Assembly: GCA_903881475.1 (NCBI GenBank)
Contig: CAIRTK010000010.1
Coordinates: forward strand, 1-64,000
Reading direction: 5' to 3'
Length of the DNA stretch: 64,000 bases
Source of the DNA: an uncultured Opitutia bacterium
Lineage (GTDB): Bacteria; Verrucomicrobiota; Verrucomicrobiia; Opitutales; Opitutaceae
In this document: piece after piece, positions 1 to 64,000 of the stretch
How the letters are laid out: each line of letters starts with the position of its first letter
How positions within the stretch are numbered: position 1 is the stretch's first letter
The notes under the pieces: model-generated
What the model was told of the DNA's origin: nothing
What the model saw: the letters and a program-made list of their open reading frames with translations, nothing else
Database searches by the model: none
Translations under genes and position numbers: made by a program

Positions 1-2
1 AT

Positions 3-110
3 TATATCGAGACGTTTTACAACCCGACGAGACGCCACAGCTCGCTCGGTCAGATCTCACCTGTGGCCTACGAAATACAACAACAACCGAAAGACATCAA
101 AGCCGCCTGA
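3..110 (+). CDS. IS3-family transposase OrfB, C-terminal fragment (runs off left edge)
   Basis: The reading frame from base 3 to the TGA at 108-110 encodes 35 residues containing YIETFYNPTRRHSSLG, the signature end of the DDE integrase domain of IS3-group transposases (usual form: YIE-FYN-RRHS-LG). Only the last residues are in the window; the catalytic DDE residues would lie to the left. It abuts the metal-efflux operon, so that operon may have arrived with, or been bordered by, an insertion sequence. The assignment rests on this one conserved motif, which is very characteristic. Confidence 0.85.
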   Translation, partial: YIETFYNPTRRHSSLGQISPVAYEIQQQPKDIKAA

Positions 111-113
111 ATT

Positions 114-140
114 GGTGTCCATTCTTTCGAGGCAAGCCCA
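114..140. repeat. Putative right terminal inverted repeat of the IS3-type element
   Basis: Immediately after the transposase stop lies GGTGTCCATTCTTTCGAGGC and a few further bases. IS3-family ends lie just downstream of orfB and often have this GTGTCCA-TTTTTCG style. The matching left end is outside the window, so this is an inference from position and resemblance only. Confidence 0.45.
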
Positions 141-170
141 CTTTGAACCGAAGCTAAGTTGACGGATTTA

Positions 171-206
171 ACCACGAATGGACCCGAATTCGTGTCCATT
201 CGTGGT
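171..206. repeat. Small inverted repeat of the ACCACGAA class
   Basis: ACCACGAATGGAC at 171-183 is repeated exactly in inverted orientation at 194-206, with a 10-base loop. It shares the ACCACG(G/A)A core with the larger palindromes at 18.7, 26.6, 28.3 and 55.9 kb. It lies between the insertion-sequence remnant and the first gene and could fold in RNA, but it has no T-tract and is not an obvious terminator. Confidence 0.7.
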
Positions 207-276
207 GACCTTCCGGTCTGACCGGCGGGAATATAAATTTGCGTCCCCCTCTCTCATGGTTACCTAAGCATTCTCC

Positions 277-642
277 ATGCGGCGCCTCCTTGCAGTTATC
301 CTCGCCTTGGCGACCTGCGCTTTTGCGCAGGTACAGCCCATCGTGCAGGCGGCTGCCCCGCACAAGTCGTGCTGCTGCTGTGATCACCCCGGTTCCTGCG
401 GCATGCCCAACTGCCTGCCGCCGCCGGTTTCTTCCACCGCCCTGGTCACTTTGGACCGGCCCGCGCCTGCGGCGACGGCCGAGGTTCGCCGGGCCGCCCA
501 GCCGGCCCCGCGGGTCGACAGGAAATTCTTTGCTGCCTTTGTCGAGCCGGCGATCGCTTCGGTCGCGACTCGCTCACCCAACCGGGTGATGCCTCGTGCG
601 AGTGTGCCCCTGTTCAAGGCGCACTGCAGTTTCCTGGTCTAG
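277..642 (+). CDS. Small secreted cysteine-rich protein heading the metal-efflux operon
   Basis: 121 residues. Residues 1-26 form a plausible signal peptide (basic MRR, hydrophobic core LLAVILALATCAFA). The mature N terminus carries a CCCCD cluster followed by Cys-x3-to-5-Cys spacing (SCGMPNC), a likely soft-metal ligand set. The remaining C-terminal half is low-complexity Ala/Pro/Arg. I recognise no named family. It stands 120 bases upstream of the CusB-like adaptor on the same strand, so a periplasmic metal-binding or sensing accessory role is likely; this is inferred from composition and context. A comparable His-rich small protein precedes the TonB receptor at 19 kb. Confidence 0.6.
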   Translation: MRRLLAVILALATCAFAQVQPIVQAAAPHKSCCCCDHPGSCGMPNCLPPPVSSTALVTLDRPAPAATAEVRRAAQPAPRVDRKFFAAFVEPAIASVATRSPNRVMPRASVPLFKAHCSFLV

Positions 643-762
643 GATCCCGGCCCGCGGTGGGTCCGTGCCTTGTCACGGCGTCCGCCCCTGCCTTGTCCGT
701 GTGCGCTGCCGCGTGCGCGTGTTGGGTCGTTAGCCTGCGTTACTCCCTATCTTGGATCAGCC

Positions 763-2394
763 ATGAAATCATTTCCCTTTCTTCTCCTGTTTCTCGCCGT
801 CGCCCTCACGCTGCCGGCCGCCACCGCCACGGTCTACCAGTGCCCGATGCACCCGTGGATCAAGTCCGACAAGCCGGGCGACAAATGCACCCTCTGCGGC
901 ATGGAGCTCGTCGCCGCGCCCGCCGGCGACTCCGCCGCCGATCCCAACCTTGTCACCCTCACGCCCGCCGGCGCCAGTGTCATCGGCGTGCAGACGGCCA
1001 CCGTCGCCCGGGCGCCGCTCGTCCGCACGCTGCGCGTGGCCGGCACGGTGGAGGACGACGACACCCGCCATCGCATCATCTCCGCCCGCGTGCCCGGCCG
1101 GGTGGAGAAACTGTTCGTCAACTACGTGGGCGCCGAGGTCCGCGAGGGCGAGCCCCTCGCCACGGTTTACAGCCCCGGCATGCTCACGGCCCAGCGCCAG
1201 TACGTCGAGCGGCTCAAGGGCGGCACCGCCTTCCCGCCGTCCGAGCGGGCCATGGCCCGCGAGCGCCTGCTGGACCTCGGGCTGACGCCGGAGGAAATCG
1301 ACATCCTGGAGCATACGCTCGAACCCACCGCGATGGTGAACATCCGCGCCCCCATGTCCGGCACCGTCGTCGCCCGCCACGTGTACGAGGGCCAGGAGCT
1401 CAACAAGGACCAGACGGAGAGCGAAACCCGCCTGTTCGAAATCGCCGACTTCTCGTCCATGTGGTTCGTCTTCGATGCCTACGAGCCCGACCTGGCCTGG
1501 CTGCGCACCGGGCAGCCGGTGGCCGTCACCGTCGCCTCCCAGCCCGGCCGGGTGCTGACGGCCCCGATCGCCTTCATCGATCCCAACCTCAATCCCATGA
1601 CACGCACCGCCAAGGTGCGCGTGATCCTGCCCAACCACGATCACACCTTCCTCCACCAGCAGACCGGCTATGCCACTGTCCGGCTCGAAGTCTCCGGCGT
1701 GCTCCTCGCCCCTCGTTCCGCCGTCCTGCAGCATGGCGACGAACCCGTGGTTTTCCTTGAGCAACGGGACCGCGCCTACCTCGTCCGGCGGGTCCGGCTC
1801 GGCCGCGTCGGCGATGACGCCGTCGAGATTCTCGGCGGCTTGAACGCCGGCGACCGCGTGGTCACGGAGGGCGGACTGCTGCTCGACGGCCAGGCCCAGC
1901 TCGCCCGCGCCGCCGTGACCGGCGAGACGGGCGCCCCCCACGATGACTCCCGGGAGAAATCCCCGCCGCCCGCCGTGGCGGATGACAATTATCCCCGGCT
2001 CAAGTCCCTCGGCTTCGCCGCCGCGGATGCCGCCGCCTCGCTCGCGGCGGACGATTTCGACGGCTATAAGAAACAGCTGCCCGCCCTTCGCGCCGCCCTG
2101 CAGGCCTATCTGGCGGGCGATCCGGCCGGTTCCGATGCGACCCTCGCGCACTTCCGGGCGGCCTTGCCCGACCCCGCCGACCTCCGCACCGCCCGCCGCG
2201 ACTTCGAGCCCTTCAGCACCGGGCTGGCCGACGTGGCGCGCGCGCAGCATCTCCACCATCGCGAGGGGATGCATATCTTCCAGTGCCCGATGTCGCCCGT
2301 GCTCGGCACCGGCCGCTGGTTGTCCCGCACCGCCCGCGTGCGGAACCCGTTCTTCGGTTCAGCCATGCCGGAATGCGGCGACGAACTCAACTGA
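763..2394 (+). CDS. RND efflux periplasmic adaptor, CusB/HlyD type with heavy-metal-binding domain
   Basis: 543 residues from the ATG at 763, chosen because it opens a clear signal peptide (MKSFPFLLLFLAVALTLPA); an in-frame start at 670 would add 31 non-signal residues. Just after the signal comes YQCPMHP...CTLCGMELV, the heavy-metal-binding domain found at the N terminus of CusB-like adaptors. The central part has the barrel-sandwich and hairpin layout of membrane fusion proteins (e.g. IRAPMSGTVV, a lipoyl-like half motif). The C-terminal 130 residues add a DUF3347-like helical domain and a second CPM motif (FQCPMSP). It should bridge the inner-membrane pump encoded 9 bases downstream to an outer-membrane channel not encoded here, and pass Cu(I)/Ag(I) to the pump. 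Confidence 0.9.
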   Translation: MKSFPFLLLFLAVALTLPAATATVYQCPMHPWIKSDKPGDKCTLCGMELVAAPAGDSAADPNLVTLTPAGASVIGVQTATVARAPLVRTLRVAGTVEDDDTRHRIISARVPGRVEKLFVNYVGAEVREGEPLATVYSPGMLTAQRQYVERLKGGTAFPPSERAMARERLLDLGLTPEEIDILEHTLEPTAMVNIRAPMSGTVVARHVYEGQELNKDQTESETRLFEIADFSSMWFVFDAYEPDLAWLRTGQPVAVTVASQPGRVLTAPIAFIDPNLNPMTRTAKVRVILPNHDHTFLHQQTGYATVRLEVSGVLLAPRSAVLQHGDEPVVFLEQRDRAYLVRRVRLGRVGDDAVEILGGLNAGDRVVTEGGLLLDGQAQLARAAVTGETGAPHDDSREKSPPPAVADDNYPRLKSLGFAAADAAASLAADDFDGYKKQLPALRAALQAYLAGDPAGSDATLAHFRAALPDPADLRTARRDFEPFSTGLADVARAQHLHHREGMHIFQCPMSPVLGTGRWLSRTARVRNPFFGSAMPECGDELN

Positions 2395-2403
2395 GGCCCC
2401 GCC

Positions 2404-5400
2404 ATGATCAACCGCATCATCGCCTGGTCCCTGCACCATCGCTTCCTGGTCATCAGCGGCTTTCTCGCGCTCTGCGCCTGGGGCGTAGTTGCGCTCAAGC
2501 GCGTCCCCATCGACGCCATTCCCGACCTCTCGGAAAACCAGGTCATCGTCTACGCCGACTGGCCGGGCCGCAGCCCGCAGGAGGTCGAGGACCAGATCAC
2601 CTATCCGCTCAGCTCCGCCCTGCAGGGCCTGGCCGGCGTGAAATCCGTCCGCGCCACGTCCATGTTCGGGTTCTCCTTCCTCACGGTCATCTTCGAGGAC
2701 CAGGCCGATCCGTACTTCTCCCGCACGCGCGTGCTCGAGCGGCTCAATTCCCTCGGTACCCTCCTGCCCGCGGAGGTCACCGCCCGCCTCGGGCCCGACG
2801 CCACCGGCTTGGGCTGGGTTTACCAGTATTATCTCGATGACGAATCCGGCACGCAGGACCTCGGCTCGCTGCGCGCCCTGCAGGATACCTTCATCCACCA
2901 CCAGCTGGCCGGGGTGCCGGGCGTCGCCGAGGTCGCCAGCGTGGGCGGCTTCGTCCGCCAGTGGCAGGTCGAGGTCTCCGCCCTGAAACTCCGGCAGTAC
3001 GGCGTCATGCTCGGCGAGGTGATGGACGCCGTCGCGCAGAGCAACCGCAACGTCGGCGGCAAGACGATCGACGAGAACGGCGCCGAGTTCATCGTCCGCG
3101 GCCTCGGCCTCGTGCACAGCACCGCGGACCTCGAGTCCATCGTCATCCAGCCGCGCAACGGCATCCCGCTCTACCTGCGGGACATCGCCACCGTCCGCAT
3201 CGGCGGCGACTTCCGCCGCGGTGCGCTCGACGTCAACGGCCGCGAGGTCGTCGGCGGCATCGTCGTCATGCGCTACGGGGAAAACGCCTGGCGCGTGATC
3301 CAGGACGTCAAGGCCCGCCTCGCCGCACTCGCGCCCGGACTGCCCCCAGGCGTGACGGTCCGCCCGTTCTACGACCGCAGCGACCTGATCGGCCGCGCCA
3401 TCGACACACTCAAGCACGCCCTCGCCGAGGAAATCCTCCTCGTGACGCTCGCGCACATCCTCTTCCTCTTCCACTTCCGCAGCATCCTGATCGTCACGCT
3501 GCCGCTGCCAGCGTCGCTGCTGATCGCGTTCATCCTCATGGACCGGTTCGGCATCCCGTCGCACATTATGTCGCTCACCGGCATCGCCATCTCCATCGGC
3601 GTGCTGGTGGACGCCGGCATCGTCATGACGGAAAATGTCATCCGCCACTGCGAGCGCGCCGAGGAGCATCTGCGGCGGCGGCTGACCCCGGGCGAGGTTT
3701 TCACGCAGACCCTCGAAGCCGCGACGCAGGTCGGCCGGCCGATGTTTTTCTCGATGATGATCATCATCCTCGCCTTCGTGCCGGTGTTCCTGCTTACCGG
3801 CCAGGAGGGAAAGCTGTTCCACCCGCTCGCCTACACGAAGTCGTTCGCGCTCATCGGTGCCGTGCTGCTCGCCGTCACCGCTGTCCCCGTGTTCTGCACG
3901 CTGCTGGTCCGCGGGCCTTTCCAGCCCGAGAGCAAGAACTGGCTCATGCGCGGCTTGCTCCGGGTCTACGATCCCGTACTCGACTGGGCGCTGACCCAAC
4001 GCCGGACCGTCCTCGGCCTCGCCGGCGGCCTGCTGACGGTGTCCGCCGTCATCGCCTTCGGCCTGCCCCGCGCGGTCAACGCGCGGCTGCCGGCCGCGGT
4101 TGCCCGCCACACCCGCGGATTCGGCAGCGAATTCATGCCGACGCTGGAGGAGGGCTCACTGCTCTTCATGCCCGTGCTGCTGCCCGCCACCTCCCTCACC
4201 GAGGTCCAGCGCATCATGAGCTGGCAGGACAAGGTCATCCGCCAGGTGCCGGAGGTCGCATCCGTCGCCGGCAAGCTCGGCCGTTCCGACTCCGCCACCG
4301 ATCCGGCCCCCACCGAGATGATCGAGACCACGATCATGCTCAAGCCGCCGGCCGAGTGGCGGCCCGGCCTGACCAAGCAGCAGCTCATCGCCGAGTTGTC
4401 CGCCAAGCTGATGAACGTGCCCGGCTATGTGCCCGGCTTTCTCCAGCCGATCGAGAACCGGATCCTGATGACGAGCACCGGCATCCGCGCCCAGGTCGGC
4501 GTGAAGATCTTCGGCGACAACCTCGACGCCCTCCAGCAGAAGGCCTTCGAGGTGCAACGCGTCGTCGAGCAGGTGCAGGGCGCCACCGGTGTCGCGCCGT
4601 CGCGTGTGCAGGGCAAGCCCTACCTCGAGATCGCGGTCCGCCGCGAGGATCTCGGGCGCTACGGCCTGCGCGTCGATGATGTCCTGCGCTATGTCGAGAC
4701 CGGCCTCGGCGGCGTCACCGTCGGCACCACGCTGCGGGGCCGCGAACGCTGGCCACTGCAGGTGCGGCTCGAGCAGGCGGACCGCGCGGATATCGACAAG
4801 CTCGGCGAACTCCCGCTCGCCACCCCGTCCGGCGCCGCCATCCAGCTCCGGCAGGTCGCCGACATCCGGCGCGTGACTGGGCCCAACGAGATCTCCAGCG
4901 AAAACGGCCGGCTGCGGGTCTTCGTGCAGGCCAACGTCGGCGACCGCGACCTCGGGAGCTTCGTCGCGGAGATCAAGGAGCGCATCGCCCGCGACGTGAA
5001 ACTCGATCCCGGCATGACCATCGAGTACTCCGGCCAATACGAGCACCAGCTCCGCGCGCGGCAGACCCTGCTCTACGTCTTCCCCGCCGTGCTCGCCATC
5101 ATCTTCATCCTGCTCGTCGTGACCTTCCACTCGGCCGCGGAGGCCGCGCACGTGCTCCTCGCCGTGCCGTTCGCCCTGACCGGCGGCGTGCTGCTGCAGG
5201 CCGCCCTGGGCTTCCCGTTCAGCGTCGCCGTCTGGGTCGGCTACATCGCGCTCTTCGGCACCGCCATCCAGACCGGCGTCGTGATGGTCGTCTATCTCGA
5301 GGAAGCGGTCGCCAAAAAACGCGCCGAGCACAACGGCACCCTGACCCGCTCCGAGTTGATTGCCGCGGTCAAGGCAGGCGCCCGGCTCCGGCTCCGGCCG

Positions 5401-5601
5401 AAGGTCATGACGGTCGCCACCACGGTCGCCTCGCTGCTTCCCATCTTTTGGAGTCACCGGACCGGTGTGGAGATCATGCAGCCGCTCGCCGCGCCCGTCA
5501 TCGGCGGCATGCTCTCCAGCCTCGTCCACATCCTCGTCGTCACCCCCGTGATCTTCGTCTGGCTGCGCGAGCGGAAACTCGCCCCGGTCCCGGCCGCCTG
5601 A
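2404..5601 (+). CDS. Heavy-metal RND efflux pump, CusA-like (Cu+/Ag+ type)
   Basis: 1065 residues, the usual length for the CusA/CzcA family. The N terminus has the first transmembrane helix followed by the periplasmic porter start VPIDAIPDLSENQVIV. Transmembrane helix 4 reads GIAISIGVLVDAGIVMTEN, the proton-relay segment with Asp of the monovalent-metal subfamily. The three substrate-binding methionines of E. coli CusA appear conserved by position: LLFMP, TEMIETT and ILMTSTG. This supports Cu(I)/Ag(I) rather than Zn/Co/Cd. It follows the adaptor by 9 bases and precedes the lipoprotein by 49, forming one operon. No outer-membrane factor (CusC) is present in the window. Confidence 0.93.
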   Translation: MINRIIAWSLHHRFLVISGFLALCAWGVVALKRVPIDAIPDLSENQVIVYADWPGRSPQEVEDQITYPLSSALQGLAGVKSVRATSMFGFSFLTVIFEDQADPYFSRTRVLERLNSLGTLLPAEVTARLGPDATGLGWVYQYYLDDESGTQDLGSLRALQDTFIHHQLAGVPGVAEVASVGGFVRQWQVEVSALKLRQYGVMLGEVMDAVAQSNRNVGGKTIDENGAEFIVRGLGLVHSTADLESIVIQPRNGIPLYLRDIATVRIGGDFRRGALDVNGREVVGGIVVMRYGENAWRVIQDVKARLAALAPGLPPGVTVRPFYDRSDLIGRAIDTLKHALAEEILLVTLAHILFLFHFRSILIVTLPLPASLLIAFILMDRFGIPSHIMSLTGIAISIGVLVDAGIVMTENVIRHCERAEEHLRRRLTPGEVFTQTLEAATQVGRPMFFSMMIIILAFVPVFLLTGQEGKLFHPLAYTKSFALIGAVLLAVTAVPVFCTLLVRGPFQPESKNWLMRGLLRVYDPVLDWALTQRRTVLGLAGGLLTVSAVIAFGLPRAVNARLPAAVARHTRGFGSEFMPTLEEGSLLFMPVLLPATSLTEVQRIMSWQDKVIRQVPEVASVAGKLGRSDSATDPAPTEMIETTIMLKPPAEWRPGLTKQQLIAELSAKLMNVPGYVPGFLQPIENRILMTSTGIRAQVGVKIFGDNLDALQQKAFEVQRVVEQVQGATGVAPSRVQGKPYLEIAVRREDLGRYGLRVDDVLRYVETGLGGVTVGTTLRGRERWPLQVRLEQADRADIDKLGELPLATPSGAAIQLRQVADIRRVTGPNEISSENGRLRVFVQANVGDRDLGSFVAEIKERIARDVKLDPGMTIEYSGQYEHQLRARQTLLYVFPAVLAIIFILLVVTFHSAAEAAHVLLAVPFALTGGVLLQAALGFPFSVAVWVGYIALFGTAIQTGVVMVVYLEEAVAKKRAEHNGTLTRSELIAAVKAGARLRLRPKVMTVATTVASLLPIFWSHRTGVEIMQPLAAPVIGGMLSSLVHILVVTPVIFVWLRERKLAPVPAA

Positions 5602-5650
5602 AATCCCGCGCTGGCCTCGCCGCCCAATCCGCTTACGCTCCGGGCGCCCC

Positions 5651-6136
5651 ATGACCATGCTCCCGCGCTCCCTGCTTGCCCTGCTGCTGGCCGCCGGCCT
5701 GACCGGATGCACGCGCCCCGCTGCCACCACCCCGGCCAACGCCCCCGTGGCCAAGCACGAGCACCATCCGCCTCACGGCGGCACGCCGGTCGTGCTCGGC
5801 GAGGAACTGTACCATCTTGAACTGGTGCGCGACGCCGCCACCGGCCGGCTCAGCGCCTATGTGCTCGACGGCGAGATGGAGGACTTCGTGCGTATCGCCG
5901 CACCGTCGCTGGAGATCACCGCCACCGTGGACGGCCAGCCACGCACACTCACGCTCACCGCCGTTGCCAATCCCGCCACGGGTGAAACCGTCGGCAGCAC
6001 TTCCTTCTTCGAGGCCCAGGCCGACTGGCTCAAGGCCACGAAGGAATTCGACGCTATCCTTACCAAGATCGAAGTGCGCGGCACCGCCTTCACCGCCGTC
6101 GCCTTCAACTTCCCCAAAGGCAACGACCAAGATTAA
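5651..6136 (+). CDS. Histidine-rich lipoprotein of the metal-efflux operon
   Basis: 161 residues with a lipoprotein signal: MTMLPRSLLALLLAAGLTGC, lipobox LTGC with Cys20. The mature start is KHEHHPPHGG, a cluster of histidines suited to metal binding, followed by a beta-rich domain of about 110 residues without cysteines. I do not recognise a named family beyond small lipoproteins that commonly accompany metal RND operons. ATG at 5651 is the first in frame; 5657 is an alternative. Position 49 bases behind the pump gene suggests a periplasmic metal-handling accessory. Confidence 0.75.
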   Translation: MTMLPRSLLALLLAAGLTGCTRPAATTPANAPVAKHEHHPPHGGTPVVLGEELYHLELVRDAATGRLSAYVLDGEMEDFVRIAAPSLEITATVDGQPRTLTLTAVANPATGETVGSTSFFEAQADWLKATKEFDAILTKIEVRGTAFTAVAFNFPKGNDQD

Positions 6137-6278
6137 GCCCAACCAGCTGTTGGCCACAAAGAGGCACAAAGGGCCCCGTCGTTCTCCGAACTGAATCGGT
6201 CGGCTGTCCCATTTGCAATCCGCGGACCTTGGCGCACGCTTGCTTCCTCCAAATTCGCCACCCCACACTCTGACTTTC

Positions 6279-7703
6279 ATGAGCACCGGACCCATTCCTG
6301 TCACCGTCCTCACCGGCTTCCTCGGTGCGGGCAAGACCACCCTCCTCAATCGCATCCTCACCGAGCAGCACGGCCAGAAGCTCGCGGTCATCGAGAACGA
6401 GTTCGGCGAGGTCGGCGTCGATAACCAGCTCGTCATCCAGAGCGAAGAGGAGCTCTTTGAGATGAACAACGGGTGCATCTGCTGCACGGTGCGCGGCGAC
6501 CTCATCCGCATCCTCGGCCGCCTGATGAAGCGCAAGGACAAGCTCGACGGCATCCTGATCGAGACCACCGGCCTCGCGAACCCCGGCCCCGTTGCCCAGA
6601 CCTTCTTCACCGACGACGAGATGAAGCAGAACTTCCGGCTCGACGCCATCGTCACCGTCGTCGACGCGAAGCACATCCTCAGCCACCTCGACACAGACGA
6701 CGAGTCCGTGAAGCAGCTCGCGTTCGCGGATGTCATCCTGCTGAACAAGACGGATCTCATTCCGGCCGCCGACCTCGACGCCCTGGAGGAGCGCATCCGC
6801 CGGATCAACGCCGTCGCCAAGATCCACCGCACCCGGAACTGCGACGTGCCGCTCGACCGCGTGCTCAATGTCGGCGGCTTCAACCTCGGCCGCGCCACCG
6901 AGCTCGACCCGAAATTCCTTGAGCCCGAGTATCCCTTCGAGTGGGCCGGCGCCTACCCGCTGCCTGCCGGCACCCACGAGCTGGTCATCGGGCACGGCGA
7001 CGAGGAGCACGGTCACTCGCACGAGGGTCATGCCCACGACCATGATCATGGGCATGGCGACCACGACCATCACCACCATCATCACGGCAACCCGAACGAG
7101 CTCGATGTCGTAATCCTGCCCGTGAAATCACTCGACGAGGCCGTGCTCACCGCCGCCCGCGAATCCGCCGTGCGCGTCTTCTCCGACTGGGAAACCCGGC
7201 TGAAGGCCGGCGAGGCCGTCATTCCCGGGGCGACGCTGCAGCGCCTCCTCCTGATCGAGGGCAACGGCACTTATCCGCTCCCGATCAAGGAGCCGGGCCA
7301 TTACCTCGTGTTCGAGTCCTGCGGCCACGATCCGCTGCACATCCAGGTCAAGGGCGAGGCCGTGAAGCCCGTCTGGCAGCAGGATTTCCATGCCGCGCAC
7401 ACCCACAACGAGGCGGTCACCTCCGTCGGCATCAGCACGCCCGGCGACCTCGACGGCCAGCGGCTCAACGCCTGGATTGGCGAACTGCTGCGCGTGAAGG
7501 GCGGCGACATCTACCGCATGAAAGGCGTGCTGAGCGTGAAGGGCTCGAACAAGCGGCTCGTCTTCCAGGGCGTGCACATGCTGTTCGACGCCAAGTTCGA
7601 CCGCGAATGGGGCACCGACCCGCGCACCAACACCCTCGTCTTCATCGGCCGCAAGCTCGACCGCACCGCACTGACCGAGGCCTTCAAGGCCTGCCTGGCC
7701 TAG
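6279..7703 (+). CDS. CobW/COG0523 family GTPase, His-rich metallochaperone
   Basis: 474 residues from the ATG at 6279 ([16 protein letters not shown]); an in-frame ATG 66 bases upstream would add unlike sequence. Walker [10 protein letters not shown] lies at residues 13-21, the metal-binding CxCC motif (GCICCT) at 66-69, and NKTDL is the guanine-specificity motif. Residues about 240-270 are a run of His/Asp/Gly ([17 protein letters not shown] and six consecutive His), typical of zinc or nickel chaperones. The CobW C-terminal domain follows and is longer than usual. COG0523 proteins use GTP hydrolysis to load metal into client enzymes. A second, His-poor paralogue lies at 15.8-16.9 kb; the pair may serve different metals or clients. 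Confidence 0.92.
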
Positions 7704-7726
7704 GCTGCGGCTTCAGTGACTCTTTG

Positions 7727-7837
7727 GGCGGGCGGGCACGGGACGTGCACGTATTTCATCGCTCCGCCTATCGAGAAGGTCATCTCGTCGTGATCGGGCG
7801 CACTTCAATGCCGGCACGGGACGTGCCCGCCCACCTT
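7727..7837. repeat. Long inverted repeat of the GGGCGGGCACG family
   Basis: GGGCGGGCACGGGACGTGC near 7732-7750 faces GGCACGGGACGTGCCCGCCC at 7813-7832; the outer GGGCGGGCACG arms are complementary, and each arm also contains a shorter palindrome. The element fills the gap between the end of cobW and the convergent SGNH gene. A close relative occurs at 59751-59856. No T-run follows, so a repeat element rather than a simple terminator is favoured. The rest of the 7704-7982 gap shows no gene. Confidence 0.8.
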
Positions 7838-7982
7838 TATTGCCATGCTCTACATCAACCCTTCGGCACGCCGACCTGGATTCCTGGATCGACTGTTTCG
7901 GCAGCACGGCGAAAATTGATCAACGGCGCCACCGGCACCGTCCCTGCCTCCACTGTAGGCCTGCCCAAGGGGCAAAACCCGC

Positions 7983-9029
7983 TTACCCAAACAGCGCCAG
8001 CACCACATCCGCGTACAGCCGGTGGCCGAAGTCGTTCGGGTGGTTCACGCCGTTGCCGCTGAGGTCAAGGGCGCTCTTGCGTTCCACGATCCACGACCAC
8101 ACCGACGTGACGTCGGCCACGGCGAGACCCGGTTCGCGCAAGGTCAGCAGCTGGGCGAGATACTCGGGATAAACTTGGGGCGCGGCGTAATGCCAGGTTT
8201 CATTGGCCGTCATCGTGGCGACGCAGACCACGTCGCAGTCCGGACAAGCCGTCCGCATCACGCGGGCCATCCGCGTGACATCCTTCCGGTACTTGCTCGG
8301 CGAGCGTTTGCCGGAGGCGTCGTTCATGCCGAACGCAATGATGAAAAGCTCCGGTCGCTCCGCGATGGCCGCCGGCATTTGTCCGACACCCCACCCTGCA
8401 TTCGTGCCGCCGACGGAGAGATTCGCCAGTTCCACCCCGCCGCCGAAGCGCTGGTGCAGTCCGTCCGCCACCAGATCGGGATAACCCATCTGGCCCGGCG
8501 GCGCGCCGACCACGCCCGAGGCGTTGGCGCCGGTGGAAATGCTGTCGCCCAGCATTACGATTTTGAACCGCTCCCGGGCCGCGAGTCGCTCCATCGACCG
8601 CGACAACCCCGGTGCATCCGCCGCCGGCACGGGCCCACTCCAGCGCTCGGCCGGTTCGTACGCCGCACTCACCTGCTGGTCGTGGAAAAAATGTCCCTCA
8701 CCGAACAACAGGTGCTTCTTTCCGTCCCGACTCGCGGCGATGGAGTCGGGCGAGCCTGGCGGCAGGAGTAGCTGCGCCTGCGTGCGGAACGGGATCCGGC
8801 TCTTGGGCGTGAGCCGAATTTCGCGGCTGCCAGGCTCCCACGTGAAATCCCGCCCCGCCTCGTAGGTCACATCACAGGTCGCCTTAACCAGCTGCGGCGT
8901 GGCCTTGGGCACGAGCAATAATCTCGCTGTCGCCGCAGCCGAGCCTTCCGCCTGCCCGAAGAAGAGCGGATCGGCGTCGATCGCCGGCGCCATCCACACC
9001 GGCGCGTGGGGTGGGTTCTTGGGTTTCAT
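7983..9029 (-). CDS. SGNH/GDSL-family hydrolase (carbohydrate esterase-like)
   Basis: 348 residues. A C-terminal alpha/beta SGNH domain starts with VMLGDSIS (nucleophile Ser in block I), followed by a Gly block near SVGGTNAGWG, FGMNDAS (block III Asn) and NHPNDFGH (block V His). The first 140 residues form a beta-rich N-terminal domain, as in two-domain acetyl esterases. No signal peptide is visible, so it should be cytoplasmic. It is the last gene of the ABC-importer cluster, 20 bases after the second permease, and probably removes acetyl or other ester groups from the imported sugar. The substrate is not determinable. Confidence 0.85.
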   Translation of the reverse strand: MKPKNPPHAPVWMAPAIDADPLFFGQAEGSAAATARLLLVPKATPQLVKATCDVTYEAGRDFTWEPGSREIRLTPKSRIPFRTQAQLLLPPGSPDSIAASRDGKKHLLFGEGHFFHDQQVSAAYEPAERWSGPVPAADAPGLSRSMERLAARERFKIVMLGDSISTGANASGVVGAPPGQMGYPDLVADGLHQRFGGGVELANLSVGGTNAGWGVGQMPAAIAERPELFIIAFGMNDASGKRSPSKYRKDVTRMARVMRTACPDCDVVCVATMTANETWHYAAPQVYPEYLAQLLTLREPGLAVADVTSVWSWIVERKSALDLSGNGVNHPNDFGHRLYADVVLALFG

Positions 9030-9048
9030 CGCAGTTCAAAGGATCGGC

Positions 9049-9893
9049 TCACCCTTTCACGCTGCCGAGCTGGATCCCGCGGATCAACTGCTTCTGGAGC
9101 ACTGCGAAAACGATGATCAGCGGCAGCACCGACATCGTCACTGCCGCCATCAGCAGGTGGGTCGCCTGGCCGTGTTCGAAGTCGAAGAACAGCAGGCCGA
9201 CGGGCAGCGGAAACTTGTCCACGCTCTTCATCATGACCAGGGGCCAGAAGAAGCTCTGGAAATTCCCCATGAACGTGAAGATCGCCAGCGTCACGAGCCC
9301 CGGCCGGCTGAGCGGCAGGATCACCTCCCAGAAGACCGTCCACTTACCGGCCCCGTCGATCTCCGCCGCCTCGTCGAGGGCCCGCGGGATGCCCAGCATG
9401 AACTGCCGCAGCAGAAACGTGCCAAAGGCATTGAAGGCGGCCGGCGCACCAGCCCGAGGTAGGAATCCACGAGCCCGAAGCGCACCATCAGCTGGAAATT
9501 CGGGATGAGCATGACCAGCCCGGGCAGCATCATCGTGCCGAGGTAGAGGAAAAACACGCGGTCGCGCCCCGGCCACTGCAGCCGGGCAAAGCTAAACGCC
9601 GCCAGCGCGCTCGTGAACACCTGCAGCAGCGTCACCCAGCCGGCGATGACCACGCTGTTGGCCATGAAACGCAGGAACGGGATGACCGAGAAGACCTCGG
9701 GGTAGTTGCCCCAGAGCGCCTGTTTCGGCAGCCACGCCGGATCGCCCACCTCCGCGAGCGACTTCAGGCTCGTGAGAACCATCCAAGCGAACGGCACCAC
9801 CATGCCCAGGCTGAGCAATGTCATCAGCCCGTGCAGGCCGAGGCCGCGCGCTGGGCCCGGAGGTTTGGAGGAGATGCCCTTGGTTTCAGTCAT
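9049..9893 (-). pseudogene. Sugar ABC transporter permease, MalG type, with 1-bp frameshift
   Basis: Starts at MTETKG (ATG 9891-9893). The first frame encodes membrane segments through LMVRFGLVDSYLGLV; the protein then continues in another frame from AAFNAFGTFLLRQFML to the end at 9049, including the EAA loop (DEAAEIDGAGKW...ILPLSRPG) that contacts the ATPase. Inserting one A between plus-strand bases 9445 and 9446 restores LVLPAAFNAFGTF and gives 281 residues, a normal MalG length. Everything else in both halves looks intact, so this is either a very recent mutation or a sequencing/assembly error. Its partner permease lies upstream with a 127-base gap holding a palindrome. Confidence 0.85.
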
Positions 9894-9903
9894 GGCATCA
9901 GTG

Positions 9904-9976
9904 GGTAGGGCGAATCCTCCGGATGAGCCGTGCGGTCTGCTCGCGGTCACGGCTCATCCGGAGGATTCGCCCTACC
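9904..9976. repeat. Perfect 29-bp inverted repeat between two permease genes
   Basis: Bases 9904-9932 (beginning GGTAGGGCGAATCCTCC) are exactly complementary to 9948-9976, with a 15-base loop. It belongs to the GGTAGGGCG class also seen at 13707-13786. It lies between the stop of the first permease and the start of the second, so it would form a strong hairpin in the polycistronic mRNA and could tune relative expression or stability. Confidence 0.9.
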
Positions 9977-10020
9977 TTCAGTCCTTCGTGTTGATTCGTG
10001 TCCATGTGCGGTTTCCCCGT

Positions 10021-11505
10021 TCAGTCGCTCAGATCCCGGTTGCCGAAACGGAAATTCAGGAGCGAAAAAGCGAACACGAGCGCAAAGAGCACCCAGGCGA
10101 TGGCCGAGGCGTAACCCAGCCGGCCCGTCTCGAACCCTTCGCTGAAGATGTAATAGCTGAGCGTGGTGGTGGCCCCCGCCGGGCCCCCGGCCGTCATGGT
10201 CCGCGCCACCTCGAAACCACCCTGCATGCCGTTGATGATGCCCATGACCCCGATGAAAAACGTGACCGGCGCCAGCTGCGGCCAGGTGATGTGCCAGAAC
10301 CGCTGGCCGGCCGACGCCCCGTCCATGTCGGCGGCCTCGTACAGCTCGGGCGAAATGCTGCCCAGGCCCGCGAGGTAGAGGATCATGTTGTTCGAACCGA
10401 TGGCCGCCCACAGCGACACCATCATCAGGGCGGGCTTGGCCCAGGCATAGCTCCCCAGCCAGTCCGGCGGCTCGATCCCGCTGACCGCGAGCGCCGGCAG
10501 CGCCGGGCCCACGTGGATGCCCGCGGCCAGCACCAGCAGCAGCGGGAGCGAAAGCATCGCCAGCGCGAACTCGGTGCCCAGCCCGGCATCCGCGGAGCGG
10601 GCGCGCCCCCAGGGCCGCGGACGCCGCAGCGTGGTCACGATGAGCACGGCCGCACCTGACGCCGCCACGCCGACCGCCACAATCATGGAAAACCCCTGCC
10701 AGCTCAGGAGCAGGCCCAGCGGAATTCCCAGCGTGAGCGCCCCCGTGACCATCGCGGCCAGGCCGGACTCCGATCCGCTCCAGCGGCTCCGCAGCCTTCG
10801 CACCTGCCATCCGACCACGGCCGCCGCCAGTCCGGCACAGATCACCGGCAGCCCGTACGTGAACGCGTCCGGCGAAGTCCGGACCAGGGAAGTCAGGCGG
10901 TCGAGCACCGGGGCCAGGCCGAAGTTGATGGGGCCGCTGTGCGGGTTGTAGAGTTTCTTCCACAGCACGTAGGTCGCGACGCCCGACGTAAAACTGGGCA
11001 GGTAAAACAGCGTGCGGTAAACTGTGCCGCCCGTCAGCACGCCTGCCAGCAGCACGCTCGCGGCCAGCATGCCGAACAGAAACCACACGCCCGACTCCGC
11101 CATCCCGCCCCACAGCAGCCCGAGTCCGCTGGCGATCAGCACCAGCGTGGTGGCGGCGAGGGCCGGAAGGACGGCGGTGCGGCGCCGGCTCACACGCGTC
11201 AGCAGCAGCGCCGCGCCCAGGCTGCCCGCCATGGCGAAGGGCAGGCCCAGCATGAGGTAAAACGTATTGCCCAGGTCGCGCCAGAACTGCGGGTCGCCAA
11301 GCAGGCGGATAAAATTCTCCAGGCCCGTGAAGTGCAGCGGCTCATGGCGGAACTGGTTGTGCCGCATGATATCCCAGTCGGTGAACGCCATCGCAAAGCT
11401 GAGCGCCAGCGGCACGAGCGTGAAGGCGCAGAAGCCCAGCAGATTGGGCAGCAAAAATGCCATGCCGGTGAACCAGCGGCGGAGAGTGCGTTCGCGAGGC
11501 TTCAT
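10021..11505 (-). CDS. Sugar ABC transporter permease, MalF/UgpA type, enlarged
   Basis: 494 residues, against roughly 290-320 for the usual CUT1 permease. The start MKPRERTLRRWFTGMAFLLPNLLGF and the C-terminal EAA loop (YEAADMDGASAGQRFWHITWPQL) are typical. Two additional stretches split the core: about residues 95-160, with added hydrophobic helices, and about 205-325, a GC-rich region with several further helices before SGIEPPDWLGSYAWAKPALMM. It sits between the solute-binding protein and the second permease in a minus-strand operon. The cognate ATPase is not in the window; CUT1 systems often share a distant MsmK/UgpC-type ATPase. Confidence 0.88.
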   Translation of the reverse strand: MKPRERTLRRWFTGMAFLLPNLLGFCAFTLVPLALSFAMAFTDWDIMRHNQFRHEPLHFTGLENFIRLLGDPQFWRDLGNTFYLMLGLPFAMAGSLGAALLLTRVSRRRTAVLPALAATTLVLIASGLGLLWGGMAESGVWFLFGMLAASVLLAGVLTGGTVYRTLFYLPSFTSGVATYVLWKKLYNPHSGPINFGLAPVLDRLTSLVRTSPDAFTYGLPVICAGLAAAVVGWQVRRLRSRWSGSESGLAAMVTGALTLGIPLGLLLSWQGFSMIVAVGVAASGAAVLIVTTLRRPRPWGRARSADAGLGTEFALAMLSLPLLLVLAAGIHVGPALPALAVSGIEPPDWLGSYAWAKPALMMVSLWAAIGSNNMILYLAGLGSISPELYEAADMDGASAGQRFWHITWPQLAPVTFFIGVMGIINGMQGGFEVARTMTAGGPAGATTTLSYYIFSEGFETGRLGYASAIAWVLFALVFAFSLLNFRFGNRDLSD

Positions 11506-11521
11506 CGGCGGCCAGATTGGG

Positions 11522-11651
11522 GGTGGAACGCGTTGGCCCCAACGCGTTGGCCTGTGAGCTGGAGTCGCGGCGCCCTCGCCGCGTTCTGCGCCTTACCGCG
11601 GCGAAGGCGCCGCATCTCTAAGAAAATCCAGCGGGTTGAGGACAACCCGCT
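11522..11651. repeat. Cluster of palindromic repeats between binding protein and permease
   Basis: Three units follow each other: a GGAACGCGTTGG / CCAACGCGTTGG pair near 11524-11550; a 17-bp hairpin GCGGCGCCCTCGCCGCG at 11567-11583 against 11597-11613 (one mismatch); and AGCGGGTTG / CAACCCGCT at 11630-11638 and 11643-11651. They fill the gap between the binding-protein gene and the first permease, where a strong mRNA structure often explains excess binding protein over permease. That role is inferred. Confidence 0.8.
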
Positions 11652-11671
11652 CCACCTTTCAAGCCCTATGG

Positions 11672-13162
11672 TCATGGCGCCGCCTCCTTTTCCAACCAGC
11701 CCTGGGCCCGGTAGTAGGCAAGCAGAAAGGGATCGCTGATCCACGCCGCCGGCACCGGCCGCCCCGCCGCCCGGCGCGCGTCGATCTGCTCCTGGATTTT
11801 TTTCCGCTCCGCGTAGAGGGGCTGCAGCTTCGGGTCCTGGCGGACCCGCCGCGCGATCTCGTCGTTGATGCGCCGGGCGGTGGTCCGGGCGGCTTCCTCC
11901 GGTGAGATCAGTCCCGTCAGCATGGCCTCGATGTTCTCGTTATCGATCCGGAAGGCGAGGATGGGCAGCACAAACGGACTCGTGGTCCCGCCGATGCCGA
12001 TCTCGCGGGTGGCGTCGGAGAAAACCTTCCGGGCCTCCCATTCGTTCCGCTGACCAGCTGGATGAAAGTAGGCCTCGCTCCGGGCGTAAGCCGGCACGGG
12101 TGGCAACGAATCACCGATCCGCGCCACAAACAGGTTGTAGGGCTTGCTCGTCAGGAACTGCAGGAATTGCTCCGCCTGCGCGCGATGCCGGGTCCCGGCG
12201 TAAATGGCCACCGTGCCGTTGCCCGCGAGTGCATTGCGGAATCCCGCGGTGAACGGCTCCACCGCGCCCAGCCGCAGGTCGCCTAGGCGGCGCAGCTCCA
12301 TCGAGGCCCAGAGCCCTTCGTACAGCATCGCGAACCGGCCCGTGGCAAAGAGCGCGAACGCGCTGTTCTGGCCCGTGGCGTCGGACGCCAGGGCCTGCTG
12401 CTCCTGCTGCGTCGGCATCAGCCGCTCGTCGATCGTCCAGCGGTAGATCCGCTTCAGCACCTCGATGGCGCGCGGGTCGTCGAGTGTGCAGCGCGTCCCC
12501 GTCTCGTTGTAGGTGGACAGCCCGAGGCCGCGGCGCAGGACGGGCGGCCAGACCCGGTCGATGAAATAACTCCGCTGGCGCGTGCCCGGCGGATTGGTCG
12601 CAGCCACGAAGCGCCGGCCGAGTTCCTCGAACTCGTCCCAGGTCCAGTGCGGCGAGGGATCCGGCAGCCGGTAACGCTCGAAGGTGGCGCGGTTGTACCA
12701 GCACATGTCCACCCCGGACTGCCGTGGAAAGCCATATTGCCGCCCGTCCAGGACCAGGTCGCCGCGCAGGGCCGGATAGATCATGTCCGTGGAAAATCCC
12801 CCGCGGTGCGCGTCGTCCGTGAGATCCATCAGCATGCCCGCGTCCTGGTACATCTCGAGCTGGTAGGTGGAGACATCGATCAGGTCGCCACCCATGCCGG
12901 CAACGCCCTGGACCAGCACTTTCGGCGAACCGCCCGGCGAGCCGGCTTCGAGGCCGGCATTGTCGATCCGCAAGTCCACCGGCGGTAGCCCCTGCCGGGC
13001 GAGCCAGCCCTGGAAAAGCGCCACCGTCTCCCGCTTGTTCGCGTCGTTCTGGGTCGCCCAGTACAGCACGGGCGCCCCGCTGCGCTGCTCGGGCAGGGTC
13101 CAATACAGCAGCCCCGCCGCCAGGGTCAGCCCCCCGAGAAAAATAAGGAAGATGCGTTTCAC
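11672..13162 (-). CDS. Extracellular solute-binding protein of a sugar ABC importer
   Basis: 496 residues from the GTG at 13162 (VKRIFLIFLGGLTLAAGLLYW), chosen because it opens directly with a membrane-anchoring signal segment; in-frame upstream codons add 30 non-signal residues. The body resembles family-1 binding proteins: the N-terminal lobe begins PVLYWATQNDANKRETVALFQGWL, a central DVSTYQLEMYQDAGMLMDLTD segment follows, and the aromatic-rich hinge is near LYEGLWASMELRR. No lipobox Cys is visible, so it may remain membrane-tethered. It heads the importer operon (binding protein, two permeases, esterase) and determines the transported sugar, which cannot be named. Confidence 0.88.
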   Translation of the reverse strand: MKRIFLIFLGGLTLAAGLLYWTLPEQRSGAPVLYWATQNDANKRETVALFQGWLARQGLPPVDLRIDNAGLEAGSPGGSPKVLVQGVAGMGGDLIDVSTYQLEMYQDAGMLMDLTDDAHRGGFSTDMIYPALRGDLVLDGRQYGFPRQSGVDMCWYNRATFERYRLPDPSPHWTWDEFEELGRRFVAATNPPGTRQRSYFIDRVWPPVLRRGLGLSTYNETGTRCTLDDPRAIEVLKRIYRWTIDERLMPTQQEQQALASDATGQNSAFALFATGRFAMLYEGLWASMELRRLGDLRLGAVEPFTAGFRNALAGNGTVAIYAGTRHRAQAEQFLQFLTSKPYNLFVARIGDSLPPVPAYARSEAYFHPAGQRNEWEARKVFSDATREIGIGGTTSPFVLPILAFRIDNENIEAMLTGLISPEEAARTTARRINDEIARRVRQDPKLQPLYAERKKIQEQIDARRAAGRPVPAAWISDPFLLAYYRAQGWLEKEAAP

Positions 13163-13314
13163 AGCGGCGGACGGGCCAAGGTTGGTTGAAGAAATTCTGC
13201 GGCCCGCGCCAAGGGGCGCGACCCAAAAGCCCCCCTGCAGGATGCGGGCCAAGGCTCTCCCCGGAAAATACCCTCTTCCCCTTCCCGTCCGTGATGTTCT
13301 ACCCTCCCGCTTTC

Positions 13315-14460
13315 ATGCAACTCACGAAGCACTGGGCCACCACGCTCGACGATTATGTCATCGACCTCGCGTGGTCGCCCGACGGCACCCTGCTGGCCGC
13401 CGCTTCGGCCGGCGGACCGGTGTCGCTGTTTGCGCGGGCCGACGGCGTCCGCCGCCATGAGCTGCCCGGCCATGAGAACGGTACGAATGCGCTCGCGTGG
13501 GCGCCCAAGCCAGAGACCAGAAGTTCGATATCAGAAGTCAGTGATCCGAAGCCCGAGGCGATTCTATCGGACCTGACCTTTGGTTTGATCCTCGCCACGG
13601 GAGGGCAGGATGGCGCCGTCAAATTCTGGGATGCTGTCGCCGGTCAGCACACCGCCACGGTCAGCCTCGGCTCGGCGTGGGTGGAGCATCTGGCCTGGCG
13701 GCCCGAGGTAGGGCGCGTTATCCCTCACGCGCCGGGTCCGGAGAGCATGGATCAAACGCGGCGGGTTAAGGATAACCCGCCCTACCTCATCGCTGCCGCT
13801 GGAAAAACTCTCACCGCCCTCCGGTCCGACGGCGCCGTCGCCCATCAGTTCAAGGATGCGCCCAAGACGATCTCGGCCGTCGCCTGGCAGCCGGCCGGAG
13901 GCTGCGTCGCGGTGTCGTATTTCGGCGGTGTCTGCCTGTGGGATGCGGATGACTTCATCCCGCAGCAGGAGTTCGTCTATGCCAATGGCATCCACGCGTT
14001 GGTCTGGTCGCCCGACAGCAAGTGGCTCGTTTCCGGCAACCAGGATCCGTCCGTGCACCTTTGGATTCCCGGGCAGGACATCGAGCTCCAGATGAGCGGC
14101 TACGAAAGCAAGGTGAAGGAGCTCTCCTTCGACCACACCAGCCGCTGGCTTGCCACGGGCGGCGGCAAGGACTGCTGCATCTGGGATTGCGCCGGCAACG
14201 GCCCCGAGGGCCGCGAGCCCGCGATGCTGCCGCATGGCGCCAAGGTCTGCGCCGTTGCCTTTCAACACGCCCACGGCCTGCTGGCCACCGCGGCCCGGGA
14301 CGGCGTGGTCCAGCTCTGGAGCCCCGAGCGCAAGCAACCGCTGCGCGCCACCGTGAAGATGCCTGCGGCCGCGACGAAGCTGGCGTGGTCGCCGGACGAT
14401 GCCCTGCTCGCGATCGGCTCCGAAAAAGGCGCCGTCTACGTCCTGAAGTGCGAACCTTGA
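13315..14460 (+). CDS. WD40-repeat beta-propeller protein
   Basis: 381 residues from MQLTKHW (ATG 13315; the ATG at 13294 is an alternative). Repeating WSPDG/WSPDS-type blades are clear: DLAWSPDGTLLAAAS, ALVWSPDSKWLVSGNQDPSVHLW, KLAWSPDDALLAIGS, each ending in a hydrophobic-W pattern. There is no signal peptide, so a cytoplasmic scaffold is likely. Two stretches look like repeat DNA turned into protein: residues about 64-82 (KPETRSSISEVSDPKPEAI) and residues about 131-158, which coincide with a palindromic element. The frame stays open through both. Its divergent neighbour is the sugar-binding protein; no functional link is evident. Confidence 0.85.
   Translation: MQLTKHWATTLDDYVIDLAWSPDGTLLAAASAGGPVSLFARADGVRRHELPGHENGTNALAWAPKPETRSSISEVSDPKPEAILSDLTFGLILATGGQDGAVKFWDAVAGQHTATVSLGSAWVEHLAWRPEVGRVIPHAPGPESMDQTRRVKDNPPYLIAAAGKTLTALRSDGAVAHQFKDAPKTISAVAWQPAGGCVAVSYFGGVCLWDADDFIPQQEFVYANGIHALVWSPDSKWLVSGNQDPSVHLWIPGQDIELQMSGYESKVKELSFDHTSRWLATGGGKDCCIWDCAGNGPEGREPAMLPHGAKVCAVAFQHAHGLLATAARDGVVQLWSPERKQPLRATVKMPAAATKLAWSPDDALLAIGSEKGAVYVLKCEP
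13707..13786. repeat. Palindromic element inside the WD40 coding sequence
   Basis: The 27-base arm at 13707-13733 (GGTAGGGCGCGTTATCCC...) is nearly complementary to 13760-13786 (...GGATAACCCGCCCTACC). The outer 17 bp have one mismatch. It is of the same GGTAGGGCG class as the intergenic palindrome at 9904-9976, but here it is translated as VGRVIPHAPGPESMDQTRRV-type residues between two propeller blades. Confidence 0.85.
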
Positions 14461-14477
14461 GCCGCAAACCCAATCCG

Positions 14478-14596
14478 GGTTGGCCGCAAAAAAGCGCAAG
14501 GGGACCGAGGCTGCGAAGGAGTCACCATTGCGCCTATAGGCGCGCGGGCGACTCGAGACGAAGCCCCGGACATTTTGTGCCTTTTCGCGGCCAACC
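14478..14596. repeat. Inverted repeat, GGCCGCAAAAA class
   Basis: GGTTGGCCGCAAAAAAGCGC at 14478 onward faces GCCTTTTCGCGGCCAACC ending at 14596; 19 of 22 positions pair. It occupies the convergent gap between the WD40 gene and the DUF481 gene. Half-copies of related GCGCAAAGGCGCGAAGG text occur near 6150, 21595 and 43365. Confidence 0.65.
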
Positions 14597-14618
14597 TGCC
14601 GGGGTTTGAGTCTGGCGG

Positions 14619-15701
14619 CTAAAAATCAATTCCCACCAGGAACTTCAGCAGCGTGTAGTCCTGCACGTTCAGGCCGGGGTTGTTGTACCGCAGCTCGTGC
14701 CGGATCCCGATCGTGAAGGTCTCGGTGAGTTTCTTGTCCAGCTCGAGCTTGTTCTCCCAGCCGTCGTGCCCGGTGTTGAGCGAGTAGTACCACACGCCGC
14801 GCTCCGTCAGCGTCATCCGCCACGGCAGCTTCAGGTCCGCCTCGAGGAAGAGCGATTCAGAGGTCTTGGAGTTGTGCGACACCGGCGCCACCGTCTGCCA
14901 GAGGTCGAACAAGTTCTCCGCCACGCCCACGCGCAGGTTGCGGCTGGGCGAGGTGAAGACGTTGACGCCCGCACCGATTTCCTGCTGCAGGAGCACGTAG
15001 TCGGCCGGCAACCCCGCCGCCGTGAAGTAGGCCCGGTTCCATTCCAGCGAGGGGCCGTAGATCAAAAAGAGCCGGTCCGGCAGGTCATGGCGCCAGGACA
15101 GGTCCGCCTTGATCACGTCGGTCGTCGCCACGTGATTCGTCGCGCTGTAATCGTACCGGGCATTGATCTGCACCGTGTCATCCTTCCATTTCCGCTGGAG
15201 ATGGGCCTCCACCGTGGAGTTGGTGGTCGCCGCGGTCGTGCCGTTGCCCGTCGTGATTGCGTCCGAGATGGCGAACCGCCCGTGCCAGGACCCGAAGAAG
15301 TCGCGGACGTCCGAGGTCAGCACCTTGATGGAAAACAAGGACCAGACCGTGAAGGGCTCCTCGGCCGTCTCCGTGTGGGCCCGGGCCGCCATCGCGGTAT
15401 CCTCCTCCCCGTTCGCCAGGATCACCTTGGCCTGGGCCACCGGCACGCGCAGCAAACCGAACCGGTCCGATTGAAAAACAATCTCCGTGTCCGAGCGTTC
15501 CTTGAGGTGCCCCTTGACGCGGTCGCCGTCGTTGTAGACGAGCACGTCAAACTTGGGCGCGTCGGCCACGACCGGCGTCACGGTCTCGATGTGGGCCCGC
15601 ACCGGCGTGCCCAGGGCGAGCCAACCGAGCCAGCCCGCGATGACCGGAAGCTTCCAGCCCCGGGAAAAATGAAAAAATGAAACCACGCTGCTTCGACGCA
15701 C
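14619..15701 (-). CDS. DUF481-family outer-membrane beta-barrel protein
   Basis: 360 residues. Residues 1-37 form an export signal with a basic start and a hydrophobic core ending at VRAH. Residues 40-105 are a small beta domain (VYNDGDRVKGHLKERSDTEIVFQSDRFGLLRVP) common ahead of DUF481. The rest is the DUF481/YdiY-like barrel with alternating strands (WHGRFAISDAITTGNG..., FTIGIRHELRYNNPG) ending in GIDF with a terminal Phe, the outer-membrane insertion signal. It lies 53 bases downstream of the second CobW gene on the minus strand, so it may share its transcript and be involved in metal-responsive envelope function; this is inferred. Confidence 0.85.
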   Translation of the reverse strand: MRRSSVVSFFHFSRGWKLPVIAGWLGWLALGTPVRAHIETVTPVVADAPKFDVLVYNDGDRVKGHLKERSDTEIVFQSDRFGLLRVPVAQAKVILANGEEDTAMAARAHTETAEEPFTVWSLFSIKVLTSDVRDFFGSWHGRFAISDAITTGNGTTAATTNSTVEAHLQRKWKDDTVQINARYDYSATNHVATTDVIKADLSWRHDLPDRLFLIYGPSLEWNRAYFTAAGLPADYVLLQQEIGAGVNVFTSPSRNLRVGVAENLFDLWQTVAPVSHNSKTSESLFLEADLKLPWRMTLTERGVWYYSLNTGHDGWENKLELDKKLTETFTIGIRHELRYNNPGLNVQDYTLLKFLVGIDF

Positions 15702-15754
15702 AGTACCCCAAAGGGTTTCATAAATCTTCCGGCCACAAACTTAAATGGATCTTT

Positions 15755-16945
15755 TTATGCCAGACATTCCTCGAACTTTTTCCGCCACTCCGCCTCCTCC
15801 AGCCCGGTGCCGATGAAGACCAGCTCCTGCCGGCGGTCGCCGTGCGGCTCCTGCCAGCGCTGGTGCGCCGCGGGCGGGATCTCCGCCTCCGTGATGACGC
15901 CGCGCTCCCGCAGTTCCGCCACCCAGGTGCCGACGTACTCCACCCGCGCCACGCCGCCGGCGACGGAGAGGAACCCGATGTCCGCCGGCTGTTCCGCCAG
16001 CCAGAAGAATCCCTTGGCCCGCAGCAGGCCCGCCGGCAGCGTCCCCTGCACCAGCGCCAGGAATTTTTCCCGCGCGAACGGCCGGCGCTCCGCGTAAACA
16101 AAGCTGGTTATTCCGAACCGCTCCTCGTGCCGGGGCTGAGAAAATGTGGGCGGGGTGCCCCCACCCCGCAGTGCATCGCGGGGTGAAGGCACCCCACCCA
16201 CAGGGGAAATCCGGTTGAGCACGCGGATCCAGCGTGCGGCTCCCAGCGTGGCCGCGGGGTCGAAGCGCTGGCGGTCCAGCAGCAGCTCGCTCGCCACCTG
16301 GCCATGCTCGGCCCGGATCATTTCCGCCCGCGGATTCAGCGCGCGGAGCATCCCCTCCACCTGCGCCAGGTCCGCCTCGCTCGCCAGGTCGCATTTGTTC
16401 AGCAGCAGCACGTCCGCGCACTCCGCCTGGTCCACCATCAGCTCGAAGACCGGCTTCGGGCTTCCCGCGGCCGGCGCGGCCCGGCCCCGGCCGCGCCGTT
16501 CCTCCTCGAGGAAGTAGCGCGCGTCGACCACCGTGACCAGCGCCTGCAGGCGGGCAAAGTCCGTGAGACTCCGGCGGAAGGCGTTCTTCCGCGTAAACAG
16601 CGCCGCGATGGCCCGCGGTTCGGCCACCCCGGTCGTCTCGATCAGGACCTGGTCGTAGGTGCCCGTGGCGCAAAGCTCGGCGAGGGTCTCGGCCAGCTCG
16701 TTGCGCACCGTGCAGCAGACGCAGCCGTTGCCGATTTCCACGACCTTGCCCGTTCGCGCCTGCGCGACAAGCTGGGCGTCGATGTTGATCGCGGCGACAT
16801 CGTTCACGATCGCCGCCCAGCGTTTGCCCTCCGACTGGCCCAGCAGGTGCCGCAGCAGCGTGGTTTTGCCCGCGCCCAGAAATCCGGACAGCACCGTGAC
16901 CGGTGGAAGGGGTCGGGAAACCGGACTTGGGCTGGATTCGTTCAT
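15755..16945 (-). CDS. CobW/COG0523 family GTPase (second copy)
   Basis: 396 residues. It has Walker [12 protein letters not shown] near residue 20, VNDVAAINIDAQLV (switch region), the CxCC metal site GNGCVCCT, and NKCDL for guanine recognition. The C-terminal CobW domain (ITSFVYAERRPFAREKF...VEYVGTW...LVFIGTGLEE) is intact. It has no histidine-rich run, unlike the copy at 6.3 kb. Residues about 249-267 (VGGVPSPRDALRGGGTPP) are encoded by a palindromic element inserted in the linker between the two domains and are not part of the family consensus. It is divergent from the propeller/CusF-like gene at 17.1 kb. Confidence 0.92.
   Translation of the reverse strand: MNESSPSPVSRPLPPVTVLSGFLGAGKTTLLRHLLGQSEGKRWAAIVNDVAAINIDAQLVAQARTGKVVEIGNGCVCCTVRNELAETLAELCATGTYDQVLIETTGVAEPRAIAALFTRKNAFRRSLTDFARLQALVTVVDARYFLEEERRGRGRAAPAAGSPKPVFELMVDQAECADVLLLNKCDLASEADLAQVEGMLRALNPRAEMIRAEHGQVASELLLDRQRFDPAATLGAARWIRVLNRISPVGGVPSPRDALRGGGTPPTFSQPRHEERFGITSFVYAERRPFAREKFLALVQGTLPAGLLRAKGFFWLAEQPADIGFLSVAGGVARVEYVGTWVAELRERGVITEAEIPPAAHQRWQEPHGDRRQELVFIGTGLEEAEWRKKFEECLA
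16146..16201. repeat. Palindromic element inserted in frame in cobW
   Basis: Arm 16146-16167 (GTGGGCGGGGTGCCCCCACC...) pairs with 16180-16201 with three mismatches in 22, leaving a 12-base loop. It is the same family as the element in ftsY at 23391-23443 (shared arm core GTGGG-GGGTGCCC-CA). It is translated in the minus direction. Confidence 0.9.
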
Positions 16946-17128
16946 GGCGCAGGAACTTTTGAACCGCTACCGTGCGCTAATCGACGCAAATGACGAATCC
17001 GCCATGGACGATTCGCCGGGCGGGCACTGTGTAACGCACCCGGAGGACGAATGCGGGAAAGCTTGGTTTGAAAACCCGCTGGATTGCGCCTTCGTTGGCC
17101 GTGTCATGCCGCTAGTCTGACCCACATT

Positions 17129-18670
17129 GTGTCCCGGTTAACCTTAATTCTCTGCCTGCTGCTGGGCGTTGCAGTGCATGCCGCCGACGACCTGCCATCG
17201 CTGCCGGTCAAATCCGTCGAGGTCCCGGTGCCAGCGGCGACAGGGGCGACCAGCGCCTCACTTGTCACCGCCCCCGACGGTACCGTCTGGCTCTCCTGGA
17301 TCGAACCGACGGCCGACGGCGCCACGGCCCTGCGGTGCGCCACCTTGGACTCGGCGACGCCCATCTGGAATGAGCCGCGCACGCTTGCGCAGGGCCGGAA
17401 CTGGCTCGTCAGCGAGGCCGACCCGCCTTCGCTCACCATCGAACCCGACAGCCGGCTGACCGCCGTGTGGCTCGTCAAAGTTCCCGCCGCTCCACCTGCC
17501 GTGACGGACAATCCGCCTCATCATTTCAGCGCTGGTTCCACTGCGCTTATCAGCCAATCGACTGATCGCGGGAAGACCTGGAGCGTGCCGGTCCGGCTGA
17601 CGCACGAGAGCACAGCAGTGGAATTTGTTTCGCTGCAGGCGCTGGACAACGGCCGCGTGCTGGCCGCGTGGCTCGACGGCCGCGGGAAGCATGACGATCA
17701 TGGCATCCAGCAGCTTTTCGCCCGCGTGATCGGCGGCGCCGGGCCCGACCAGCTCGTCGATGACTCCGTGTGCGATTGCTGCCGGACGACGCTGGCACGC
17801 TTTGCCGACGGCAGTGCCCTCCTCGCCTACCGCGGCCGCACGACCGGCGAGGTGCGGGACATCCATGTCGCCCGGTTCCAAGATAACCAGTGGAGCGCGG
17901 GCCGAGTACTCAGTTCCGACGAATGGCGTATCGCCGGTTGTCCGGTCAATGGCCCGCAACTGGCGACCCACGGCGGTCGCGCCGCGGCCGTGTGGTTCAC
18001 CGCCGCCGGGAGCGAGCCCCGCGTGATGGCGTCGGTCACGCCGGATGCCGGTGCGCGGTTTCTCCAGCCCCTGCGCCTCGACCACGGCCACCCGCTCGGC
18101 CGGGTGGACACCGTGATGCTGGCGGACGGCTCGGTCCTGGCGACCTGGCTGGAAGGCGCCGGCGATCAACCGGGCCTGTGGCTGGCCCGCATCACGCCCC
18201 ACTTTGAGCCCGGGCAAGCTGTGCGGCTCGTGCCGCTGAATCCGGCCCGGTCCGCCGGTTTCCCGCGGATCACCCTGGTGAAGGATTACGACGCCACACC
18301 CGCCCGGCTCGCCGTGGTCTTCACCGGCGACGATCCCGCCGCGACCCTGCGCACGCGGCTGATCACGCTGCCCGATCTCTCCACCCTCGCCGGCCGCAAG
18401 CCCTGCGTACCCTGCGACGAGGACGATGCCCAGGCGGTCCGGGGATTTCCGATGAAAGGCCGGATCGTGAGCATCGTGCAGGCGCGCGCGGCTCTTGTCG
18501 TGCAACAGGAGGAAATTCCCGGCGTGATGCGTGCCATGACCCTGGAGCTCCGGGCGGAACCCGATGTGCTGGCCGCCGCCGCTCCGGGCCGCGCCCTGCT
18601 CGCCCGCATCGAGCGCCGCGGAAAGACCTGGTGGATCTTCGGCGTGCGCTGGCTCGAGAAAAACCCGTAG
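17129..18670 (+). CDS. Secreted sialidase-like beta-propeller fused to a CusF-like copper-binding domain
   Basis: 513 residues from the GTG at 17129, which opens the signal peptide VSRLTLILCLLLGVAVHAAD. Residues about 30-420 form a beta-propeller with repeated DGTVWLSW / DGSVLATWLEG strands and one clear Asp-box (STDRGKTW). A DSVCDCCRTT motif lies near residue 212. The last 80 residues (KGRIVSIVQARAALVVQQEEIPGVMRAMTLEL...) match the CusF/PF11604-type copper-binding fold in pattern: IPG-M-AMT with the Met of the Cu(I) site, then PGRALLARI. The fusion suggests a periplasmic copper-related role rather than sugar cleavage; no sialidase catalytic set is evident. Neighbours are CobW and a His-rich protein plus TonB receptor. 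Confidence 0.75.
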   Translation: MSRLTLILCLLLGVAVHAADDLPSLPVKSVEVPVPAATGATSASLVTAPDGTVWLSWIEPTADGATALRCATLDSATPIWNEPRTLAQGRNWLVSEADPPSLTIEPDSRLTAVWLVKVPAAPPAVTDNPPHHFSAGSTALISQSTDRGKTWSVPVRLTHESTAVEFVSLQALDNGRVLAAWLDGRGKHDDHGIQQLFARVIGGAGPDQLVDDSVCDCCRTTLARFADGSALLAYRGRTTGEVRDIHVARFQDNQWSAGRVLSSDEWRIAGCPVNGPQLATHGGRAAAVWFTAAGSEPRVMASVTPDAGARFLQPLRLDHGHPLGRVDTVMLADGSVLATWLEGAGDQPGLWLARITPHFEPGQAVRLVPLNPARSAGFPRITLVKDYDATPARLAVVFTGDDPAATLRTRLITLPDLSTLAGRKPCVPCDEDDAQAVRGFPMKGRIVSIVQARAALVVQQEEIPGVMRAMTLELRAEPDVLAAAAPGRALLARIERRGKTWWIFGVRWLEKNP

Positions 18671-18748
18671 CAGCCGCCGTAAGGAGGCTGGGGCCGTTTT
18701 TCATCGCCAAGACCGTGAAGCGCGCCGAGGCCAATGCCTCCGGATTTT

Positions 18749-18920
18749 TTGGCCACGGATTTCACGGATGACACGGATGGGAGTTCAAACCATCGATCCT
18801 TCTCACAGGAGGAAACAGAGGAACCTAATTCTCCTTTCCCCGTTCTCTCCGTTTCCTCCTGTAAAACTGTCAGGGTTTGTGGATTGGATTTCCTATCCGT
18901 GGCATCCGTGAAATCCGTGG
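18749..18920. repeat. Nested inverted repeats (CCACGGATTTCACGGAT outside, ACAGGAGG inside)
   Basis: The outer arms 18753-18778 and 18895-18920 are complementary over 26 bases with one mismatch. Inside them, ACAGGAGGAAACAGAGG near 18805-18821 faces CTCCGTTTCCTCCTGT ending near 18862. This two-layer structure fills the gap 18671-18985, which otherwise shows no gene. The same two motifs recur, in the opposite nesting order, at 28264-28484. Confidence 0.85.
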
Positions 18921-18985
18921 TTCCAATGGATCATTTTGCCCCCGCCTCTTGACGCGTTCGGTATAGTCGCGACATTCCAGCCCGC

Positions 18986-19312
18986 ATGGCCGTCCTCCGC
19001 CGCTTCCCGTTGCTTGCCGAAACTCCCCGCCGCCTGCTCGCGGCCGGCGGCATTGCACTCGTGCTGCTGCTGTCGGTGCTGTCGGTCAGCCCGGAGCTGC
19101 ACCACCTGTTGCACGGCGACCACGATGACGGTCACGAGGATGGCTGTGCGGTGGTGCTGTTTGCCCACGGCGTGTCCACGACCATGGACACCGCCATCCT
19201 CGCCTCCACGCCCGCGGAATGGCGCGAGCTGGGCCGCTTGCCCGCGGCCGAAATTCTCCTGACGTCGTCCCGCTACCTGCATCCGCCGGAGCGGGGGCCG
19301 CCGGTGAGCTGA
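18986..19312 (+). CDS. Small histidine-rich membrane or secreted protein upstream of TonB receptor
   Basis: 108 residues. A single hydrophobic segment (residues about 18-37, LAAGGIALVLLLSVLSVSP) is followed at once by ELHHLLHGDHDDGHEDGC, a dense His/Asp metal-ligand patch, then a short C-terminal tail. No named family is recognised, although the layout recalls DUF2946-type small proteins found next to metal-related TonB receptors. It precedes the TonB receptor by 94 bases on the same strand. By analogy with the Cys-rich protein at 277, it may buffer or sense periplasmic metal. Confidence 0.65.
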   Translation: MAVLRRFPLLAETPRRLLAAGGIALVLLLSVLSVSPELHHLLHGDHDDGHEDGCAVVLFAHGVSTTMDTAILASTPAEWRELGRLPAAEILLTSSRYLHPPERGPPVS

Positions 19313-19406
19313 GTCCTCCGTTCCTGCAGCGCTGCGCCCGCATCCGGGCCGCGCTTTGCCGCACCCGGCCCGGGCGCGGCTCCACGTCCGTCAACTCAGG
19401 CTCGCC

Positions 19407-21581
19407 ATGTCTTTTCCCCGCACCCTTCCATTCTTATTTCTCGCCTCAGCCGTCTGGCTCCACGCCCAGACGGCTCCGGCGCCGGAGAGCCCGCCACCGC
19501 CAGTGGACAAGGCTCCGGTCGAACTCGATAAATTCATCGTGACCGGCCAGCTCGACCTAGCCCGCGACAACATCGCGCCGACCCTCGGCGCCACCTCCTT
19601 CCTCATCGGCCAGCAGCAGATCCAAGACCTGCCGCAGGGCGCGGACGCCCCGTTCAGCCAGGTCCTGCTGCGCGCCCCGGGCGTGGCCGGGGATTCCGCC
19701 GCCAACGGCGACCTGCATCTCCGCGGCGAGCACGCCAACCTCCAGTACCGCATCAACGACGTGCTGCTGCCGGAGGGCATCTCGGGCTTCGGCCTGGAAC
19801 TGGACCCGCGCTTCGTGAACAGCCTGCAGCTCATCACGGGCTCGCTGCCGGCCCAGTACGGCTTTCGCACGGCGGGCATCGTCGACATCCAGACGAAGAG
19901 CGGATCGTTCGACCAGGGCGGCGGCTTTTCCGTCTATGGCGGCAGCTTCGACACGTTCCGCCCGAGCTTCGAGGCCGGCGGCTCCGTCGGGAACGCCAGC
20001 ACCTTCCTCGACGGCAGCTACGAGCACAACGCGCTCGGCATCGAGAACCCTACGCCCAGCGCCCGGGCCCTCCATGACGCCACGGACCAGAGCCGGCTAT
20101 TCTCCTACACGTCCTTCATCCTGGACGACAAAAGCCGGCTCAACGTCATGGCGAGCATCTCGGACAGCACATTCCAGGTGCCCGATTCCCCGGGCCTGCC
20201 GGCCGGCACTTCGCCCAACGGCCAACCCTGGCTGCCCGGCACCTTCGATTCGGCCAAGCTGGACGAAAACCAGCGCGAGCAGAATTACTATGGCGTCGTC
20301 ACGTATCAGAAATCCGCCGGCCCGCTCGATTACCAGCTCTCGGTCTTCGGCCGCGAGAGCAGCGTGCATTTCACCCCCGACCCGGTTGGCGACCTGTTCT
20401 TCAACGGCGTGGCCAGCGACGTGAACCGCCGGCTCCAGTCCGCCGGCCTCCAGGGCGACGGGAGCTACGCACTGAACGACCAGCACACCCTGCGCAGCGG
20501 CGTCATGCTGCTGGACGAGTCCGTGGACGCGACCTCGGCCACGACCGTATTTCCCGTGGACGCCGCCGGCAACCCCACCGGCCCGGCGTTCACCCTCGGG
20601 GACAAGAGCACGCTCCACGGCCTGTTTGCGGGCGTCTACCTGCAGGACGAATGGAAGCTCGGCTCGCGTCTCACGGTCAACTACGGGGCCCGTTTCGATG
20701 TGTTCAACGCGTCCTTCGATCATGAGGACCAGCTCAGTCCGCGCATCAATTTCGTCTTCAAGCTGGCCGACACGACCACACTGCATGCCGGTTATGCGCG
20801 CTACTTCACGCCCCCGCCGGTGGAAGACGTGCCCGGCAGCGCGGTCGCGCGCTTCAACGGCACATCGAACGCATCGGCCACGGACCTCGACGATCCGGTC
20901 AAAGCCGAGCGTTCCGATTATTTCGACGTCGGGGTGACCCAGAAATTCTCCTCCCGCTTCCAAATGGGCCTGGACACCTATTACAAGCGCGCCACCAACC
21001 AGCTCGACGACGGCCTGTTCGGACAGACGCTCATCCTCTCGGCCTTCAACTACGCCGAAGGCCGGGTCTATGGCGCGGAGCTGACCGCCTCCTACACGGA
21101 CGGCGAGTTCTCGGCCTACGCCAACCTCGCCCACTCGGTGGCGCAGGGCCGCGACTGGACCTCGTCGCAGTTTCTCTTCGACCCGGCCGACCTGGCCTAT
21201 GTTAAAAACCACTGGATCTTCCTCGACCACGATCAGGCCCTGACCGGCTCAGTGGGGGCTTCCTATCATTGGGTGGAAGCCCACGGCGGCACCCGCCTCT
21301 ACGCGGACCTGCTTTACGGCAGCGGCCTGCGGAACGATGCGACGGCCGCCGACGGCTCGAACATCCCCAACGGCGGAACCGTGCCGGCCTACGCGACCCT
21401 CAACCTCGGAATGGAGCAGACCTTCAAGATCCGCCGCAACCACGAGTGGAAGGTGCGGTTCGATATCGTGAACCTGACGGACAAATCCTACGAACTGCAC
21501 GACGGCTCCGGCGTCGGCGTCAACGCCGCCCAGTACGGCATGCGCCGCGGGTTCTTCGGCTCCGTGGATTATACGTTCTGA
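19407..21581 (+). CDS. TonB-dependent outer-membrane receptor
   Basis: 724 residues from the ATG at 19407 (MSFPRTLPFLFLASAVWLHAQ, signal peptide). A TonB-box-like ELDKFIVTG follows at about residue 50, then the plug domain (LPQGADAPFSQVLLRAPGV...GDLHLRGEHANLQYRINDVLLPEG) and a barrel ending in GFFGSVDYTF with terminal Phe. It imports a ligand through the outer membrane using the proton motive force. The small His-rich gene directly upstream and nearby copper-related genes make a metal chelate plausible; the ligand is not determinable from sequence. Confidence 0.92.
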   Translation: MSFPRTLPFLFLASAVWLHAQTAPAPESPPPPVDKAPVELDKFIVTGQLDLARDNIAPTLGATSFLIGQQQIQDLPQGADAPFSQVLLRAPGVAGDSAANGDLHLRGEHANLQYRINDVLLPEGISGFGLELDPRFVNSLQLITGSLPAQYGFRTAGIVDIQTKSGSFDQGGGFSVYGGSFDTFRPSFEAGGSVGNASTFLDGSYEHNALGIENPTPSARALHDATDQSRLFSYTSFILDDKSRLNVMASISDSTFQVPDSPGLPAGTSPNGQPWLPGTFDSAKLDENQREQNYYGVVTYQKSAGPLDYQLSVFGRESSVHFTPDPVGDLFFNGVASDVNRRLQSAGLQGDGSYALNDQHTLRSGVMLLDESVDATSATTVFPVDAAGNPTGPAFTLGDKSTLHGLFAGVYLQDEWKLGSRLTVNYGARFDVFNASFDHEDQLSPRINFVFKLADTTTLHAGYARYFTPPPVEDVPGSAVARFNGTSNASATDLDDPVKAERSDYFDVGVTQKFSSRFQMGLDTYYKRATNQLDDGLFGQTLILSAFNYAEGRVYGAELTASYTDGEFSAYANLAHSVAQGRDWTSSQFLFDPADLAYVKNHWIFLDHDQALTGSVGASYHWVEAHGGTRLYADLLYGSGLRNDATAADGSNIPNGGTVPAYATLNLGMEQTFKIRRNHEWKVRFDIVNLTDKSYELHDGSGVGVNAAQYGMRRGFFGSVDYTF

Positions 21582-21664
21582 GGTTTGGGATTAAGCGCAA
21601 AGGCGCGAAGGGGCGAAGGTCGATCGAAGGAGAGATCCGATCAACGCCGCTTGAAGTTTGGACT

Positions 21665-21737
21665 GTCATTGCGAGGAGCGCAGCCACGAAGCAATCCAGC
21701 TGGATCTCGCGGCGCGCTTCGCGCTCCTCGCGATGAC
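21665..21737. repeat. Inverted repeat, GTCATTGCGAGGAGCG type
   Basis: GTCATTGCGAGGAGCG at 21665-21680 faces CGCTCCTCGCGATGAC at 21722-21737 (one mismatch in 16), with CACGAAGCAATCCAG between. I recognise this wording as a repeat type seen in many unrelated bacteria. It occupies the gap behind the TonB receptor gene. No T-run follows it. Confidence 0.8.
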
Positions 21738-21778
21738 AAAAGCCCGCGGTTAATCCCCATGAGCCAAGCCTTAATCGC

Positions 21779-22105
21779 TCAGGCCTTCTTCTTTCCCGAG
21801 ATAACAATTTTCGCCGCGGCATCGAGCGCATCGCGCACAATACCGACTCGCGCCGCAGCGAGAAGGATGGTCGTCGAGCCCTTCTTGCCCCAGGCACCAG
21901 CAGCCGGCCCGAACACGCTTGGCGCCCGCTTCATAAAGGCTCGCAGCAACTCCGGCGTGAGCTTAACCATTCCATGGCGGTCATCGGGATAACCCAGCGT
22001 CGCAAACACCCTGCCATCGACGCGAAAGTCAGGATGATTCATATGCGACGACTCAAGCGCACCGGAAACTTTCAGCGCCAAACTACGAAATTCATATGCG
22101 GTCAT
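21779..22105 (-). CDS. MmcQ/YjbR family protein
   Basis: 108 residues, the typical size. It starts MTAYEFRSLALKVSGALESSHMNHPDFRVDGRVFATLGY, the N-terminal helix and the conserved HPDFRV-GR-FATL strand pair of the YjbR (PF04237) double-wing fold, and ends with WGKKGSTTILLAAARVGIVRDALDAA. Members are thought to bind DNA or act as small accessory proteins; the role is unclear. Local base composition is less GC-rich than the housekeeping genes nearby, which suggests acquisition. Confidence 0.85.
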   Translation of the reverse strand: MTAYEFRSLALKVSGALESSHMNHPDFRVDGRVFATLGYPDDRHGMVKLTPELLRAFMKRAPSVFGPAAGAWGKKGSTTILLAAARVGIVRDALDAAAKIVISGKKKA

Positions 22106-22161
22106 AAAGAGGCTCTATCCTTGTCTGCCGTTAAAAATGAATCGCACGCGGAGGGCGTTGG

Positions 22162-22557
22162 CTATGACGGTCGGTTCGGCCTTTCTATTTTGTGAGTGGC
22201 GCTCTCCGCCCAGATCTTAAAGGCAGCGCCAGAATGAAATATAGCCGACAGGTGCTCATCTGTCCCGCGATATCCTTGAAGGACGGCATCGAAATTCTCG
22301 GTAAATTCAGTTGGGGCAAAAGTGATGCTCGCTATGCACTTATCCTCCGAGAACGACATATCATCATCACGTTTACGGATAGTGAAATTACTAACACCTG
22401 TGAAGCATAAGGTAATACCCGTGGGCAGATCCTTCGACACCCAACTTCCAACGCCTCGTCTCCAACTAAGCCAAGCCTCTTTGTCTGAAGGACGATATTC
22501 GTAGCGGACAAAATCGTAATTATTATGGAGGTCGTATTCGGAGCCGTCTGCGACCAA
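22162..22557 (-). CDS. Hypothetical protein, start uncertain
   Basis: 131 residues when read from the TTG at 22557. The frame stays open upstream for about 23 more codons (after a TGA near 22625) without any ATG, so either a rare start is used or the 5' end is lost. The sequence is acidic/aromatic (YDLHNNYDFVRYEYRPSDKEAWLSWRR...) with normal amino-acid variety, so it looks translated. No family is recognised. It is noticeably more AT-rich than its neighbours, like the adjacent YjbR gene, and may belong to the same acquired segment. A toxin-immunity type role is possible but unsupported. Confidence 0.5.
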   Translation of the reverse strand: MVADGSEYDLHNNYDFVRYEYRPSDKEAWLSWRRGVGSWVSKDLPTGITLCFTGVSNFTIRKRDDDMSFSEDKCIASITFAPTEFTENFDAVLQGYRGTDEHLSAIFHSGAAFKIWAESATHKIERPNRPS

Positions 22558-22765
22558 GTAAATCTCCTTACTGATTTGGAATGTAGTACGCAGACCGCAT
22601 CGGCCGACTAGTATTATTCACCTCAACTGAGTTGAGCTTTGCATGATTGGGGTCAGCAGAAGGTGCTGAACGTCAATTAACTGGGACTCAACACCCGAGT
22701 TTCCCGGCAGGGATTCATGCAGGGCGCAAATTCCAGCCTCCTTACGTCGCCTGCTAAGGGACTCC

Positions 22766-23737
22766 TCACTCCCCCGGCCCGAAGATGGCTTTCGCGTAAT
22801 TCTCCACACTGAAGGGCTGAAGGTCCTCGGCCTGCTCGCCGAGGCCGAGGAAGTAGATCGGGATCTTCAGCTGGCGGTAAATCCCCACCAGCGCCCCACC
22901 GCGGCTGGTGCCGTCGAGCTTCGTCACCACGAGCCCCGTCAGGCCGAAGCTTTGGTGAAACACCTTCGCCTGCTCGATCGAATTGCTGCCGAGCGAACCG
23001 TCGACCACCAGCCAGCGGTGCTGTGGCGCCGCCGGGTCGTGCTTCTGCAGCACGCGGCGGATTTTTGCGAGTTCCTCCATGAGATTTGATTTCGTGTGCA
23101 GCCGGCCCGCCGTGTCGACGATCAGGTAGTCGCGTCCGCGGGCCTTGGCCGCCTGCCAGGCGTCGAACGCCACCGCCGCCGAATCCGCGCCGGTGTGGCT
23201 GGCGATGATCTCGAGGTCGAGCCGCGTTGCCCAGGTCTTCAGCTGCTCGACCGCCGCCGCGCGGAAGGTGTCGCAGGCCGCGAGGGTGACCGAGTGCCCC
23301 TCCTGCTTGAGCTTCCATGCCAGCTTCGCCGAGGTCGTGGTCTTGCCCGAGCCGTTGACGCCGATCATGGCGATGACGATCGGATTCTTTGTGGGCGGGG
23401 TGCCCTCACCCCGCGGATTGTCGGTTGAGGGCACCCGACCCACATCGGTCTCCAGCCGACCCTCCGCCCCCGCGAGCACGCGCTGCAGCACGGCCGCGCC
23501 GATCTCGGCGGCCTGGCGGCCCTGCAGTTCCTTGTCCGCGCTGTAGGCCTTCCGGATCTCGGCCAGGATCTCCGCGGTGGTCTCAACCCCAAAGTCAGCC
23601 GTGTAGAGCGCTTCCTCGAGCTCACCAAGCGAAGCCGCGTCAATCCGCCGCCCGCCAAACAGCCCCGAGGTCTTGGCCGCAATGGCGGAAACCGTCTTGG
23701 CGAAGCCGTCTTTGAATTTTTTGAATAAACCAAACAT
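22766..23737 (-). CDS. ftsY: Signal recognition particle receptor FtsY
   Basis: 323 residues. The N domain is helical (MFGLFKKFKDGFAKTVSA...LEEALYTADFGVETTAEIL); the G domain has G1 GVNGSGKTTTSAKLA, the insertion-box CDTFRAAAVEQL, G3 DTAGRLHTKSNLM, G4 TKLDGTSRGG, and ends GLGEQAEDLQPFSVENYAKAIFG. It lacks the long acidic A domain of E. coli FtsY, as in many bacteria. It docks SRP-ribosome complexes at the membrane. Residues about 99-116 (GRVPSTDNPRGEGTPPT) lie in the N-G linker and are encoded by a palindromic repeat, an odd feature in an essential gene. The GxxExxY cassette begins at its 5' side. Confidence 0.96.
   Translation of the reverse strand: MFGLFKKFKDGFAKTVSAIAAKTSGLFGGRRIDAASLGELEEALYTADFGVETTAEILAEIRKAYSADKELQGRQAAEIGAAVLQRVLAGAEGRLETDVGRVPSTDNPRGEGTPPTKNPIVIAMIGVNGSGKTTTSAKLAWKLKQEGHSVTLAACDTFRAAAVEQLKTWATRLDLEIIASHTGADSAAVAFDAWQAAKARGRDYLIVDTAGRLHTKSNLMEELAKIRRVLQKHDPAAPQHRWLVVDGSLGSNSIEQAKVFHQSFGLTGLVVTKLDGTSRGGALVGIYRQLKIPIYFLGLGEQAEDLQPFSVENYAKAIFGPGE
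23391..23443. repeat. Palindromic element inserted in frame in ftsY
   Basis: Arms 23391-23411 (GTGGGCGGGGTGCCCTCACC...) and 23423-23443 pair over 21 bases with three mismatches, loop 11 bases. It is the same family as 16146-16201. It is translated as part of the linker between the N and G domains of FtsY, where extra residues should be tolerated. Confidence 0.9.
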
Positions 23738-24172
23738 TTTATGTGGAACTCAGGAAATCAGGAATGAGGCAGGCCAGGACCAATCCGTTTGATGGTTAAT
23801 GGCATGGTGGAAAAATTGAGGATCAATCCATCCCGGATTCCTGCGGCCTTCATCTGGGATCTTCCAATGACGAAGAAGATGTCCTCCAATTCCTTAACCG
23901 CCTTCAGTTCAACCAGCAGGCATTTCTCGACCAGCAAATCGAGCCGGTGCTCGCCAACATCGACGCCGCGGTGCTGCACCCGAACCACCTTTTGCCGTTC
24001 ATATCCGATTCCCCGCGCCTCAAGTTCGACACTGAGTGCCGTCTCGTAGACCGACTCGATAAATCCCGGCCCCAGCGCCGTGTGCACGGCGATCGCGGCT
24101 TCGATCACCCGTCCACTCAGCTCCTTGTGACCCAGTTCATTCATCTCCCTGATTTCCTGAGTTCCACATAAA
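23738..24172. mobile_element. IR-flanked cassette carrying a GxxExxY gene
   Basis: The 25 bases at 23738-23762 (TTTATGTGGAACTCAGG...) are the exact inverse complement of 24148-24172. The two arms enclose almost nothing but one gene: its stop codon lies inside the left arm and its start is 3 bases from the right arm. The 435-bp unit sits between ftsY and nusB. A transcript across it would fold into a long stem with the gene in the loop. No transposase is present and no clear target duplication is visible. The layout matches the S23 cassette at 54.2 kb. Confidence 0.8.
23758..24144 (-). CDS. GxxExxY protein (PDDEXK_3, nuclease-like)
   Basis: 128 residues, full length for the family. The name-giving motif appears as GPGFIESVYETAL near residue 27, and the PD-(D/E)xK-like core as RLDLLVEKCLLVELKAV near residue 70 (Asp, then Glu-Leu-Lys). 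The family is common in Verrucomicrobiota, Planctomycetota and Bacteroidota and its function is unknown; the fold suggests nucleic-acid cleavage. Its Shine-Dalgarno-like GGAG straddles the inner edge of the right inverted-repeat arm and its TGA is in the left arm, so folding of the arms would directly affect its expression. Confidence 0.92.
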   Translation of the reverse strand: MNELGHKELSGRVIEAAIAVHTALGPGFIESVYETALSVELEARGIGYERQKVVRVQHRGVDVGEHRLDLLVEKCLLVELKAVKELEDIFFVIGRSQMKAAGIRDGLILNFSTMPLTIKRIGPGLPHS

Positions 24173-24175
24173 GCC

Positions 24176-24619
24176 CTACTCGGCCTTGCGCGCGTCGCGC
24201 CCCAATTGGTCCTTTACGCGGTCCAGGATGCCGTTGATGAAGCGCTTGGCGTCGGCATTGGAAAACTGCTTCGAGAGGTCGATCGCCTCGTTGATCGAGA
24301 CCACCGGCGGGATGTCCTTGCGGTACAGCATCTCGAACATCGCCAGCCGCATGATCGTCAGGTCGATCTTCGCGATCCGCTCGAACTCCCAGTTGTGCGC
24401 CAGCGCCTTGATGCGCGAGTCGATGTCCGCCTGGTGGCCGATCACGCCGTGGATGAGCTCCTCGCCGAACGCGTAGTGCTCGCGCGGCTGCTCCAGGTTT
24501 TCGAAGAACACCCGCAGGTCCTCCGCGAGATTCTGGGGCGCGTTCATGCTCCACGCGAACAGGTATTGCAGGGCGGCCACGCGGCCGTCACGGCGCTGGG
24601 CAAACTGGGCTTTGCTCAT
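24176..24619 (-). CDS. nusB: Transcription antitermination factor NusB
   Basis: 147 residues from MSKAQFAQRRDGRVAALQYLFAW, the typical all-helical NusB start. The conserved second half is IAKIDLTIMRLAMFEMLYRKDIPPVVSINEAIDLSKQFSNADAKRFINGILD. NusB binds boxA RNA with NusE/S10 in rRNA antitermination. Its ATG overlaps the ribH stop by four bases (ATGA), so the two are translationally coupled, a widespread ribH-nusB arrangement. The GxxExxY cassette begins three bases after its stop. Confidence 0.96.
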   Translation of the reverse strand: MSKAQFAQRRDGRVAALQYLFAWSMNAPQNLAEDLRVFFENLEQPREHYAFGEELIHGVIGHQADIDSRIKALAHNWEFERIAKIDLTIMRLAMFEMLYRKDIPPVVSINEAIDLSKQFSNADAKRFINGILDRVKDQLGRDARKAE

Positions 24620-25089
24620 GGGGAAATCCTCCGCTTCAGCGCGGCCATCGTGAGCGCCGCGGCGGCAAACTCCGCCCCACGGTCGATCTTGCCGGCACAC
24701 CGGGCCTGCGCCTGTGCCGCGGTCTCGGCCACGATCACGCCGTTGATCACCGGCACGCCCGTCTTCAGCGCCACGCGTTGCAGCGCGTCGGTCGTCGCCG
24801 TCGCAATCAGCTCGTAGTGGATCGTGTCGCCGTGGATCAGGACGCCCAGGGCAATGACCGCATCGATCTTGCGCCGCTGCGCCAGCCATTGGGCCGCGAC
24901 CGGCAGCTCGTTCGAGCCCGGCACGCGGAGGACCGTGAGCTTTTTCGCCTTCACCCCCGCCGCCTTCAGCCCGGCCAGCACGCGGGCCAGCAGGGCGTCC
25001 ACCAACTTCCCGTTGTAGCAGGCCGCCACCACCCCGAGGGTGAAGGCATGGCCCGATGGGGCCGGTGACTGGGGGGCGGCGAGACTCAT
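24616..25089 (-). CDS. ribH: 6,7-dimethyl-8-ribityllumazine synthase
   Basis: 157 residues. It has the lumazine-synthase pattern: VVAACYNGKLVDALLARVL, VLRVPGSNELPVAAQWLA (substrate pocket), VIALGVLIHGDTIHYELIATATTDALQRVAL with the catalytic His in GDTIHYE, and GVPVINGVI. It condenses the ribityl-pyrimidine with dihydroxybutanone phosphate in riboflavin synthesis; the latter substrate is made by the ribBA product next door (25.4-26.5 kb). It overlaps nusB by ATGA. Confidence 0.96.
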   Translation of the reverse strand: MSLAAPQSPAPSGHAFTLGVVAACYNGKLVDALLARVLAGLKAAGVKAKKLTVLRVPGSNELPVAAQWLAQRRKIDAVIALGVLIHGDTIHYELIATATTDALQRVALKTGVPVINGVIVAETAAQAQARCAGKIDRGAEFAAAALTMAALKRRISP

Positions 25090-25160
25090 ATGGGAAAGAA
25101 GTCGGACAGAGGAAGCGGGATGAAAACCGTCCGCAACCTAAAACGACCGGTCGGATGAAA

Positions 25161-25418
25161 GCTCGAAGCTCAAAACTAGAAATCCAAAGGTAATTTCAGC
25201 AGGTGAAATACGCCGGGGAATTCAGATTCAGTAGGCAAAACTCCCTCGTTTGTCATCCTGAGCACGGCGAAGAATCCTGTTGGACAGCGTCGAAGCCTTC
25301 TGCGGAATCATTCTGGATTCTTCGCTGCGCTCAGACTCACGATCACGTTAAAGGCGCGCCTTGTTTCGAATTTCGGATTTCGTCCTCACCTTCGGATTTC
25401 GAACTTCGGGTTTCGAGC
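25161..25418. repeat. Nested inverted repeats between ribH and ribBA
   Basis: The outer arms 25161-25190 (GCTCGAAGCTC...AAATCCAAAGG) and 25389-25418 are imperfect complements of the GAAGTTCGAAATCCGAAGG class that also borders the S23 cassette. Inside lies a TCATCCTGAGC...GCGAAGAATCC / GGATTCTTCGC...GCTCAGA palindrome (core arms 25267-25277 and 25315-25325), a repeat wording widespread in bacteria. This fills the 335-base gap. No FMN riboswitch pattern is visible here. Confidence 0.75.
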
Positions 25419-25424
25419 TTCCCG

Positions 25425-26528
25425 CTAAAGCGGGATCTGCTCCACGATCTCCAGCCCGTAGCCGTCCAAACCCACCACCTTGCGCGCCGTGTGCGACAGC
25501 AGCCGGATCCGGCGCAGGCCGAGGGCGACGAGGATCTGCGCGCCGATGCCGTAATCGCGGAAACCCATCGGCGCGGGCGCGGCGCCCGGCGGAACCAGCA
25601 GCCGGCGCAGCGAATCGCGGCCGCCGTCGGGCTGCTCCATGTACAGCACCACGCCCTGCCCGGCGCGGGCTACGGCCTCAAGCGAGGCCATCAGCGAATG
25701 ATAGCTGTCCATGCCCTTGGCGCGAAAGACATCACTCAAGAGGTTTTCACTGTGCACCCGCACCAGCGTGGGCCCGGGCCCCAGTGTACCCATCGTGAAG
25801 GCGAGGTGGTGCCGGTCATCGAGCCGGCTGCGGTAGATGTGCAAGGTGAAGTCGCCAAACTCCGAGGGAAACGGACGCGTGCAGGCCAGCTCGACCAGCT
25901 GCTCGCGCTGGTGCCGGTATTCGATGAGCGCGCCGATCGAGACCATCTTCAGCCCGAACCGCTGCTTGAACTCCACCAGCTCCGGCAGCCGCGCTGCCGC
26001 GCCCTCCTCGTTGAGAATCTCGCAGATGACGCCGCCCGGCGGCAGCCCCGCGAGCGTGGCGAGATCCACCGCCGCCTCCGTGTGGCCCGCGCGTTCCAGC
26101 ACGCCGCCTGCCTTCGCGCGCAGCGGGAAAATATGTCCGGGCTGCACCAGGTCGGCCGGCTTGGACTCCGGGTCGGCCAGCAGCGCGATGGTGCGCGACC
26201 GGTCGGCCGCGCTGATGCCGGTGGTGATGCCCGTGGCCGCATCCACCGAGACCGTGAAGGCGGTCTGGTGCGACTCGCGGTTTTCCTGCACCATCTGGCC
26301 GATGCCGAGCCGGCGCAGTTGCGCGCCGGTCGTCGGCACGCAGATGAGCCCGCGGGCATGCCGGATCATCATGTTGACCGTCTCCGGCGTAACCTTCGCC
26401 GCCGCCATCACCAGATCGCCCTCGTTTTCCCGCCCCTCGTCGTCCGTCACGATCACGAGCCTGCCCGCGGCGATCTCCGCGACGACCGCCGCAACGGAAT
26501 CAAAGGGGCTCAGGGTGGAAGTGGACAT
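25425..26528 (-). CDS. ribB: 3,4-dihydroxy-2-butanone-4-phosphate synthase with degenerate GTP cyclohydrolase II domain
   Basis: 367 residues from MSTSTLSPFDSVAAVVAEIAAGR (ATG 26528). Residues 1-205 are a complete RibB domain: VTDDEGRENEGDLVMAA (catalytic DDExRExEGD), MMIRHARGLICVP, HIFPLRAKAGGVLERAGHTEAAVDL. The C-terminal domain aligns with RibA, but where the zinc-binding C-x10-C-x-C is expected (VRVHSE-C-) the sequence is VRVHSENLLSDVFRAKGMDSYH, with all three cysteines missing. It therefore probably makes only dihydroxybutanone phosphate, and GTP cyclohydrolase II must come from another gene. It lies in the ribH-nusB neighbourhood, separated by repeats. Confidence 0.92.
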   Translation of the reverse strand: MSTSTLSPFDSVAAVVAEIAAGRLVIVTDDEGRENEGDLVMAAAKVTPETVNMMIRHARGLICVPTTGAQLRRLGIGQMVQENRESHQTAFTVSVDAATGITTGISAADRSRTIALLADPESKPADLVQPGHIFPLRAKAGGVLERAGHTEAAVDLATLAGLPPGGVICEILNEEGAAARLPELVEFKQRFGLKMVSIGALIEYRHQREQLVELACTRPFPSEFGDFTLHIYRSRLDDRHHLAFTMGTLGPGPTLVRVHSENLLSDVFRAKGMDSYHSLMASLEAVARAGQGVVLYMEQPDGGRDSLRRLLVPPGAAPAPMGFRDYGIGAQILVALGLRRIRLLSHTARKVVGLDGYGLEIVEQIPL

Positions 26529-26620
26529 GACGGGACGAGTGCGGACCGTCTCGCCAAGCCTCCCCTCTGTCAACCGCCCGACCGTAACGAAAGCGACGGA
26601 ATCAAGCCCTAGTCCGGTAT

Positions 26621-26763
26621 TTTTTAACTACGGATTTCACGGATTCGATCCGGATAATACCACCAGCCGAAGGGTCGCTGCTCCGGGATCCGATCCTGCC
26701 GTCTTCGGACCTGAAGGTTTAACCTCCGCATCCGTTCCCAGCCGTGAAATCCGTGGTTAAAAA
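26621..26763. repeat. Inverted repeat, ACGGATTTCACGG class
   Basis: TTTTTAACTACGGATTTCAC... at 26621-26642 and its inverse at 26742-26763 pair over 22 bases with one mismatch. It occupies most of the 301-base gap upstream of ribBA (promoter side) and before rarA. No other element is recognisable in this gap. Confidence 0.85.
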
Positions 26764-26829
26764 TTCCGGTGGCTTGTGCGAACTCGCGTTTTGCGGTTCA
26801 AAGTGACGAGGCAACCGGGCGTTTTCTCG

Positions 26830-28182
26830 TCATACTTTCGGCGATCGCACCTGTGCTTTCAATTCCCGCCAGCGGGCCAGGCGCTCGGCGATCTTCGCCT
26901 CCCAGCCGGCGGTCTTCGGCGTGTAGAGCGTGAGCGGCTTCTCCAGGTAATCCTGGCCGGAGATGTTCTCCGGGAAATCGTGAGAGTAGCGGTAACCCTT
27001 GCCGTGCTGGTTCTGCTTGCTGGCGGCCCCGCTCTTGTCGCGGAGCGGCAGCGGCACGGGCTGCACCGGCGCCTCCTTCAGCACGCGATGCGCCTCGCCC
27101 AGCGCGAGCGTGGCGGAATTGCTCTTGGGCGCGGTGGCGATGTAGAGCGTCGCGTGCGCGAGCGTCAGCTCGGCCTCGGGCAGGCCGATGAAGTCGCAGG
27201 CATGGTGCGCCGCCACCGTCAGCGGCAGCGCCTGTGGATCGGCCAGCCCGACATCCTCGCTGGCGAGGATCACAAGGCGCCGGGCGATGAACCGCGGGTC
27301 CTCCCCGCCGGCCAGCATCTTCGCCAGCCAGTACATCGCGGCGTCGGGATCGCTGCCCCGGCAGCTTTTGATGAAGGCGGAAATCGTGTCGTAATGCTCG
27401 TCCTCGTTGGCGTCGTAGCGGATGCGCCGCTCGCGGGCGAAGACCTCCAGGTCGGCCGGCGTGAGCACCGCACCCTCGGGCAGGCCGAGGACCAGCACCT
27501 CGAGCGCATTGAGCGCGCGACGCAGGTCGCCGTCGCAGAGCACGGCGAGGTCGGCCAGCAGCTTATCGTCCGCGGTCACGCGGCGCGCCCCGAGCCCGCG
27601 TTCCGCATCGGCGAGCGCCGCGCGGAGCACGCCGGCGACGGCGGCCGCGGGCAGCGGCTCGAGCCGGAAGAGGTGGCTGCGCGAGAGCAGCGGCGGATTG
27701 ACGTAGAAGCCGGGATTGTGCGTGGTCGCGCCGATGAGCCGCACCGTGCCCTCCTCGACGTCGGGCAGCAGCAGGTCCTGCTGCGACTTGTTGAACCGGT
27801 GCAGCTCGTCGATGAAGAGGATTGTCCCGGCGGCGGGCGAGCGGCGGGCAGCGGCGAGGATCTCGCGCAGCTCGGCAACGTTGGACATGACCGCGTTGAC
27901 GCGGACGAAACGGCTTTTCGTCTCGTGCGCGATGGCCTCGGCGATGCTGGTCTTGCCACAACCGGGCGGGCCGTAGAAGAGCAGCGAGCCGAAGCGGTTC
28001 TGGGCGACCAGCCGCGGCAGGAGGCTGCCGGGTTTCAGCAGATGGTCCTGGCCCACGACCTCGCTGAGCCGGCGCGGCCGCATCCGGGCCGCGAGCGGCT
28101 GATGCGCGCGCTGGGCCGCCGCGGGCCAGTCGGGCGCGGGCGTCTCCGCGGCAAAGAAATCGGTTTGATCGGGCGCGGCCAT
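26830..28182 (-). CDS. rarA: Replication-associated recombination ATPase RarA (MgsA)
   Basis: 450 residues from MAAPDQTDFFAAETPAP (ATG 28182). It is a clamp-loader-like AAA+ ATPase: the N-terminal RPRRLSEVVGQDHLL, Walker A FYGPPGCGKTSIAEAIA, Walker B LFIDELHRFNKSQQDLLLP, sensor 1 IGATTHNP, and the C-terminal MgsA domain (RGSDPDAAMYWLAKMLAGGEDPRFIARRLVILASEDVGLADPQAL). It acts at stalled replication forks. Length and motifs are normal. Confidence 0.95.
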   Translation of the reverse strand: MAAPDQTDFFAAETPAPDWPAAAQRAHQPLAARMRPRRLSEVVGQDHLLKPGSLLPRLVAQNRFGSLLFYGPPGCGKTSIAEAIAHETKSRFVRVNAVMSNVAELREILAAARRSPAAGTILFIDELHRFNKSQQDLLLPDVEEGTVRLIGATTHNPGFYVNPPLLSRSHLFRLEPLPAAAVAGVLRAALADAERGLGARRVTADDKLLADLAVLCDGDLRRALNALEVLVLGLPEGAVLTPADLEVFARERRIRYDANEDEHYDTISAFIKSCRGSDPDAAMYWLAKMLAGGEDPRFIARRLVILASEDVGLADPQALPLTVAAHHACDFIGLPEAELTLAHATLYIATAPKSNSATLALGEAHRVLKEAPVQPVPLPLRDKSGAASKQNQHGKGYRYSHDFPENISGQDYLEKPLTLYTPKTAGWEAKIAERLARWRELKAQVRSPKV

Positions 28183-28263
28183 GGAGAAGCTCCGAATGAA
28201 CACGAAAGGGCCCGAATGAAAAGGCGGGAAACCAGATCCTGCTCATCCCGCACGCACCCAATC

Positions 28264-28484
28264 TTTTTTACAGGAGTTAACGGAGGGAACTGAGGACGGA
28301 ACAAGACCTGAGTTAACCACGGATTACACGGATTCGATCAGGATAAAACCTGTCAAGGCAGTGCGCCATGGTCCTGATCCCAATTCATCTCACAGGATGC
28401 CTTTATCGTGATCGAATCCGTGTAATCCGTGGTTAAAAGCCTTGGGATCGTAGCTCTGTTTTCCCCGTTACCTCCTGTAAAAAA
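28264..28484. repeat. Two-layer inverted repeat (ACAGGAG outside, CCACGGATTACACGG inside)
   Basis: The outer arms 28264-28283 and 28465-28484 are complementary over 20 bases with one mismatch. The inner arms 28313-28347 and 28402-28436 are complementary over 35 bases with one mismatch, leaving a 54-base loop. The element fills the 403-base gap between the divergent rarA and comEC-like genes, and any promoter for either gene must lie in or beside it. The nesting order is reversed relative to 18749-18920. Confidence 0.9.
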
Positions 28485-28585
28485 TTCTGTGCTCCGACTG
28501 AATGTTTGGTGTCAGCGGGTTGCATCGGAGTCATTATTTTCGAGTTTCGCATTCAACCGTGCCGGTTCGCCGTTAGGAAAGGCGG

Positions 28586-30226
28586 ATGACGAGCCGCAGT
28601 CTCGGACACCGTGCGCCGCTGTTGTGGCTGGTTTTGCCGCTGATGGCGGGACTCGCCGCGGGCAAGGCCGGCGATTTTCTGCCGGTGCCGTGGCTGCTGG
28701 CGGGAGCCGCGATCTCCAGTACACTCGGAATCGTCGCGGGCTGGCGCGGATGGCGGTGGACCTGGGCCGCAGCGTTGGCCGTGGCCATGATATTCGCCGG
28801 TGCCGCCAGCTATGCCCTGCACCGGCCGCGGCTGGCCGCATGGGACACGCTTCCGCCGCGCGAGGTCCGGCTCACGCTGAAGATTGAACGCGGATTTGCC
28901 TCGGCGGATGCCCGCAAATGCTCCGGCCTGGCCATCGTCGTGCGGGCCGATGCGCCGGTGCAGGAGCTGCGCGACCAGCGGCTGTACTTCTCGCTCGCGT
29001 TGCGTCGCGGGGAGGCGCCGCCGCTGCGTGGCGCCGTGATCCAGACCGTCGGCGTGCTGGCGACGCTGCCGCGCGATCCGCCCGCGAACACGTTCGACGG
29101 CTATCTCGCCAGCGCCGGCATCAACTTCCGGCTGACACGCGGCCGCGTGCTGGCCGAGGAACGGCCGGCCCCGGCCTATTCGCGGTTCTGCGCCCGGGCC
29201 CTGGAGCGATTTTCTGCCCTGCTCGGAACGGGCGTTGAAGCCAAACGGCCGGCGCTGGTCGGCGTGCTGCGCGCGATGCTGCTCGGTCAGCAGCATGAGT
29301 TGGGCGATGACCAAAAGACCCTTTTCCGGCAAAGCGGGACCATGCATGTCTTCTCCATCAGCGGGCTGCACATCGCCGTGATCTCGGCCGGCCTGCAGGC
29401 GCTTCTGTCGCTGCTGCGGCTGCAGCGGGTCGTGACGGTGCTGATCGGGCTCGTGGCCCTCTGGCTGTACGTGGACATCACGGGTGCCGCGCCATCGGCG
29501 GTGCGGGCGTTTGTGATGGTGGCGTTTGTGCAGGTCTCGTTCGTGCTGCGGGTGCCCCGCAATCCGCTCTCCGCGCTCACGGCCTCGGCGCTGGTGGTGC
29601 TGATGGTCAACCCGCTGGATCTGTTCAGCGCCAGTTTCCAGATGAGCTATGGCATCGTCGCCGCCCTGCTGGTGCTCGGGCTGCCGCTGGCGGACCGGTG
29701 GCAGGCGGCCGGGGCACTCTTTCGCGATCTGCCGCCCATTTCCTGGGCCTGGCATCATCGCTGGCGCGATGCGCTCTGGCGGAGCCTGATTGCGTCGCTG
29801 GGCATCGGCCTGGCCTCGTCGCTGGTGGGCGCGCTGACCGGCGTGCAGTTCTTCAACCTCCTCACTCCCGGCGCCCTGCTGGCCAATCTCTGGGTCATCC
29901 CCGCTTCCACGCTCGTGATCCTGCTGGGGCTGGTCTCCCTGCTCAGCGGGCTCGCCGACCTTACTGCCGGCAGCGTGCTGGCGAACCACGCCGCGGTCCT
30001 CGTGCTCTGGGCCGTGGACCGGGGCGTGCAGGGCAACCTGCGATTGCCCGGCATGTGGTTCGCGGCGAATTTCCGGGCCCCGTGGATCGGCGGCGCGGCA
30101 CTGGCCGCACTGCTCGCGGTGATGCTGGCCGGTTACGCGCAGGGGTGGCGGGGCTGGAGCCTGGGCTTTTGGCCGCCGTTCGCCGTCGTCGCCCTCACGC
30201 TCATCCTTGGGGTGAGCTATGGATAG
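28586..30226 (+). CDS. ComEC/Rec2-type competence membrane protein
   Basis: 546 residues. The N-terminal DUF4131-like segment with helices (HRAPLLWLVLPLMAGLAAGKAGDF...) is followed by the competence domain: LFRQSGTMHVFSISGLHIAVISAGLQALL (diagnostic SGLH motif), TGAAPSAVRAFVM, NPLDLFSASFQMSYGIVAALL. About ten membrane segments are visible. The protein ends after the competence domain; the metallo-beta-lactamase domain of full-length ComEC is absent, as in many short homologues. It probably forms the inner-membrane DNA channel. There is no other competence gene in the window. Confidence 0.88.
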   Translation: MTSRSLGHRAPLLWLVLPLMAGLAAGKAGDFLPVPWLLAGAAISSTLGIVAGWRGWRWTWAAALAVAMIFAGAASYALHRPRLAAWDTLPPREVRLTLKIERGFASADARKCSGLAIVVRADAPVQELRDQRLYFSLALRRGEAPPLRGAVIQTVGVLATLPRDPPANTFDGYLASAGINFRLTRGRVLAEERPAPAYSRFCARALERFSALLGTGVEAKRPALVGVLRAMLLGQQHELGDDQKTLFRQSGTMHVFSISGLHIAVISAGLQALLSLLRLQRVVTVLIGLVALWLYVDITGAAPSAVRAFVMVAFVQVSFVLRVPRNPLSALTASALVVLMVNPLDLFSASFQMSYGIVAALLVLGLPLADRWQAAGALFRDLPPISWAWHHRWRDALWRSLIASLGIGLASSLVGALTGVQFFNLLTPGALLANLWVIPASTLVILLGLVSLLSGLADLTAGSVLANHAAVLVLWAVDRGVQGNLRLPGMWFAANFRAPWIGGAALAALLAVMLAGYAQGWRGWSLGFWPPFAVVALTLILGVSYG

Positions 30227-30236
30227 CGATGCTGAA

Positions 30237-30436
30237 TTTTTACAGGAGGTAACCGATGAAACGGAGAGATCTGATCTTACCTCACGATCACAAAGGATGC
30301 GAAGGATTCGGATCAAACCATTCGGCCGCAAAGGCCGACTCAATTTCGCGGCCTTCGCGACCTTCGTGGGAAAAAAAGCCCGAAGGAATTCGGAAACAAA
30401 CTCCCTCTCTGTTCTCTCCGTTATCTCCTGTAAAAT
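30237..30436. repeat. Inverted repeat, TTTTTACAGGAGGTAAC class
   Basis: TTTTTACAGGAGGTAAC at 30237-30253 faces GTTATCTCCTGTAAAAT at 30420-30436 (two mismatches). Inside is text of the AAAGGCCGACTCAATTTCGC type with shorter complementary pieces. It lies directly behind the comEC-like stop and before the small charged protein. These arms match the outer arms at 28264-28484. Confidence 0.75.
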
Positions 30437-30490
30437 GTCCGGGGAAAATTCTTCTGTGGATTCCGCCGGGACCCTGGCTACGTTGGTCCC

Positions 30491-30775
30491 ATGAAAAGCG
30501 CCTATGAACTCGCGATGGAACGCCTGGCCAAATCCGACCCCACCGCGGGCAAGCCGCTCACCGCGGAGCAAAAGGGCCGGCTGGCCGAAATCGACCGGGT
30601 CTATCAGGGGAAGATCGCCGAGCGGGAGATCTTCCTGAAGAAGCAGCTCGACGAGGCCTACGCCGACCAAAAACCCGACGAGATCAAAAAGATCCAGCAG
30701 CAGCTCGTCAGCGAGCGGGCCCGCCTGGAGGAGGAGCGCGACGAGGAGAAGGAACGCGTCCGGAAGGGAAAGTAG
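30491..30775 (+). CDS. Small charged coiled-coil protein
   Basis: 94 residues, almost entirely Lys/Glu/Arg/Gln-rich helix (LTAEQKGRLAEIDRVYQGKIAEREIFLKK..., IQQQLVSERARLEEERDEEKERVRKGK), with heptad-like spacing. It starts MKSAYELAMERLAKSDP. I have no named function for it. The composition is clearly that of a translated helical protein rather than a shadow frame. It is flanked on both sides by repeats and is probably transcribed alone. Confidence 0.75.
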   Translation: MKSAYELAMERLAKSDPTAGKPLTAEQKGRLAEIDRVYQGKIAEREIFLKKQLDEAYADQKPDEIKKIQQQLVSERARLEEERDEEKERVRKGK

Positions 30776-30795
30776 GCCCGGTCTCAAACCTTCCC

Positions 30796-30861
30796 GCGAA
30801 TCGCGCTCATCATCGCGAATTCGATCCACGATCCCGATTCGCGAGCATTCGCGTGATTCGC
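30796..30861. repeat. Inverted repeat, GCGAATCACGCGAATG class
   Basis: The 25-base arms 30796-30820 (GCGAATCGCGCTCATC...) and 30837-30861 are imperfect complements (about 20 of 25). They are located between convergent genes. A half-copy (GCATTCGCGTGATTCGC) appears near 45429-45452 between nuoD and nuoE. Confidence 0.65.
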
Positions 30862-30881
30862 AGGCCGCCTCCGCTCGTCGC

Positions 30882-31655
30882 TTACTTCGTGAACTCGAAA
30901 TCCGCCACGATCGCGTGGTGGTCGGAGGCCGGCGTGGGGACCACGCGGCGGGCGACACAGCGCAGCTGCGAGTTGTGGAAAATATGGTCGAGCACGAACG
31001 GCCGGCGTCGCCAGGTGATTTCCGTCTGCTGGACGGTGGTGTAGCCGGATTCGGCAAACTGCGCGACGAGGGTCTGGTGCTTGCTGACGTTGAAATCCCC
31101 CGCCAGAAGCGTGGGGCCGTGCGAATCGGCCAGTTGCTCCGCGACCAGGTTGCGCTGGAACGGGTTCATCGTGCTGCTCGAACCGAGCATGAAAAACGCC
31201 AGCAGGTGCGTGTTGTAGACCTTCACCTCCCGGCCGAGCATCGTGGTGTAGGCGCCGATCAGCAGGCGGTCGGTGGGCGTGGTCTTCTTGCCGAAAAACT
31301 CGAACTCGATCGGCGGCGACGGCAGGTCGACCCGGATGTGGCCGCGCAACGGCCCGCGGGAGAAAATCGCCAGACCCAGCCCGAACGGGAGTTCGCGCGG
31401 GTCGGCCCGCGGGTAGGAAAACCAGCTGTCATAGCCGGGCAGCTCCGCGTGCAGCCGCATGTAGTTCGGCGGCGGCTTCAGCTGCACCCCGCCGGGCAGC
31501 GCCTTTTCCACCTCCTACAGCAGGATGATGTCGGCGTTGTGCGAGCGGATTTCCTCCAGGGTCGCGTCGAGCCGGATCGGCGCACGGTCGGGATAGGTGT
31601 CATCCCAGATCTGCCCAAACTGCATGTTGAACTGCAGGACGCGAAACGTGCTCAT
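30882..31655 (-). pseudogene. Endonuclease/exonuclease/phosphatase-family protein interrupted by an amber codon
   Basis: It starts at MSTFRVLQFNMQFG (ATG 31655) and would give 257 residues. All EEP motifs are present: FNMQFG, SHNADIILL-(stop)-EVE, GDFNVSKHQTL and ASDHHAIVADFEF at the end. The stop is a TAG at 31515-31517 (minus strand), exactly where the family has the Q of DIxxLQEVE, just before the metal-binding Glu. One C-to-T change (CAG to TAG) explains it. The rest of the frame is undamaged, so the lesion is recent, a sequencing error, or read through. Members hydrolyse phosphodiesters in nucleic acids or lipids. Confidence 0.85.
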
Positions 31656-31801
31656 GGACGGTGGCTCCGAGTCATGGCGTTGCATCCGCCGGGCCGGCAG
31701 CGAGGAGAAAACGAACGTCGGCAAGAACCGCCAGGGGTGCTCCGGACAATATCATTGGGGATGCCAATTCTTTGCTTCGCGGGGATAATGCGGCAACCCA
31801 A

Positions 31802-33148
31802 TTATTCCGGCTCGGCGGTGCCTTCAACCACCCAGGAACGGGCCGCGGGCATCTGGTGGAAAAACTCGCGCAGGACCGCGCTCAGGTGCTCGGCATAGCG
31901 GAAGTGCGCGCCCATGCCCGTGCGCAGCTCGGCCTCGTAGATGAATTTGTCGGCATGGGTGGAATGCTCAAAAGGGGTCTGCGCTCCCAGCAGCAGCGAG
32001 TAGACATAGGCCGGGGAGCCGCGCCGCAGGAGTTCGCGGGTCAGCTCCAGCTGCTGTTTCAGCAGCACGGCGTGATGGGCGTGCGGAATCTCCGGCGGAA
32101 GGTAAAAGCCGCCCTGCACCAGCGGCGTGAACCGGTGGCCGGTGCGGTGGCGGTTGAGGTCGCGCAGCTCGGCGAGCGCCAGGTTGTTCCAGGCAAACGT
32201 GACCCGCGTGCGGCGCGTGGCCAGGCCCTGGTGGCCGTAGCGGTTGGCGCGGTGACGGAGCGCCTCGGAGACGGGCTGCGTCTCAGCGAGCCACGGCGGC
32301 GTGTCCCGGTCGACCTTTACCCAGACCTCGTCGTCCAGCGGCTCGGCGGACAGGCGCTCAAGTCCAAGCTTCAGGCTGGCGGCGAGTTCCTGGCGGGCCT
32401 GTTCCTCGAAGGATTTTTCCGCGGAGCTGTGGCGCATGAGCCGGGGCGACTGCTTGAGCAGCTCCTCGCGAATGAGCCGCGCCGCGGTGCGCGCCTCGGG
32501 ATTCGGCAGCGAGTCGAGTTGCTTCACGGTCGTGGCCCACATCCGGGAGGACTGCACGAGGCCGAGGTTCGTGCGCGTGGCGAACGGGATGAAGTAGCGC
32601 GCGCGGTCGAGCGCGTAGTTCTTCCGGAGCCGCATGACCACCGCGGGCTTGGCCTCGGGCGGGAGCCGCACCAAGTCGGGCTTCGCCGTCGCGAGCAGGT
32701 CGAGCCGCAGGTATTCGGCGTGGTAGGCGGCGAAAGCCGCGGCCATCACGTCATGCCAGCGCGCCGCCAGATCCGCCGGGATGCCGATCTCGTCCGGCGT
32801 CGGCAGGTTGGCCGCGTCCATCGTGATGTAGCGCGTGCTCGACTCCTGGCCGTCGGCCATCGTGGCGATTTCAAAGATTTTCCACGCCAGCCACATCGAG
32901 ACCCCGTCCAAGGCGATGGCCAGGCCGCCCGTCAGCCCGCCGATGGAGGCATGGCCGTAGTCGACGAACTTCAGGATGCGGTCGATCGAGGCGTCGGGAT
33001 TGGCGATGTCGACCTTGCCGAGAATGGCGGCGAGGCCCTCGTTGCTGCGGGAATAGCGGGCCAGCACGGAGGCGAGCAGCTCCGGCGTGACCTTGGGCAG
33101 GTCGGCGGCGGTCGGGGGCGGGACAAGGGCGAGGCCGGTGACTTTCAT
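31802..33148 (-). CDS. thyX: FAD-dependent thymidylate synthase (ThyX), tandem-domain form
   Basis: 448 residues, about twice a classical ThyX. The N-terminal half has DYGHASIGGLTGGLAIALDGVSMWLAWKIFEIATMADGQESSTRYITM, where GHAS and SSTRY are conserved but the RHR of the usual RHRxxSxNExSxRY motif is replaced. The C-terminal half carries LRDLNRHRTGHRFTPLVQGG, which retains RHR. The motif is thus split between the two repeats. The family converts dUMP to dTMP using FAD and methylene-tetrahydrofolate. No thyA is seen in the window. Confidence 0.85.
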   Translation of the reverse strand: MKVTGLALVPPPTAADLPKVTPELLASVLARYSRSNEGLAAILGKVDIANPDASIDRILKFVDYGHASIGGLTGGLAIALDGVSMWLAWKIFEIATMADGQESSTRYITMDAANLPTPDEIGIPADLAARWHDVMAAAFAAYHAEYLRLDLLATAKPDLVRLPPEAKPAVVMRLRKNYALDRARYFIPFATRTNLGLVQSSRMWATTVKQLDSLPNPEARTAARLIREELLKQSPRLMRHSSAEKSFEEQARQELAASLKLGLERLSAEPLDDEVWVKVDRDTPPWLAETQPVSEALRHRANRYGHQGLATRRTRVTFAWNNLALAELRDLNRHRTGHRFTPLVQGGFYLPPEIPHAHHAVLLKQQLELTRELLRRGSPAYVYSLLLGAQTPFEHSTHADKFIYEAELRTGMGAHFRYAEHLSAVLREFFHQMPAARSWVVEGTAEPE

Positions 33149-33270
33149 GCGGGAAGCGGCGCCACTGAGGCAGCAATCCGGACTGGAAACAAATGTCTTT
33201 TCACCGGGTCTGTGACCGCCCCACCTTTATGACGAAAGTAACCTATCCCGACTCCCAACGTCTGTCTGCC

Positions 33271-33903
33271 ATGTCACTTCATCCCTCCCCTACCCAAGCC
33301 GGCCGGCCGGCACTTTTCCTTCTCTCCGCGGCGTTTTGCGCCGCGAGCCTGACGCTTTCGGTGCAGGCCCAAACCCGCGTCTCCGTTGACCTGGGCCTCC
33401 GCATCGGACTGCCCGCACCCATCATCGTGGAGCAGGCCCCGCCCCGCCCCCGGGAGGAAAGAATCATCGTCTCGCCCGGCCCGGGCTATGTCTGGATTGC
33501 CGGCCACCACTCGTGGATCCGCGGGCAATGGGTCTGGATTCCCGGCGCCTGGGTGCTGCCGCCCCAACCCGGCGCCTACTGGGTGGAAGCCCGTTGGGAT
33601 GGCCGTACTCGCAGTTGGATCGAGGGCTATTGGCAGGTGCCCCAGCCGCCGCCCCCCCCGCCGCCCGTGGTGAGCCAGGTGGTGATCTACGATGCTCCCC
33701 CACCGCCGCGTCAGGAGGTCATCCTGGTCCGGCCTTCCCCCTACCATGTCTGGATCGGCGGCTACTGGGTCTGGCGCGGTCACCGTCATGAATGGGTGGC
33801 GGGCCACTGGGAGCTGCCGCCCCGCGGACGCTCCGCCTGGATCGCCCCGCGCTGGGAACGCCGCGGCGGTTCCTACGTGTTCATCGAGGGCACCTGGCGC
33901 TGA
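33271..33903 (+). CDS. YXWGXW-type secreted repeat protein
   Basis: 210 residues from MSLHPSPTQAG (ATG 33271), with a signal-like segment ALFLLSAAFCAASLTLSVQAQ. The mature part is built of Trp/Tyr-rich units (YVWIAGHHSWIRGQWVWIPGAWV, YHVWIGGYWVWRGHRHEWVAGHWELPP, AWIAPRWERRGGSYVFIEGTWR) of the YXWGXW class, separated by proline runs (PQPPPPPPP). It should be exported; its function is unknown. A clear terminator follows at 33924. Confidence 0.85.
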   Translation: MSLHPSPTQAGRPALFLLSAAFCAASLTLSVQAQTRVSVDLGLRIGLPAPIIVEQAPPRPREERIIVSPGPGYVWIAGHHSWIRGQWVWIPGAWVLPPQPGAYWVEARWDGRTRSWIEGYWQVPQPPPPPPPVVSQVVIYDAPPPPRQEVILVRPSPYHVWIGGYWVWRGHRHEWVAGHWELPPRGRSAWIAPRWERRGGSYVFIEGTWR

Positions 33904-33923
33904 GGCTGCCGGAATAATTTGCC

Positions 33924-33954
33924 AAAGGGCGGGGTCCAACGACCCCGCCTTTTT
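33924..33954 (+). terminator. Rho-independent terminator
   Basis: A perfect 9-bp GC stem GGCGGGGTC / GACCCCGCC (33928-33936 and 33941-33949) with loop CAAC is followed by TTTTT at 33950-33954. It ends the YXWGXW transcript. On the minus strand the flank is less T-rich, so it may end the nuo operon less efficiently from the other side. Confidence 0.92.
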
Positions 33955-34002
33955 CATTTGCGAGGCTGGAACAGCCGACCGCCCGGACCCGATCGCGCCG
34001 GC

Positions 34003-35523
34003 TCAGCGCGCGGCGAGCCAGTCACCCAGCGGGCCTTGGTAAAAGCCGAGGAGGATGGTGCACGCCGCCAGCAGCCCGAGCATCACGAACAATGGCACCG
34101 TCACCGGGGTCAGCGCGGGCCGCGGGGATACGGCCTCGGCGTTCGCGGGCGGGGTCCACGTCTCGAAGAAGGCCGCCCGGATCCAGCTGAAATAATAATA
34201 GATCGAGATGACCATGCTGACGACCGCCACGGCCAGCAGCCCGTAGTGGCCGGACTCAAAGACCCCGATGAAGACGAAGAGCTTGCCCATGAAGCCCGCG
34301 AGCGGGGGGATGCCGGCGAGCGAACCGAGCCCGATCGCCAGCACGAGGGCGAGGAATGGACGCTCCCGCGCAAGCCCGGCATAATGGCTGATTTCCTGGT
34401 CGGCATCGTTCGGGCCGGCCACATGCGCCATCACGCCGAACACCGCGAACGAGGCGATCAGGTAGGCGAAAAGATAGAAATAAACCGCGCCGAAGGCCAT
34501 CGGCACCGTGGCCGCCGCGATCACGCCGAGCAGCAGGAATCCGGCGTGGGAGACGCCCGACAGGCCGATGAGGCGCTTCACGTTATGCTGCGTGAGCGCG
34601 GCCAAATTGCCGAACAGCAGCGTGGCCGCCGCCATGAGCGTCAGGATCGGCAGCGTCAGCCAGGCGTACGCGGAAAAGGTCCGGACCAAAGTCAGCAGGA
34701 TGACAAACCCCGCGGCCTTCGATCCAACGGCGAGGAACGCCGTCACGGGCGTCGGCGCCCCCTGGTAGACATCTGGCACCCAGATCTGGAAGGGAAACGC
34801 GCCGATCTTGAAGGCCACGCCGGAGAGGACGAGGACAATGCCGACCCCGGCGAGAAAGTTGTGCGGATTCGCGGCGAGGAACCCGGCCAGCTCGTCAAAG
34901 TTCATCGGCGAGCCGGTGTGCCCGGGCCGCATGAGGTTGCCGGCGGCCCCATAGAGCAGCACGATGCCGAAGAGCAGGATCGAGGAGCTGAGCGCGCCCA
35001 GGATGAGGTATTTCAGGCCGGCCTCCAGCGACAGCGGGCTCGTGCGGAAATAGCTCACCAGGATGTAAAACCCGATGGTCACGGTCTCAAGGGCCACGAA
35101 GAGCATCACGAAATGGTTGCTCTGGGCCAGGAGCATCAGCGCGGCCGTGACGACCAGCACGATGTGGTAGAACTCGGTGTGCGGCATCCGTTGCTTGGCG
35201 AGACTCACGGTGCCGAGCAGGCAGACCAGCACGGCCGTCACCAGGAAGAACACCCGCATCACCTGGCTGTCGTGCGACTGGTGCAGCAGGCCGTTGAACG
35301 TGTCGCCCTCCAGCAGAAAGCCCGGGCGCAAGCTGATGATCTGGCTCGGAATGATGGCCAGCACCCCGAACAGGGCGACGCCGGGCAGATACGAATGGTA
35401 TTTCACCGGCAGGACGATCTCGAGCGCCAGCAGCACGAGCGCCACGCAGCCCAGCAGCAGCTCGGGGAAGATCGTGACCCAGTCGTTGTTCGCGGCGATT
35501 GCTTGAAGGGCGGTGGGATCCAT
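34003..35523 (-). CDS. nuoN: NADH-quinone oxidoreductase subunit N
   Basis: 506 residues, an antiporter-like membrane subunit with about 14 helices. It has LVTAALMLLAQSNHFVMLFVALE (helix 5 Glu region), a KIGAFPFQIWVPDVYQGAPTPVTAFLAVGSKAAGF block with the key Lys residues, and HNVKRLIGLSGVSHAGFLLLG. It is the last gene of the nuo operon, 15 bases after nuoM, and forms part of the proton-pumping arm of complex I. Confidence 0.95.
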   Translation of the reverse strand: MDPTALQAIAANNDWVTIFPELLLGCVALVLLALEIVLPVKYHSYLPGVALFGVLAIIPSQIISLRPGFLLEGDTFNGLLHQSHDSQVMRVFFLVTAVLVCLLGTVSLAKQRMPHTEFYHIVLVVTAALMLLAQSNHFVMLFVALETVTIGFYILVSYFRTSPLSLEAGLKYLILGALSSSILLFGIVLLYGAAGNLMRPGHTGSPMNFDELAGFLAANPHNFLAGVGIVLVLSGVAFKIGAFPFQIWVPDVYQGAPTPVTAFLAVGSKAAGFVILLTLVRTFSAYAWLTLPILTLMAAATLLFGNLAALTQHNVKRLIGLSGVSHAGFLLLGVIAAATVPMAFGAVYFYLFAYLIASFAVFGVMAHVAGPNDADQEISHYAGLARERPFLALVLAIGLGSLAGIPPLAGFMGKLFVFIGVFESGHYGLLAVAVVSMVISIYYYFSWIRAAFFETWTPPANAEAVSPRPALTPVTVPLFVMLGLLAACTILLGFYQGPLGDWLAAR

Positions 35524-35538
35524 TGCGGCGGAGAGACG

Positions 35539-37047
35539 TTAATTCGCGGCGGTGTACACCGCGGTCAGCGTGGCATTGAGCGGCGCGGAAAGGGACTGCG
35601 GCCAGAACCCGATGAAGAGCAGCGCGGCGAGCAGGATGAGCGCGGGAAATTTCTCGTTCCAGCTCAGATCCGACGGCGGGTGCGCCGCGGCGACGATGGC
35701 GAACGCCCCGGTCGGCGGCCCGAAGAAGACCCGTACGGCCGCCCGCAGGCCGTAAACGGCGGAGATGATCACGCCCGACACCGCCACGACAGTGAGGACG
35801 TGCGAAAACTTCCAGAGCGCGACGAAGATCGTGAGTTCGCCCCAGAAGTTGGCGAAGCCCGGCAGGCCGATGCTCGCAAACGTACCGGCGACAAAGAACG
35901 CCGCCAACACGGGGGTCCTTTGCGCCAGTCCGCCCATCTGCGTCAGGTCGAAGGTGTGCGTGCGGTGATGGATGCTCGTCGCCAGCAGGAACAGCAGCGC
36001 GACGGACAGGCCGTGCGCCACCATCAGCAGCACCACGCCGCCCGCACCCAGCACGGAGAAGCAGGCGACGCCGAGAAACGCATAGCCCATGTGCATGACC
36101 GAGCTGTAACCGATGACCTGCTTGAGGTCCCGCTGGGCCATCGTGATCAGGCCGACGACCAGCACGTTGCCCACGGCGGCCAGCAGGGCGAGCACCTGGG
36201 CCCAGTGGGCCACGCCCGCGGGCAGCAGCGGCAGGGCGATCTGGATGAGACCGTAGAGGCCGAATTTCTTGAGCACGCCCGCATGCAGCATCGCGGCGGA
36301 GCTCGGCGCGGCGCCGTAGCCGAGGGGCGCCCAGGTGTGAAAGGGCCAGAGCGAGACCAGGATGCCGAAGCCGAACATGAGCAGGCCGAAGATATTGTGC
36401 TGCACCGTCTCGGCGAGCGGCCGGGCGGCGATCACCTCGCGGAGCGCAATGAGGTCAAAGCTGTTCGCCCCGCTCTTCACGTAGAGCGCGATGAGTCCGA
36501 CCAGGGAAAGCATCGCGCCGAGCGTGAGGTAAATCGTGAGCTTCATCGCCGCATAGCTGCGGTCGCGGCCGCCCCAGATGCCGACCATGATGAACGTCGG
36601 GATCAGCGCGAGCTCGTGGAAGAAGTAGAAAAAGAAGACGTCCACGCTGGCGAACACCCCCATGAGGCCGCCCTGCATGACGAGCAGCAGCATGAGATAG
36701 AGCTTGAGCCGTTCGGCGCCGGACTGGATCGCGTAGAGCCCGGCCGCCAGGCCGACGAGGCCCGCCAGCACAAACAGCGGCAGCGAAATGCCGTTGAGCC
36801 CGAGCGCGAGGTGGATGCCCAGCCCGTCGAGCCCGGTCGAGTAGGAGGACAAAAAGGCGTAGCCGTGCGCCTGGACCTGCGCGCCGTAGCTCCACCAGAC
36901 GTACAACGCCAGCAGTGCCGGGAGGCCGAAACCGGCGTATGCGAGCCGCACCGACCAGCGCTTCGGCAGGCCGAGCGCAATGGCCAGCGCCAGCGCGAGC
37001 GGGGCCGCAATGGCCAGAAGGAGGGGATCGAGGGTCAGGTTGCTCAT
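35539..37047 (-). CDS. nuoM: NADH-quinone oxidoreductase subunit M
   Basis: 502 residues from MSNLTLDPLLLAIAAPL (ATG 37047). The antiporter-like core motifs are HELALIPTFIMVGIWGG (Glu of helix 5), LWPFHTWAPLGYGAAPSSAAMLHAGVLKKFGLYGL and QVIGYSSVMHMGYAFLG. It lies 7 bases after nuoL, in usual order. It is a proton-translocating subunit. Confidence 0.95.
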   Translation of the reverse strand: MSNLTLDPLLLAIAAPLALALAIALGLPKRWSVRLAYAGFGLPALLALYVWWSYGAQVQAHGYAFLSSYSTGLDGLGIHLALGLNGISLPLFVLAGLVGLAAGLYAIQSGAERLKLYLMLLLVMQGGLMGVFASVDVFFFYFFHELALIPTFIMVGIWGGRDRSYAAMKLTIYLTLGAMLSLVGLIALYVKSGANSFDLIALREVIAARPLAETVQHNIFGLLMFGFGILVSLWPFHTWAPLGYGAAPSSAAMLHAGVLKKFGLYGLIQIALPLLPAGVAHWAQVLALLAAVGNVLVVGLITMAQRDLKQVIGYSSVMHMGYAFLGVACFSVLGAGGVVLLMVAHGLSVALLFLLATSIHHRTHTFDLTQMGGLAQRTPVLAAFFVAGTFASIGLPGFANFWGELTIFVALWKFSHVLTVVAVSGVIISAVYGLRAAVRVFFGPPTGAFAIVAAAHPPSDLSWNEKFPALILLAALLFIGFWPQSLSAPLNATLTAVYTAAN

Positions 37048-37054
37048 CGCAAGA

Positions 37055-38953
<1,899 letters not shown>

Positions 38954-39067
38954 GGCGAGGGCGTCAGGGCTGGGGCGCAGGCAGACTCGCGACCCCGGCT
39001 GCCAACGGGCGACCGGCGCGTAGGAACCGGCGTGACGAGGCTGGGCGATGGCGGGCGATGGCAGTCA

Positions 39068-39376
39068 TCAGTTTTTCAGCGCGTTAAGCTCGTCCACCTG
39101 GATGGTATGGCGCTTGCGGAAGAGCGCGACGATGATGGCGAGACCGACCGCCACCTCGGCGGCGGCGACCGTGAAGATGAAGAACACGAAGACGTTCCCG
39201 TCGAGCGTGTGGTTGTACCGCGAGAAGGCGACCAGCCCGAGGGTCGAGGCGACGAGCATCAGCTCGAGGCTCATGAAAATCACGAGCGTGTTCTTGCGCA
39301 GGAGCACGCCAAAGAAGCCGATGGCGAAGAGCACCACGCTGAGGATGATGTACTCGTTGAGGGTCGCAGTGATCAT
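39068..39376 (-). CDS. nuoK: NADH-quinone oxidoreductase subunit K
   Basis: 102 residues, the normal length. It has three membrane helices, with the conserved buried Glu in [18 protein letters not shown] and a second in [17 protein letters not shown]. Its start overlaps the nuoJ stop by four bases (ATGA), indicating translational coupling. Confidence 0.96.
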
Positions 39377-39888
39377 TTCGCATCCTCCGGGCCGTCGATT
39401 TTTCTGCTCAGCACGATCACCCCGAGCATCGCGATCAGCAGCAGGAAGCCCATCACCTGCACGGGCAGCAGATAGGTGGTGAAGAGCTGGTAGGCATAGG
39501 GCTTGAGCGCGGCGCCGACGCCGCCGGCGGCGTTCGGGTTCGGGGCATCGAGCTGGCCGCGGGTCACAAACGTGCCGAGGCCGGTCAGCAGCAGGCCCAG
39601 TGCAACCAGGCTGGTGAAGGTCGAGAGCTTCTTGAAGCCCCAGTTCTGCCGGCCCTGGGTGTCGAGCAGCATGATGATGAAGAGGAACAGCGCGACAACG
39701 GCGCCCGCGTAAACCAGCAGGAGCAGGAAGGCCAGGAGGTAGGCGTCCAACTGGACGAACAGCCCGGCCACGCCGACCAGGCAGAGCAGGAAGCTCATCG
39801 CGGCATTGACGGCGTTCTTGTTCGCGACGACGCCGACGGCGCTGGCGATCGTGAGCAGGGCAAAGAGATGAAACAGGGCTGGGGCCAT
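39373..39888 (-). CDS. nuoJ: NADH-quinone oxidoreductase subunit J
   Basis: 171 residues with five hydrophobic segments. It has the conserved [22 protein letters not shown] pi-bulge helix, which moves during coupling. The order nuoH-I-J-K is standard. It overlaps nuoK and lies 18 bases after nuoI. Confidence 0.95.
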
Positions 39889-39906
39889 GGTCAGGGGTGG
39901 CGGGGA

Positions 39907-40446
39907 TCAGTGCGCGTTGCCGTGCTCGGCGGCGACTTTCTTCTTGTCCCATTTGAAATGCGCGTCCGGCAGCGTGCCGCCGAGCTCGTAGAGGCGGTCC
40001 TTGTGGTTGACCATCTCCTCGCGCGTATAGCCGGTCATCGAGTATTGGTTCTGGAGGAAGATCGCCTCCTCCGGGCAGACCTCCTGGCACAGGCCGCAGT
40101 AGATGCAGCGGAGCATGTCGATGTCGAAGGCCTGCGGGCCCTTCTCGACGTGCTCGCGGCCGCTCCCCTCGGGCACCTCGCCGGGCGTGATGCGGATGGC
40201 CTTGGGCGGGCAGACAAACTCGCAGAGCTGGCAGGAAACGCACTTCTCCCGGCCGTGCGGGTCGCGCACGAGCGTGGGCACGCCGCGGTAGCCCGGCGGA
40301 ATCGCGGGACGCTGCTCGGGGTACTCCATCGTCTCCGCCGGCTTGAGCAGCCGCTTGAAGGTGGTCTTCAGGCCGCTGAGGATCTGCGGCACGTAGGTGC
40401 GCTCCGCCAGCGAGAGGGTTTTGCGTTCGAGGGGGATGACGGCCAT
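39907..40446 (-). CDS. nuoI: NADH-quinone oxidoreductase subunit I
   Basis: 179 residues with two ferredoxin motifs, [16 protein letters not shown] and [16 protein letters not shown], ligating clusters N6a and N6b that pass electrons to NuoB. The N-terminal amphipathic segment [25 protein letters not shown] anchors it to the membrane arm. It is 12 bases from nuoH. Confidence 0.97.
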
Positions 40447-40458
40447 GGCGCGGGAGGA

Positions 40459-41631
40459 TTAGGCGGATTTCTGGATGAGCGCGATGGCGAGCGCGTAAAA
40501 GATCAGGTTCGCGATCGCGAGCGGCAGCAGCTTCTGCCAGCCGAGCTTCATCACCTGGTCGTAGCGGAAACGCGGCACCGTCCAGCGGACCCACATGAAG
40601 ATGAAGATCAGCGCCACGACCTTGCCGAGGAAAATGCCGAGGGAGAGCACGCCGACGAACAGCGGGTGGAGCGTCCAGGCCGCATGCGTGGCATGGTGCA
40701 GCCAGCCCACGAGGTCGGCGAGCGGCAGCCAGGGGAGCGGGTTCCAGCCGCCGAAGAAGAGCAGCGTGAAGACGCCCGAGCCCACGATCATGTGCGAGTA
40801 CTCCGCCACGAAGAAGAGCGACCACTTGAACGCGCCGTACTCCGTGTGGAACCCGCCGACGAGGTCGGCCTCGGACTCCGGCATGTCGAACGGCTGGCGG
40901 TTCGTCTCCGCGAACAGCGAGACCAAGAAGATGAAGGCCGACAGCGGCATCAGGAAGACAAACCAGGTGCCGCCCCAGAAGCCCGGGAGGCTCTGGAACT
41001 CCACCACCTTCGCCAGGCTCATCGTCCCCGGCGTGCCGGGGGCGTTGATCCAGAGGAAGACCGGGATCACGGAGAGCGTCATCGAGAGCTCGTAGGAAAT
41101 GAGCTGCGCCGAGGCCCGCACGCCGCCGAGGAAGGGATACTTGGAATTGGAGGCCCAGCCCGCGAGGATCAGCGAGTACACGCCGAGCGAGGACACCGCG
41201 AAGACCGCGAGGAGACCGACATCCACGTTGGCGAGCACGAGCGGGATGGCCTCGCCCGCGCTGTTAAAGTAGGCGCCGAACGGCACCACGGTGACGGTCG
41301 TGAGCGCCGGCATCATCGCGATCGCCGGGGCGAGCGCAAAGTAGAGCTTGTTCACGTGGCCGGGCACCGGCTCCTCCTTAAAGAGGAACTTGGCGCCGTC
41401 CGCCATGAGGTGGAACACGCCGAGCCGCTGCAGAAACGTGCCGACAAACGGAATCCAGGCGAACCACGGCACGATGGCGCGGTTCGGGCCGGGCCGGCCC
41501 TGCATCCAGGCGGAAACCTTGCGTTCCGCCATCGAGCACGCGCCCGCCAGCGGAAAGATGACCATGATCACCGCCAGGCCCTTGATGAGGCCCTGGACGA
41601 CAGGATGGAGACTGGACCAGAAATCGATCAT
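40459..41631 (-). CDS. nuoH: NADH-quinone oxidoreductase subunit H
   Basis: 390 residues. It has the quinone-channel signature [17 protein letters not shown] in loop 1, [17 protein letters not shown] and [44 protein letters not shown], all typical. It links the redox arm to the proton pumps. It lies 8 bases after nuoG. Confidence 0.96.
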
Positions 41632-41639
41632 CGGAGGGG

Positions 41640-43343
41640 TCAGGCGGTCGCGGGGGCCGGCCGGGCCGCGGGTTTGTAGTGCAACGTTTCGCCCTCGGCA
41701 AACGGCAGCGCCGCGTACGGGGTGGCGTCGAGGAGCAGCCCGGTGTCGGGCAGGTTCGCAAAGGTCATCGTGCCAAGCGCGGGGACTTCGGCGGCGATCA
41801 GCTTCCAGAGCGGGCCGACCTCGGACGCTGCAATCGCGGTCCCCGCGGCGGTGACGAGCTTCGCCAGCACCACGAGGTCATCCGTCGCGCCCGCGGGCCC
41901 GGGGACGGCCTTCAGGAATTTTTGGATCCGGAACTGCTGGTTGATGAACGTGCCGCTCTTTTCGAAGACGGTCAGCGTGGGCACGATGATCTTGGCGGCG
42001 GCGCTCGTGGGATTGGCGTGCGTGCCGAGATAAACCACGGAAACCTTCGTGAGCTGCGCGGCGGTCAGACCGGCGGCGGCGAGGTCCTCGCCGAGCGAGA
42101 CCACGGTCGTCACCGTGCCGGCGTCGATCGCGGCGCCAAGTTCCGCGAGCCTCGGCGCAGGCAGCGCGGCGATGAGGCCGGTGACGAGGGCGCCGCGGAC
42201 ATTGGGGTTGCGGTCGGCGGAGATGAGCAGCTTGTCGCCCTGCCCCACCCGGCTGACGAGCGACACGGGGGCGTTGAGCGCGGCGGCCAGTTTTCGGGTG
42301 AGGAACTGTTCCTCGACCGTGCTCCGGCCGGAGCCGACGATCGCGACGCGGCCGGCCTTGCAGAGCTCGGCGGCGGAGTGGATCGCCATGTCGAGGGCGC
42401 TGTCCGCGCCGTTGACCTTGATCGCGGTCAGGCGCGTGTCCGCCTTCACCTGCTTGTACAGCACGCGGCCGCTGTCGGCCATCCAGGTGTCGTTCACGGC
42501 GTCGTTGCGGCGCGGCGTGATGCGGTAGATGACGCCCTCGCGGGACCAGACGACGGTGTTGGCGCCGGTGCTGGACTCCGGGTCGATCGAGTCCGTCTGC
42601 TTGAGGAACCAGACGCGCATCTTGAAGCGGAAATCCGTACTGGTGAGCGCGCCGACGGGGCAGATGTCGACCGTGTTGAGCGAGTAGTTGTTCTCGAGCT
42701 GCCTGCCCGGGTAGCACGTGAGCGTCGAGTAGCTGCCGCGGTCGATGAAGCCGAGGACGTCGTCCTTCGCGACCTCCTTGGAGAAGCGGATGCAGCGCGA
42801 GCAGAGGATGCAGCGCTCGTCGTCGAGCGTGACGCGCGGCCCGAGCTGGGTCCGCTTCGGCTTCACGTTCTTCTGCTCGACGAAGCGCGAGTAGCCGCGG
42901 CCATAGCCGGTGGACTGCTCCTGCAGCTTGCACTCGCCGGCCTGGTCGCAGATCGGGCAGTCGAGCGGGTGGTTGATGAGGAGAAATTCCATCACGCCCT
43001 CGCGGGCGTCCTTCACCATCGGCGACGTGGTGCGGACGTGCAGGCCGGGGGAGACATTCGTGCCGCAGCCGATCTGGGGGCGCGGGATCCAGTTGATCTT
43101 CTGCTTGCCGGTGGCCGGGTCCATGACCGGCGCCTTCGTGGCGGGATCGACGGCGGGCAGCCCCATTTCGATCAGGCACATCCGGCAGTTGCCCACCACG
43201 GTCAGCTTCGGGTGGTAGCAGTAGTGCGGCACGTCGACGTTCACGAGGCGCGCGGCCTCGATCACATTCGTGCCCTTGGGCACGGCGATCTCCTTGCCGT
43301 CAATGTTGACGGTGACGAGGTCGGGTTTGGTCGGAGCGATCAT
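41640..43343 (-). CDS. nuoG: NADH-quinone oxidoreductase subunit G (short form)
   Basis: 567 residues, shorter than E. coli NuoG (about 900). The N terminus carries the 2Fe-2S site (VPHYCYHPKL...GNCRMCLIE), the HxxxC site of a 4Fe-4S cluster (HPLDCPICDQAGECKLQ) and CILCSRCIRFSKEV / DICPVGALTS for the next clusters. The C-terminal molybdopterin-oxidoreductase-like part is truncated to a degenerate Rossmann-like region. A 115-base gap before it (toward nuoF) contains a short repeat half (GAAGAGGCGACGGCGCGAAGG). Confidence 0.94.
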   Translation of the reverse strand: MIAPTKPDLVTVNIDGKEIAVPKGTNVIEAARLVNVDVPHYCYHPKLTVVGNCRMCLIEMGLPAVDPATKAPVMDPATGKQKINWIPRPQIGCGTNVSPGLHVRTTSPMVKDAREGVMEFLLINHPLDCPICDQAGECKLQEQSTGYGRGYSRFVEQKNVKPKRTQLGPRVTLDDERCILCSRCIRFSKEVAKDDVLGFIDRGSYSTLTCYPGRQLENNYSLNTVDICPVGALTSTDFRFKMRVWFLKQTDSIDPESSTGANTVVWSREGVIYRITPRRNDAVNDTWMADSGRVLYKQVKADTRLTAIKVNGADSALDMAIHSAAELCKAGRVAIVGSGRSTVEEQFLTRKLAAALNAPVSLVSRVGQGDKLLISADRNPNVRGALVTGLIAALPAPRLAELGAAIDAGTVTTVVSLGEDLAAAGLTAAQLTKVSVVYLGTHANPTSAAAKIIVPTLTVFEKSGTFINQQFRIQKFLKAVPGPAGATDDLVVLAKLVTAAGTAIAASEVGPLWKLIAAEVPALGTMTFANLPDTGLLLDATPYAALPFAEGETLHYKPAARPAPATA

Positions 43344-43458
43344 TGCGGCGGAGAATTTGATTGAATCGCGAAGAGGCGACGGCGCGAAGGTCGGAGAAAA
43401 GGGTGCGAGAGTGGCTGGATTCTTGGCGATTGAACTTAGCGGCTTGGCAACTTGGCGA

Positions 43459-44820
43459 TTAAATGAGCGCGGCTGCGCCGGCGGGCTTCGCGGTCTTCTT
43501 GGTCTCGGGATACTGCTTAAACTCGTCGCCGAACTTCGCGATGAAGCTCTGGGTCGGCCACGAGCAGGCCTCGCCGAAGGCGCAGATCGTGCGGCCGGGG
43601 ATCTGGTCGGCCACGCTCTTCAGCAGCGCGGCGTCCTCGTGGCGCGCCTCGCCGTGCACCATGCGGGTGGTGATCTTCTTCATCCAGAGCGAGCCCTCGC
43701 GGCAGGGCGTGCACTGCCCGCAGCTCTCGTGGGAGTAGAACGCGTTGATGTTGGCCAGCGCCTCGACCATGTTGACGGAGTCGTCCATCACGATCACGCC
43801 GCCGGAGCCGCCCATCGTGCCGATCATGCCGAGCGAATCAAAGTCCATCGGGACGTCCTCGACGCCCCAGTCGTAGTCCACCATCTCCGCGCCGACCTTG
43901 CGCTTGCCCTTGAAGCGTTCGCCGAACCGCAGGATCTTCGCCGAGGAGCCGCCCGGGATTACGGCCTTGAGCTTGCGCCCCGGCAGCGGGCCGCCGCAGA
44001 CCTCGTTGAGCAGCTGGCCCAGCGTGATCGTCCCGGCCGGAAATTCATAGTAACCCGGCCGCTGCACATGGCCGGAGACGCAGAAGACGCGCGTGCCGGT
44101 GTTGCCGGGCGTGCCGATCTTGGCGAAGGCCTCGCCGCCATGCTGCGCAATGTACTTCACATGGCAGAGCGTCTCGACGTTGTTCACGATCGTCGGGCAC
44201 TGGTAGAGACCGAGGACGGCGGGAAAATAGGGCGGCTTGATGCGCGGGTTGGCGCGCTTGCCCTCGAGCGACTCGATCAAACCGGTCTCCTCGCCGCAGA
44301 TGTAGGCGCCCGCGCCGCGGTGGACGTAGATCTCGCAGCTGTAGGTCGTGCCGAGGATGTTCGGGCCGACGAGGTTCGCCGCGCGGGCCTCGGCAATGGC
44401 CTTCTCCAGGATCTTCGCGCCGTGCGGAAACTCGCCGCGAATGTAGATATATGCCTGCTTCACGTTGTTCGCGAAGCACGAGATCATCGTGCCCTCGATC
44501 AGTTGGTGCGGGTCCTGGTGGATGATGTAGCGGTCCTTGAACGTGCCCGGCTCGGACTCGTCGGCATTGACGATGAGATAGATCGGCTTGCCGCTCTTGC
44601 GGTCCACCAGGCCCCACTTCACGCCGCAGGGAAAACCCGCGCCGCCGCGGCCGCGCAGGCCAGACTTCTTGACCTCATCGATGAGTTCCTCGGGTTTGCG
44701 GGTGACCGCCTTCTTCAACACCTCGTAGCCGCCATGGCGCACATAGCAGGCGAGGTCGTTGGTGTACCCCGGCTCGTCAATGTGCTGGAAGATGATGCGG
44801 GTTTGGGCGGGGGCGGGCAT
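43459..44820 (-). CDS. nuoF: NADH-quinone oxidoreductase subunit F (NADH-binding)
   Basis: 453 residues. It has the NADH/FMN site GLRGRGGAGFPCGVKWG and GAGAYICGEETGLIESLEGKR, and the 4Fe-4S site ESCGQCTPCREGSLWM. FMN accepts hydride from NADH here and passes electrons to NuoE and NuoG clusters. It is separated from nuoE by 41 bases of GGATTGGCGATTTCGGATTG-type repeat text. Confidence 0.97.
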   Translation of the reverse strand: MPAPAQTRIIFQHIDEPGYTNDLACYVRHGGYEVLKKAVTRKPEELIDEVKKSGLRGRGGAGFPCGVKWGLVDRKSGKPIYLIVNADESEPGTFKDRYIIHQDPHQLIEGTMISCFANNVKQAYIYIRGEFPHGAKILEKAIAEARAANLVGPNILGTTYSCEIYVHRGAGAYICGEETGLIESLEGKRANPRIKPPYFPAVLGLYQCPTIVNNVETLCHVKYIAQHGGEAFAKIGTPGNTGTRVFCVSGHVQRPGYYEFPAGTITLGQLLNEVCGGPLPGRKLKAVIPGGSSAKILRFGERFKGKRKVGAEMVDYDWGVEDVPMDFDSLGMIGTMGGSGGVIVMDDSVNMVEALANINAFYSHESCGQCTPCREGSLWMKKITTRMVHGEARHEDAALLKSVADQIPGRTICAFGEACSWPTQSFIAKFGDEFKQYPETKKTAKPAGAAALI

Positions 44821-44861
44821 TGAAATTGCGGATTGGCGATTTCGGATTGCGGATTTTTCGA

Positions 44862-45350
44862 TCAGCGGCGCTGGGCAGCCTCGGCTTTGATCTGGTCGCT
44901 GAGCTGCTTCGCCTTGGCGGCGTCAACCTTCTCATGGAGGTCGTCGTCGATCAGGACCACGGGCGCGGTGCCGCAGCTCGCGAGGCATTCCACAAAGTCC
45001 ACCGTGACCTCGCCGTCCGGCGACACCTCGCCGAGGTGGGTGTTGAATTCCTGCTCAAACGCCGCGCAGGTCTTGTAGCCGCCCAGCAGCGCGCACGAGA
45101 GCGTGCGGCAGACCTTGATGTGGCGGCGGCCGATCGGCTTCCGGCGGAACATCGGGTAGAACGTGATGACCTCGTAAACGTTGATCGGCTGGAGCCCGAG
45201 CTTGGTGGCAATCCACGGGATCGCCTCGTCGGGAATATGTCCGATGTCCTCCTGGATCAGGTGCAGCAACGGTAGCGTGGCGCTCCGCTGCTCGGGGTAA
45301 TGCGTGATTACCTCGTCAATCCGGGAAAGGGTTTCAGGCTTGAGGTTCAT
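44862..45350 (-). CDS. nuoE: NADH-quinone oxidoreductase subunit E
   Basis: 162 residues of thioredoxin-like 2Fe-2S type. The cluster ligands are in VCRTLSCALLGGYKTC (C-x4-C here read as C...C with the usual 4-5 spacing) and VECLASCGTAPVVLIDDDLHE. It starts MNLKPETLSRIDEVITHYPEQRSATLPLLHLIQEDIG, typical of the helical N terminus. A 111-base gap to nuoD holds a repeat half-copy. Confidence 0.95.
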   Translation of the reverse strand: MNLKPETLSRIDEVITHYPEQRSATLPLLHLIQEDIGHIPDEAIPWIATKLGLQPINVYEVITFYPMFRRKPIGRRHIKVCRTLSCALLGGYKTCAAFEQEFNTHLGEVSPDGEVTVDFVECLASCGTAPVVLIDDDLHEKVDAAKAKQLSDQIKAEAAQRR

Positions 45351-45461
45351 CAGGCGGAAGAGGCCGCGGGTTTTTGCCCGCGAAACACGCGGGCCGGCAC
45401 GAACGGGACGGGACGGGAAATTTCAGGATTCGTGGGCATTCGCGTGATTCGCGGGCGGATT

Positions 45462-46679
45462 TCACCGGTCGCACTCGCCCATGACGAAGTCGAGCGAGCC
45501 AAGGATGGCGACGACGTCGGACACCATGCTGCCGACGCAGAGCTTGGGGAGGATGGAGAGATTGCAGAAGGAAGGGGCCCGGATCTTCAGGCGCCACGGC
45601 ACGCCGCCGCCCTTGCTGACGACGTAGAACCCGAGCGCGCCCTTCGGGTTTTCCGCCTCGAAGTAAACCTCGCCGGGCGGCATCTGCGGACCCTCGGTCA
45701 CGAGCATGAAATTCTGGATGAGCTCCTCCATCGAGGTGAGGATTTTGTCCTTGGAGGGCGCAAAGATCTTCCGCGCATCCGTCGCGTACCACGGGCCGTC
45801 CGGAAATTTCGCGATGACTTGCTTGATGATGCGCACCGACTGGCGCATCTCCTCGCCGCGCACCAGGTAGCGGTCGTAGCTGTCGCCCTTGGTGCCGACC
45901 GGGATGTCGAACTCGTACTGCTCGTAGCCGGAGTACGGCTTGTCCTTGCGGAGGTCGAGGCCGACCCCGGAACCGCGGAGATTCGGGCCGGTGAGGCCAT
46001 AGGCGATGGCATCCGCCTTTGAGATCGTGCCGACGCCCACCGTGCGGTCCATGAAGATCTTGTTGCGGGTCAGGAGCCCGAGGATCTCCTCGAGGATCGG
46101 CAGGAACTGGTCGCAGAACGCATTGACGCGCCCCGTCCAGCCCTCGGGCACGTCGCGCTGCAGGCCGCCGATGCGGCTGTAGCTCGTCGTAAACCGCGCG
46201 CCGGTCAGCTCCTCGAACAGCTTGTAGAGCTTCTCGCGCTCCGTGAACGAGTACATGAACACCGTCCATGCGCCCGTATCGATGCCGAACGCCCCGAGCC
46301 CCAGCAGATGCGCCGAGATGCGCGCCATCTCCGCCGTCAGCACGCGGATCGCCTGGCAGCGGGCCGGCACCTCAAGCTTCGCGAGCTTCTCGACCGCGAT
46401 GGCGTAGGCCATGTTGTTCGCGAGCGGCGCCAGGTAATCCAGCCGGTCCGTGTAGGGCACGAACTGGTTGTAGGTCATGTTCTCCGCGATCTTCTCGTCG
46501 CCGCGGTGCAGGTAGCCGATGACCGGGTCGCATTTCGTCACGATCTCGCCGTCGAGCTCGAACTGCAGGCGGAGCACGCCGTGCGTGGACGGATGCGACG
46601 GACCCATCGAGAGCGACATCTTCTCGGTCTCAAACTCGGCCACGGCGGCGGTGTCGGGAAAGGAAAATTCGGTGGCCAT
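45462..46679 (-). CDS. nuoD: NADH-quinone oxidoreductase subunit D
   Basis: 405 residues from MATEFSFPDTAAVAEFE (ATG 46679). The hydrogenase-large-subunit-like fold is recognisable by MGPSHPSTHGVLRLQFELDGE (quinone-site His), IGYLHRGDEKIAENMTYNQFVPYTDRLDYLAPL and the end ILGSLDFVMGECDR. It pairs with NuoB at the quinone site. It lies 8 bases after nuoC and is a separate gene (not a nuoCD fusion). Confidence 0.96.
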   Translation of the reverse strand: MATEFSFPDTAAVAEFETEKMSLSMGPSHPSTHGVLRLQFELDGEIVTKCDPVIGYLHRGDEKIAENMTYNQFVPYTDRLDYLAPLANNMAYAIAVEKLAKLEVPARCQAIRVLTAEMARISAHLLGLGAFGIDTGAWTVFMYSFTEREKLYKLFEELTGARFTTSYSRIGGLQRDVPEGWTGRVNAFCDQFLPILEEILGLLTRNKIFMDRTVGVGTISKADAIAYGLTGPNLRGSGVGLDLRKDKPYSGYEQYEFDIPVGTKGDSYDRYLVRGEEMRQSVRIIKQVIAKFPDGPWYATDARKIFAPSKDKILTSMEELIQNFMLVTEGPQMPPGEVYFEAENPKGALGFYVVSKGGGVPWRLKIRAPSFCNLSILPKLCVGSMVSDVVAILGSLDFVMGECDR

Positions 46680-46687
46680 GGGGGCGT

Positions 46688-47317
46688 TCAGCGCTGGGTG
46701 GGTTTCTCGCGCGCTTCGTTCCAACTCTCGTCCTTCGCGCGCGGCTCGGCCTCGGTCAGGTTGATCTCGCCCGGCGCCGCGACAAACGGCCCGCCGACCA
46801 TCGGCGCGGCGATGGCCTTCGCGCCGGTCTCGGCCACGACCTCCGCGTCCGGCAGCGGCGTCTCGATCCCCGCCAGCGGGAAATCCTTGCGGAGCGGGAA
46901 ATGCGGGTACCCGTCCCACATCAGGATGCGGCGCAGGTCGGGATGGCCGCCGAACTTGATGCCGAACATGTCATAAGTCTCGCGCTCGTGCCAGTTCGCG
47001 CCGGCCCAGAGCCCGGAGGCGCTGGGCACCGCCGGGGCCCCGTCGTCGGGGCAGTTCACCGCGACGCGGATATAGCCATGGTTTGTGGTGGAAAACAGGT
47101 GATAAACCACCGTGAAGCGCGGCGAGACTCCCTCCGCCCAGTCGATGGCGGTCACGTCGACCAGCAGGTCATAGGCACGGTCGTCGCGCAGGAACTGCAG
47201 TACCGCGAGAACCTCGCCAGCCGGGACATTGACGGCCTCATGGTCAAGGCTGGCGCGCGGGGTGACCTGCGGGAATTTTTCCTGGAGGGCGGTCGTGACG
47301 GCGGCGGTGGCGGACAT
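46688..47317 (-). CDS. nuoC: NADH-quinone oxidoreductase subunit C
   Basis: 209 residues. The 30-kDa subunit signature is seen as WHERETYDMFGIKFGGHPDLRRILMWDGYPHFPLRKDFPL. The N-terminal alpha/beta domain (LLVDVTAIDWAEGVSPRFTVVYHLFS) is typical. A C-terminal Ala/Glu-rich tail extends it slightly. It is 27 bases downstream of nuoB. Confidence 0.95.
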   Translation of the reverse strand: MSATAAVTTALQEKFPQVTPRASLDHEAVNVPAGEVLAVLQFLRDDRAYDLLVDVTAIDWAEGVSPRFTVVYHLFSTTNHGYIRVAVNCPDDGAPAVPSASGLWAGANWHERETYDMFGIKFGGHPDLRRILMWDGYPHFPLRKDFPLAGIETPLPDAEVVAETGAKAIAAPMVGGPFVAAPGEINLTEAEPRAKDESWNEAREKPTQR

Positions 47318-47344
47318 GCTCGGCGGGGGGCGGTTGGATCCGGG

Positions 47345-47854
47345 TCAGGCGATGAGCAGGTTGGTGGCCGAGCGCTCGCGCCGGACCTTGCCCTGGAGTT
47401 TCATGAGGGCGTCGAGCAGCGCCTCCGGGCGCGGGGGACAGCCGCTCACATACACATCCACCGGGATGATCCGGTCCACGCCCTGGAGCACCGCATAGCT
47501 GCGGTACATGCCGCCCGAGCTGGCGCAGGCGCCCATGGCGATGACCCATTTCGGCTCGGCCATCTGGTCGTAAATCCGGCGGACGGCCGAGGCCATCTTG
47601 TAGGTGACGGTGCCGGCCACGATCATGCAGTCGGCCTGACGGGGAGAAAACCGCATGACCTCGGCGCCAAACCGGGCGATGTCGAACCGGGAGGCGCCCA
47701 CGCCCATCAGCTCGATGGCGCAGCAGGCCAGGCCCATCGGCATCGGCCACATGGAGTTGGTCCGGACCCAGTTGATGACCGAATCGAGGCGGGAAACGAT
47801 GACTTCGCCCTCGATTTTGCTGTTGTAGGCCAGTTCGGTGTTGGGCGAGACCAT
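47345..47854 (-). CDS. nuoB: NADH-quinone oxidoreductase subunit B
   Basis: 169 residues. The cluster N2 cysteines appear as [10 protein letters not shown] (tandem Cys), GACASSGGM and [15 protein letters not shown]. It is the first nuo gene in the window; nuoA, which normally precedes it, is not found between it and the tRNA-Ser element. The upstream 125 bases (47855-47980) lead straight into the att site of the integrated element, so the operon promoter must lie in that short stretch or in the element. Confidence 0.96.
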
Positions 47855-47981
47855 GAAGGTGGGCGGGTGGTGGTGGGACGAAAAACCTGCGCAGGGTTAA
47901 GTCGCGTTCCGTGCCGCGCAAGACGCTTTTGGAAAAAGTTCTCTTTATTCAGAAATCGCGCGCCCACGATAAGCTGAAGAT

Positions 47982-48018
47982 GGCGGAGCGGGAGGGATTC
48001 GAACCCTCCCGCTCCGCC
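47982..48018. other. attL: palindromic core attachment site with displaced tRNA-Ser 3' half
   Basis: GGCGGAGCGGGAGGG (47982-47996), ATTCGAA (47997-48003) and the exact inverse of the first arm (48004-48018) form a perfect 15-7-15 palindrome. The first 22 bases match the 3' part of tRNA-Ser(GGA) at 50829-50850 with one difference. Tyrosine recombinase core sites have two inverted arms and a 6-8 bp spacer; here the spacer equals the tRNA T-loop. The structure could also fold as a hairpin on the nuo-proximal transcript. Confidence 0.85.
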
Positions 48019-48067
48019 ACAGAAGTGATTGAGGGTAAGAATTCTTGCGAATGCGGGCAATCGCCAT

Positions 48068-48095
48068 CTTCCCCTACAGCTTCCCCAAAATTTGA
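48068..48095 (+). repeat. Direct repeat near attL (candidate integrase arm site)
   Basis: CTTCCCCTACAGCTTCCCCA... matches 50672-50699 at 25 of 28 positions in the same orientation. In the circular element these copies would lie about 65 bp and 145 bp on opposite sides of the core, a spacing suited to arm-type binding sites. Both copies are also translated in frame as SP(T/V)ASPK. Confidence 0.7.
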
Positions 48096-48209
48096 GTACG
48101 TTGGTTCCGATTTGGAGGAGATAGTCCGCGCGTGGCCATCGCTTCGCCGCGAATTGAAGGCGGCGATCAAGGCCATTGTTGAATCCGCCAAATAACGGAG
48201 GGCGTATCC

Positions 48210-49448
48210 ATGAACGACGCCCAGGAGGCCCGTGCGTTGCCGCACGGCGAGTGGTCAGCATTGGAATCCAATGCGAAGCAGGACCGCGAGTCCGACCCGC
48301 AACCAAGCACGGGTGAAAACACATCCATTCAGGGCAAAGGATTGGGCGAGCGAGCGGCCGGATGCGCCCGCGCAGCGGGCGCGCCGGCCGCCGCCGCCCT
48401 TCCTTGTCAGAATAGTAACAATTCCAACAAGACGCAGAAAAAATACCGCTTAAAACACGTTCCCGGCACCGATGGATGGTTCACCTCGAAAAGCCACAAA
48501 AGCGCAACGTGGGACCAACGGGATGAGGACACGCTTCGTCGGTGGGGTCGGCCAAGCAGTGCGGAAGCCAAGGCGGCGTTTCATCTGCGGCTCAACATTG
48601 CGGCTTTCGTCGAGCATTGGGGCCGCAATCACTGTCTGTTCTTTACCGTCACAGATGAATCCAATCTCCATCCCACACAGTTCGCTCGGCGGTGGAATAG
48701 CTACTTGGTCCGCAATGGGGCATGGATCGTTAGTTTCATCCGCGTCCTGGAGCCGCAAAGGCAGGGCCGTCCCCATTACCACCTCCTCGTTGCCGTGGAA
48801 TGGGATACACGTGCCAATTCCTTCAACTGGCAGGCTTTTGATGCGTGCCAGCAGGAACGGAGGACAAACGGCCCCACTGCTCTCTTCCGCGAGCTGCGCG
48901 CCCGCTACAAGTCTTCGGCTGCGCCTGAACTCGTCGCCCTGTGGTCACTGCTACGAAAGGTGCTGCCGCGTTACGGGCTGGGCCGAGCTGAATTGTTGCC
49001 GCTGCGGAAGGGCAAGGAAGCCATCTCCGTATACGTCGGGAAGTACCTCGAAGCGGGCCTCACGTTACGGAAGCACTCGTGGAAAGGCTGCCGCCGGGTG
49101 GAGTTTGATCGGCGCGCAAAAAACGCGTGGTTGGTCTGCTCTCGGGTCTTTGCATGGCATTCACCCGGAGCTAAAGCCTGGCGCGCTCGTGTCGGGCAGC
49201 TCGCAGCCTCACTCGGAGCCGTGGACATGAAGGGCATTCGTCGCCGTCTTGGCGTGCGGTGGGCCTATCACTTGCGCGAAACCATTACGCTCGGAAACGA
49301 AGAGGACTGGTCGCTGCTCCTCTCAATGCTGCAGACGCAAACGGCGCCCCTGCCAAGGGACCGTCGTTGGAACGCCTGTCTGCCCGCACCCATGCCTCTG
49401 TCCAGCATCGCGACATTTTGCGCGATGAAGAACGGCCGCTGCGCCTGA
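48210..49448 (+). CDS. HUH-endonuclease replication initiator (rolling-circle Rep)
   Basis: 412 residues from the ATG at 48210, preceded by CGGAGGG at 48196-48202. Motif 1 is LFFTVTDESNLHP; the HUH motif is PHYHLLVAV with His189 and His191; the catalytic tyrosine motif is VYVGKYLEAG with Tyr275 and Tyr279 separated by three residues. This order and spacing match rolling-circle Rep proteins of the ORF2/G2P-like group. It would nick the element origin and stay bound to the 5' end. The first 90 residues are low-complexity; the last 30 read over the start of the HTH frame and may not be conserved. No origin is obvious. Confidence 0.85.
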   Translation: MNDAQEARALPHGEWSALESNAKQDRESDPQPSTGENTSIQGKGLGERAAGCARAAGAPAAAALPCQNSNNSNKTQKKYRLKHVPGTDGWFTSKSHKSATWDQRDEDTLRRWGRPSSAEAKAAFHLRLNIAAFVEHWGRNHCLFFTVTDESNLHPTQFARRWNSYLVRNGAWIVSFIRVLEPQRQGRPHYHLLVAVEWDTRANSFNWQAFDACQQERRTNGPTALFRELRARYKSSAAPELVALWSLLRKVLPRYGLGRAELLPLRKGKEAISVYVGKYLEAGLTLRKHSWKGCRRVEFDRRAKNAWLVCSRVFAWHSPGAKAWRARVGQLAASLGAVDMKGIRRRLGVRWAYHLRETITLGNEEDWSLLLSMLQTQTAPLPRDRRWNACLPAPMPLSSIATFCAMKNGRCA

Positions 49449-49603
49449 AAGACATCGCCGCCGAAACAAACGTGTCCGAAAAGACCGTGCGGCGTTGGAT
49501 TGATCTTCGCGGCTTGCCGTCCAAGAAAATGGGCGGCCTGCGAATCGTACGGAAGTGCGACCTGCTCGCCTTCCTCAACCAGCAGCCCGCAACCCGGAAA
49601 TAA
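49259..49603 (+). CDS. HTH protein, candidate excisionase or regulator
   Basis: Up to 114 residues in a frame shifted from rep and overlapping its last 190 bases; the start is uncertain (GTG 49259 is the first). The C-terminal 55 residues are a MerR/Xis-like winged HTH: RLKDIAAETNVSEKTVRRWIDLRGLPSKKMGGLRIVRKCDLLAFLNQQ. Such proteins typically act as excisionase or direct binding near att sites. Its stop TAA (49601-49603) lies within the Shine-Dalgarno region TAAGGAG of int, 8 bases before the int start, so HTH and int are translationally linked. Confidence 0.75.
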   Translation: MGLSLARNHYARKRRGLVAAPLNAADANGAPAKGPSLERLSARTHASVQHRDILRDEERPLRLKDIAAETNVSEKTVRRWIDLRGLPSKKMGGLRIVRKCDLLAFLNQQPATRK

Positions 49604-49611
49604 GGAGCCCT

Positions 49612-50898
49612 ATGTACCAACGCATTTTCAAGCAAAAGGGCAGTCGCGTCTATCGTGGTCGTTATCGCCTCGGCGATGATCTCAAAATTTATGACGTGTC
49701 ATTGGGCACGCAGAAGAAACACGTCGCCCAGGCCATCCTCAAGAAACTGGTCCGTGAAAAGGAAGAGGAGCTGGCCGGACTGCTCGCGCCAAAAGCTCTG
49801 CGGGATGCAGCCCAAAAGCCCATTGCCGACCATCTGGCCGACTATGTGGCAGACCTGACTGCCATGCAGCGCTCCCGGAAGCATCTCGCTTACACCCGCA
49901 ACCGCATCGGACGACTCTGCGAAGAGTGCGGCTGGCAATTACTACGCGACATATCCTCGGACGCGTTCAATCGCTGGCGGGCGCTCCAAACAATCGGACC
50001 AAAGACCTGCAACGAGTACCTCGGGCATGTCTCCGCTTTCCTGACGTGGCTGCAAAAGCACGGGCACCTGACCCATCACCCGCTCAAGACGGTGGCCAAA
50101 GCAGAGACCAAGGGCTTTGAACGCTGTGTCCGCCGGGCGTTATCTGACGCCGAACTGGGCCGGATGATGAAGTCTCCTGACGGCAGGGGTCTGATCTACT
50201 TCCTCGCCGCTTTCACGGGTCTCCGTAAGGGCGAAATCCGGTCTCTCCTTTGGGTGGACCTTCATCTCGACGGACCGCGCACGTTCATCGCGGTCCGGGC
50301 GGCGACAACCAAGAATAAGAAAACTGCACGCCAACCCCTCGTCCCGAGCCTTGCGGCCGCGCTGAGGGCCTTCCGTGATCAGAAGCAAGCCACCCAGGGC
50401 AAAGTGTTTCGACTTGGCGTGCCCTTGGCCCGGTCCTTCCGGAAGGACCTCTTCACGGGCAAAATTCCGTACTTGGATGAGCTGGGCCGGCGCGTGGATT
50501 TCCATGCCTTGCGGCACACGTTCGCCACGATGCTCCAACGTGCCGGCGTCCCGCCCCGGGTCATCATGGAGCTGATGCGGCATAGCGATCTGCGGCTGTC
50601 GAGCACCACCTACACGGACACCACCTGTTTGCCGCTTTATGCCGAGGCGGAAAAACTGACTGCGTTTCTACCTTCCCCTGTAGCTTCCCCAAAATCTGAC
50701 AAAACCCGTCCAGGGGAAGGTAAACCTGTCCAAATCGAAGCGTTGGCGGAGGTTGGTGAAATCGTTGCTTTGTCCCCTGAAACGAACGACTTGGCCAACG
50801 TTGTCCCGGACTGGGACAATCTGAAATTGGCGGAGAGGGAGGGATTCGAACCCCCGGTAACCTTGCGGCTACACGTGCTTTCCAAGCACGCGCATTAG
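49612..50898 (+). CDS. int: Tyrosine site-specific integrase
   Basis: 428 residues from MYQRIFKQKG (ATG 49612, with AAGGAG upstream). It has a SAM-like core-binding domain (ADYVADLTAMQRSRKHLAYTRNRI...) and a catalytic domain with Arg205 (TGLRKGEI), Lys in TTKNKK, His298-x-x-Arg301 (HALRHTF), His324 (MRHSD) and nucleophile Tyr334 (TTYTDT). The last residues LAEREGFEPPVTLRLHVLSKHAH are translated from the tRNA gene itself, showing that integration joined the gene to chromosomal DNA. In the circle the tail would be the 63 codons at 48004-48192 instead, giving 476 residues. Confidence 0.93.
   Translation: MYQRIFKQKGSRVYRGRYRLGDDLKIYDVSLGTQKKHVAQAILKKLVREKEEELAGLLAPKALRDAAQKPIADHLADYVADLTAMQRSRKHLAYTRNRIGRLCEECGWQLLRDISSDAFNRWRALQTIGPKTCNEYLGHVSAFLTWLQKHGHLTHHPLKTVAKAETKGFERCVRRALSDAELGRMMKSPDGRGLIYFLAAFTGLRKGEIRSLLWVDLHLDGPRTFIAVRAATTKNKKTARQPLVPSLAAALRAFRDQKQATQGKVFRLGVPLARSFRKDLFTGKIPYLDELGRRVDFHALRHTFATMLQRAGVPPRVIMELMRHSDLRLSSTTYTDTTCLPLYAEAEKLTAFLPSPVASPKSDKTRPGEGKPVQIEALAEVGEIVALSPETNDLANVVPDWDNLKLAEREGFEPPVTLRLHVLSKHAH
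50672..50699 (+). repeat. Direct repeat upstream of attR (candidate integrase arm site)
   Basis: This partner of 48068-48095 (25 of 28 identical) lies 145 bp before the core in attR and inside the int coding region. Binding of integrase or the HTH protein here is inferred from position only. Confidence 0.7.
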
Positions 50899-50917
50899 AC
50901 CACTCTGCCACCTCTCC
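50828..50917 (-). tRNA. tRNA-Ser (anticodon GGA)
   Basis: On the minus strand the gene begins GGAGAGGTGGCAGAGTGG and ends in CCGCCA with encoded CCA. The acceptor stem GGAGAGG/CCTCTCC pairs fully, the anticodon arm CGTGC-TTGGAAA-GCACG gives GGA, a long variable arm (TGTAGCCGCAAGGTTA) marks serine, and the T-loop is TTCGAAT. The T-loop and 3' half double as attR of the integrated element; the 3' half was supplied by the element and restores a functional tRNA. It decodes UCC and UCU. Confidence 0.96.
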
Positions 50918-51114
50918 CGGGTGCCCGAAAGGCCCGGCCTTGCCGGCCGGTCCCATGGGCGAAGGGAAGAACAAAGGGAGAACCGCCAAGGCTGGTCAAC
51001 GGAAAATCCACCGGGCCAAACCAGCCCGGGGCCCAACCGAGGACCTTCACCCGCAGGCGGCCGAAGGCGCGGAAAATCACGGGGCTTGCGCCGGGTTGGG
51101 TGATCATTGCGCGT

Positions 51115-51945
51115 TCAGGCCTGCCGCCACGCATCCGGGCTCGCGTGCTCCGCGGCGCGGAAGGCGCGGTAGAAATTGGACAGGTCCTCGAAGCCGCATT
51201 CGAAGCAGATCGAGGCCACCGACCGGCCGGTGTCGCGCAGGAGCCGCCGCGCGTGCGCCAGCCGGTGGCCCCGCACGGTCGCCAGCCACGATCCGCCCGT
51301 TTCCTCGCGGAACAACTGCGTGAACCGCCGGCGGCTCAGGCCGAGCCGCGCGGCCTCGGCGTCGATTCTGAGCGGCTCGAAAAACCGCCGCTCCAGTTCC
51401 CGCGCATGGGCCGCCACGCGGACCCGCGCGAGCCGGGGCCCTTCCGTCCGTTCCGCCGGCCCGCTCCGGCCCGCGGCCGCCCGCAGCAGCCGGCCCAGCA
51501 GCTGCCAAGTCTGCCCGAGGATCAGCGCCTCGCCTCCCGGGCGCTGCAGGGTCTGTTCATGCAGCAGCTCCCGGATGAGCCCGCGCACCTCGCCCACCCC
51601 GGGCGAGGAACGGAACAGGCGGTAATTGCCCAATCCGCCAGCACTCGCCTTCGACGCCGCGAGCACGTCGCGGCGCACGCACACCGCGTAAAGCGACAGC
51701 GGCCGCACATCCTCGATGCGATGCCGGCAGCCCGCCGGCACCAGCGCCACGTCGCCCGGCCGCAGCGGTTCGCGCAGGGCGCCGCGCACCAGCCTTCCCT
51801 CGCCGGAAAAGACACAGACGACCTTCAGGAAATCATGCGCGGTGTCCGCCATCCGGAACGGCCGGCCATGCCGGCTCTCAAGCACAAACACCCCCGCCGG
51901 GGGGAACACCACCGCGATCGGCTGGCTGGCTCGGGGCTCGAACAT
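51115..51945 (-). CDS. AraC-family transcriptional regulator
   Basis: 276 residues from MFEPRASQPIAVVFPPAG (ATG 51945). It has an N-terminal cupin-like ligand domain (LRPGDVALVPAGCRHRIED) and a C-terminal double HTH: RIDAEAARLGLSRRRFTQLFREETGGSW and RLLRDTGRSVASICFECGFEDLSNFYRAFRAAEHASPDAWR. It is divergent from the Rieske oxygenase gene with a 94-base shared promoter region, so it probably controls that gene. The effector is unknown; a sugar or aromatic is plausible. Confidence 0.92.
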   Translation of the reverse strand: MFEPRASQPIAVVFPPAGVFVLESRHGRPFRMADTAHDFLKVVCVFSGEGRLVRGALREPLRPGDVALVPAGCRHRIEDVRPLSLYAVCVRRDVLAASKASAGGLGNYRLFRSSPGVGEVRGLIRELLHEQTLQRPGGEALILGQTWQLLGRLLRAAAGRSGPAERTEGPRLARVRVAAHARELERRFFEPLRIDAEAARLGLSRRRFTQLFREETGGSWLATVRGHRLAHARRLLRDTGRSVASICFECGFEDLSNFYRAFRAAEHASPDAWRQA

Positions 51946-52039
51946 CCGGCCAGGCTGGACCCGGTTGCCTGATTTGCCAACACTGTTTGCCCACTCCGCC
52001 ACGACAGCGGCCCCCGCCGCTGCTAGGATGCGGAACCCG

Positions 52040-53098
52040 ATGCCCCTGACCGAAGACCTGCCGTTTCTCGTCCTGCGCCGCACCTGGCAGCCGGTGGCCA
52101 ATTCCGCCGATCTCCCGGCCGGCCGCCTGATGGGCTACACCTTGCTCGATATCCCGCTGCTGGTCGCGCGTTTCACCGATGGCCGGCTGCTCGCCGCCGA
52201 CCCCGCCTGCCCGCACAAGGGCGCCAGGCTCACCACCGGCTGCATCCGCCATGGCGAACTCGTCTGCCCGTACCACGGCTGGCGTTTCGACGCCGCCGGC
52301 GCCTGCCAGTCGATTCCGTCGCTGGTCGATGCCCACCCCGACAAACTCGCCCTCTCCCATCTGCACACCTACGCCATCCAGGAACGCTATGGCCTGGTCT
52401 GGGTGAAACTCGATCCCGCGCCGCTGGCCGACGGCCGGCCCCACGAGCTTCCGGCGGTGCCGGAATTCGAAAATCCGGCCTGGAGCTATGTCATGGGCCC
52501 ACCCACGCCGTTTTCAGCGGGCTGGCGCCGCGAGGTCGAGAACTACCTCGATATGACCCATTTCGCCTTCGCCCACGCCGACACGCTGGGCAAGGCCGCC
52601 GATTACCGCGTCCCGCCGATGGACATCCGCACCCTGCCCGATGGCGGTTTTCAGATGGATGCCCCGTTCCCCGCGCTCGACACGCCCCACGAGCCGCCCG
52701 GCAAACTCCAAAGCGCGCATCACCGGCAGCAGCGCTGCCACCTGCCCAATTTCACCACTATCCGCCAAAGTTTTGCCGATGGCGACGAGCGCGTGCTCGT
52801 GCATATCCCGTCGCCCAACACCCGCGAAAGCTGCACCGTCTTTTGGTCGCTCGCGATCTCCCCCGGTTTCCGCGGACCGCCCCCCGCCGCCCAGGTGGAA
52901 TTCGCCATCAAGGTCCTCGATGAGGACCGCCTCATGTGCGAAAACCAGGTTCCCGCCGAGGTGCCCATCAATCCCGCGCGCGGCGGCTGGGGCGTCCTCG
53001 TCATGCCCGGAGACACCCTGGCCAATACCTTCCAAAAGCAGCTCCGCCGCTGGCTGCTCGCTGAGGCGGGCGCGCCGAAGTTGGGCGATGGAAGTTAG
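52040..53098 (+). CDS. Rieske-type ring-hydroxylating/O-demethylating oxygenase, alpha subunit
   Basis: 352 residues from MPLTEDLPFLVLRRTWQPV (ATG 52040; 52028 is possible). The Rieske 2Fe-2S motif is CPHKGARLTTGC...CPYHGW (C-x-H and C-x2-H). The catalytic iron motif is NYLDMTHFAFAHADTLG. This resembles VanA-like and related oxygenases that insert oxygen using electrons from a reductase, which is not encoded nearby. It is divergent from an AraC regulator and followed by a MetE-like gene after 92 bases. The substrate is unknown. Confidence 0.88.
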   Translation: MPLTEDLPFLVLRRTWQPVANSADLPAGRLMGYTLLDIPLLVARFTDGRLLAADPACPHKGARLTTGCIRHGELVCPYHGWRFDAAGACQSIPSLVDAHPDKLALSHLHTYAIQERYGLVWVKLDPAPLADGRPHELPAVPEFENPAWSYVMGPPTPFSAGWRREVENYLDMTHFAFAHADTLGKAADYRVPPMDIRTLPDGGFQMDAPFPALDTPHEPPGKLQSAHHRQQRCHLPNFTTIRQSFADGDERVLVHIPSPNTRESCTVFWSLAISPGFRGPPPAAQVEFAIKVLDEDRLMCENQVPAEVPINPARGGWGVLVMPGDTLANTFQKQLRRWLLAEAGAPKLGDGS

Positions 53099-53190
53099 GA
53101 GATAGAAATCGCTCGCCGCCATAACCGCGTCCAAGAAACTCGCATTTTCCATCTTCCATCTCCCATCTTCTAACTCCCCAAGATTGATTT

Positions 53191-54207
53191 ATGTCCAAAA
53201 TCCCCTCCAAGCCCCGCATCCTCACCACCACCGTCGGCTCCTATCCCGTCCCGGACTGGCTCGCCGCCCTGCCCAGCGAACAGGCGGTGATCGATGCCAC
53301 CCGCGTCGTGTTCGACCTCCAGCGCCAGGCAGGCATCGACCTGCCGACCGACGGCGAACTCTACCGGTTTGACGTCAATCATCCCGACACCAACGGCATG
53401 ATCGAGTATTTCATCCGCCCGATGGCCGGTATCTCGTCCGTGGTCGGCCGCTCGGTCACCGAGGAATTCTCCCGCCACCATCCGATGGGCTTCCGCCGGA
53501 AGCCCGCCGGGGTCGTCACCGGCAAGCTCGGCGAGGGTTCGCTCAACCTGCTCGCCGACTGCCAGCGCGCCGCGGCAGTCGCCGGCGGCCCGTTCAAGTT
53601 CACCGTCACAAGCCCGTACATGCTCGCCCGCACGCTGCTCGACCACCACTACGGCAGTTTCGACAAGCTCACCATGGCCCTCGGCGAGGTCCTCGCCGCG
53701 CAAATGCCCGGCCTGCCCGCGCCCTGCATCCAGGTCGACGAGGCCAACATCCCCGGCAATCCCGACGACGCCCCGCTCGCCGCCGCGTCGATGAACCTCC
53801 TGCTCGACCAGATCGAGGGCGAGCGCGCCGTGCATTTCTGCTTCGGCAACTATGGCGGCCAGACCATCCAGAAGGGCAACTGGCAGAAGCTCGTCGATTT
53901 CCTCAACGCGCTGCATTGCGACCACCTCGTGCTCGAACTCGCCCACCGCCCGAAGAGCGACATCGATGCGCTCAAGCAGATCGACAGGAAGATCGCCCTC
54001 GGCATCGGCGTCATCGACATCAAGGTGAACCACATCGAGACACCCGACGAAGTCGCCGCGCGCATCGAGGCCGTCGAGAAGAAGGTCGGCGAAGGCCGCG
54101 TCCGCTGGGTCCACCCCGACTGCGGCTTCTGGATGCTCAAGCGCAGCATCGCCGACCGGAAGATCGAGGCGCTGGTGCTGGGCCGGGACAAATACCTCGG
54201 GCGGTGA
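53191..54207 (+). CDS. MetE-like cobalamin-independent methyltransferase (C-terminal domain family)
   Basis: 338 residues, corresponding to the catalytic C-terminal barrel of MetE without the N-terminal half. It starts with TTTVGSYPVPDWL. The zinc ligands seem present: HFCFGNYGG (His-x-Cys), an E in LVLELAH and Cys in HPDCGFWML. Such stand-alone proteins transfer methyl groups to a thiol acceptor, not always homocysteine. Next to a Rieske oxygenase, it may handle a methylated substrate; this is a contextual guess. The S23 cassette begins five bases after its stop. Confidence 0.88.
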   Translation: MSKIPSKPRILTTTVGSYPVPDWLAALPSEQAVIDATRVVFDLQRQAGIDLPTDGELYRFDVNHPDTNGMIEYFIRPMAGISSVVGRSVTEEFSRHHPMGFRRKPAGVVTGKLGEGSLNLLADCQRAAAVAGGPFKFTVTSPYMLARTLLDHHYGSFDKLTMALGEVLAAQMPGLPAPCIQVDEANIPGNPDDAPLAAASMNLLLDQIEGERAVHFCFGNYGGQTIQKGNWQKLVDFLNALHCDHLVLELAHRPKSDIDALKQIDRKIALGIGVIDIKVNHIETPDEVAARIEAVEKKVGEGRVRWVHPDCGFWMLKRSIADRKIEALVLGRDKYLGR

Positions 54208-54211
54208 AACC

Positions 54212-54777
54212 CGAAGGTTGAAGTTCGAAATCCGAAGGAACTCTCAAGGGCTGGAATCCAGTTCGCCGCAAGTTGGCGGCGAACTGAGGGCTGGAATTAT
54301 CTCGGCTTGGTGGGAAAGAATCGGGACGTGATTGCCCAAGAGCCTTCCCGGCCTTTCGACCTCGAGGAGCGCACTTACAAGTTCGCCCTTGGCGTGCGCC
54401 GCTTGTTGAAGAACGTGCCGCGGACGATCACGGTGGAGATCGACGGAAAGCAACTGGTGCGGTCCTCGGGTTCGGTGGGTGCGAACTACCTTGAAGCCAA
54501 CGAATGCATCAGCACTCGCGATTTTGTCTATCGAATCAAGATCTGCCGCAAAGAAGCCAGGGAAAGCCGCTACTGGCTGAACTTGCTCTTCATCGAACAG
54601 GACAGCCCGTTCAACTCGGAACGCCTCGCTCTTGCCGACGAGGCCGACCAGCTCGCCCGGATTTTTGGCGCCATTGTCCGCAAGAAAGAGTCGCCCGTCA
54701 CACCCCAACCTGCCACCAAGCCATAGGCCTTCGGCAATGAATTGAACCTTCCTTCGGATTTCGAACTTCAACCTTCG
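54212..54777. mobile_element. IR-flanked cassette carrying an S23 four-helix-bundle gene
   Basis: The 29 bases at 54212-54240 (CGAAGGTTGAAGTTCGAAAT...) are the exact inverse complement of 54749-54777. Inside the left end, CAGTTCGCCGC and GCGGCGAACTG (near 54258-54286) form another hairpin. The only gene is S23-type. The 566-bp unit separates the MetE-like gene from the Gfo/Idh gene. The same architecture (paired complementary ends with an S23 frame in the loop) is known for intervening sequences in 23S rRNA genes, but this copy is not in rRNA. Confidence 0.8.
54328..54726 (+). CDS. Four-helix-bundle protein of the S23 (23S rRNA intervening-sequence) family
   Basis: About 132 residues from the GTG at 54328 (a TTG at 54307 is an alternative). 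The core is typical: YKFALGVRRLLKNVPRT, KQLVRSSGSVGANYLEAN (the Q/R-RS-SV-AN motif), FVYRIKICRKEARESRYWL, LADEADQLARIFGAIVRK. The family (PF05635) forms pentamers of four-helix bundles, and its role is unknown. In several bacteria the same gene sits inside 23S rRNA intervening sequences. Here it is enclosed by 29-bp perfect inverted repeats. Confidence 0.9.
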   Translation: MIAQEPSRPFDLEERTYKFALGVRRLLKNVPRTITVEIDGKQLVRSSGSVGANYLEANECISTRDFVYRIKICRKEARESRYWLNLLFIEQDSPFNSERLALADEADQLARIFGAIVRKKESPVTPQPATKP

Positions 54778-54802
54778 AGCTTTTCCGCCCTACTCGCGTT
54801 CC

Positions 54803-55849
54803 ATGTTAAATGTCGCCTTAATCGGCTGCGGCGTCATCGCCCAATTTCATCTGCGCGGCCTTGCCAAGCTCGCCACCGCCCGCGCCACCGCCGTGTGCGA
54901 TGTCCGCGCCGACGTCGCCCGGCAGACCGCCGCGGAATTTGGCGTGCCGCACTGGACCGTCAACGCCTCGGAGATCTTTGCCGACCCGGCGATCGACGCC
55001 GTCATCCTCGCCTTGCCCGCCAACCTGCGCACCGCGCTCGCAATCGAGGCGTTCCGGCACGGCAAGCACGTCCTGACCGAAAAGCCCGTCGCGATGAACG
55101 CCGCCGAGGTGCGCGCGATGCTCGCGGTGCAGGGCGACCGCACCGGCGCGGTGTGCTCGTCGCGGTTTCACAACTTCGAATCTGCCCGCGCCGCCCGGGA
55201 ATTTCTCCGCACCGGTGCGCTCGGCCCACTGCGCACGATCACCTGCCGCGGCGTCAATCCCGCCGGCCCGCCCTTCAAGAATCCGCCGGCCTGGCGACTG
55301 CGCAGGGATCTCAATGGCGGCGGCATCTTCGTCAACTGGGGCTGCTACGATCTCGACTACCTGTTCGGCCTGCTCGACTTCAAGCTGACACCGCAAGTCG
55401 CGCTGGCACGCACCTGGCAGGTCGCGCCGCAGTACGCCGCGTATGCGGCGCCGGGCTCGGACGGTGAAACGCATGTCGCCGCGCTGGTCACGTTCGCCGA
55501 GGGTTGTGTGCTCAACTACGAGCGCGCAGAATTCTCGACGCTGCCGCCGGACAACCACTGGCAGATCACCGGCGAGCGCGGCACGCTCACGCTGCAGATG
55601 CTCAAGGCCAAGTCCGCGAACATCGTGCTCACCGAGCCTGACGCCGGGAAGGGCACGCGGACCCGGGTGATTTGGGAAGGCGACGAATCCGTTTTGAACG
55701 AGCACGACGGCGTCCCCGCCGATTTCGTCGATGCGATCCTGCAAAAGCGGAAGCCACTGACCTCGCTGCAGGATTCCCTCCTCTTCGCCCGCGTCGCCGA
55801 CGCCGTCTACGCCTCCGCCGCCAGCGGCAAGCCCGTCATTTTCGACTAA
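54803..55849 (+). CDS. Gfo/Idh/MocA-family oxidoreductase
   Basis: 348 residues. It has an N-terminal Rossmann motif VALIGCGVIAQFHLRGLAKL, then FRHGKHVLTEKPVAMNAAEVRAM, the EKP dinucleotide-binding signature (catalytic Lys). The C-terminal substrate domain is beta-rich. It probably oxidises or reduces a sugar or cyclitol with NAD(P). It lies behind the S23 cassette and ahead of the convergent ceramidase-like gene; likely part of a carbohydrate-handling cluster. Confidence 0.92.
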   Translation: MLNVALIGCGVIAQFHLRGLAKLATARATAVCDVRADVARQTAAEFGVPHWTVNASEIFADPAIDAVILALPANLRTALAIEAFRHGKHVLTEKPVAMNAAEVRAMLAVQGDRTGAVCSSRFHNFESARAAREFLRTGALGPLRTITCRGVNPAGPPFKNPPAWRLRRDLNGGGIFVNWGCYDLDYLFGLLDFKLTPQVALARTWQVAPQYAAYAAPGSDGETHVAALVTFAEGCVLNYERAEFSTLPPDNHWQITGERGTLTLQMLKAKSANIVLTEPDAGKGTRTRVIWEGDESVLNEHDGVPADFVDAILQKRKPLTSLQDSLLFARVADAVYASAASGKPVIFD

Positions 55850-55860
55850 AGGCAGATTTT

Positions 55861-55939
55861 AACCACGAAGCACACGAAGGCCAAGCCAAGGCATTCGAAC
55901 TCAAATTCCGAAGGTTCGATCTTCGTGTGCTTCGTGGTT
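55861..55939. repeat. Inverted repeat AACCACGAAGCACACGAAG
   Basis: The 19 bases at 55861-55879 are exactly complementary to 55921-55939. The loop contains TTCGAACTCAAATTCCGAAGG, the motif that also forms the S23 cassette arms. It lies between convergent genes (Gfo/Idh and the ceramidase-like protein). Confidence 0.9.
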
Positions 55940-55951
55940 AATAAAACCGGC

Positions 55952-57313
55952 TCAGTCCGCCAGCTCGCGCGCCAGCTTCACCAGTTCCCGCGGCAGCTCG
56001 GCGTAAATCTTCGCATACGGCCGCTCGCCGACGATCAACGGCACCAGGTCATCCGTGTAGCCTTGCTTCGCGCAGGCCCGCGCATCGGGCGCGTAGCCCA
56101 CGCCACCGGACAGGCTCACCACCCACGTGTGCGGATGCGGGCTGCCCGCGAGAATCGGCGCCTGCAGGCTGTGGAAAACCTCCAGCCCGACGCCGAGCAG
56201 CGCCACCGGCCCGATCCGCAGGCCCTGCACCGACACCGGCGGATTCGGTCCGCGGCCGCCCTGATAGCCGGCCAGCAGCGCCCGGAACCCCTGCAGGCGC
56301 ACCATGTGGAGTCCGTTGGTCTGCAGCGGCGGCTGGCCGACAGTCGTGATGTCCGTAACTCCTGACGCGGCAAAGATCGCCTCCAGTTCCCGGATGCGGC
56401 GCTGCACGAAGGCGCGGGTCCAGGGCTTGCGGGAAAAACTCACATCGCGCCGGAACGATTTCAATTCGTCCGCCGCCAACGGCCGGGCCGCGCGCAGTCC
56501 GCGCCCGATCACGGCCGCATATTTTTTCGAGAGCACGCGGAGCGCCCGGTGCGTTTCCTTTTCCGCGCGGTGGCAGACCGGCGGGTTGATGTCGCCCATC
56601 GCGCCGGGCAGGAAAATCGCCGTCGCGCCAGGATGGGCCCGCTCGACGGCCTGCGAGGCCAGGCCCACAAAGTCCCCGTGGACATCGAAGGTCTGCTCGC
56701 TGCCCACCACCGCGTGGCAGCCGAAGTGATGCAGCAGGCCGACCAGCTTGCCGCCGGCATAGGCCGCCAGCAGCCGCAGGGTCGGATCCGTCTCCTCCGG
56801 ATGGGCCGGCCGGAACTTCGGGTCGAGCCGCACCCCGATGGGATCAAACATCCAGCCGCCCCGGTCGGTCTCGCGGTTGATCGCGATGCCCTCGCACGGC
56901 ACTTCGGCATAGCGCCACTCCACGGGCGCCAGCGCCTTCACCGCCTTTTCCGCAGCTTCCGCCACGCGCGAGGGCAGGGTCTCGACGTAAATCGCGTCCG
57001 GCTCGCCCCAGCCCAGCATCCCGCCGATCGCGGGGCCGCTGTGGGTGTGCGTGGAGGTCACAAAAACCTCGTCCGACTTGAACCCCGTGCGCCGGGCCAC
57101 CGCGTCACTAATCCGGATCGCGAGATCGCGTGGCGTGCCGCACAGCTCCAGGTTCACCAGCAGCGCGCGGCTCCGACCCTGCACCACCGCCATGGCCCGT
57201 GCAGCCAGCGGGGCGAGAATTTTCTGGGCGGCCCGGTTCCGGTACGGGCCGTAACCGACCAGTTGGACGCCCAGGCGCGGGGTGATGTCGGCCTGGGCGA
57301 ACCCTGCGTTCAT
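55952..57313 (-). CDS. Neutral/alkaline ceramidase-like protein
   Basis: 453 residues. It starts MNAGFAQADITPRLGVQLVGYG, the conserved ceramidase-N opening (AD-TP...GY), with FVTSTHTHSGPAIGG (metal-site THTHSG) and LPGAMGDINPPV (GAxGDxNP), as in neutral ceramidases. No signal peptide is seen. Bacterial members act on amide-linked substrates, often of unknown identity. It overlaps the DegT gene by four bases (ATGA), so the two are coupled. Confidence 0.85.
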   Translation of the reverse strand: MNAGFAQADITPRLGVQLVGYGPYRNRAAQKILAPLAARAMAVVQGRSRALLVNLELCGTPRDLAIRISDAVARRTGFKSDEVFVTSTHTHSGPAIGGMLGWGEPDAIYVETLPSRVAEAAEKAVKALAPVEWRYAEVPCEGIAINRETDRGGWMFDPIGVRLDPKFRPAHPEETDPTLRLLAAYAGGKLVGLLHHFGCHAVVGSEQTFDVHGDFVGLASQAVERAHPGATAIFLPGAMGDINPPVCHRAEKETHRALRVLSKKYAAVIGRGLRAARPLAADELKSFRRDVSFSRKPWTRAFVQRRIRELEAIFAASGVTDITTVGQPPLQTNGLHMVRLQGFRALLAGYQGGRGPNPPVSVQGLRIGPVALLGVGLEVFHSLQAPILAGSPHPHTWVVSLSGGVGYAPDARACAKQGYTDDLVPLIVGERPYAKIYAELPRELVKLARELAD

Positions 57314-58638
57314 TTCCGGACAGCCGGGGCGGCGGGTCCCGCCGTGCGCTCGTGATCACGGAGCGCGTCGACGTTCGCTTCCACCTTGAGAATGATCTCG
57401 GCCATGCGGGCAATCATTGGCTCGTTGGGCGCGACCATGTCAAAGCCTGTCTCCAGCGCATGGTCCACGCGCCAGCGCGCGTTGGGCAGCGCCTGGTTGC
57501 GGTAGTCCACCTTGGCGGCCTCGAGCGCCGAGAGCCAGTTCACGCGCGGTCCGCGGTAGTCCTGCCAGTGCAGGCGCTTCCAGTCAGAGATGACGGACGG
57601 CACATAACCGACGGCGCGCAGGCCTTCCGCCTGCACTGCGGCGGCGAAGGTGTCGCGCGAGATGCCCGCGGCATCGGAGTCGAAGGTGAAGGACATCAGG
57701 TGATACGACGGCTTCACGCCCGACGCGTAGTTCGGCAGCTTCAGGTACTGCGCACCGGCGAGATGCCGGCGCAGTAGGTCGGCATGGCGCCGGCGCTCGG
57801 CCAGCTCGGCATCGAGCTTCGCGAACTGTTCCGTGAGCAGCACTGCGTTGAACGGCGCGACACGGTAGGTGTAGACGAGCGAATCCAGATAAGGCTTCAG
57901 GTCGTCCGGCATGCCCTCGTCCGTCGAGCGGCCCATGTGCTGGCCGATCATCGCGCCTTTCCAATAGACCCGTTCGTGCGGCGTGACCATGTAGCCCGAC
58001 TCGGTCGTCGCGAGCACCTTGCCGCCCATGCAGGAGAAGCCGGCCGCGTCGCCGACGGTCCCGACGCGCGTGCCGTCGATTTCCGCCCCGTGCGCCTGGC
58101 TGCCGTCCTCGATCAGCATGAGCTTGTGCTTGTCGGCGATGGCGCGGAGGCGCTTCAGGTTCGCCGGCTGGCCGAACAGGTGCACCGCGAGGATCGCCTT
58201 GGTCCGGGGCGTGATGGCCGCCTCGATTTGCGCCGGATCGATCAGGCCGGTCTCGCGCTCGATATCGACGAAGACCGGGATGGCATTCTGGTGGAGGATG
58301 CAGGAGATCGAGGCGCCCCACGTGTAGGGCGTGGTGATGACCTCGTCGCCGCAGCAGATTTCCAGGCCGGCCAGCGCGGACTGCAGCGCGGCGTGGCCGG
58401 AGCTGGTGGCGAGCACATGGCGGTTGCCGTGGTAGCGGGAGATGACGCCCTCAGCCTCGCCGATCTCGGGCACATGCTTGCGACCCAGCCCGAAGAGCTT
58501 GCCCTGCCGCAGCATGTCGGCCGCGCGCTCGATGGCCCGGTCGGTGAAGGTGGGGAACTTCGGATAAGTGACTTTTCCGACAGGCGTGCCGCCCAGGAGG
58601 GCGAGTTTGGCTGCAGCGGGGGCAAGGGTGGACCTCAT
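57310..58638 (-). CDS. DegT/DnrJ/EryC1/StrS-family PLP aminotransferase
   Basis: 442 residues from MRSTLAPAAAKLALLGGTPV (ATG 58638). It has SSGHAALQSALAGLEICCGDEVITTPYTW (PLP phosphate site), VHLFGQPANLKRLRAIADKH, IEDGSQAHGA (Asp binding the pyridine N) and the PLP Lys in FSCMGGKVLATTESG. The family aminates keto sugars, or dehydrates sugars. It is the first gene of a two-gene operon with the ceramidase-like protein and is divergent from the PhyH gene. Confidence 0.92.
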   Translation of the reverse strand: MRSTLAPAAAKLALLGGTPVGKVTYPKFPTFTDRAIERAADMLRQGKLFGLGRKHVPEIGEAEGVISRYHGNRHVLATSSGHAALQSALAGLEICCGDEVITTPYTWGASISCILHQNAIPVFVDIERETGLIDPAQIEAAITPRTKAILAVHLFGQPANLKRLRAIADKHKLMLIEDGSQAHGAEIDGTRVGTVGDAAGFSCMGGKVLATTESGYMVTPHERVYWKGAMIGQHMGRSTDEGMPDDLKPYLDSLVYTYRVAPFNAVLLTEQFAKLDAELAERRRHADLLRRHLAGAQYLKLPNYASGVKPSYHLMSFTFDSDAAGISRDTFAAAVQAEGLRAVGYVPSVISDWKRLHWQDYRGPRVNWLSALEAAKVDYRNQALPNARWRVDHALETGFDMVAPNEPMIARMAEIILKVEANVDALRDHERTAGPAAPAVRK

Positions 58639-58758
58639 GGTGCCGTCAGCGTACCACGCCCCAGTGCGCCCGGCAATGGCCGAGCTTACGAAGCCATGTC
58701 GAATCTTACGGCGGGTCGGCGGATCGCTCCGATTTGCCCTCCTACGCCCACCCGTCAT

Positions 58759-58789
58759 CCCTTCGACAGGCTCGAGCGAAGCCGAAGGG
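58759..58789. repeat. Short palindrome CCCTTCGACAGGCTCGAGCG
   Basis: CCCTTCG (58759-58765) and CGAAGGG (58783-58789) flank ACAGGCTCGAGCG. It lies in the divergent promoter region between degT and the PhyH gene. I recognise this wording as a repeat type seen in diverse bacteria. Nothing else is recognisable in the 252-base gap. Confidence 0.6.
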
Positions 58790-58890
58790 AAAACGGTTAA
58801 TGGCGGTTCACAAAAAATCCCCCCGTCGCCACAATCCGCTTCCTCCCCGCCGGGGATTCGCGCACTTTCCGGCCTCAGCATCCAACCATC

Positions 58891-59730
58891 ATGGCTGAAA
58901 ACCTTACCCCACCCGCCCCGGCCGCGACCGGCGGATTGTCCGACGCCGAACGCTTCTTCTTCGACACGAACGGCTACCTCGTCCTCGAAAACTTCCTGAC
59001 GCCCGACCACGTGGCGCGTCTCCTGGCCGCCACCGACCGGGCGATCATCCGCCGGCGCGAACTCCTGCGCACCCATCAGCCCCAGACGGGTTTCACCCAG
59101 ACCAAGAGCGAGAAAAGCACCCGGTTCTTCTACATTCTCGATGATGACCCGATTTTCCTCGAGCTCCTCGACTGGCCGGCCCTGCTGCCGTACGTGCACG
59201 CGTTGCTCAACCCCATGCCGCATCATTGCGCCTCCGATGCGATCGTGGAGCACGGCGGCGACTTCATGCACCGGCAGGGCGAGTGGCACATTGACGGCCA
59301 CGACAATGGCTTTCGCAACCTGGGCCACCCGATCCCGCTGCTTCAGCTCAAGGTCGGCTATTATCTCTCGGACATGACCGCGCCCTGGCAGGGCAACCTG
59401 ACCGTCGTTCCCGGCAGCCACCACGCGAAACGGGAGCCGGACCATGCGGACCGGCAGCGCCGCGATTTCTTTCCCGGCGCCTTGCAGGTCTGCGCCCCCG
59501 CGGGCACCGCCCTCCTTTTCCACAACGCGCTCTGGCACACGGCCGCGCCTTATTCCGGTCCCGAACGCGGCCGCACCATGCTTTACTATGCCTACGAGCA
59601 CCCGTGGATGGTCGCCTCGCAGGAACATTGGGGCTATCCGAAGTCGTTCTACAACGAACGCCTCTCGCCCGCGCAGCGGAAATTCTTCCACGGCTTCGTC
59701 TTCGACCCGCCTGAGGCGCGGTGGGGCTGA
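58891..59730 (+). CDS. Phytanoyl-CoA dioxygenase (PhyH)-family Fe(II)/2-oxoglutarate oxygenase
   Basis: 279 residues. It starts with FFFDTNGYLVLENFLTPDHVARLLAATD, typical of PhyH. The iron ligands are seen as WHIDGHDNG (H-x-D) and LFHNALWHTAAPYSGPERGRTML (distal His and 2-oxoglutarate-binding Arg). The substrate is unknown; with the neighbouring dehydrogenase, aminotransferase and ceramidase-like genes it could modify a sugar, lipid or osmolyte. Confidence 0.9.
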   Translation: MAENLTPPAPAATGGLSDAERFFFDTNGYLVLENFLTPDHVARLLAATDRAIIRRRELLRTHQPQTGFTQTKSEKSTRFFYILDDDPIFLELLDWPALLPYVHALLNPMPHHCASDAIVEHGGDFMHRQGEWHIDGHDNGFRNLGHPIPLLQLKVGYYLSDMTAPWQGNLTVVPGSHHAKREPDHADRQRRDFFPGALQVCAPAGTALLFHNALWHTAAPYSGPERGRTMLYYAYEHPWMVASQEHWGYPKSFYNERLSPAQRKFFHGFVFDPPEARWG

Positions 59731-59750
59731 GGCACTTTTCAGTACTCCGC

Positions 59751-59856
59751 GGTGGGCGGGCACGTCCCGTGCCCGCATGGGAAAAGCCCGTCCACCATTC
59801 CGCCCCGCCATTGCTGCTTGCTTCCGAATGCGGGCACAGGGACGTGCCCGCCCACC
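59751..59856. repeat. Inverted repeat of the GGTGGGCGGGCACG family
   Basis: The arm 59751-59778 (GGTGGGCGGGCACGTCCCGT...) and its inverse at 59828-59856 pair over 28 bases with one extra base on the right. It is the same family as 7727-7837. It sits between the convergent PhyH and AraC genes. Confidence 0.88.
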
Positions 59857-59921
59857 TCACCGCCACGGACACCCGGCTTCATTCCGGCCTTCGCGTCGTC
59901 GCGCTTCAATTCCGGTCCAGC

Positions 59922-60848
59922 TCAACCGCCGGCGGCGATCCACGCGCGGGGCGAGCGGCCCGTCACACGCTTGAAGGCGCGGCTGAAGGTGAAGGGATCC
60001 ACAAACTCCAGCTCCAGCGCCACCGCCTTCACGCTCGCCCCCGGCTCGCGCAGGCGGCGCTGGGCCAGCGCCACGCGCTCCGCGAGGATGAAACGGCCGA
60101 GCGGCGTGCCCGTCTCGGCGCGAAACAGGCCCGTCAGGTAGTTGGGCGAGACATGCACCGCGCGCGCCACGTCCGCCAGCGCGAGAGCGCGGCCGGCGTT
60201 GGCCCGGACGAACTCCGCGGCCCGCCGCACGAGCTGCGCCCGTGTGTCGAGCTGGGCCGCGCCGCCGTCCAGCACGCGGCGGTACAGCGCCAGCGTCAGG
60301 GTCAGCAGGGCCTCGCGCACCGCCTCGGTCTCGGGCCGGCGCGGAGAGGCCGCCAGTGCGCGCAGCACGGAGAGTTTCCCCCGCGCATCGGCGGGCAGCA
60401 GCGCCAGGTTCATCAGGTGCTCCATCGCAAATCCGCCGCGGCGCGCATAGCGCGTCACATGCAGGCGCGGCTCGCCCTCGCTGAGATTCCACCACGCCAG
60501 CCGGTACCCCTCGCCCGGCCGGCAATACGCCTCCGCGTGCGCCTGACCCGCCGGGCAGATCACCAGGTCGCCCGCTTCCAGCACGCTGCCCGCATGGTCG
60601 AAGCTGAACCGGCAGCGCCCCTCGAGCAGCAGGCACAGCTCGGCGTGGCCGTGCGCGTGATCCTCGCCGTAGAGCACCGGGGTAAACCGCATTGTCCGCC
60701 GCCGGTCCTGCGGTCGGGTCCCGCGCCACGGACCCAGCACCCGGCCCGCATCGAGGTTTCCCAATGCGACGACGAGGTCCCGGCCGAGGAAGCGCGCGAG
60801 TGGCACGGTACCGGCGATAGGCGGCGTCCCCGGCGCAGGCAAAGGCAA
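59922..60848 (-). CDS. AraC-family transcriptional regulator (second)
   Basis: Up to 308 residues; the start is uncertain (TTG 60848 is the first listed codon; a GTG at VPLARFLGRD is plausible). It has an N-terminal cupin domain with HGHAELCLLLEGRCRFSFDHAGSVLEAGDLVICPAGQAH, then two C-terminal HTHs: LALADVARAVHVSPNYLTGLFRAETG and VKAVALELEFVDPFTFSRAFKRVTGRSPRAW. It may regulate the aminotransferase/oxygenase cluster next to it. It is divergent from sufU. Confidence 0.88.
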   Translation of the reverse strand: MPLPAPGTPPIAGTVPLARFLGRDLVVALGNLDAGRVLGPWRGTRPQDRRRTMRFTPVLYGEDHAHGHAELCLLLEGRCRFSFDHAGSVLEAGDLVICPAGQAHAEAYCRPGEGYRLAWWNLSEGEPRLHVTRYARRGGFAMEHLMNLALLPADARGKLSVLRALAASPRRPETEAVREALLTLTLALYRRVLDGGAAQLDTRAQLVRRAAEFVRANAGRALALADVARAVHVSPNYLTGLFRAETGTPLGRFILAERVALAQRRLREPGASVKAVALELEFVDPFTFSRAFKRVTGRSPRAWIAAGG

Positions 60849-60968
60849 AAGTGCATAAGGGATCCCGGCGCGCGGCCAAACGGCGTGGTCTCCCTGATCC
60901 AGGCAGGTTCGAACCGCAGGTCGAAGTTGCCAATCCGCGATAAGCGATAACCAATATGGGCTTCCGCC

Positions 60969-61424
60969 ATGTCCGCCGATCTCACCGAACTCTACCAGCA
61001 GGTCATCCTAGATCACAACCGGCGCCCCCGGAACCGCGGCAAGCTGCCCGCGGCCAACCGCGTGGCGCACGGCGACAACCCCAGCTGCGGCGACCAGTGC
61101 AGCGTCTACCTGCGGCTGGACGGCGACCGGATCGCCGAGATCTCCTTCGACGGCTCCGGCTGCGCGATTTCGCAGGCCAGCGCCTCGCTCATGACGACCC
61201 AGCTCAAGGGCAAGACGTCGGCCGAGGCCCAGTCGCTCTACGACCAGTTCCACGAGATCGTCACCACCGGCAAGGAGCCGGAGGAAATCAGCGACATCGC
61301 CGCCTTCGCCGGCGTGCACACCTTCCCCGCGCGCATCAAGTGCGCTACCCTCGGCTGGCACGCCGCGCTCAACGCCCTGAAGGGCGACGCCGCCCCCGCC
61401 ACGACCGAGAGCCACACCGACTGA
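60969..61424 (+). CDS. sufU: Fe-S cluster assembly protein SufU (zinc-dependent sulfur acceptor)
   Basis: 151 residues. It has the NifU-like ligands GDNPSCGDQCSVYL, FDGSGCAISQASASLM and PARIKCATLGWHAAL, with the Cys-x-Asp-x-x-Cys pattern and the extra residues between motifs 2 and 3 that mark SufU rather than IscU. It accepts persulfide from SufS, encoded 101 bases downstream. sufBCD are not in the window. Confidence 0.94.
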   Translation: MSADLTELYQQVILDHNRRPRNRGKLPAANRVAHGDNPSCGDQCSVYLRLDGDRIAEISFDGSGCAISQASASLMTTQLKGKTSAEAQSLYDQFHEIVTTGKEPEEISDIAAFAGVHTFPARIKCATLGWHAALNALKGDAAPATTESHTD

Positions 61425-61525
61425 CCACTCAATCGTCCTCATTCGCATAATCCTTCTCGTTCCTTCATAAAACCTGGATAGCGTAGCCCCTCACGAGAAC
61501 GAGCAGGAGTGAGCCAACGAGAACG

Positions 61526-62761
61526 ATGTCATCCATGCTTGACCCGCAAAAAATCCGCGCCGACTTCCCGATCCTGCACCAGCTGGTGAACGGCAAGCCG
61601 CTGGTCTACCTCGACAATGGCGCCACGTCGCAGAAGCCGCGGGCCGTCATCGACGCGCTCGTGCACTACTACGAGCGCGACAACAGCAACGTCCACCGTG
61701 GCCTGCACGCGCTCTCCATGCGCGCCACCGACGCTTACGAGGGGGCGCGGGCCCGCATCGCAACGTTTCTCCATGCCGCCGATCCGGCCGAGATCATCTT
61801 CACCCGTGGCACGACCGAGAGCATCAACATCGTCGCCCGCAGCTTCGGCACCCGGCTGAAACCCGGGGATGTCATCCTCACGACCGAGATGGAGCACCAC
61901 TCCAACCTCGTGCCGTGGCAGCAGGCCGCGAAGGCCGGCGGCGCCACGCTGCGCTACGTGCCGGTGCTCGGCGCCAACGCCGAGGGCGGCCTCGATCTCG
62001 CCGCGCTCGACCAGCTGCTCACGCCCCAGGTCAAGGTCTTCGCGTTCACCCACATTTCCAACACGCTCGGCACGATCAACCCGGTCGCCGAGCTCTGCCG
62101 GCGCGCCCGCGCCGTCGGCGCGATCACGGTGATCGATGCCGCGCAGTCCGTCGGCCACGCCCCGCTCGATGTGCAGGCCCTCGGCTGCGACTACCTCGCC
62201 TTCTCCGGCCACAAGATGTGCGGCCCCACCGGCATTGGCGTGCTCTACGGCCGCCGCGCTTTGCTGGAGAAACTCGCCCCCGACGAGACCGGCGGGGGCA
62301 TGGTGGTGAACGTCACGTACGAGGGCGCCACCTGGAAACCCGCTCCTGAGCGCTTCGAGGCTGGAACGCCCAACATCGCCGGCGCCATCGGACTCGGCGT
62401 CGCGTGCGACTACCTCGACGCGCTCGGCCGCGCCGCGATCGAGCGGCACGACCACGCGCTGGCCCGGCTGGCCTATGAGAAACTCTCCGTCCTGCCCGGC
62501 ATCCGCCTGCTCGGCCCGGCCGGCGAACGCGGCGGGCTCGTGAGCTTCGCCTTCCCCGACCTGCACGCGCACGATGTCGTGACGTTCGCGGACGAGGACG
62601 GCATCGCCCTGCGCGGCGGCCATCACTGCAACCAGCCGCTGATGCGGAAGCTCGGCCTCACGAGCACGACCCGCGCGAGTTTCTACGTGTACAATACGGC
62701 CGAAGAGATCGACGTCCTCGTCGCCTCGCTCCGCCGCACACTGAAGTTTTTCGTGGGCTGA
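61526..62761 (+). CDS. sufS: Cysteine desulfurase SufS
   Basis: 411 residues. It is a group II desulfurase: YLDNGATSQKPRAVIDAL...NSNVHRGLHALSMRAT, the PLP Lys in DYLAFSGHKMCGPTGIGVLYG, and the catalytic Cys in ALRGGHHCNQPLMRKLG. It starts at 61526 or at the ATG 9 bases later (MLDPQK). It removes sulfur from cysteine and passes it to SufU. Confidence 0.96.
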   Translation: MSSMLDPQKIRADFPILHQLVNGKPLVYLDNGATSQKPRAVIDALVHYYERDNSNVHRGLHALSMRATDAYEGARARIATFLHAADPAEIIFTRGTTESINIVARSFGTRLKPGDVILTTEMEHHSNLVPWQQAAKAGGATLRYVPVLGANAEGGLDLAALDQLLTPQVKVFAFTHISNTLGTINPVAELCRRARAVGAITVIDAAQSVGHAPLDVQALGCDYLAFSGHKMCGPTGIGVLYGRRALLEKLAPDETGGGMVVNVTYEGATWKPAPERFEAGTPNIAGAIGLGVACDYLDALGRAAIERHDHALARLAYEKLSVLPGIRLLGPAGERGGLVSFAFPDLHAHDVVTFADEDGIALRGGHHCNQPLMRKLGLTSTTRASFYVYNTAEEIDVLVASLRRTLKFFVG

Positions 62762-62785
62762 GGCTGCACAGGCCGGATGTCTGCG

Positions 62786-64000
62786 CTATCTGGCGATCCA
62801 CTGCATCGCCTTGTCCGCCAGCGTGTCGAAGGCTGTCACACCCAGTTCGAGATGCTCTTCCTTTGTATCCTCGATCTTGTTGTGACTGATGCCGTGCAGG
62901 CTCTGCACAAACATCATCACCGTCGGCACGCCGGCCCCGCAGGTCTCGGCGGCGTCATGCAGCGGTCCCGATGGCAGCCGGTGGGACTTCACGCCTGATT
63001 CCCGGATGGCTTCGTCGCACAGTGCGATGAGCTCCGGGTGGAACGGCCGCGGCTCGATCTGCCAGAGGCGCTCCCAGGCGACCTGACGTTTCCTTCCTTG
63101 GCGAAGCGCTCGCTGGCCTCCTTCGCCTCCCGCAGCATCCGCGCCAGCGCCACGGCATCGAGGTGCCGTTGATCGAGTGTGATCCGGCACTCTTCCACGA
63201 CGCTCGTGACAATGCCCGGCTTTGTCGTGCACGACCCGATCGTACAAACCCCGCCCGCGCTGCGGCCGGCGATGCGGTAAATTTCCTCGCCCATCCGGGC
63301 TGCCGCCAGAAAAGCATCCCGGCGCCGGTTCATCGGCGTGCTGCCCGAATGCGCCGCCTGGCCGCGAAACGTGATCGCATGCCGCTCCACCCCGAATGTT
63401 CCCAGCACCGCGCCGAGCGGCAGGTCCAGGTCGAGCAGCACCGGTCCCTGCTCGATGTGCAGCTCGAGATAGGCCGCCGCATTCTTGAGTTCCCGGCCGC
63501 TCTCCTTCACGCGCTCGAAATCAATGCCGACCTGCTTCAGCGCGTCCGGCAGCCGGCCACCCTGCCGGTCCTGTAACCCGCGCGCCTCGTCCATGTCGAG
63601 CTTACCCGAGCACGCCGACGAACCGAACAGGCTCTTCCCAAAGCGGGCGCCTTCCTCGTCCGCCCAGTCGACCAGCCGGACCGTCACCGGCGGCCTGCCG
63701 TCATACTGCGCGCTAATGCGCCGCAAAATTTCCACGCCCGCCATCACATTCAGGCAGCCGTCGAGCCAGCCGCCGTTCGGCACCGAGTCCATATGCCCGC
63801 CGATGAGTAGGGCCCGCTCCGATTCGCCGCGCAGGGTCGCCCAGAAATTTCCCGCCGCGTCGGTGTGTATTTCGACCGGCAGGCCGGCGAGTTTTTGCCG
63901 GAGCCAGGCGCGCGTCGCGACCCAGGCCGGCGTGAACGCCACGCGCTGCGCACCGTTCTCGTCGCCGGTCATGGCGCGCAGCTCCTTCAGTTCGGCAACG
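62786..64000 (-). pseudogene. M20-family amidohydrolase (hydantoinase/carbamoylase or allantoate type), frameshifted and partial
   Basis: The gene enters from the right edge (frame open to base 64000 with VAELKELRAMTGDENG) and ends at 62786. Zn-site motifs are present: GGHMDSVPNGGWLDG, DWADEEGARFG, LELHIEQGPVL and, after a frameshift, SGPLHDAAETCGAGVPTVMMFV. The frame changes near plus-strand base 63086: restoring one G there (AACGTCCAGGTCGCC on the coding strand) joins ERFAKEGNV to QVAWERLWQIEP without loss. It is otherwise intact. Members hydrolyse ureido or carbamoyl amides. This is either a recent mutation or an error. Confidence 0.85.

Follow-up and report, generated by a model that had tools for sequence, protein, structure and literature searches.

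Genes of the S23 family are known from intervening sequences (IVSs) of 23S rRNA, and an S23 gene lying between protein genes, within perfect inverted repeats, raises the question of what kind of element it belongs to and how its two ends are kept complementary. The case considered here lies in a 64,000-nt stretch of contig CAIRTK010000010.1 from an uncultured Opitutia bacterium (hereafter, the window). It had been described from its letters as an S23 four-helix-bundle gene enclosed by perfect 29-bp inverted repeats outside rRNA, possibly the free form from which rRNA insertions arise. The features of the window to which we refer are as follows.

53191..54207, + strand: upstream, co-directional MetE-like core gene (PF01717, profile match)
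54212..54240, + strand: 5' arm, 29 nt, degenerate heptamers, with an imperfect extension from 54199
54260..54285, + strand: small, GC-rich inner hairpin between the 5' arm and the S23 gene
54307..54726, + strand: gene for an S23 / 23S rRNA-IVS-type four-helix-bundle protein (TIGR02436, PF05635); a TTG start is shown, and the start is uncertain
54749..54777, + strand: 3' arm, perfectly reverse-complementary to the 5' arm, with an imperfect extension to 54790
54803..55849, + strand: downstream, co-directional Gfo/Idh/MocA oxidoreductase gene (profile match)
25389..25421, - strand: gene-less copy of the window arm family, elsewhere in the window

The 5' arm (54212-54240) reads CGAAGGTTGAAGTTCGAAATCCGAAGGAA, and 54749-54777 is its perfect reverse complement; when mismatches are tolerated, the arms lengthen to 54199-54240 and 54749-54790, with 38 of 42 positions paired. 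This inverted repeat scores 32, whereas the maximum among 2000 Markov shuffles was 17. Written as heptamers, the arm consists of CGAAGGT, TGAAGTT, CGAAATC and CGAAGGA, and it matches itself at lag 7 in 13 of 22 positions (P = 0.012, shuffles, lags 2-14). The element fills the space between two genes of one orientation that are probably co-transcribed: its 5' arm begins 4 nt past the MetE-like stop codon and is separated by 66 nt from the annotated S23 start, the Gfo/Idh/MocA gene begins 25 nt past the 3' arm, and all three genes lie on the same strand. No sigma-70-like promoter was found in a simple scan of 54100-54900.

The open reading frame at 54307-54726 exceeded the cut-offs of both family profiles (TIGR02436, 61.3 bits against 24; PF05635, 42.5 bits against 33.8), and its AlphaFold2 model is a four-helix bundle with a mean pLDDT of 87.9. 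The structures nearest to the model were the S23-family chains 2rld (Z 15.8) and 2gsc (Z 15.0); a sequence search of the PDB with an S23 alignment likewise matched these two alone. For this family (S23 / TIGR02436), the structure paper on Xcc0516 reportedly announces a homopentamer in its title, and we know of no established function. The model also aligns with Avd of diversity-generating retroelements, at a Z of 11.4 to 12.0 that is common among helical bundles, and the part of PMC10053308 available to us likens PF05635 to Avd. Since Rfam matches nothing in the window except a tRNA (50831-50917), the S23 element is located outside rRNA, and the source assembly gave no match to 23S/LSU rRNA. 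The arms, the two profiles, the model and the Rfam search thus confirm the original prediction as far as the gene, its fold and its setting are concerned.

Matches to TIGR02436 are frequent among the relatives of this bacterium, occurring in 126 of 150 Opitutaceae genomes with up to 19 per genome. The source genome has four, and the one on contig C59 has a different arm word, AGATGGA. We scored an S23 gene as enclosed when its 5' and 3' flanks paired at a score of at least 13. The Opitutaceae set comprised the 88 of 91 loci with 250-nt flanks (3 without flanks were dropped), from 64 genomes; these loci were drawn roughly best-scoring first, with a few out of order, and are not a random sample. 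A two-domain S23 frame on contig C78 (L002, L005) was left out, and we retained three S23 genes that contain an inner stop. Arms enclosed 71 of these 88 genes. In the controls, a 5' flank paired with the 3' flank of a different locus in 1 of 78 cases within a genome and in 570 of 7578 between genomes, windows shifted by ~600 nt paired in 6 of 167, and flanks in direct orientation paired in 5 of 88.

A second set was taken from a broader range of bacteria, namely, the best 80 of 588 matches, of which 72 were used (5 duplicates and 3 loci without flanks were dropped); this sample, too, is not random. By record title it covers 17 groups: Acidobacteria, Bacteroidetes, Verrucomicrobia, Ignavibacteria, Calditrichaeota, Chlorobiota, deltaproteobacteria (in the old sense), Chloroflexi, Planctomycetes, Nitrospirae, Cyanobacteria, alpha- and gammaproteobacteria, Patescibacteria, WOR-1, Zipacnadia and a Firmicute. 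Here 61 of 72 S23 genes were enclosed, compared with 39 of 576 mispaired flanks and 2 of 133 shifted windows, and no rRNA was found in the 40 of 80 multi-group loci scanned. In the pooled sample, 132 of 160 S23 genes were enclosed versus 2 of 210 other predicted open reading frames at the same loci. An S23 gene with complementary ends between protein genes, first noted in the window, is therefore the rule in these best-hit samples rather than an oddity.

The setting of the element is equally regular. When open reading frames were called by coding bias, the gene upstream of S23 ran in its direction at 83 of 84 callable loci, and the gene downstream did so at 69 of 72. Across 68 loci the 5' arm started a median of 10 nt past the upstream stop codon and, by eye, often stopped directly 5' of the S23 start. 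We also considered in-frame insertion of S23 into other genes, which long open frames at some loci brought to mind, and rejected it; those frames look like read-through or antisense frames of GC-rich DNA.

The heptamer periodicity of the window arm recurs throughout. In the flanks of 70 Opitutaceae loci, autocorrelation reached +0.13 at lag 7 and +0.10 at lag 14, both of them negative in controls, and +0.08 at lag 21, where controls gave +0.03 to +0.05 because they carry the coding period of 3. Lags 7 and 14 were again raised in the multi-group set (70 loci). S23 arms thus read as tandem degenerate 7-nt words, of which AGTAGCG, AGGAGTC, GTTGAAA, TAAGCGA, TCAGCTT and CAGAAGT are examples. Different S23 loci of one genome rarely have a word in common (1 of 78 pairings).

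The word instead follows the protein. Among the 132 loci with an arm score of at least 13, compared across phyla in many non-independent pairs, the arm word was shared by 5 of 494 pairs with less than 35% S23 identity, 26 of 2031 at 35-45%, 52 of 2061 at 45-55%, 205 of 839 at 55-65%, 63 of 123 at 65-75% and 5 of 6 above 75%; with reversed arms as the control, the same bins in ascending order gave 7, 30, 16, 23, 5 and 3. Within Opitutaceae, pairs of loci lacking homologous flanks shared the word in 7 of 189 cases at 55-65% identity, 41 of 62 at 65-75% and 58 of 59 above 75%, against 0, 0 and 0 in the control. S23 similarity thus appears to predict the arm word even across phyla, the pairs being non-independent. 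This dependence on identity implies that the S23 gene and its arms either move as a unit or are fitted to one another, and the linkage may be mere co-inheritance.

Arms of the window type also occur without a gene. Arm copies were counted by pattern and DNA searches in the source genome and its congeners, twelve genomes in all. The 27-nt arm core, allowing up to 3 mismatches, has 20 copies in the source genome (G000), two of which are the window element, and 18 in G059; G124 and G151 have 1 each and the other eight congeners, G152 included, have 0. Of 30 arm loci that we read, 2 belong to the window element, 21 are partnered by a second arm at a distance of 44-212 nt and 7 are unpartnered. The 21 partnered loci amount to 17 distinct gene-less hairpins, whose loops are unrelated in 133 of 136 pairs and similar in 3, one of these being apparently a single hairpin present in both G000 and G059. 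Of 26 gene-less arrays of the window word, 9 lie between co-directional genes, 4 do not, 11 were called inside an open reading frame and 2 are unclear. The original prediction had listed arms widespread without any gene among the observations that would count against it; gene-less arms are indeed there, and they bear on that half of the objection only.

Any link between a cognate S23 gene and the spread of its arms is suggestive at best, since S23 proteins related to that of the window (47-63% identical, in G124, G059, G153 and G141) occur more widely than the arm copies do. A simple rule by which arrays are present wherever S23 is present was not borne out in the genomes compared: G124 carries S23, yet has 0 matches to one arm pattern and 1 to another; G154 lacks S23 at the window site, yet has 32 arm-pattern matches; and G094 has 89 matches to a TCAG-array pattern and 0 to TIGR02436. 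TCAG-type arrays are frequent in some Opitutaceae genomes, with or without TIGR02436 matches.

The MetE-like gene is present in 11 of the 12 congeners (source genome included), and what follows it differs among them. S23 is present at this site in G000, G059 and G124. G150 and G085 have a strong gene-less hairpin of another word (scores of 25 and 30), G141 has a weak one (score of 11), and G154, G153 and G152 have none by score (9, 7.5 and 6); in G015 and G107 the site is cut by contig ends. The three S23 carriers do not form a clade in a tree of the MetE-like protein, where G152 groups with G059, and S23 of G000 is 64-65% identical to those of G059 and G124, compared with 97-98% for the MetE-like protein. 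Two further gaps, counted among congeners with both flanks readable, likewise hold either little or hairpins of other words, which score at least 15 in 3 of 5 congeners at one gap and 4 of 6 at the other. The original prediction had proposed to look for relatives with an empty site, and at this locus S23 is present in some congeners and absent in others. No mobility event was seen at base resolution in these comparisons, in which the flanks are too diverged between species to fix insertion points. At the orthologous S23 element of G124 (L048, ~3050-3350), the 3' arm has grown into an extended, degenerate array whose words resemble TTCGAATTTC.

The explanation that we favor, while giving it slightly less than an even chance, is that the window element is a gene-bearing member of a dispersed family of heptamer hairpins, expressed by read-through, with arms copied at the DNA level and with S23 as the partner of its word. 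The feature would be the S23-bearing form of a hairpin in which degenerate 7-nt words, in inverted arrays, make up the arms, and gene-less arms would be the short hairpins of the same kind found across genomes, with mostly unrelated loops. Because co-direction is strict and the arms start right after the upstream stop codon, S23 is most likely expressed through read-through of the host operon. The arms would be kept complementary by copying from one to the other, through polymerase template switching in an extruded hairpin, to which slippage of the 7-nt unit would add. The S23 protein would behave as the partner of its own word, and we infer that it may bind the heptamer array.

How the arms change over time bears directly on this proposal. 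Homologous outer flanks were found in at least 2 genomes at 11 sites, with up to eleven genomes each. At one such site the paired word is TAAGCGG, TCAGCTT or TAGGCGA depending on the genome, and at a second it is AGGCTAG, GGTGATG or TAAGTTT (the last at a score of 12.5); some loci at orthologous sites pair at scores under 13. Both arms thus seem to switch word jointly. Of 180 ortholog pairs, 147 showed greater similarity between the arms within a locus than between corresponding arms of different species, an outcome favored by the choice of arms by pairing; among the nine sites in this comparison, one gave nearly equal values for both similarities.

A different keeper of the arms would be RNA. 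We consider it fairly unlikely that the element is an IVS at the mRNA level, in which the arms pair in the operon transcript, RNase III excises S23 and selection on the stem preserves complementarity. The nearly constant sense orientation of S23 to its upstream gene (83/84) and the placement of the arms at gene ends would suit such an arrangement, as would the RNA predicted for the window, which closes with a 29-bp stem and folds more stably than its shuffles do (z of -5.1). Read-through from the upstream gene, on which S23 probably depends, would be required by an mRNA-level IVS as well. In Coxiella, according to the available part of PMC4990558, an IVS with an S23 open reading frame and a 28-bp stem is cut by RNase III in vitro. 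However, gene-less hairpins with the same arms are common, and the mismatches between arms do not have the expected form. A selected sense-RNA stem should tolerate G.U mismatches more than A.C, whereas on the S23 sense strand the Opitutaceae arms have 74 G.U against 153 A.C (19 sites lean to A.C and 5 to G.U) and the multi-group arms have 81 against 87. In a very small control, the acceptor stems of 6 tRNAs, there were 39 Watson-Crick pairs, 3 G.U and 0 A.C. Given that a G.U excess is absent from both locus sets, RNA pairing does not explain how the arms are kept complementary, and the mismatches support neither a sense-RNA stem nor an RNase III-type stem in this role.

Mispaired arms also lean to A.C, if more weakly (720 G.U against 905 A.C), and composition therefore contributes to the lean. 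The A.C lean of the Opitutaceae arms (153 versus 74) is not something that template switching alone predicts. Copying at the DNA level has a further trace in two congeners, where L050 and L051 (~2500-2640) share a gene-less hairpin whose 24-nt spacer in one is the exact inversion of that in the other; the arms of the L051 copy are paired at 28 of 28 positions. Template switching between inverted repeats leads to both arm homogenization and spacer inversion (PMC8604942, in the part available), and the inverted spacer may be its signature. Taken together, the concerted arms, the spacer inversion and the missing G.U bias favor DNA-level copying, and suggest that template switching on DNA maintains the arms. 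The biases noted for the concerted-arm and mismatch comparisons slightly lower our confidence in the favored explanation.

The likeness to rRNA insertions can be read in this light. The window element shares with the Coxiella 23S rRNA IVS (PMC4990558, in part) an S23 gene, long complementary ends and a length of a few hundred nucleotides, so that it has the long-stem ends by which an IVS is recognized but not the rRNA location. It differs in lying between protein genes and in having arms of heptamer words. The idea of a free form behind rRNA insertions is upheld in that the layout exists outside rRNA, more broadly than had been claimed, and the presence and absence of S23 at one site fit it; an RNase III-type RNA stem as the means of upkeep is not supported by the mismatches. 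It is plausible that rRNA IVSs could originate from such S23 cassettes.

A conventional mobile element, with S23 or an unseen enzyme as the transposase, terminal inverted repeats as its substrate and the hairpins as its miniature inverted-repeat elements (MITEs), seems improbable to us. The occurrence of one S23 clade with its word at non-syntenic places in different phyla would be expected of it, as would 20 and 18 arm copies in two congeners against 0-1 in ten others and the different occupants of orthologous sites. MITEs, however, are non-autonomous copies with a common interior, which here holds for only 3 of 136 loop pairs, the other 133 being unrelated. The ends vary from locus to locus and drift at fixed sites, which would be unusual for recognized terminal inverted repeats: the window arm recurs at ~20 places in G000, but S23 loci of one genome share ends in 1 of 78 pairings. 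The TIGR02436 and Pfam profile searches matched no transposase domain, and the S23 family alone was found.

REPINs offer a parallel for the dispersed hairpins. As described in the available part of PMC3116915, REPIN/RAYT systems likewise combine dispersed inverted pairs of a short repeat with a protein gene beside its own, genome-distinctive type of repeat, and the 17 gene-less hairpins are themselves dispersed inverted doublets of one short repeat. The protein in that system is a REP-associated tyrosine transposase (RAYT), whereas the window protein is an S23 four-helix bundle; at this locus the enclosed gene is S23 and the element contains no RAYT gene. The arms here are, moreover, tandem 7-nt arrays with unrelated loops, and the gene lies inside the arm pair. 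The relation between S23 and its word may thus resemble that between RAYTs and REPINs, with another protein and another kind of repeat.

Least probable, and already disfavored, is the proposal that S23 is a passenger in operon gaps that gather hairpin-forming repeats by mutation: congeners do carry hairpins of other words in the same gaps, gene-less arrays are abundant in some genomes and GxxExxY is one other family of small operon genes with such enclosure, but at the same loci arms surround 2 of 210 other open reading frames, compared with 132 of 160 S23 genes, and S23 identity predicts the word across phyla.

The GxxExxY case is represented in the window itself. An open reading frame at 23758-24144 (- strand), which matches PDDEXK_3 (PF13366) and has a GxxExxY motif by eye, sits within perfect 25-bp inverted arms (23738-24172) between FtsY-like and NusB-like neighbors (by eye). 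Among 30 GxxExxY loci with flanks (29 found via TIGR04256 and that of the window), 26 have paired arms, compared with 1 of 58 shifted windows, and their flanks are raised at lag 9 (+0.05) versus +0.02 at lag 7. Mispaired GxxExxY arms also pair in 212 of 870 cases because their words are alike. Arms of 9-nt words around the gene of a PD-(D/E)XK-type protein suggest a class wider than S23.

Heptamer repeats themselves have a separate history. A title by Vioque (1997) reportedly describes the cyanobacterial STRRs as heptamer repeats, and we know of no established mechanism by which heptamer repeats spread. TAACTGA repeats of Beggiatoaceae (PMC4679880) and heptanucleotide elements of Geobacter metallireducens (PMC2700814) belong to the same kind. 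As far as the available parts of these accounts go, such repeats are tandem 7-nt words in mostly intergenic positions, a description that also fits the S23 arms, and some words are similar in letters to S23 arm words, the reverse complement of TAACTGA being TCAGTTA. The accounts, in the same parts, draw no tie to S23 genes or to paired arms enclosing a gene; "four helix," "S23" and "23S" are absent from PMC4679880 and "S23" from PMC2700814. We found no report of an association between S23 and heptamers in the open-licence literature, outside which most subscription papers lie.

The co-occurrence of S23 genes with heptamer repeats, with the word tracking the protein, joins two old puzzles of bacterial genomes and makes of them one testable question, whether S23 binds, copies or protects its own word. 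A bolder and, to us, doubtful extension would be that S23 and GxxExxY are the partner proteins of parallel systems that both write and disperse inverted arrays of degenerate words (of 7 and 9 nt, respectively), with word and protein co-evolving as a code, with bacterial heptamer repeats such as STRR and TAACTGA as the footprint of S23 and with 23S IVSs as rare cassettes that landed in helices of rRNA.

The window contains several further structures. Hairpins with no evident gene lie at 28313-28436, 18753-18920 and 55859-55941, with arms that are 86-100% paired and, by eye, words of the CACGGATTA and CACGAAGCA type at 9-nt spacing. Upstream of the MetE-like gene, at 53091-53180, there is an imperfect gene-less hairpin with GATGGAAGATGG-type words (by eye), which also flank another S23 gene of the source genome (L001). 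At 48210-50917, a tyrosine recombinase and a REP_ORF2-G2P-like open reading frame (25.9 bits, where Pfam requires 27.8) adjoin the tRNA, and this region is perhaps a small integrated element.
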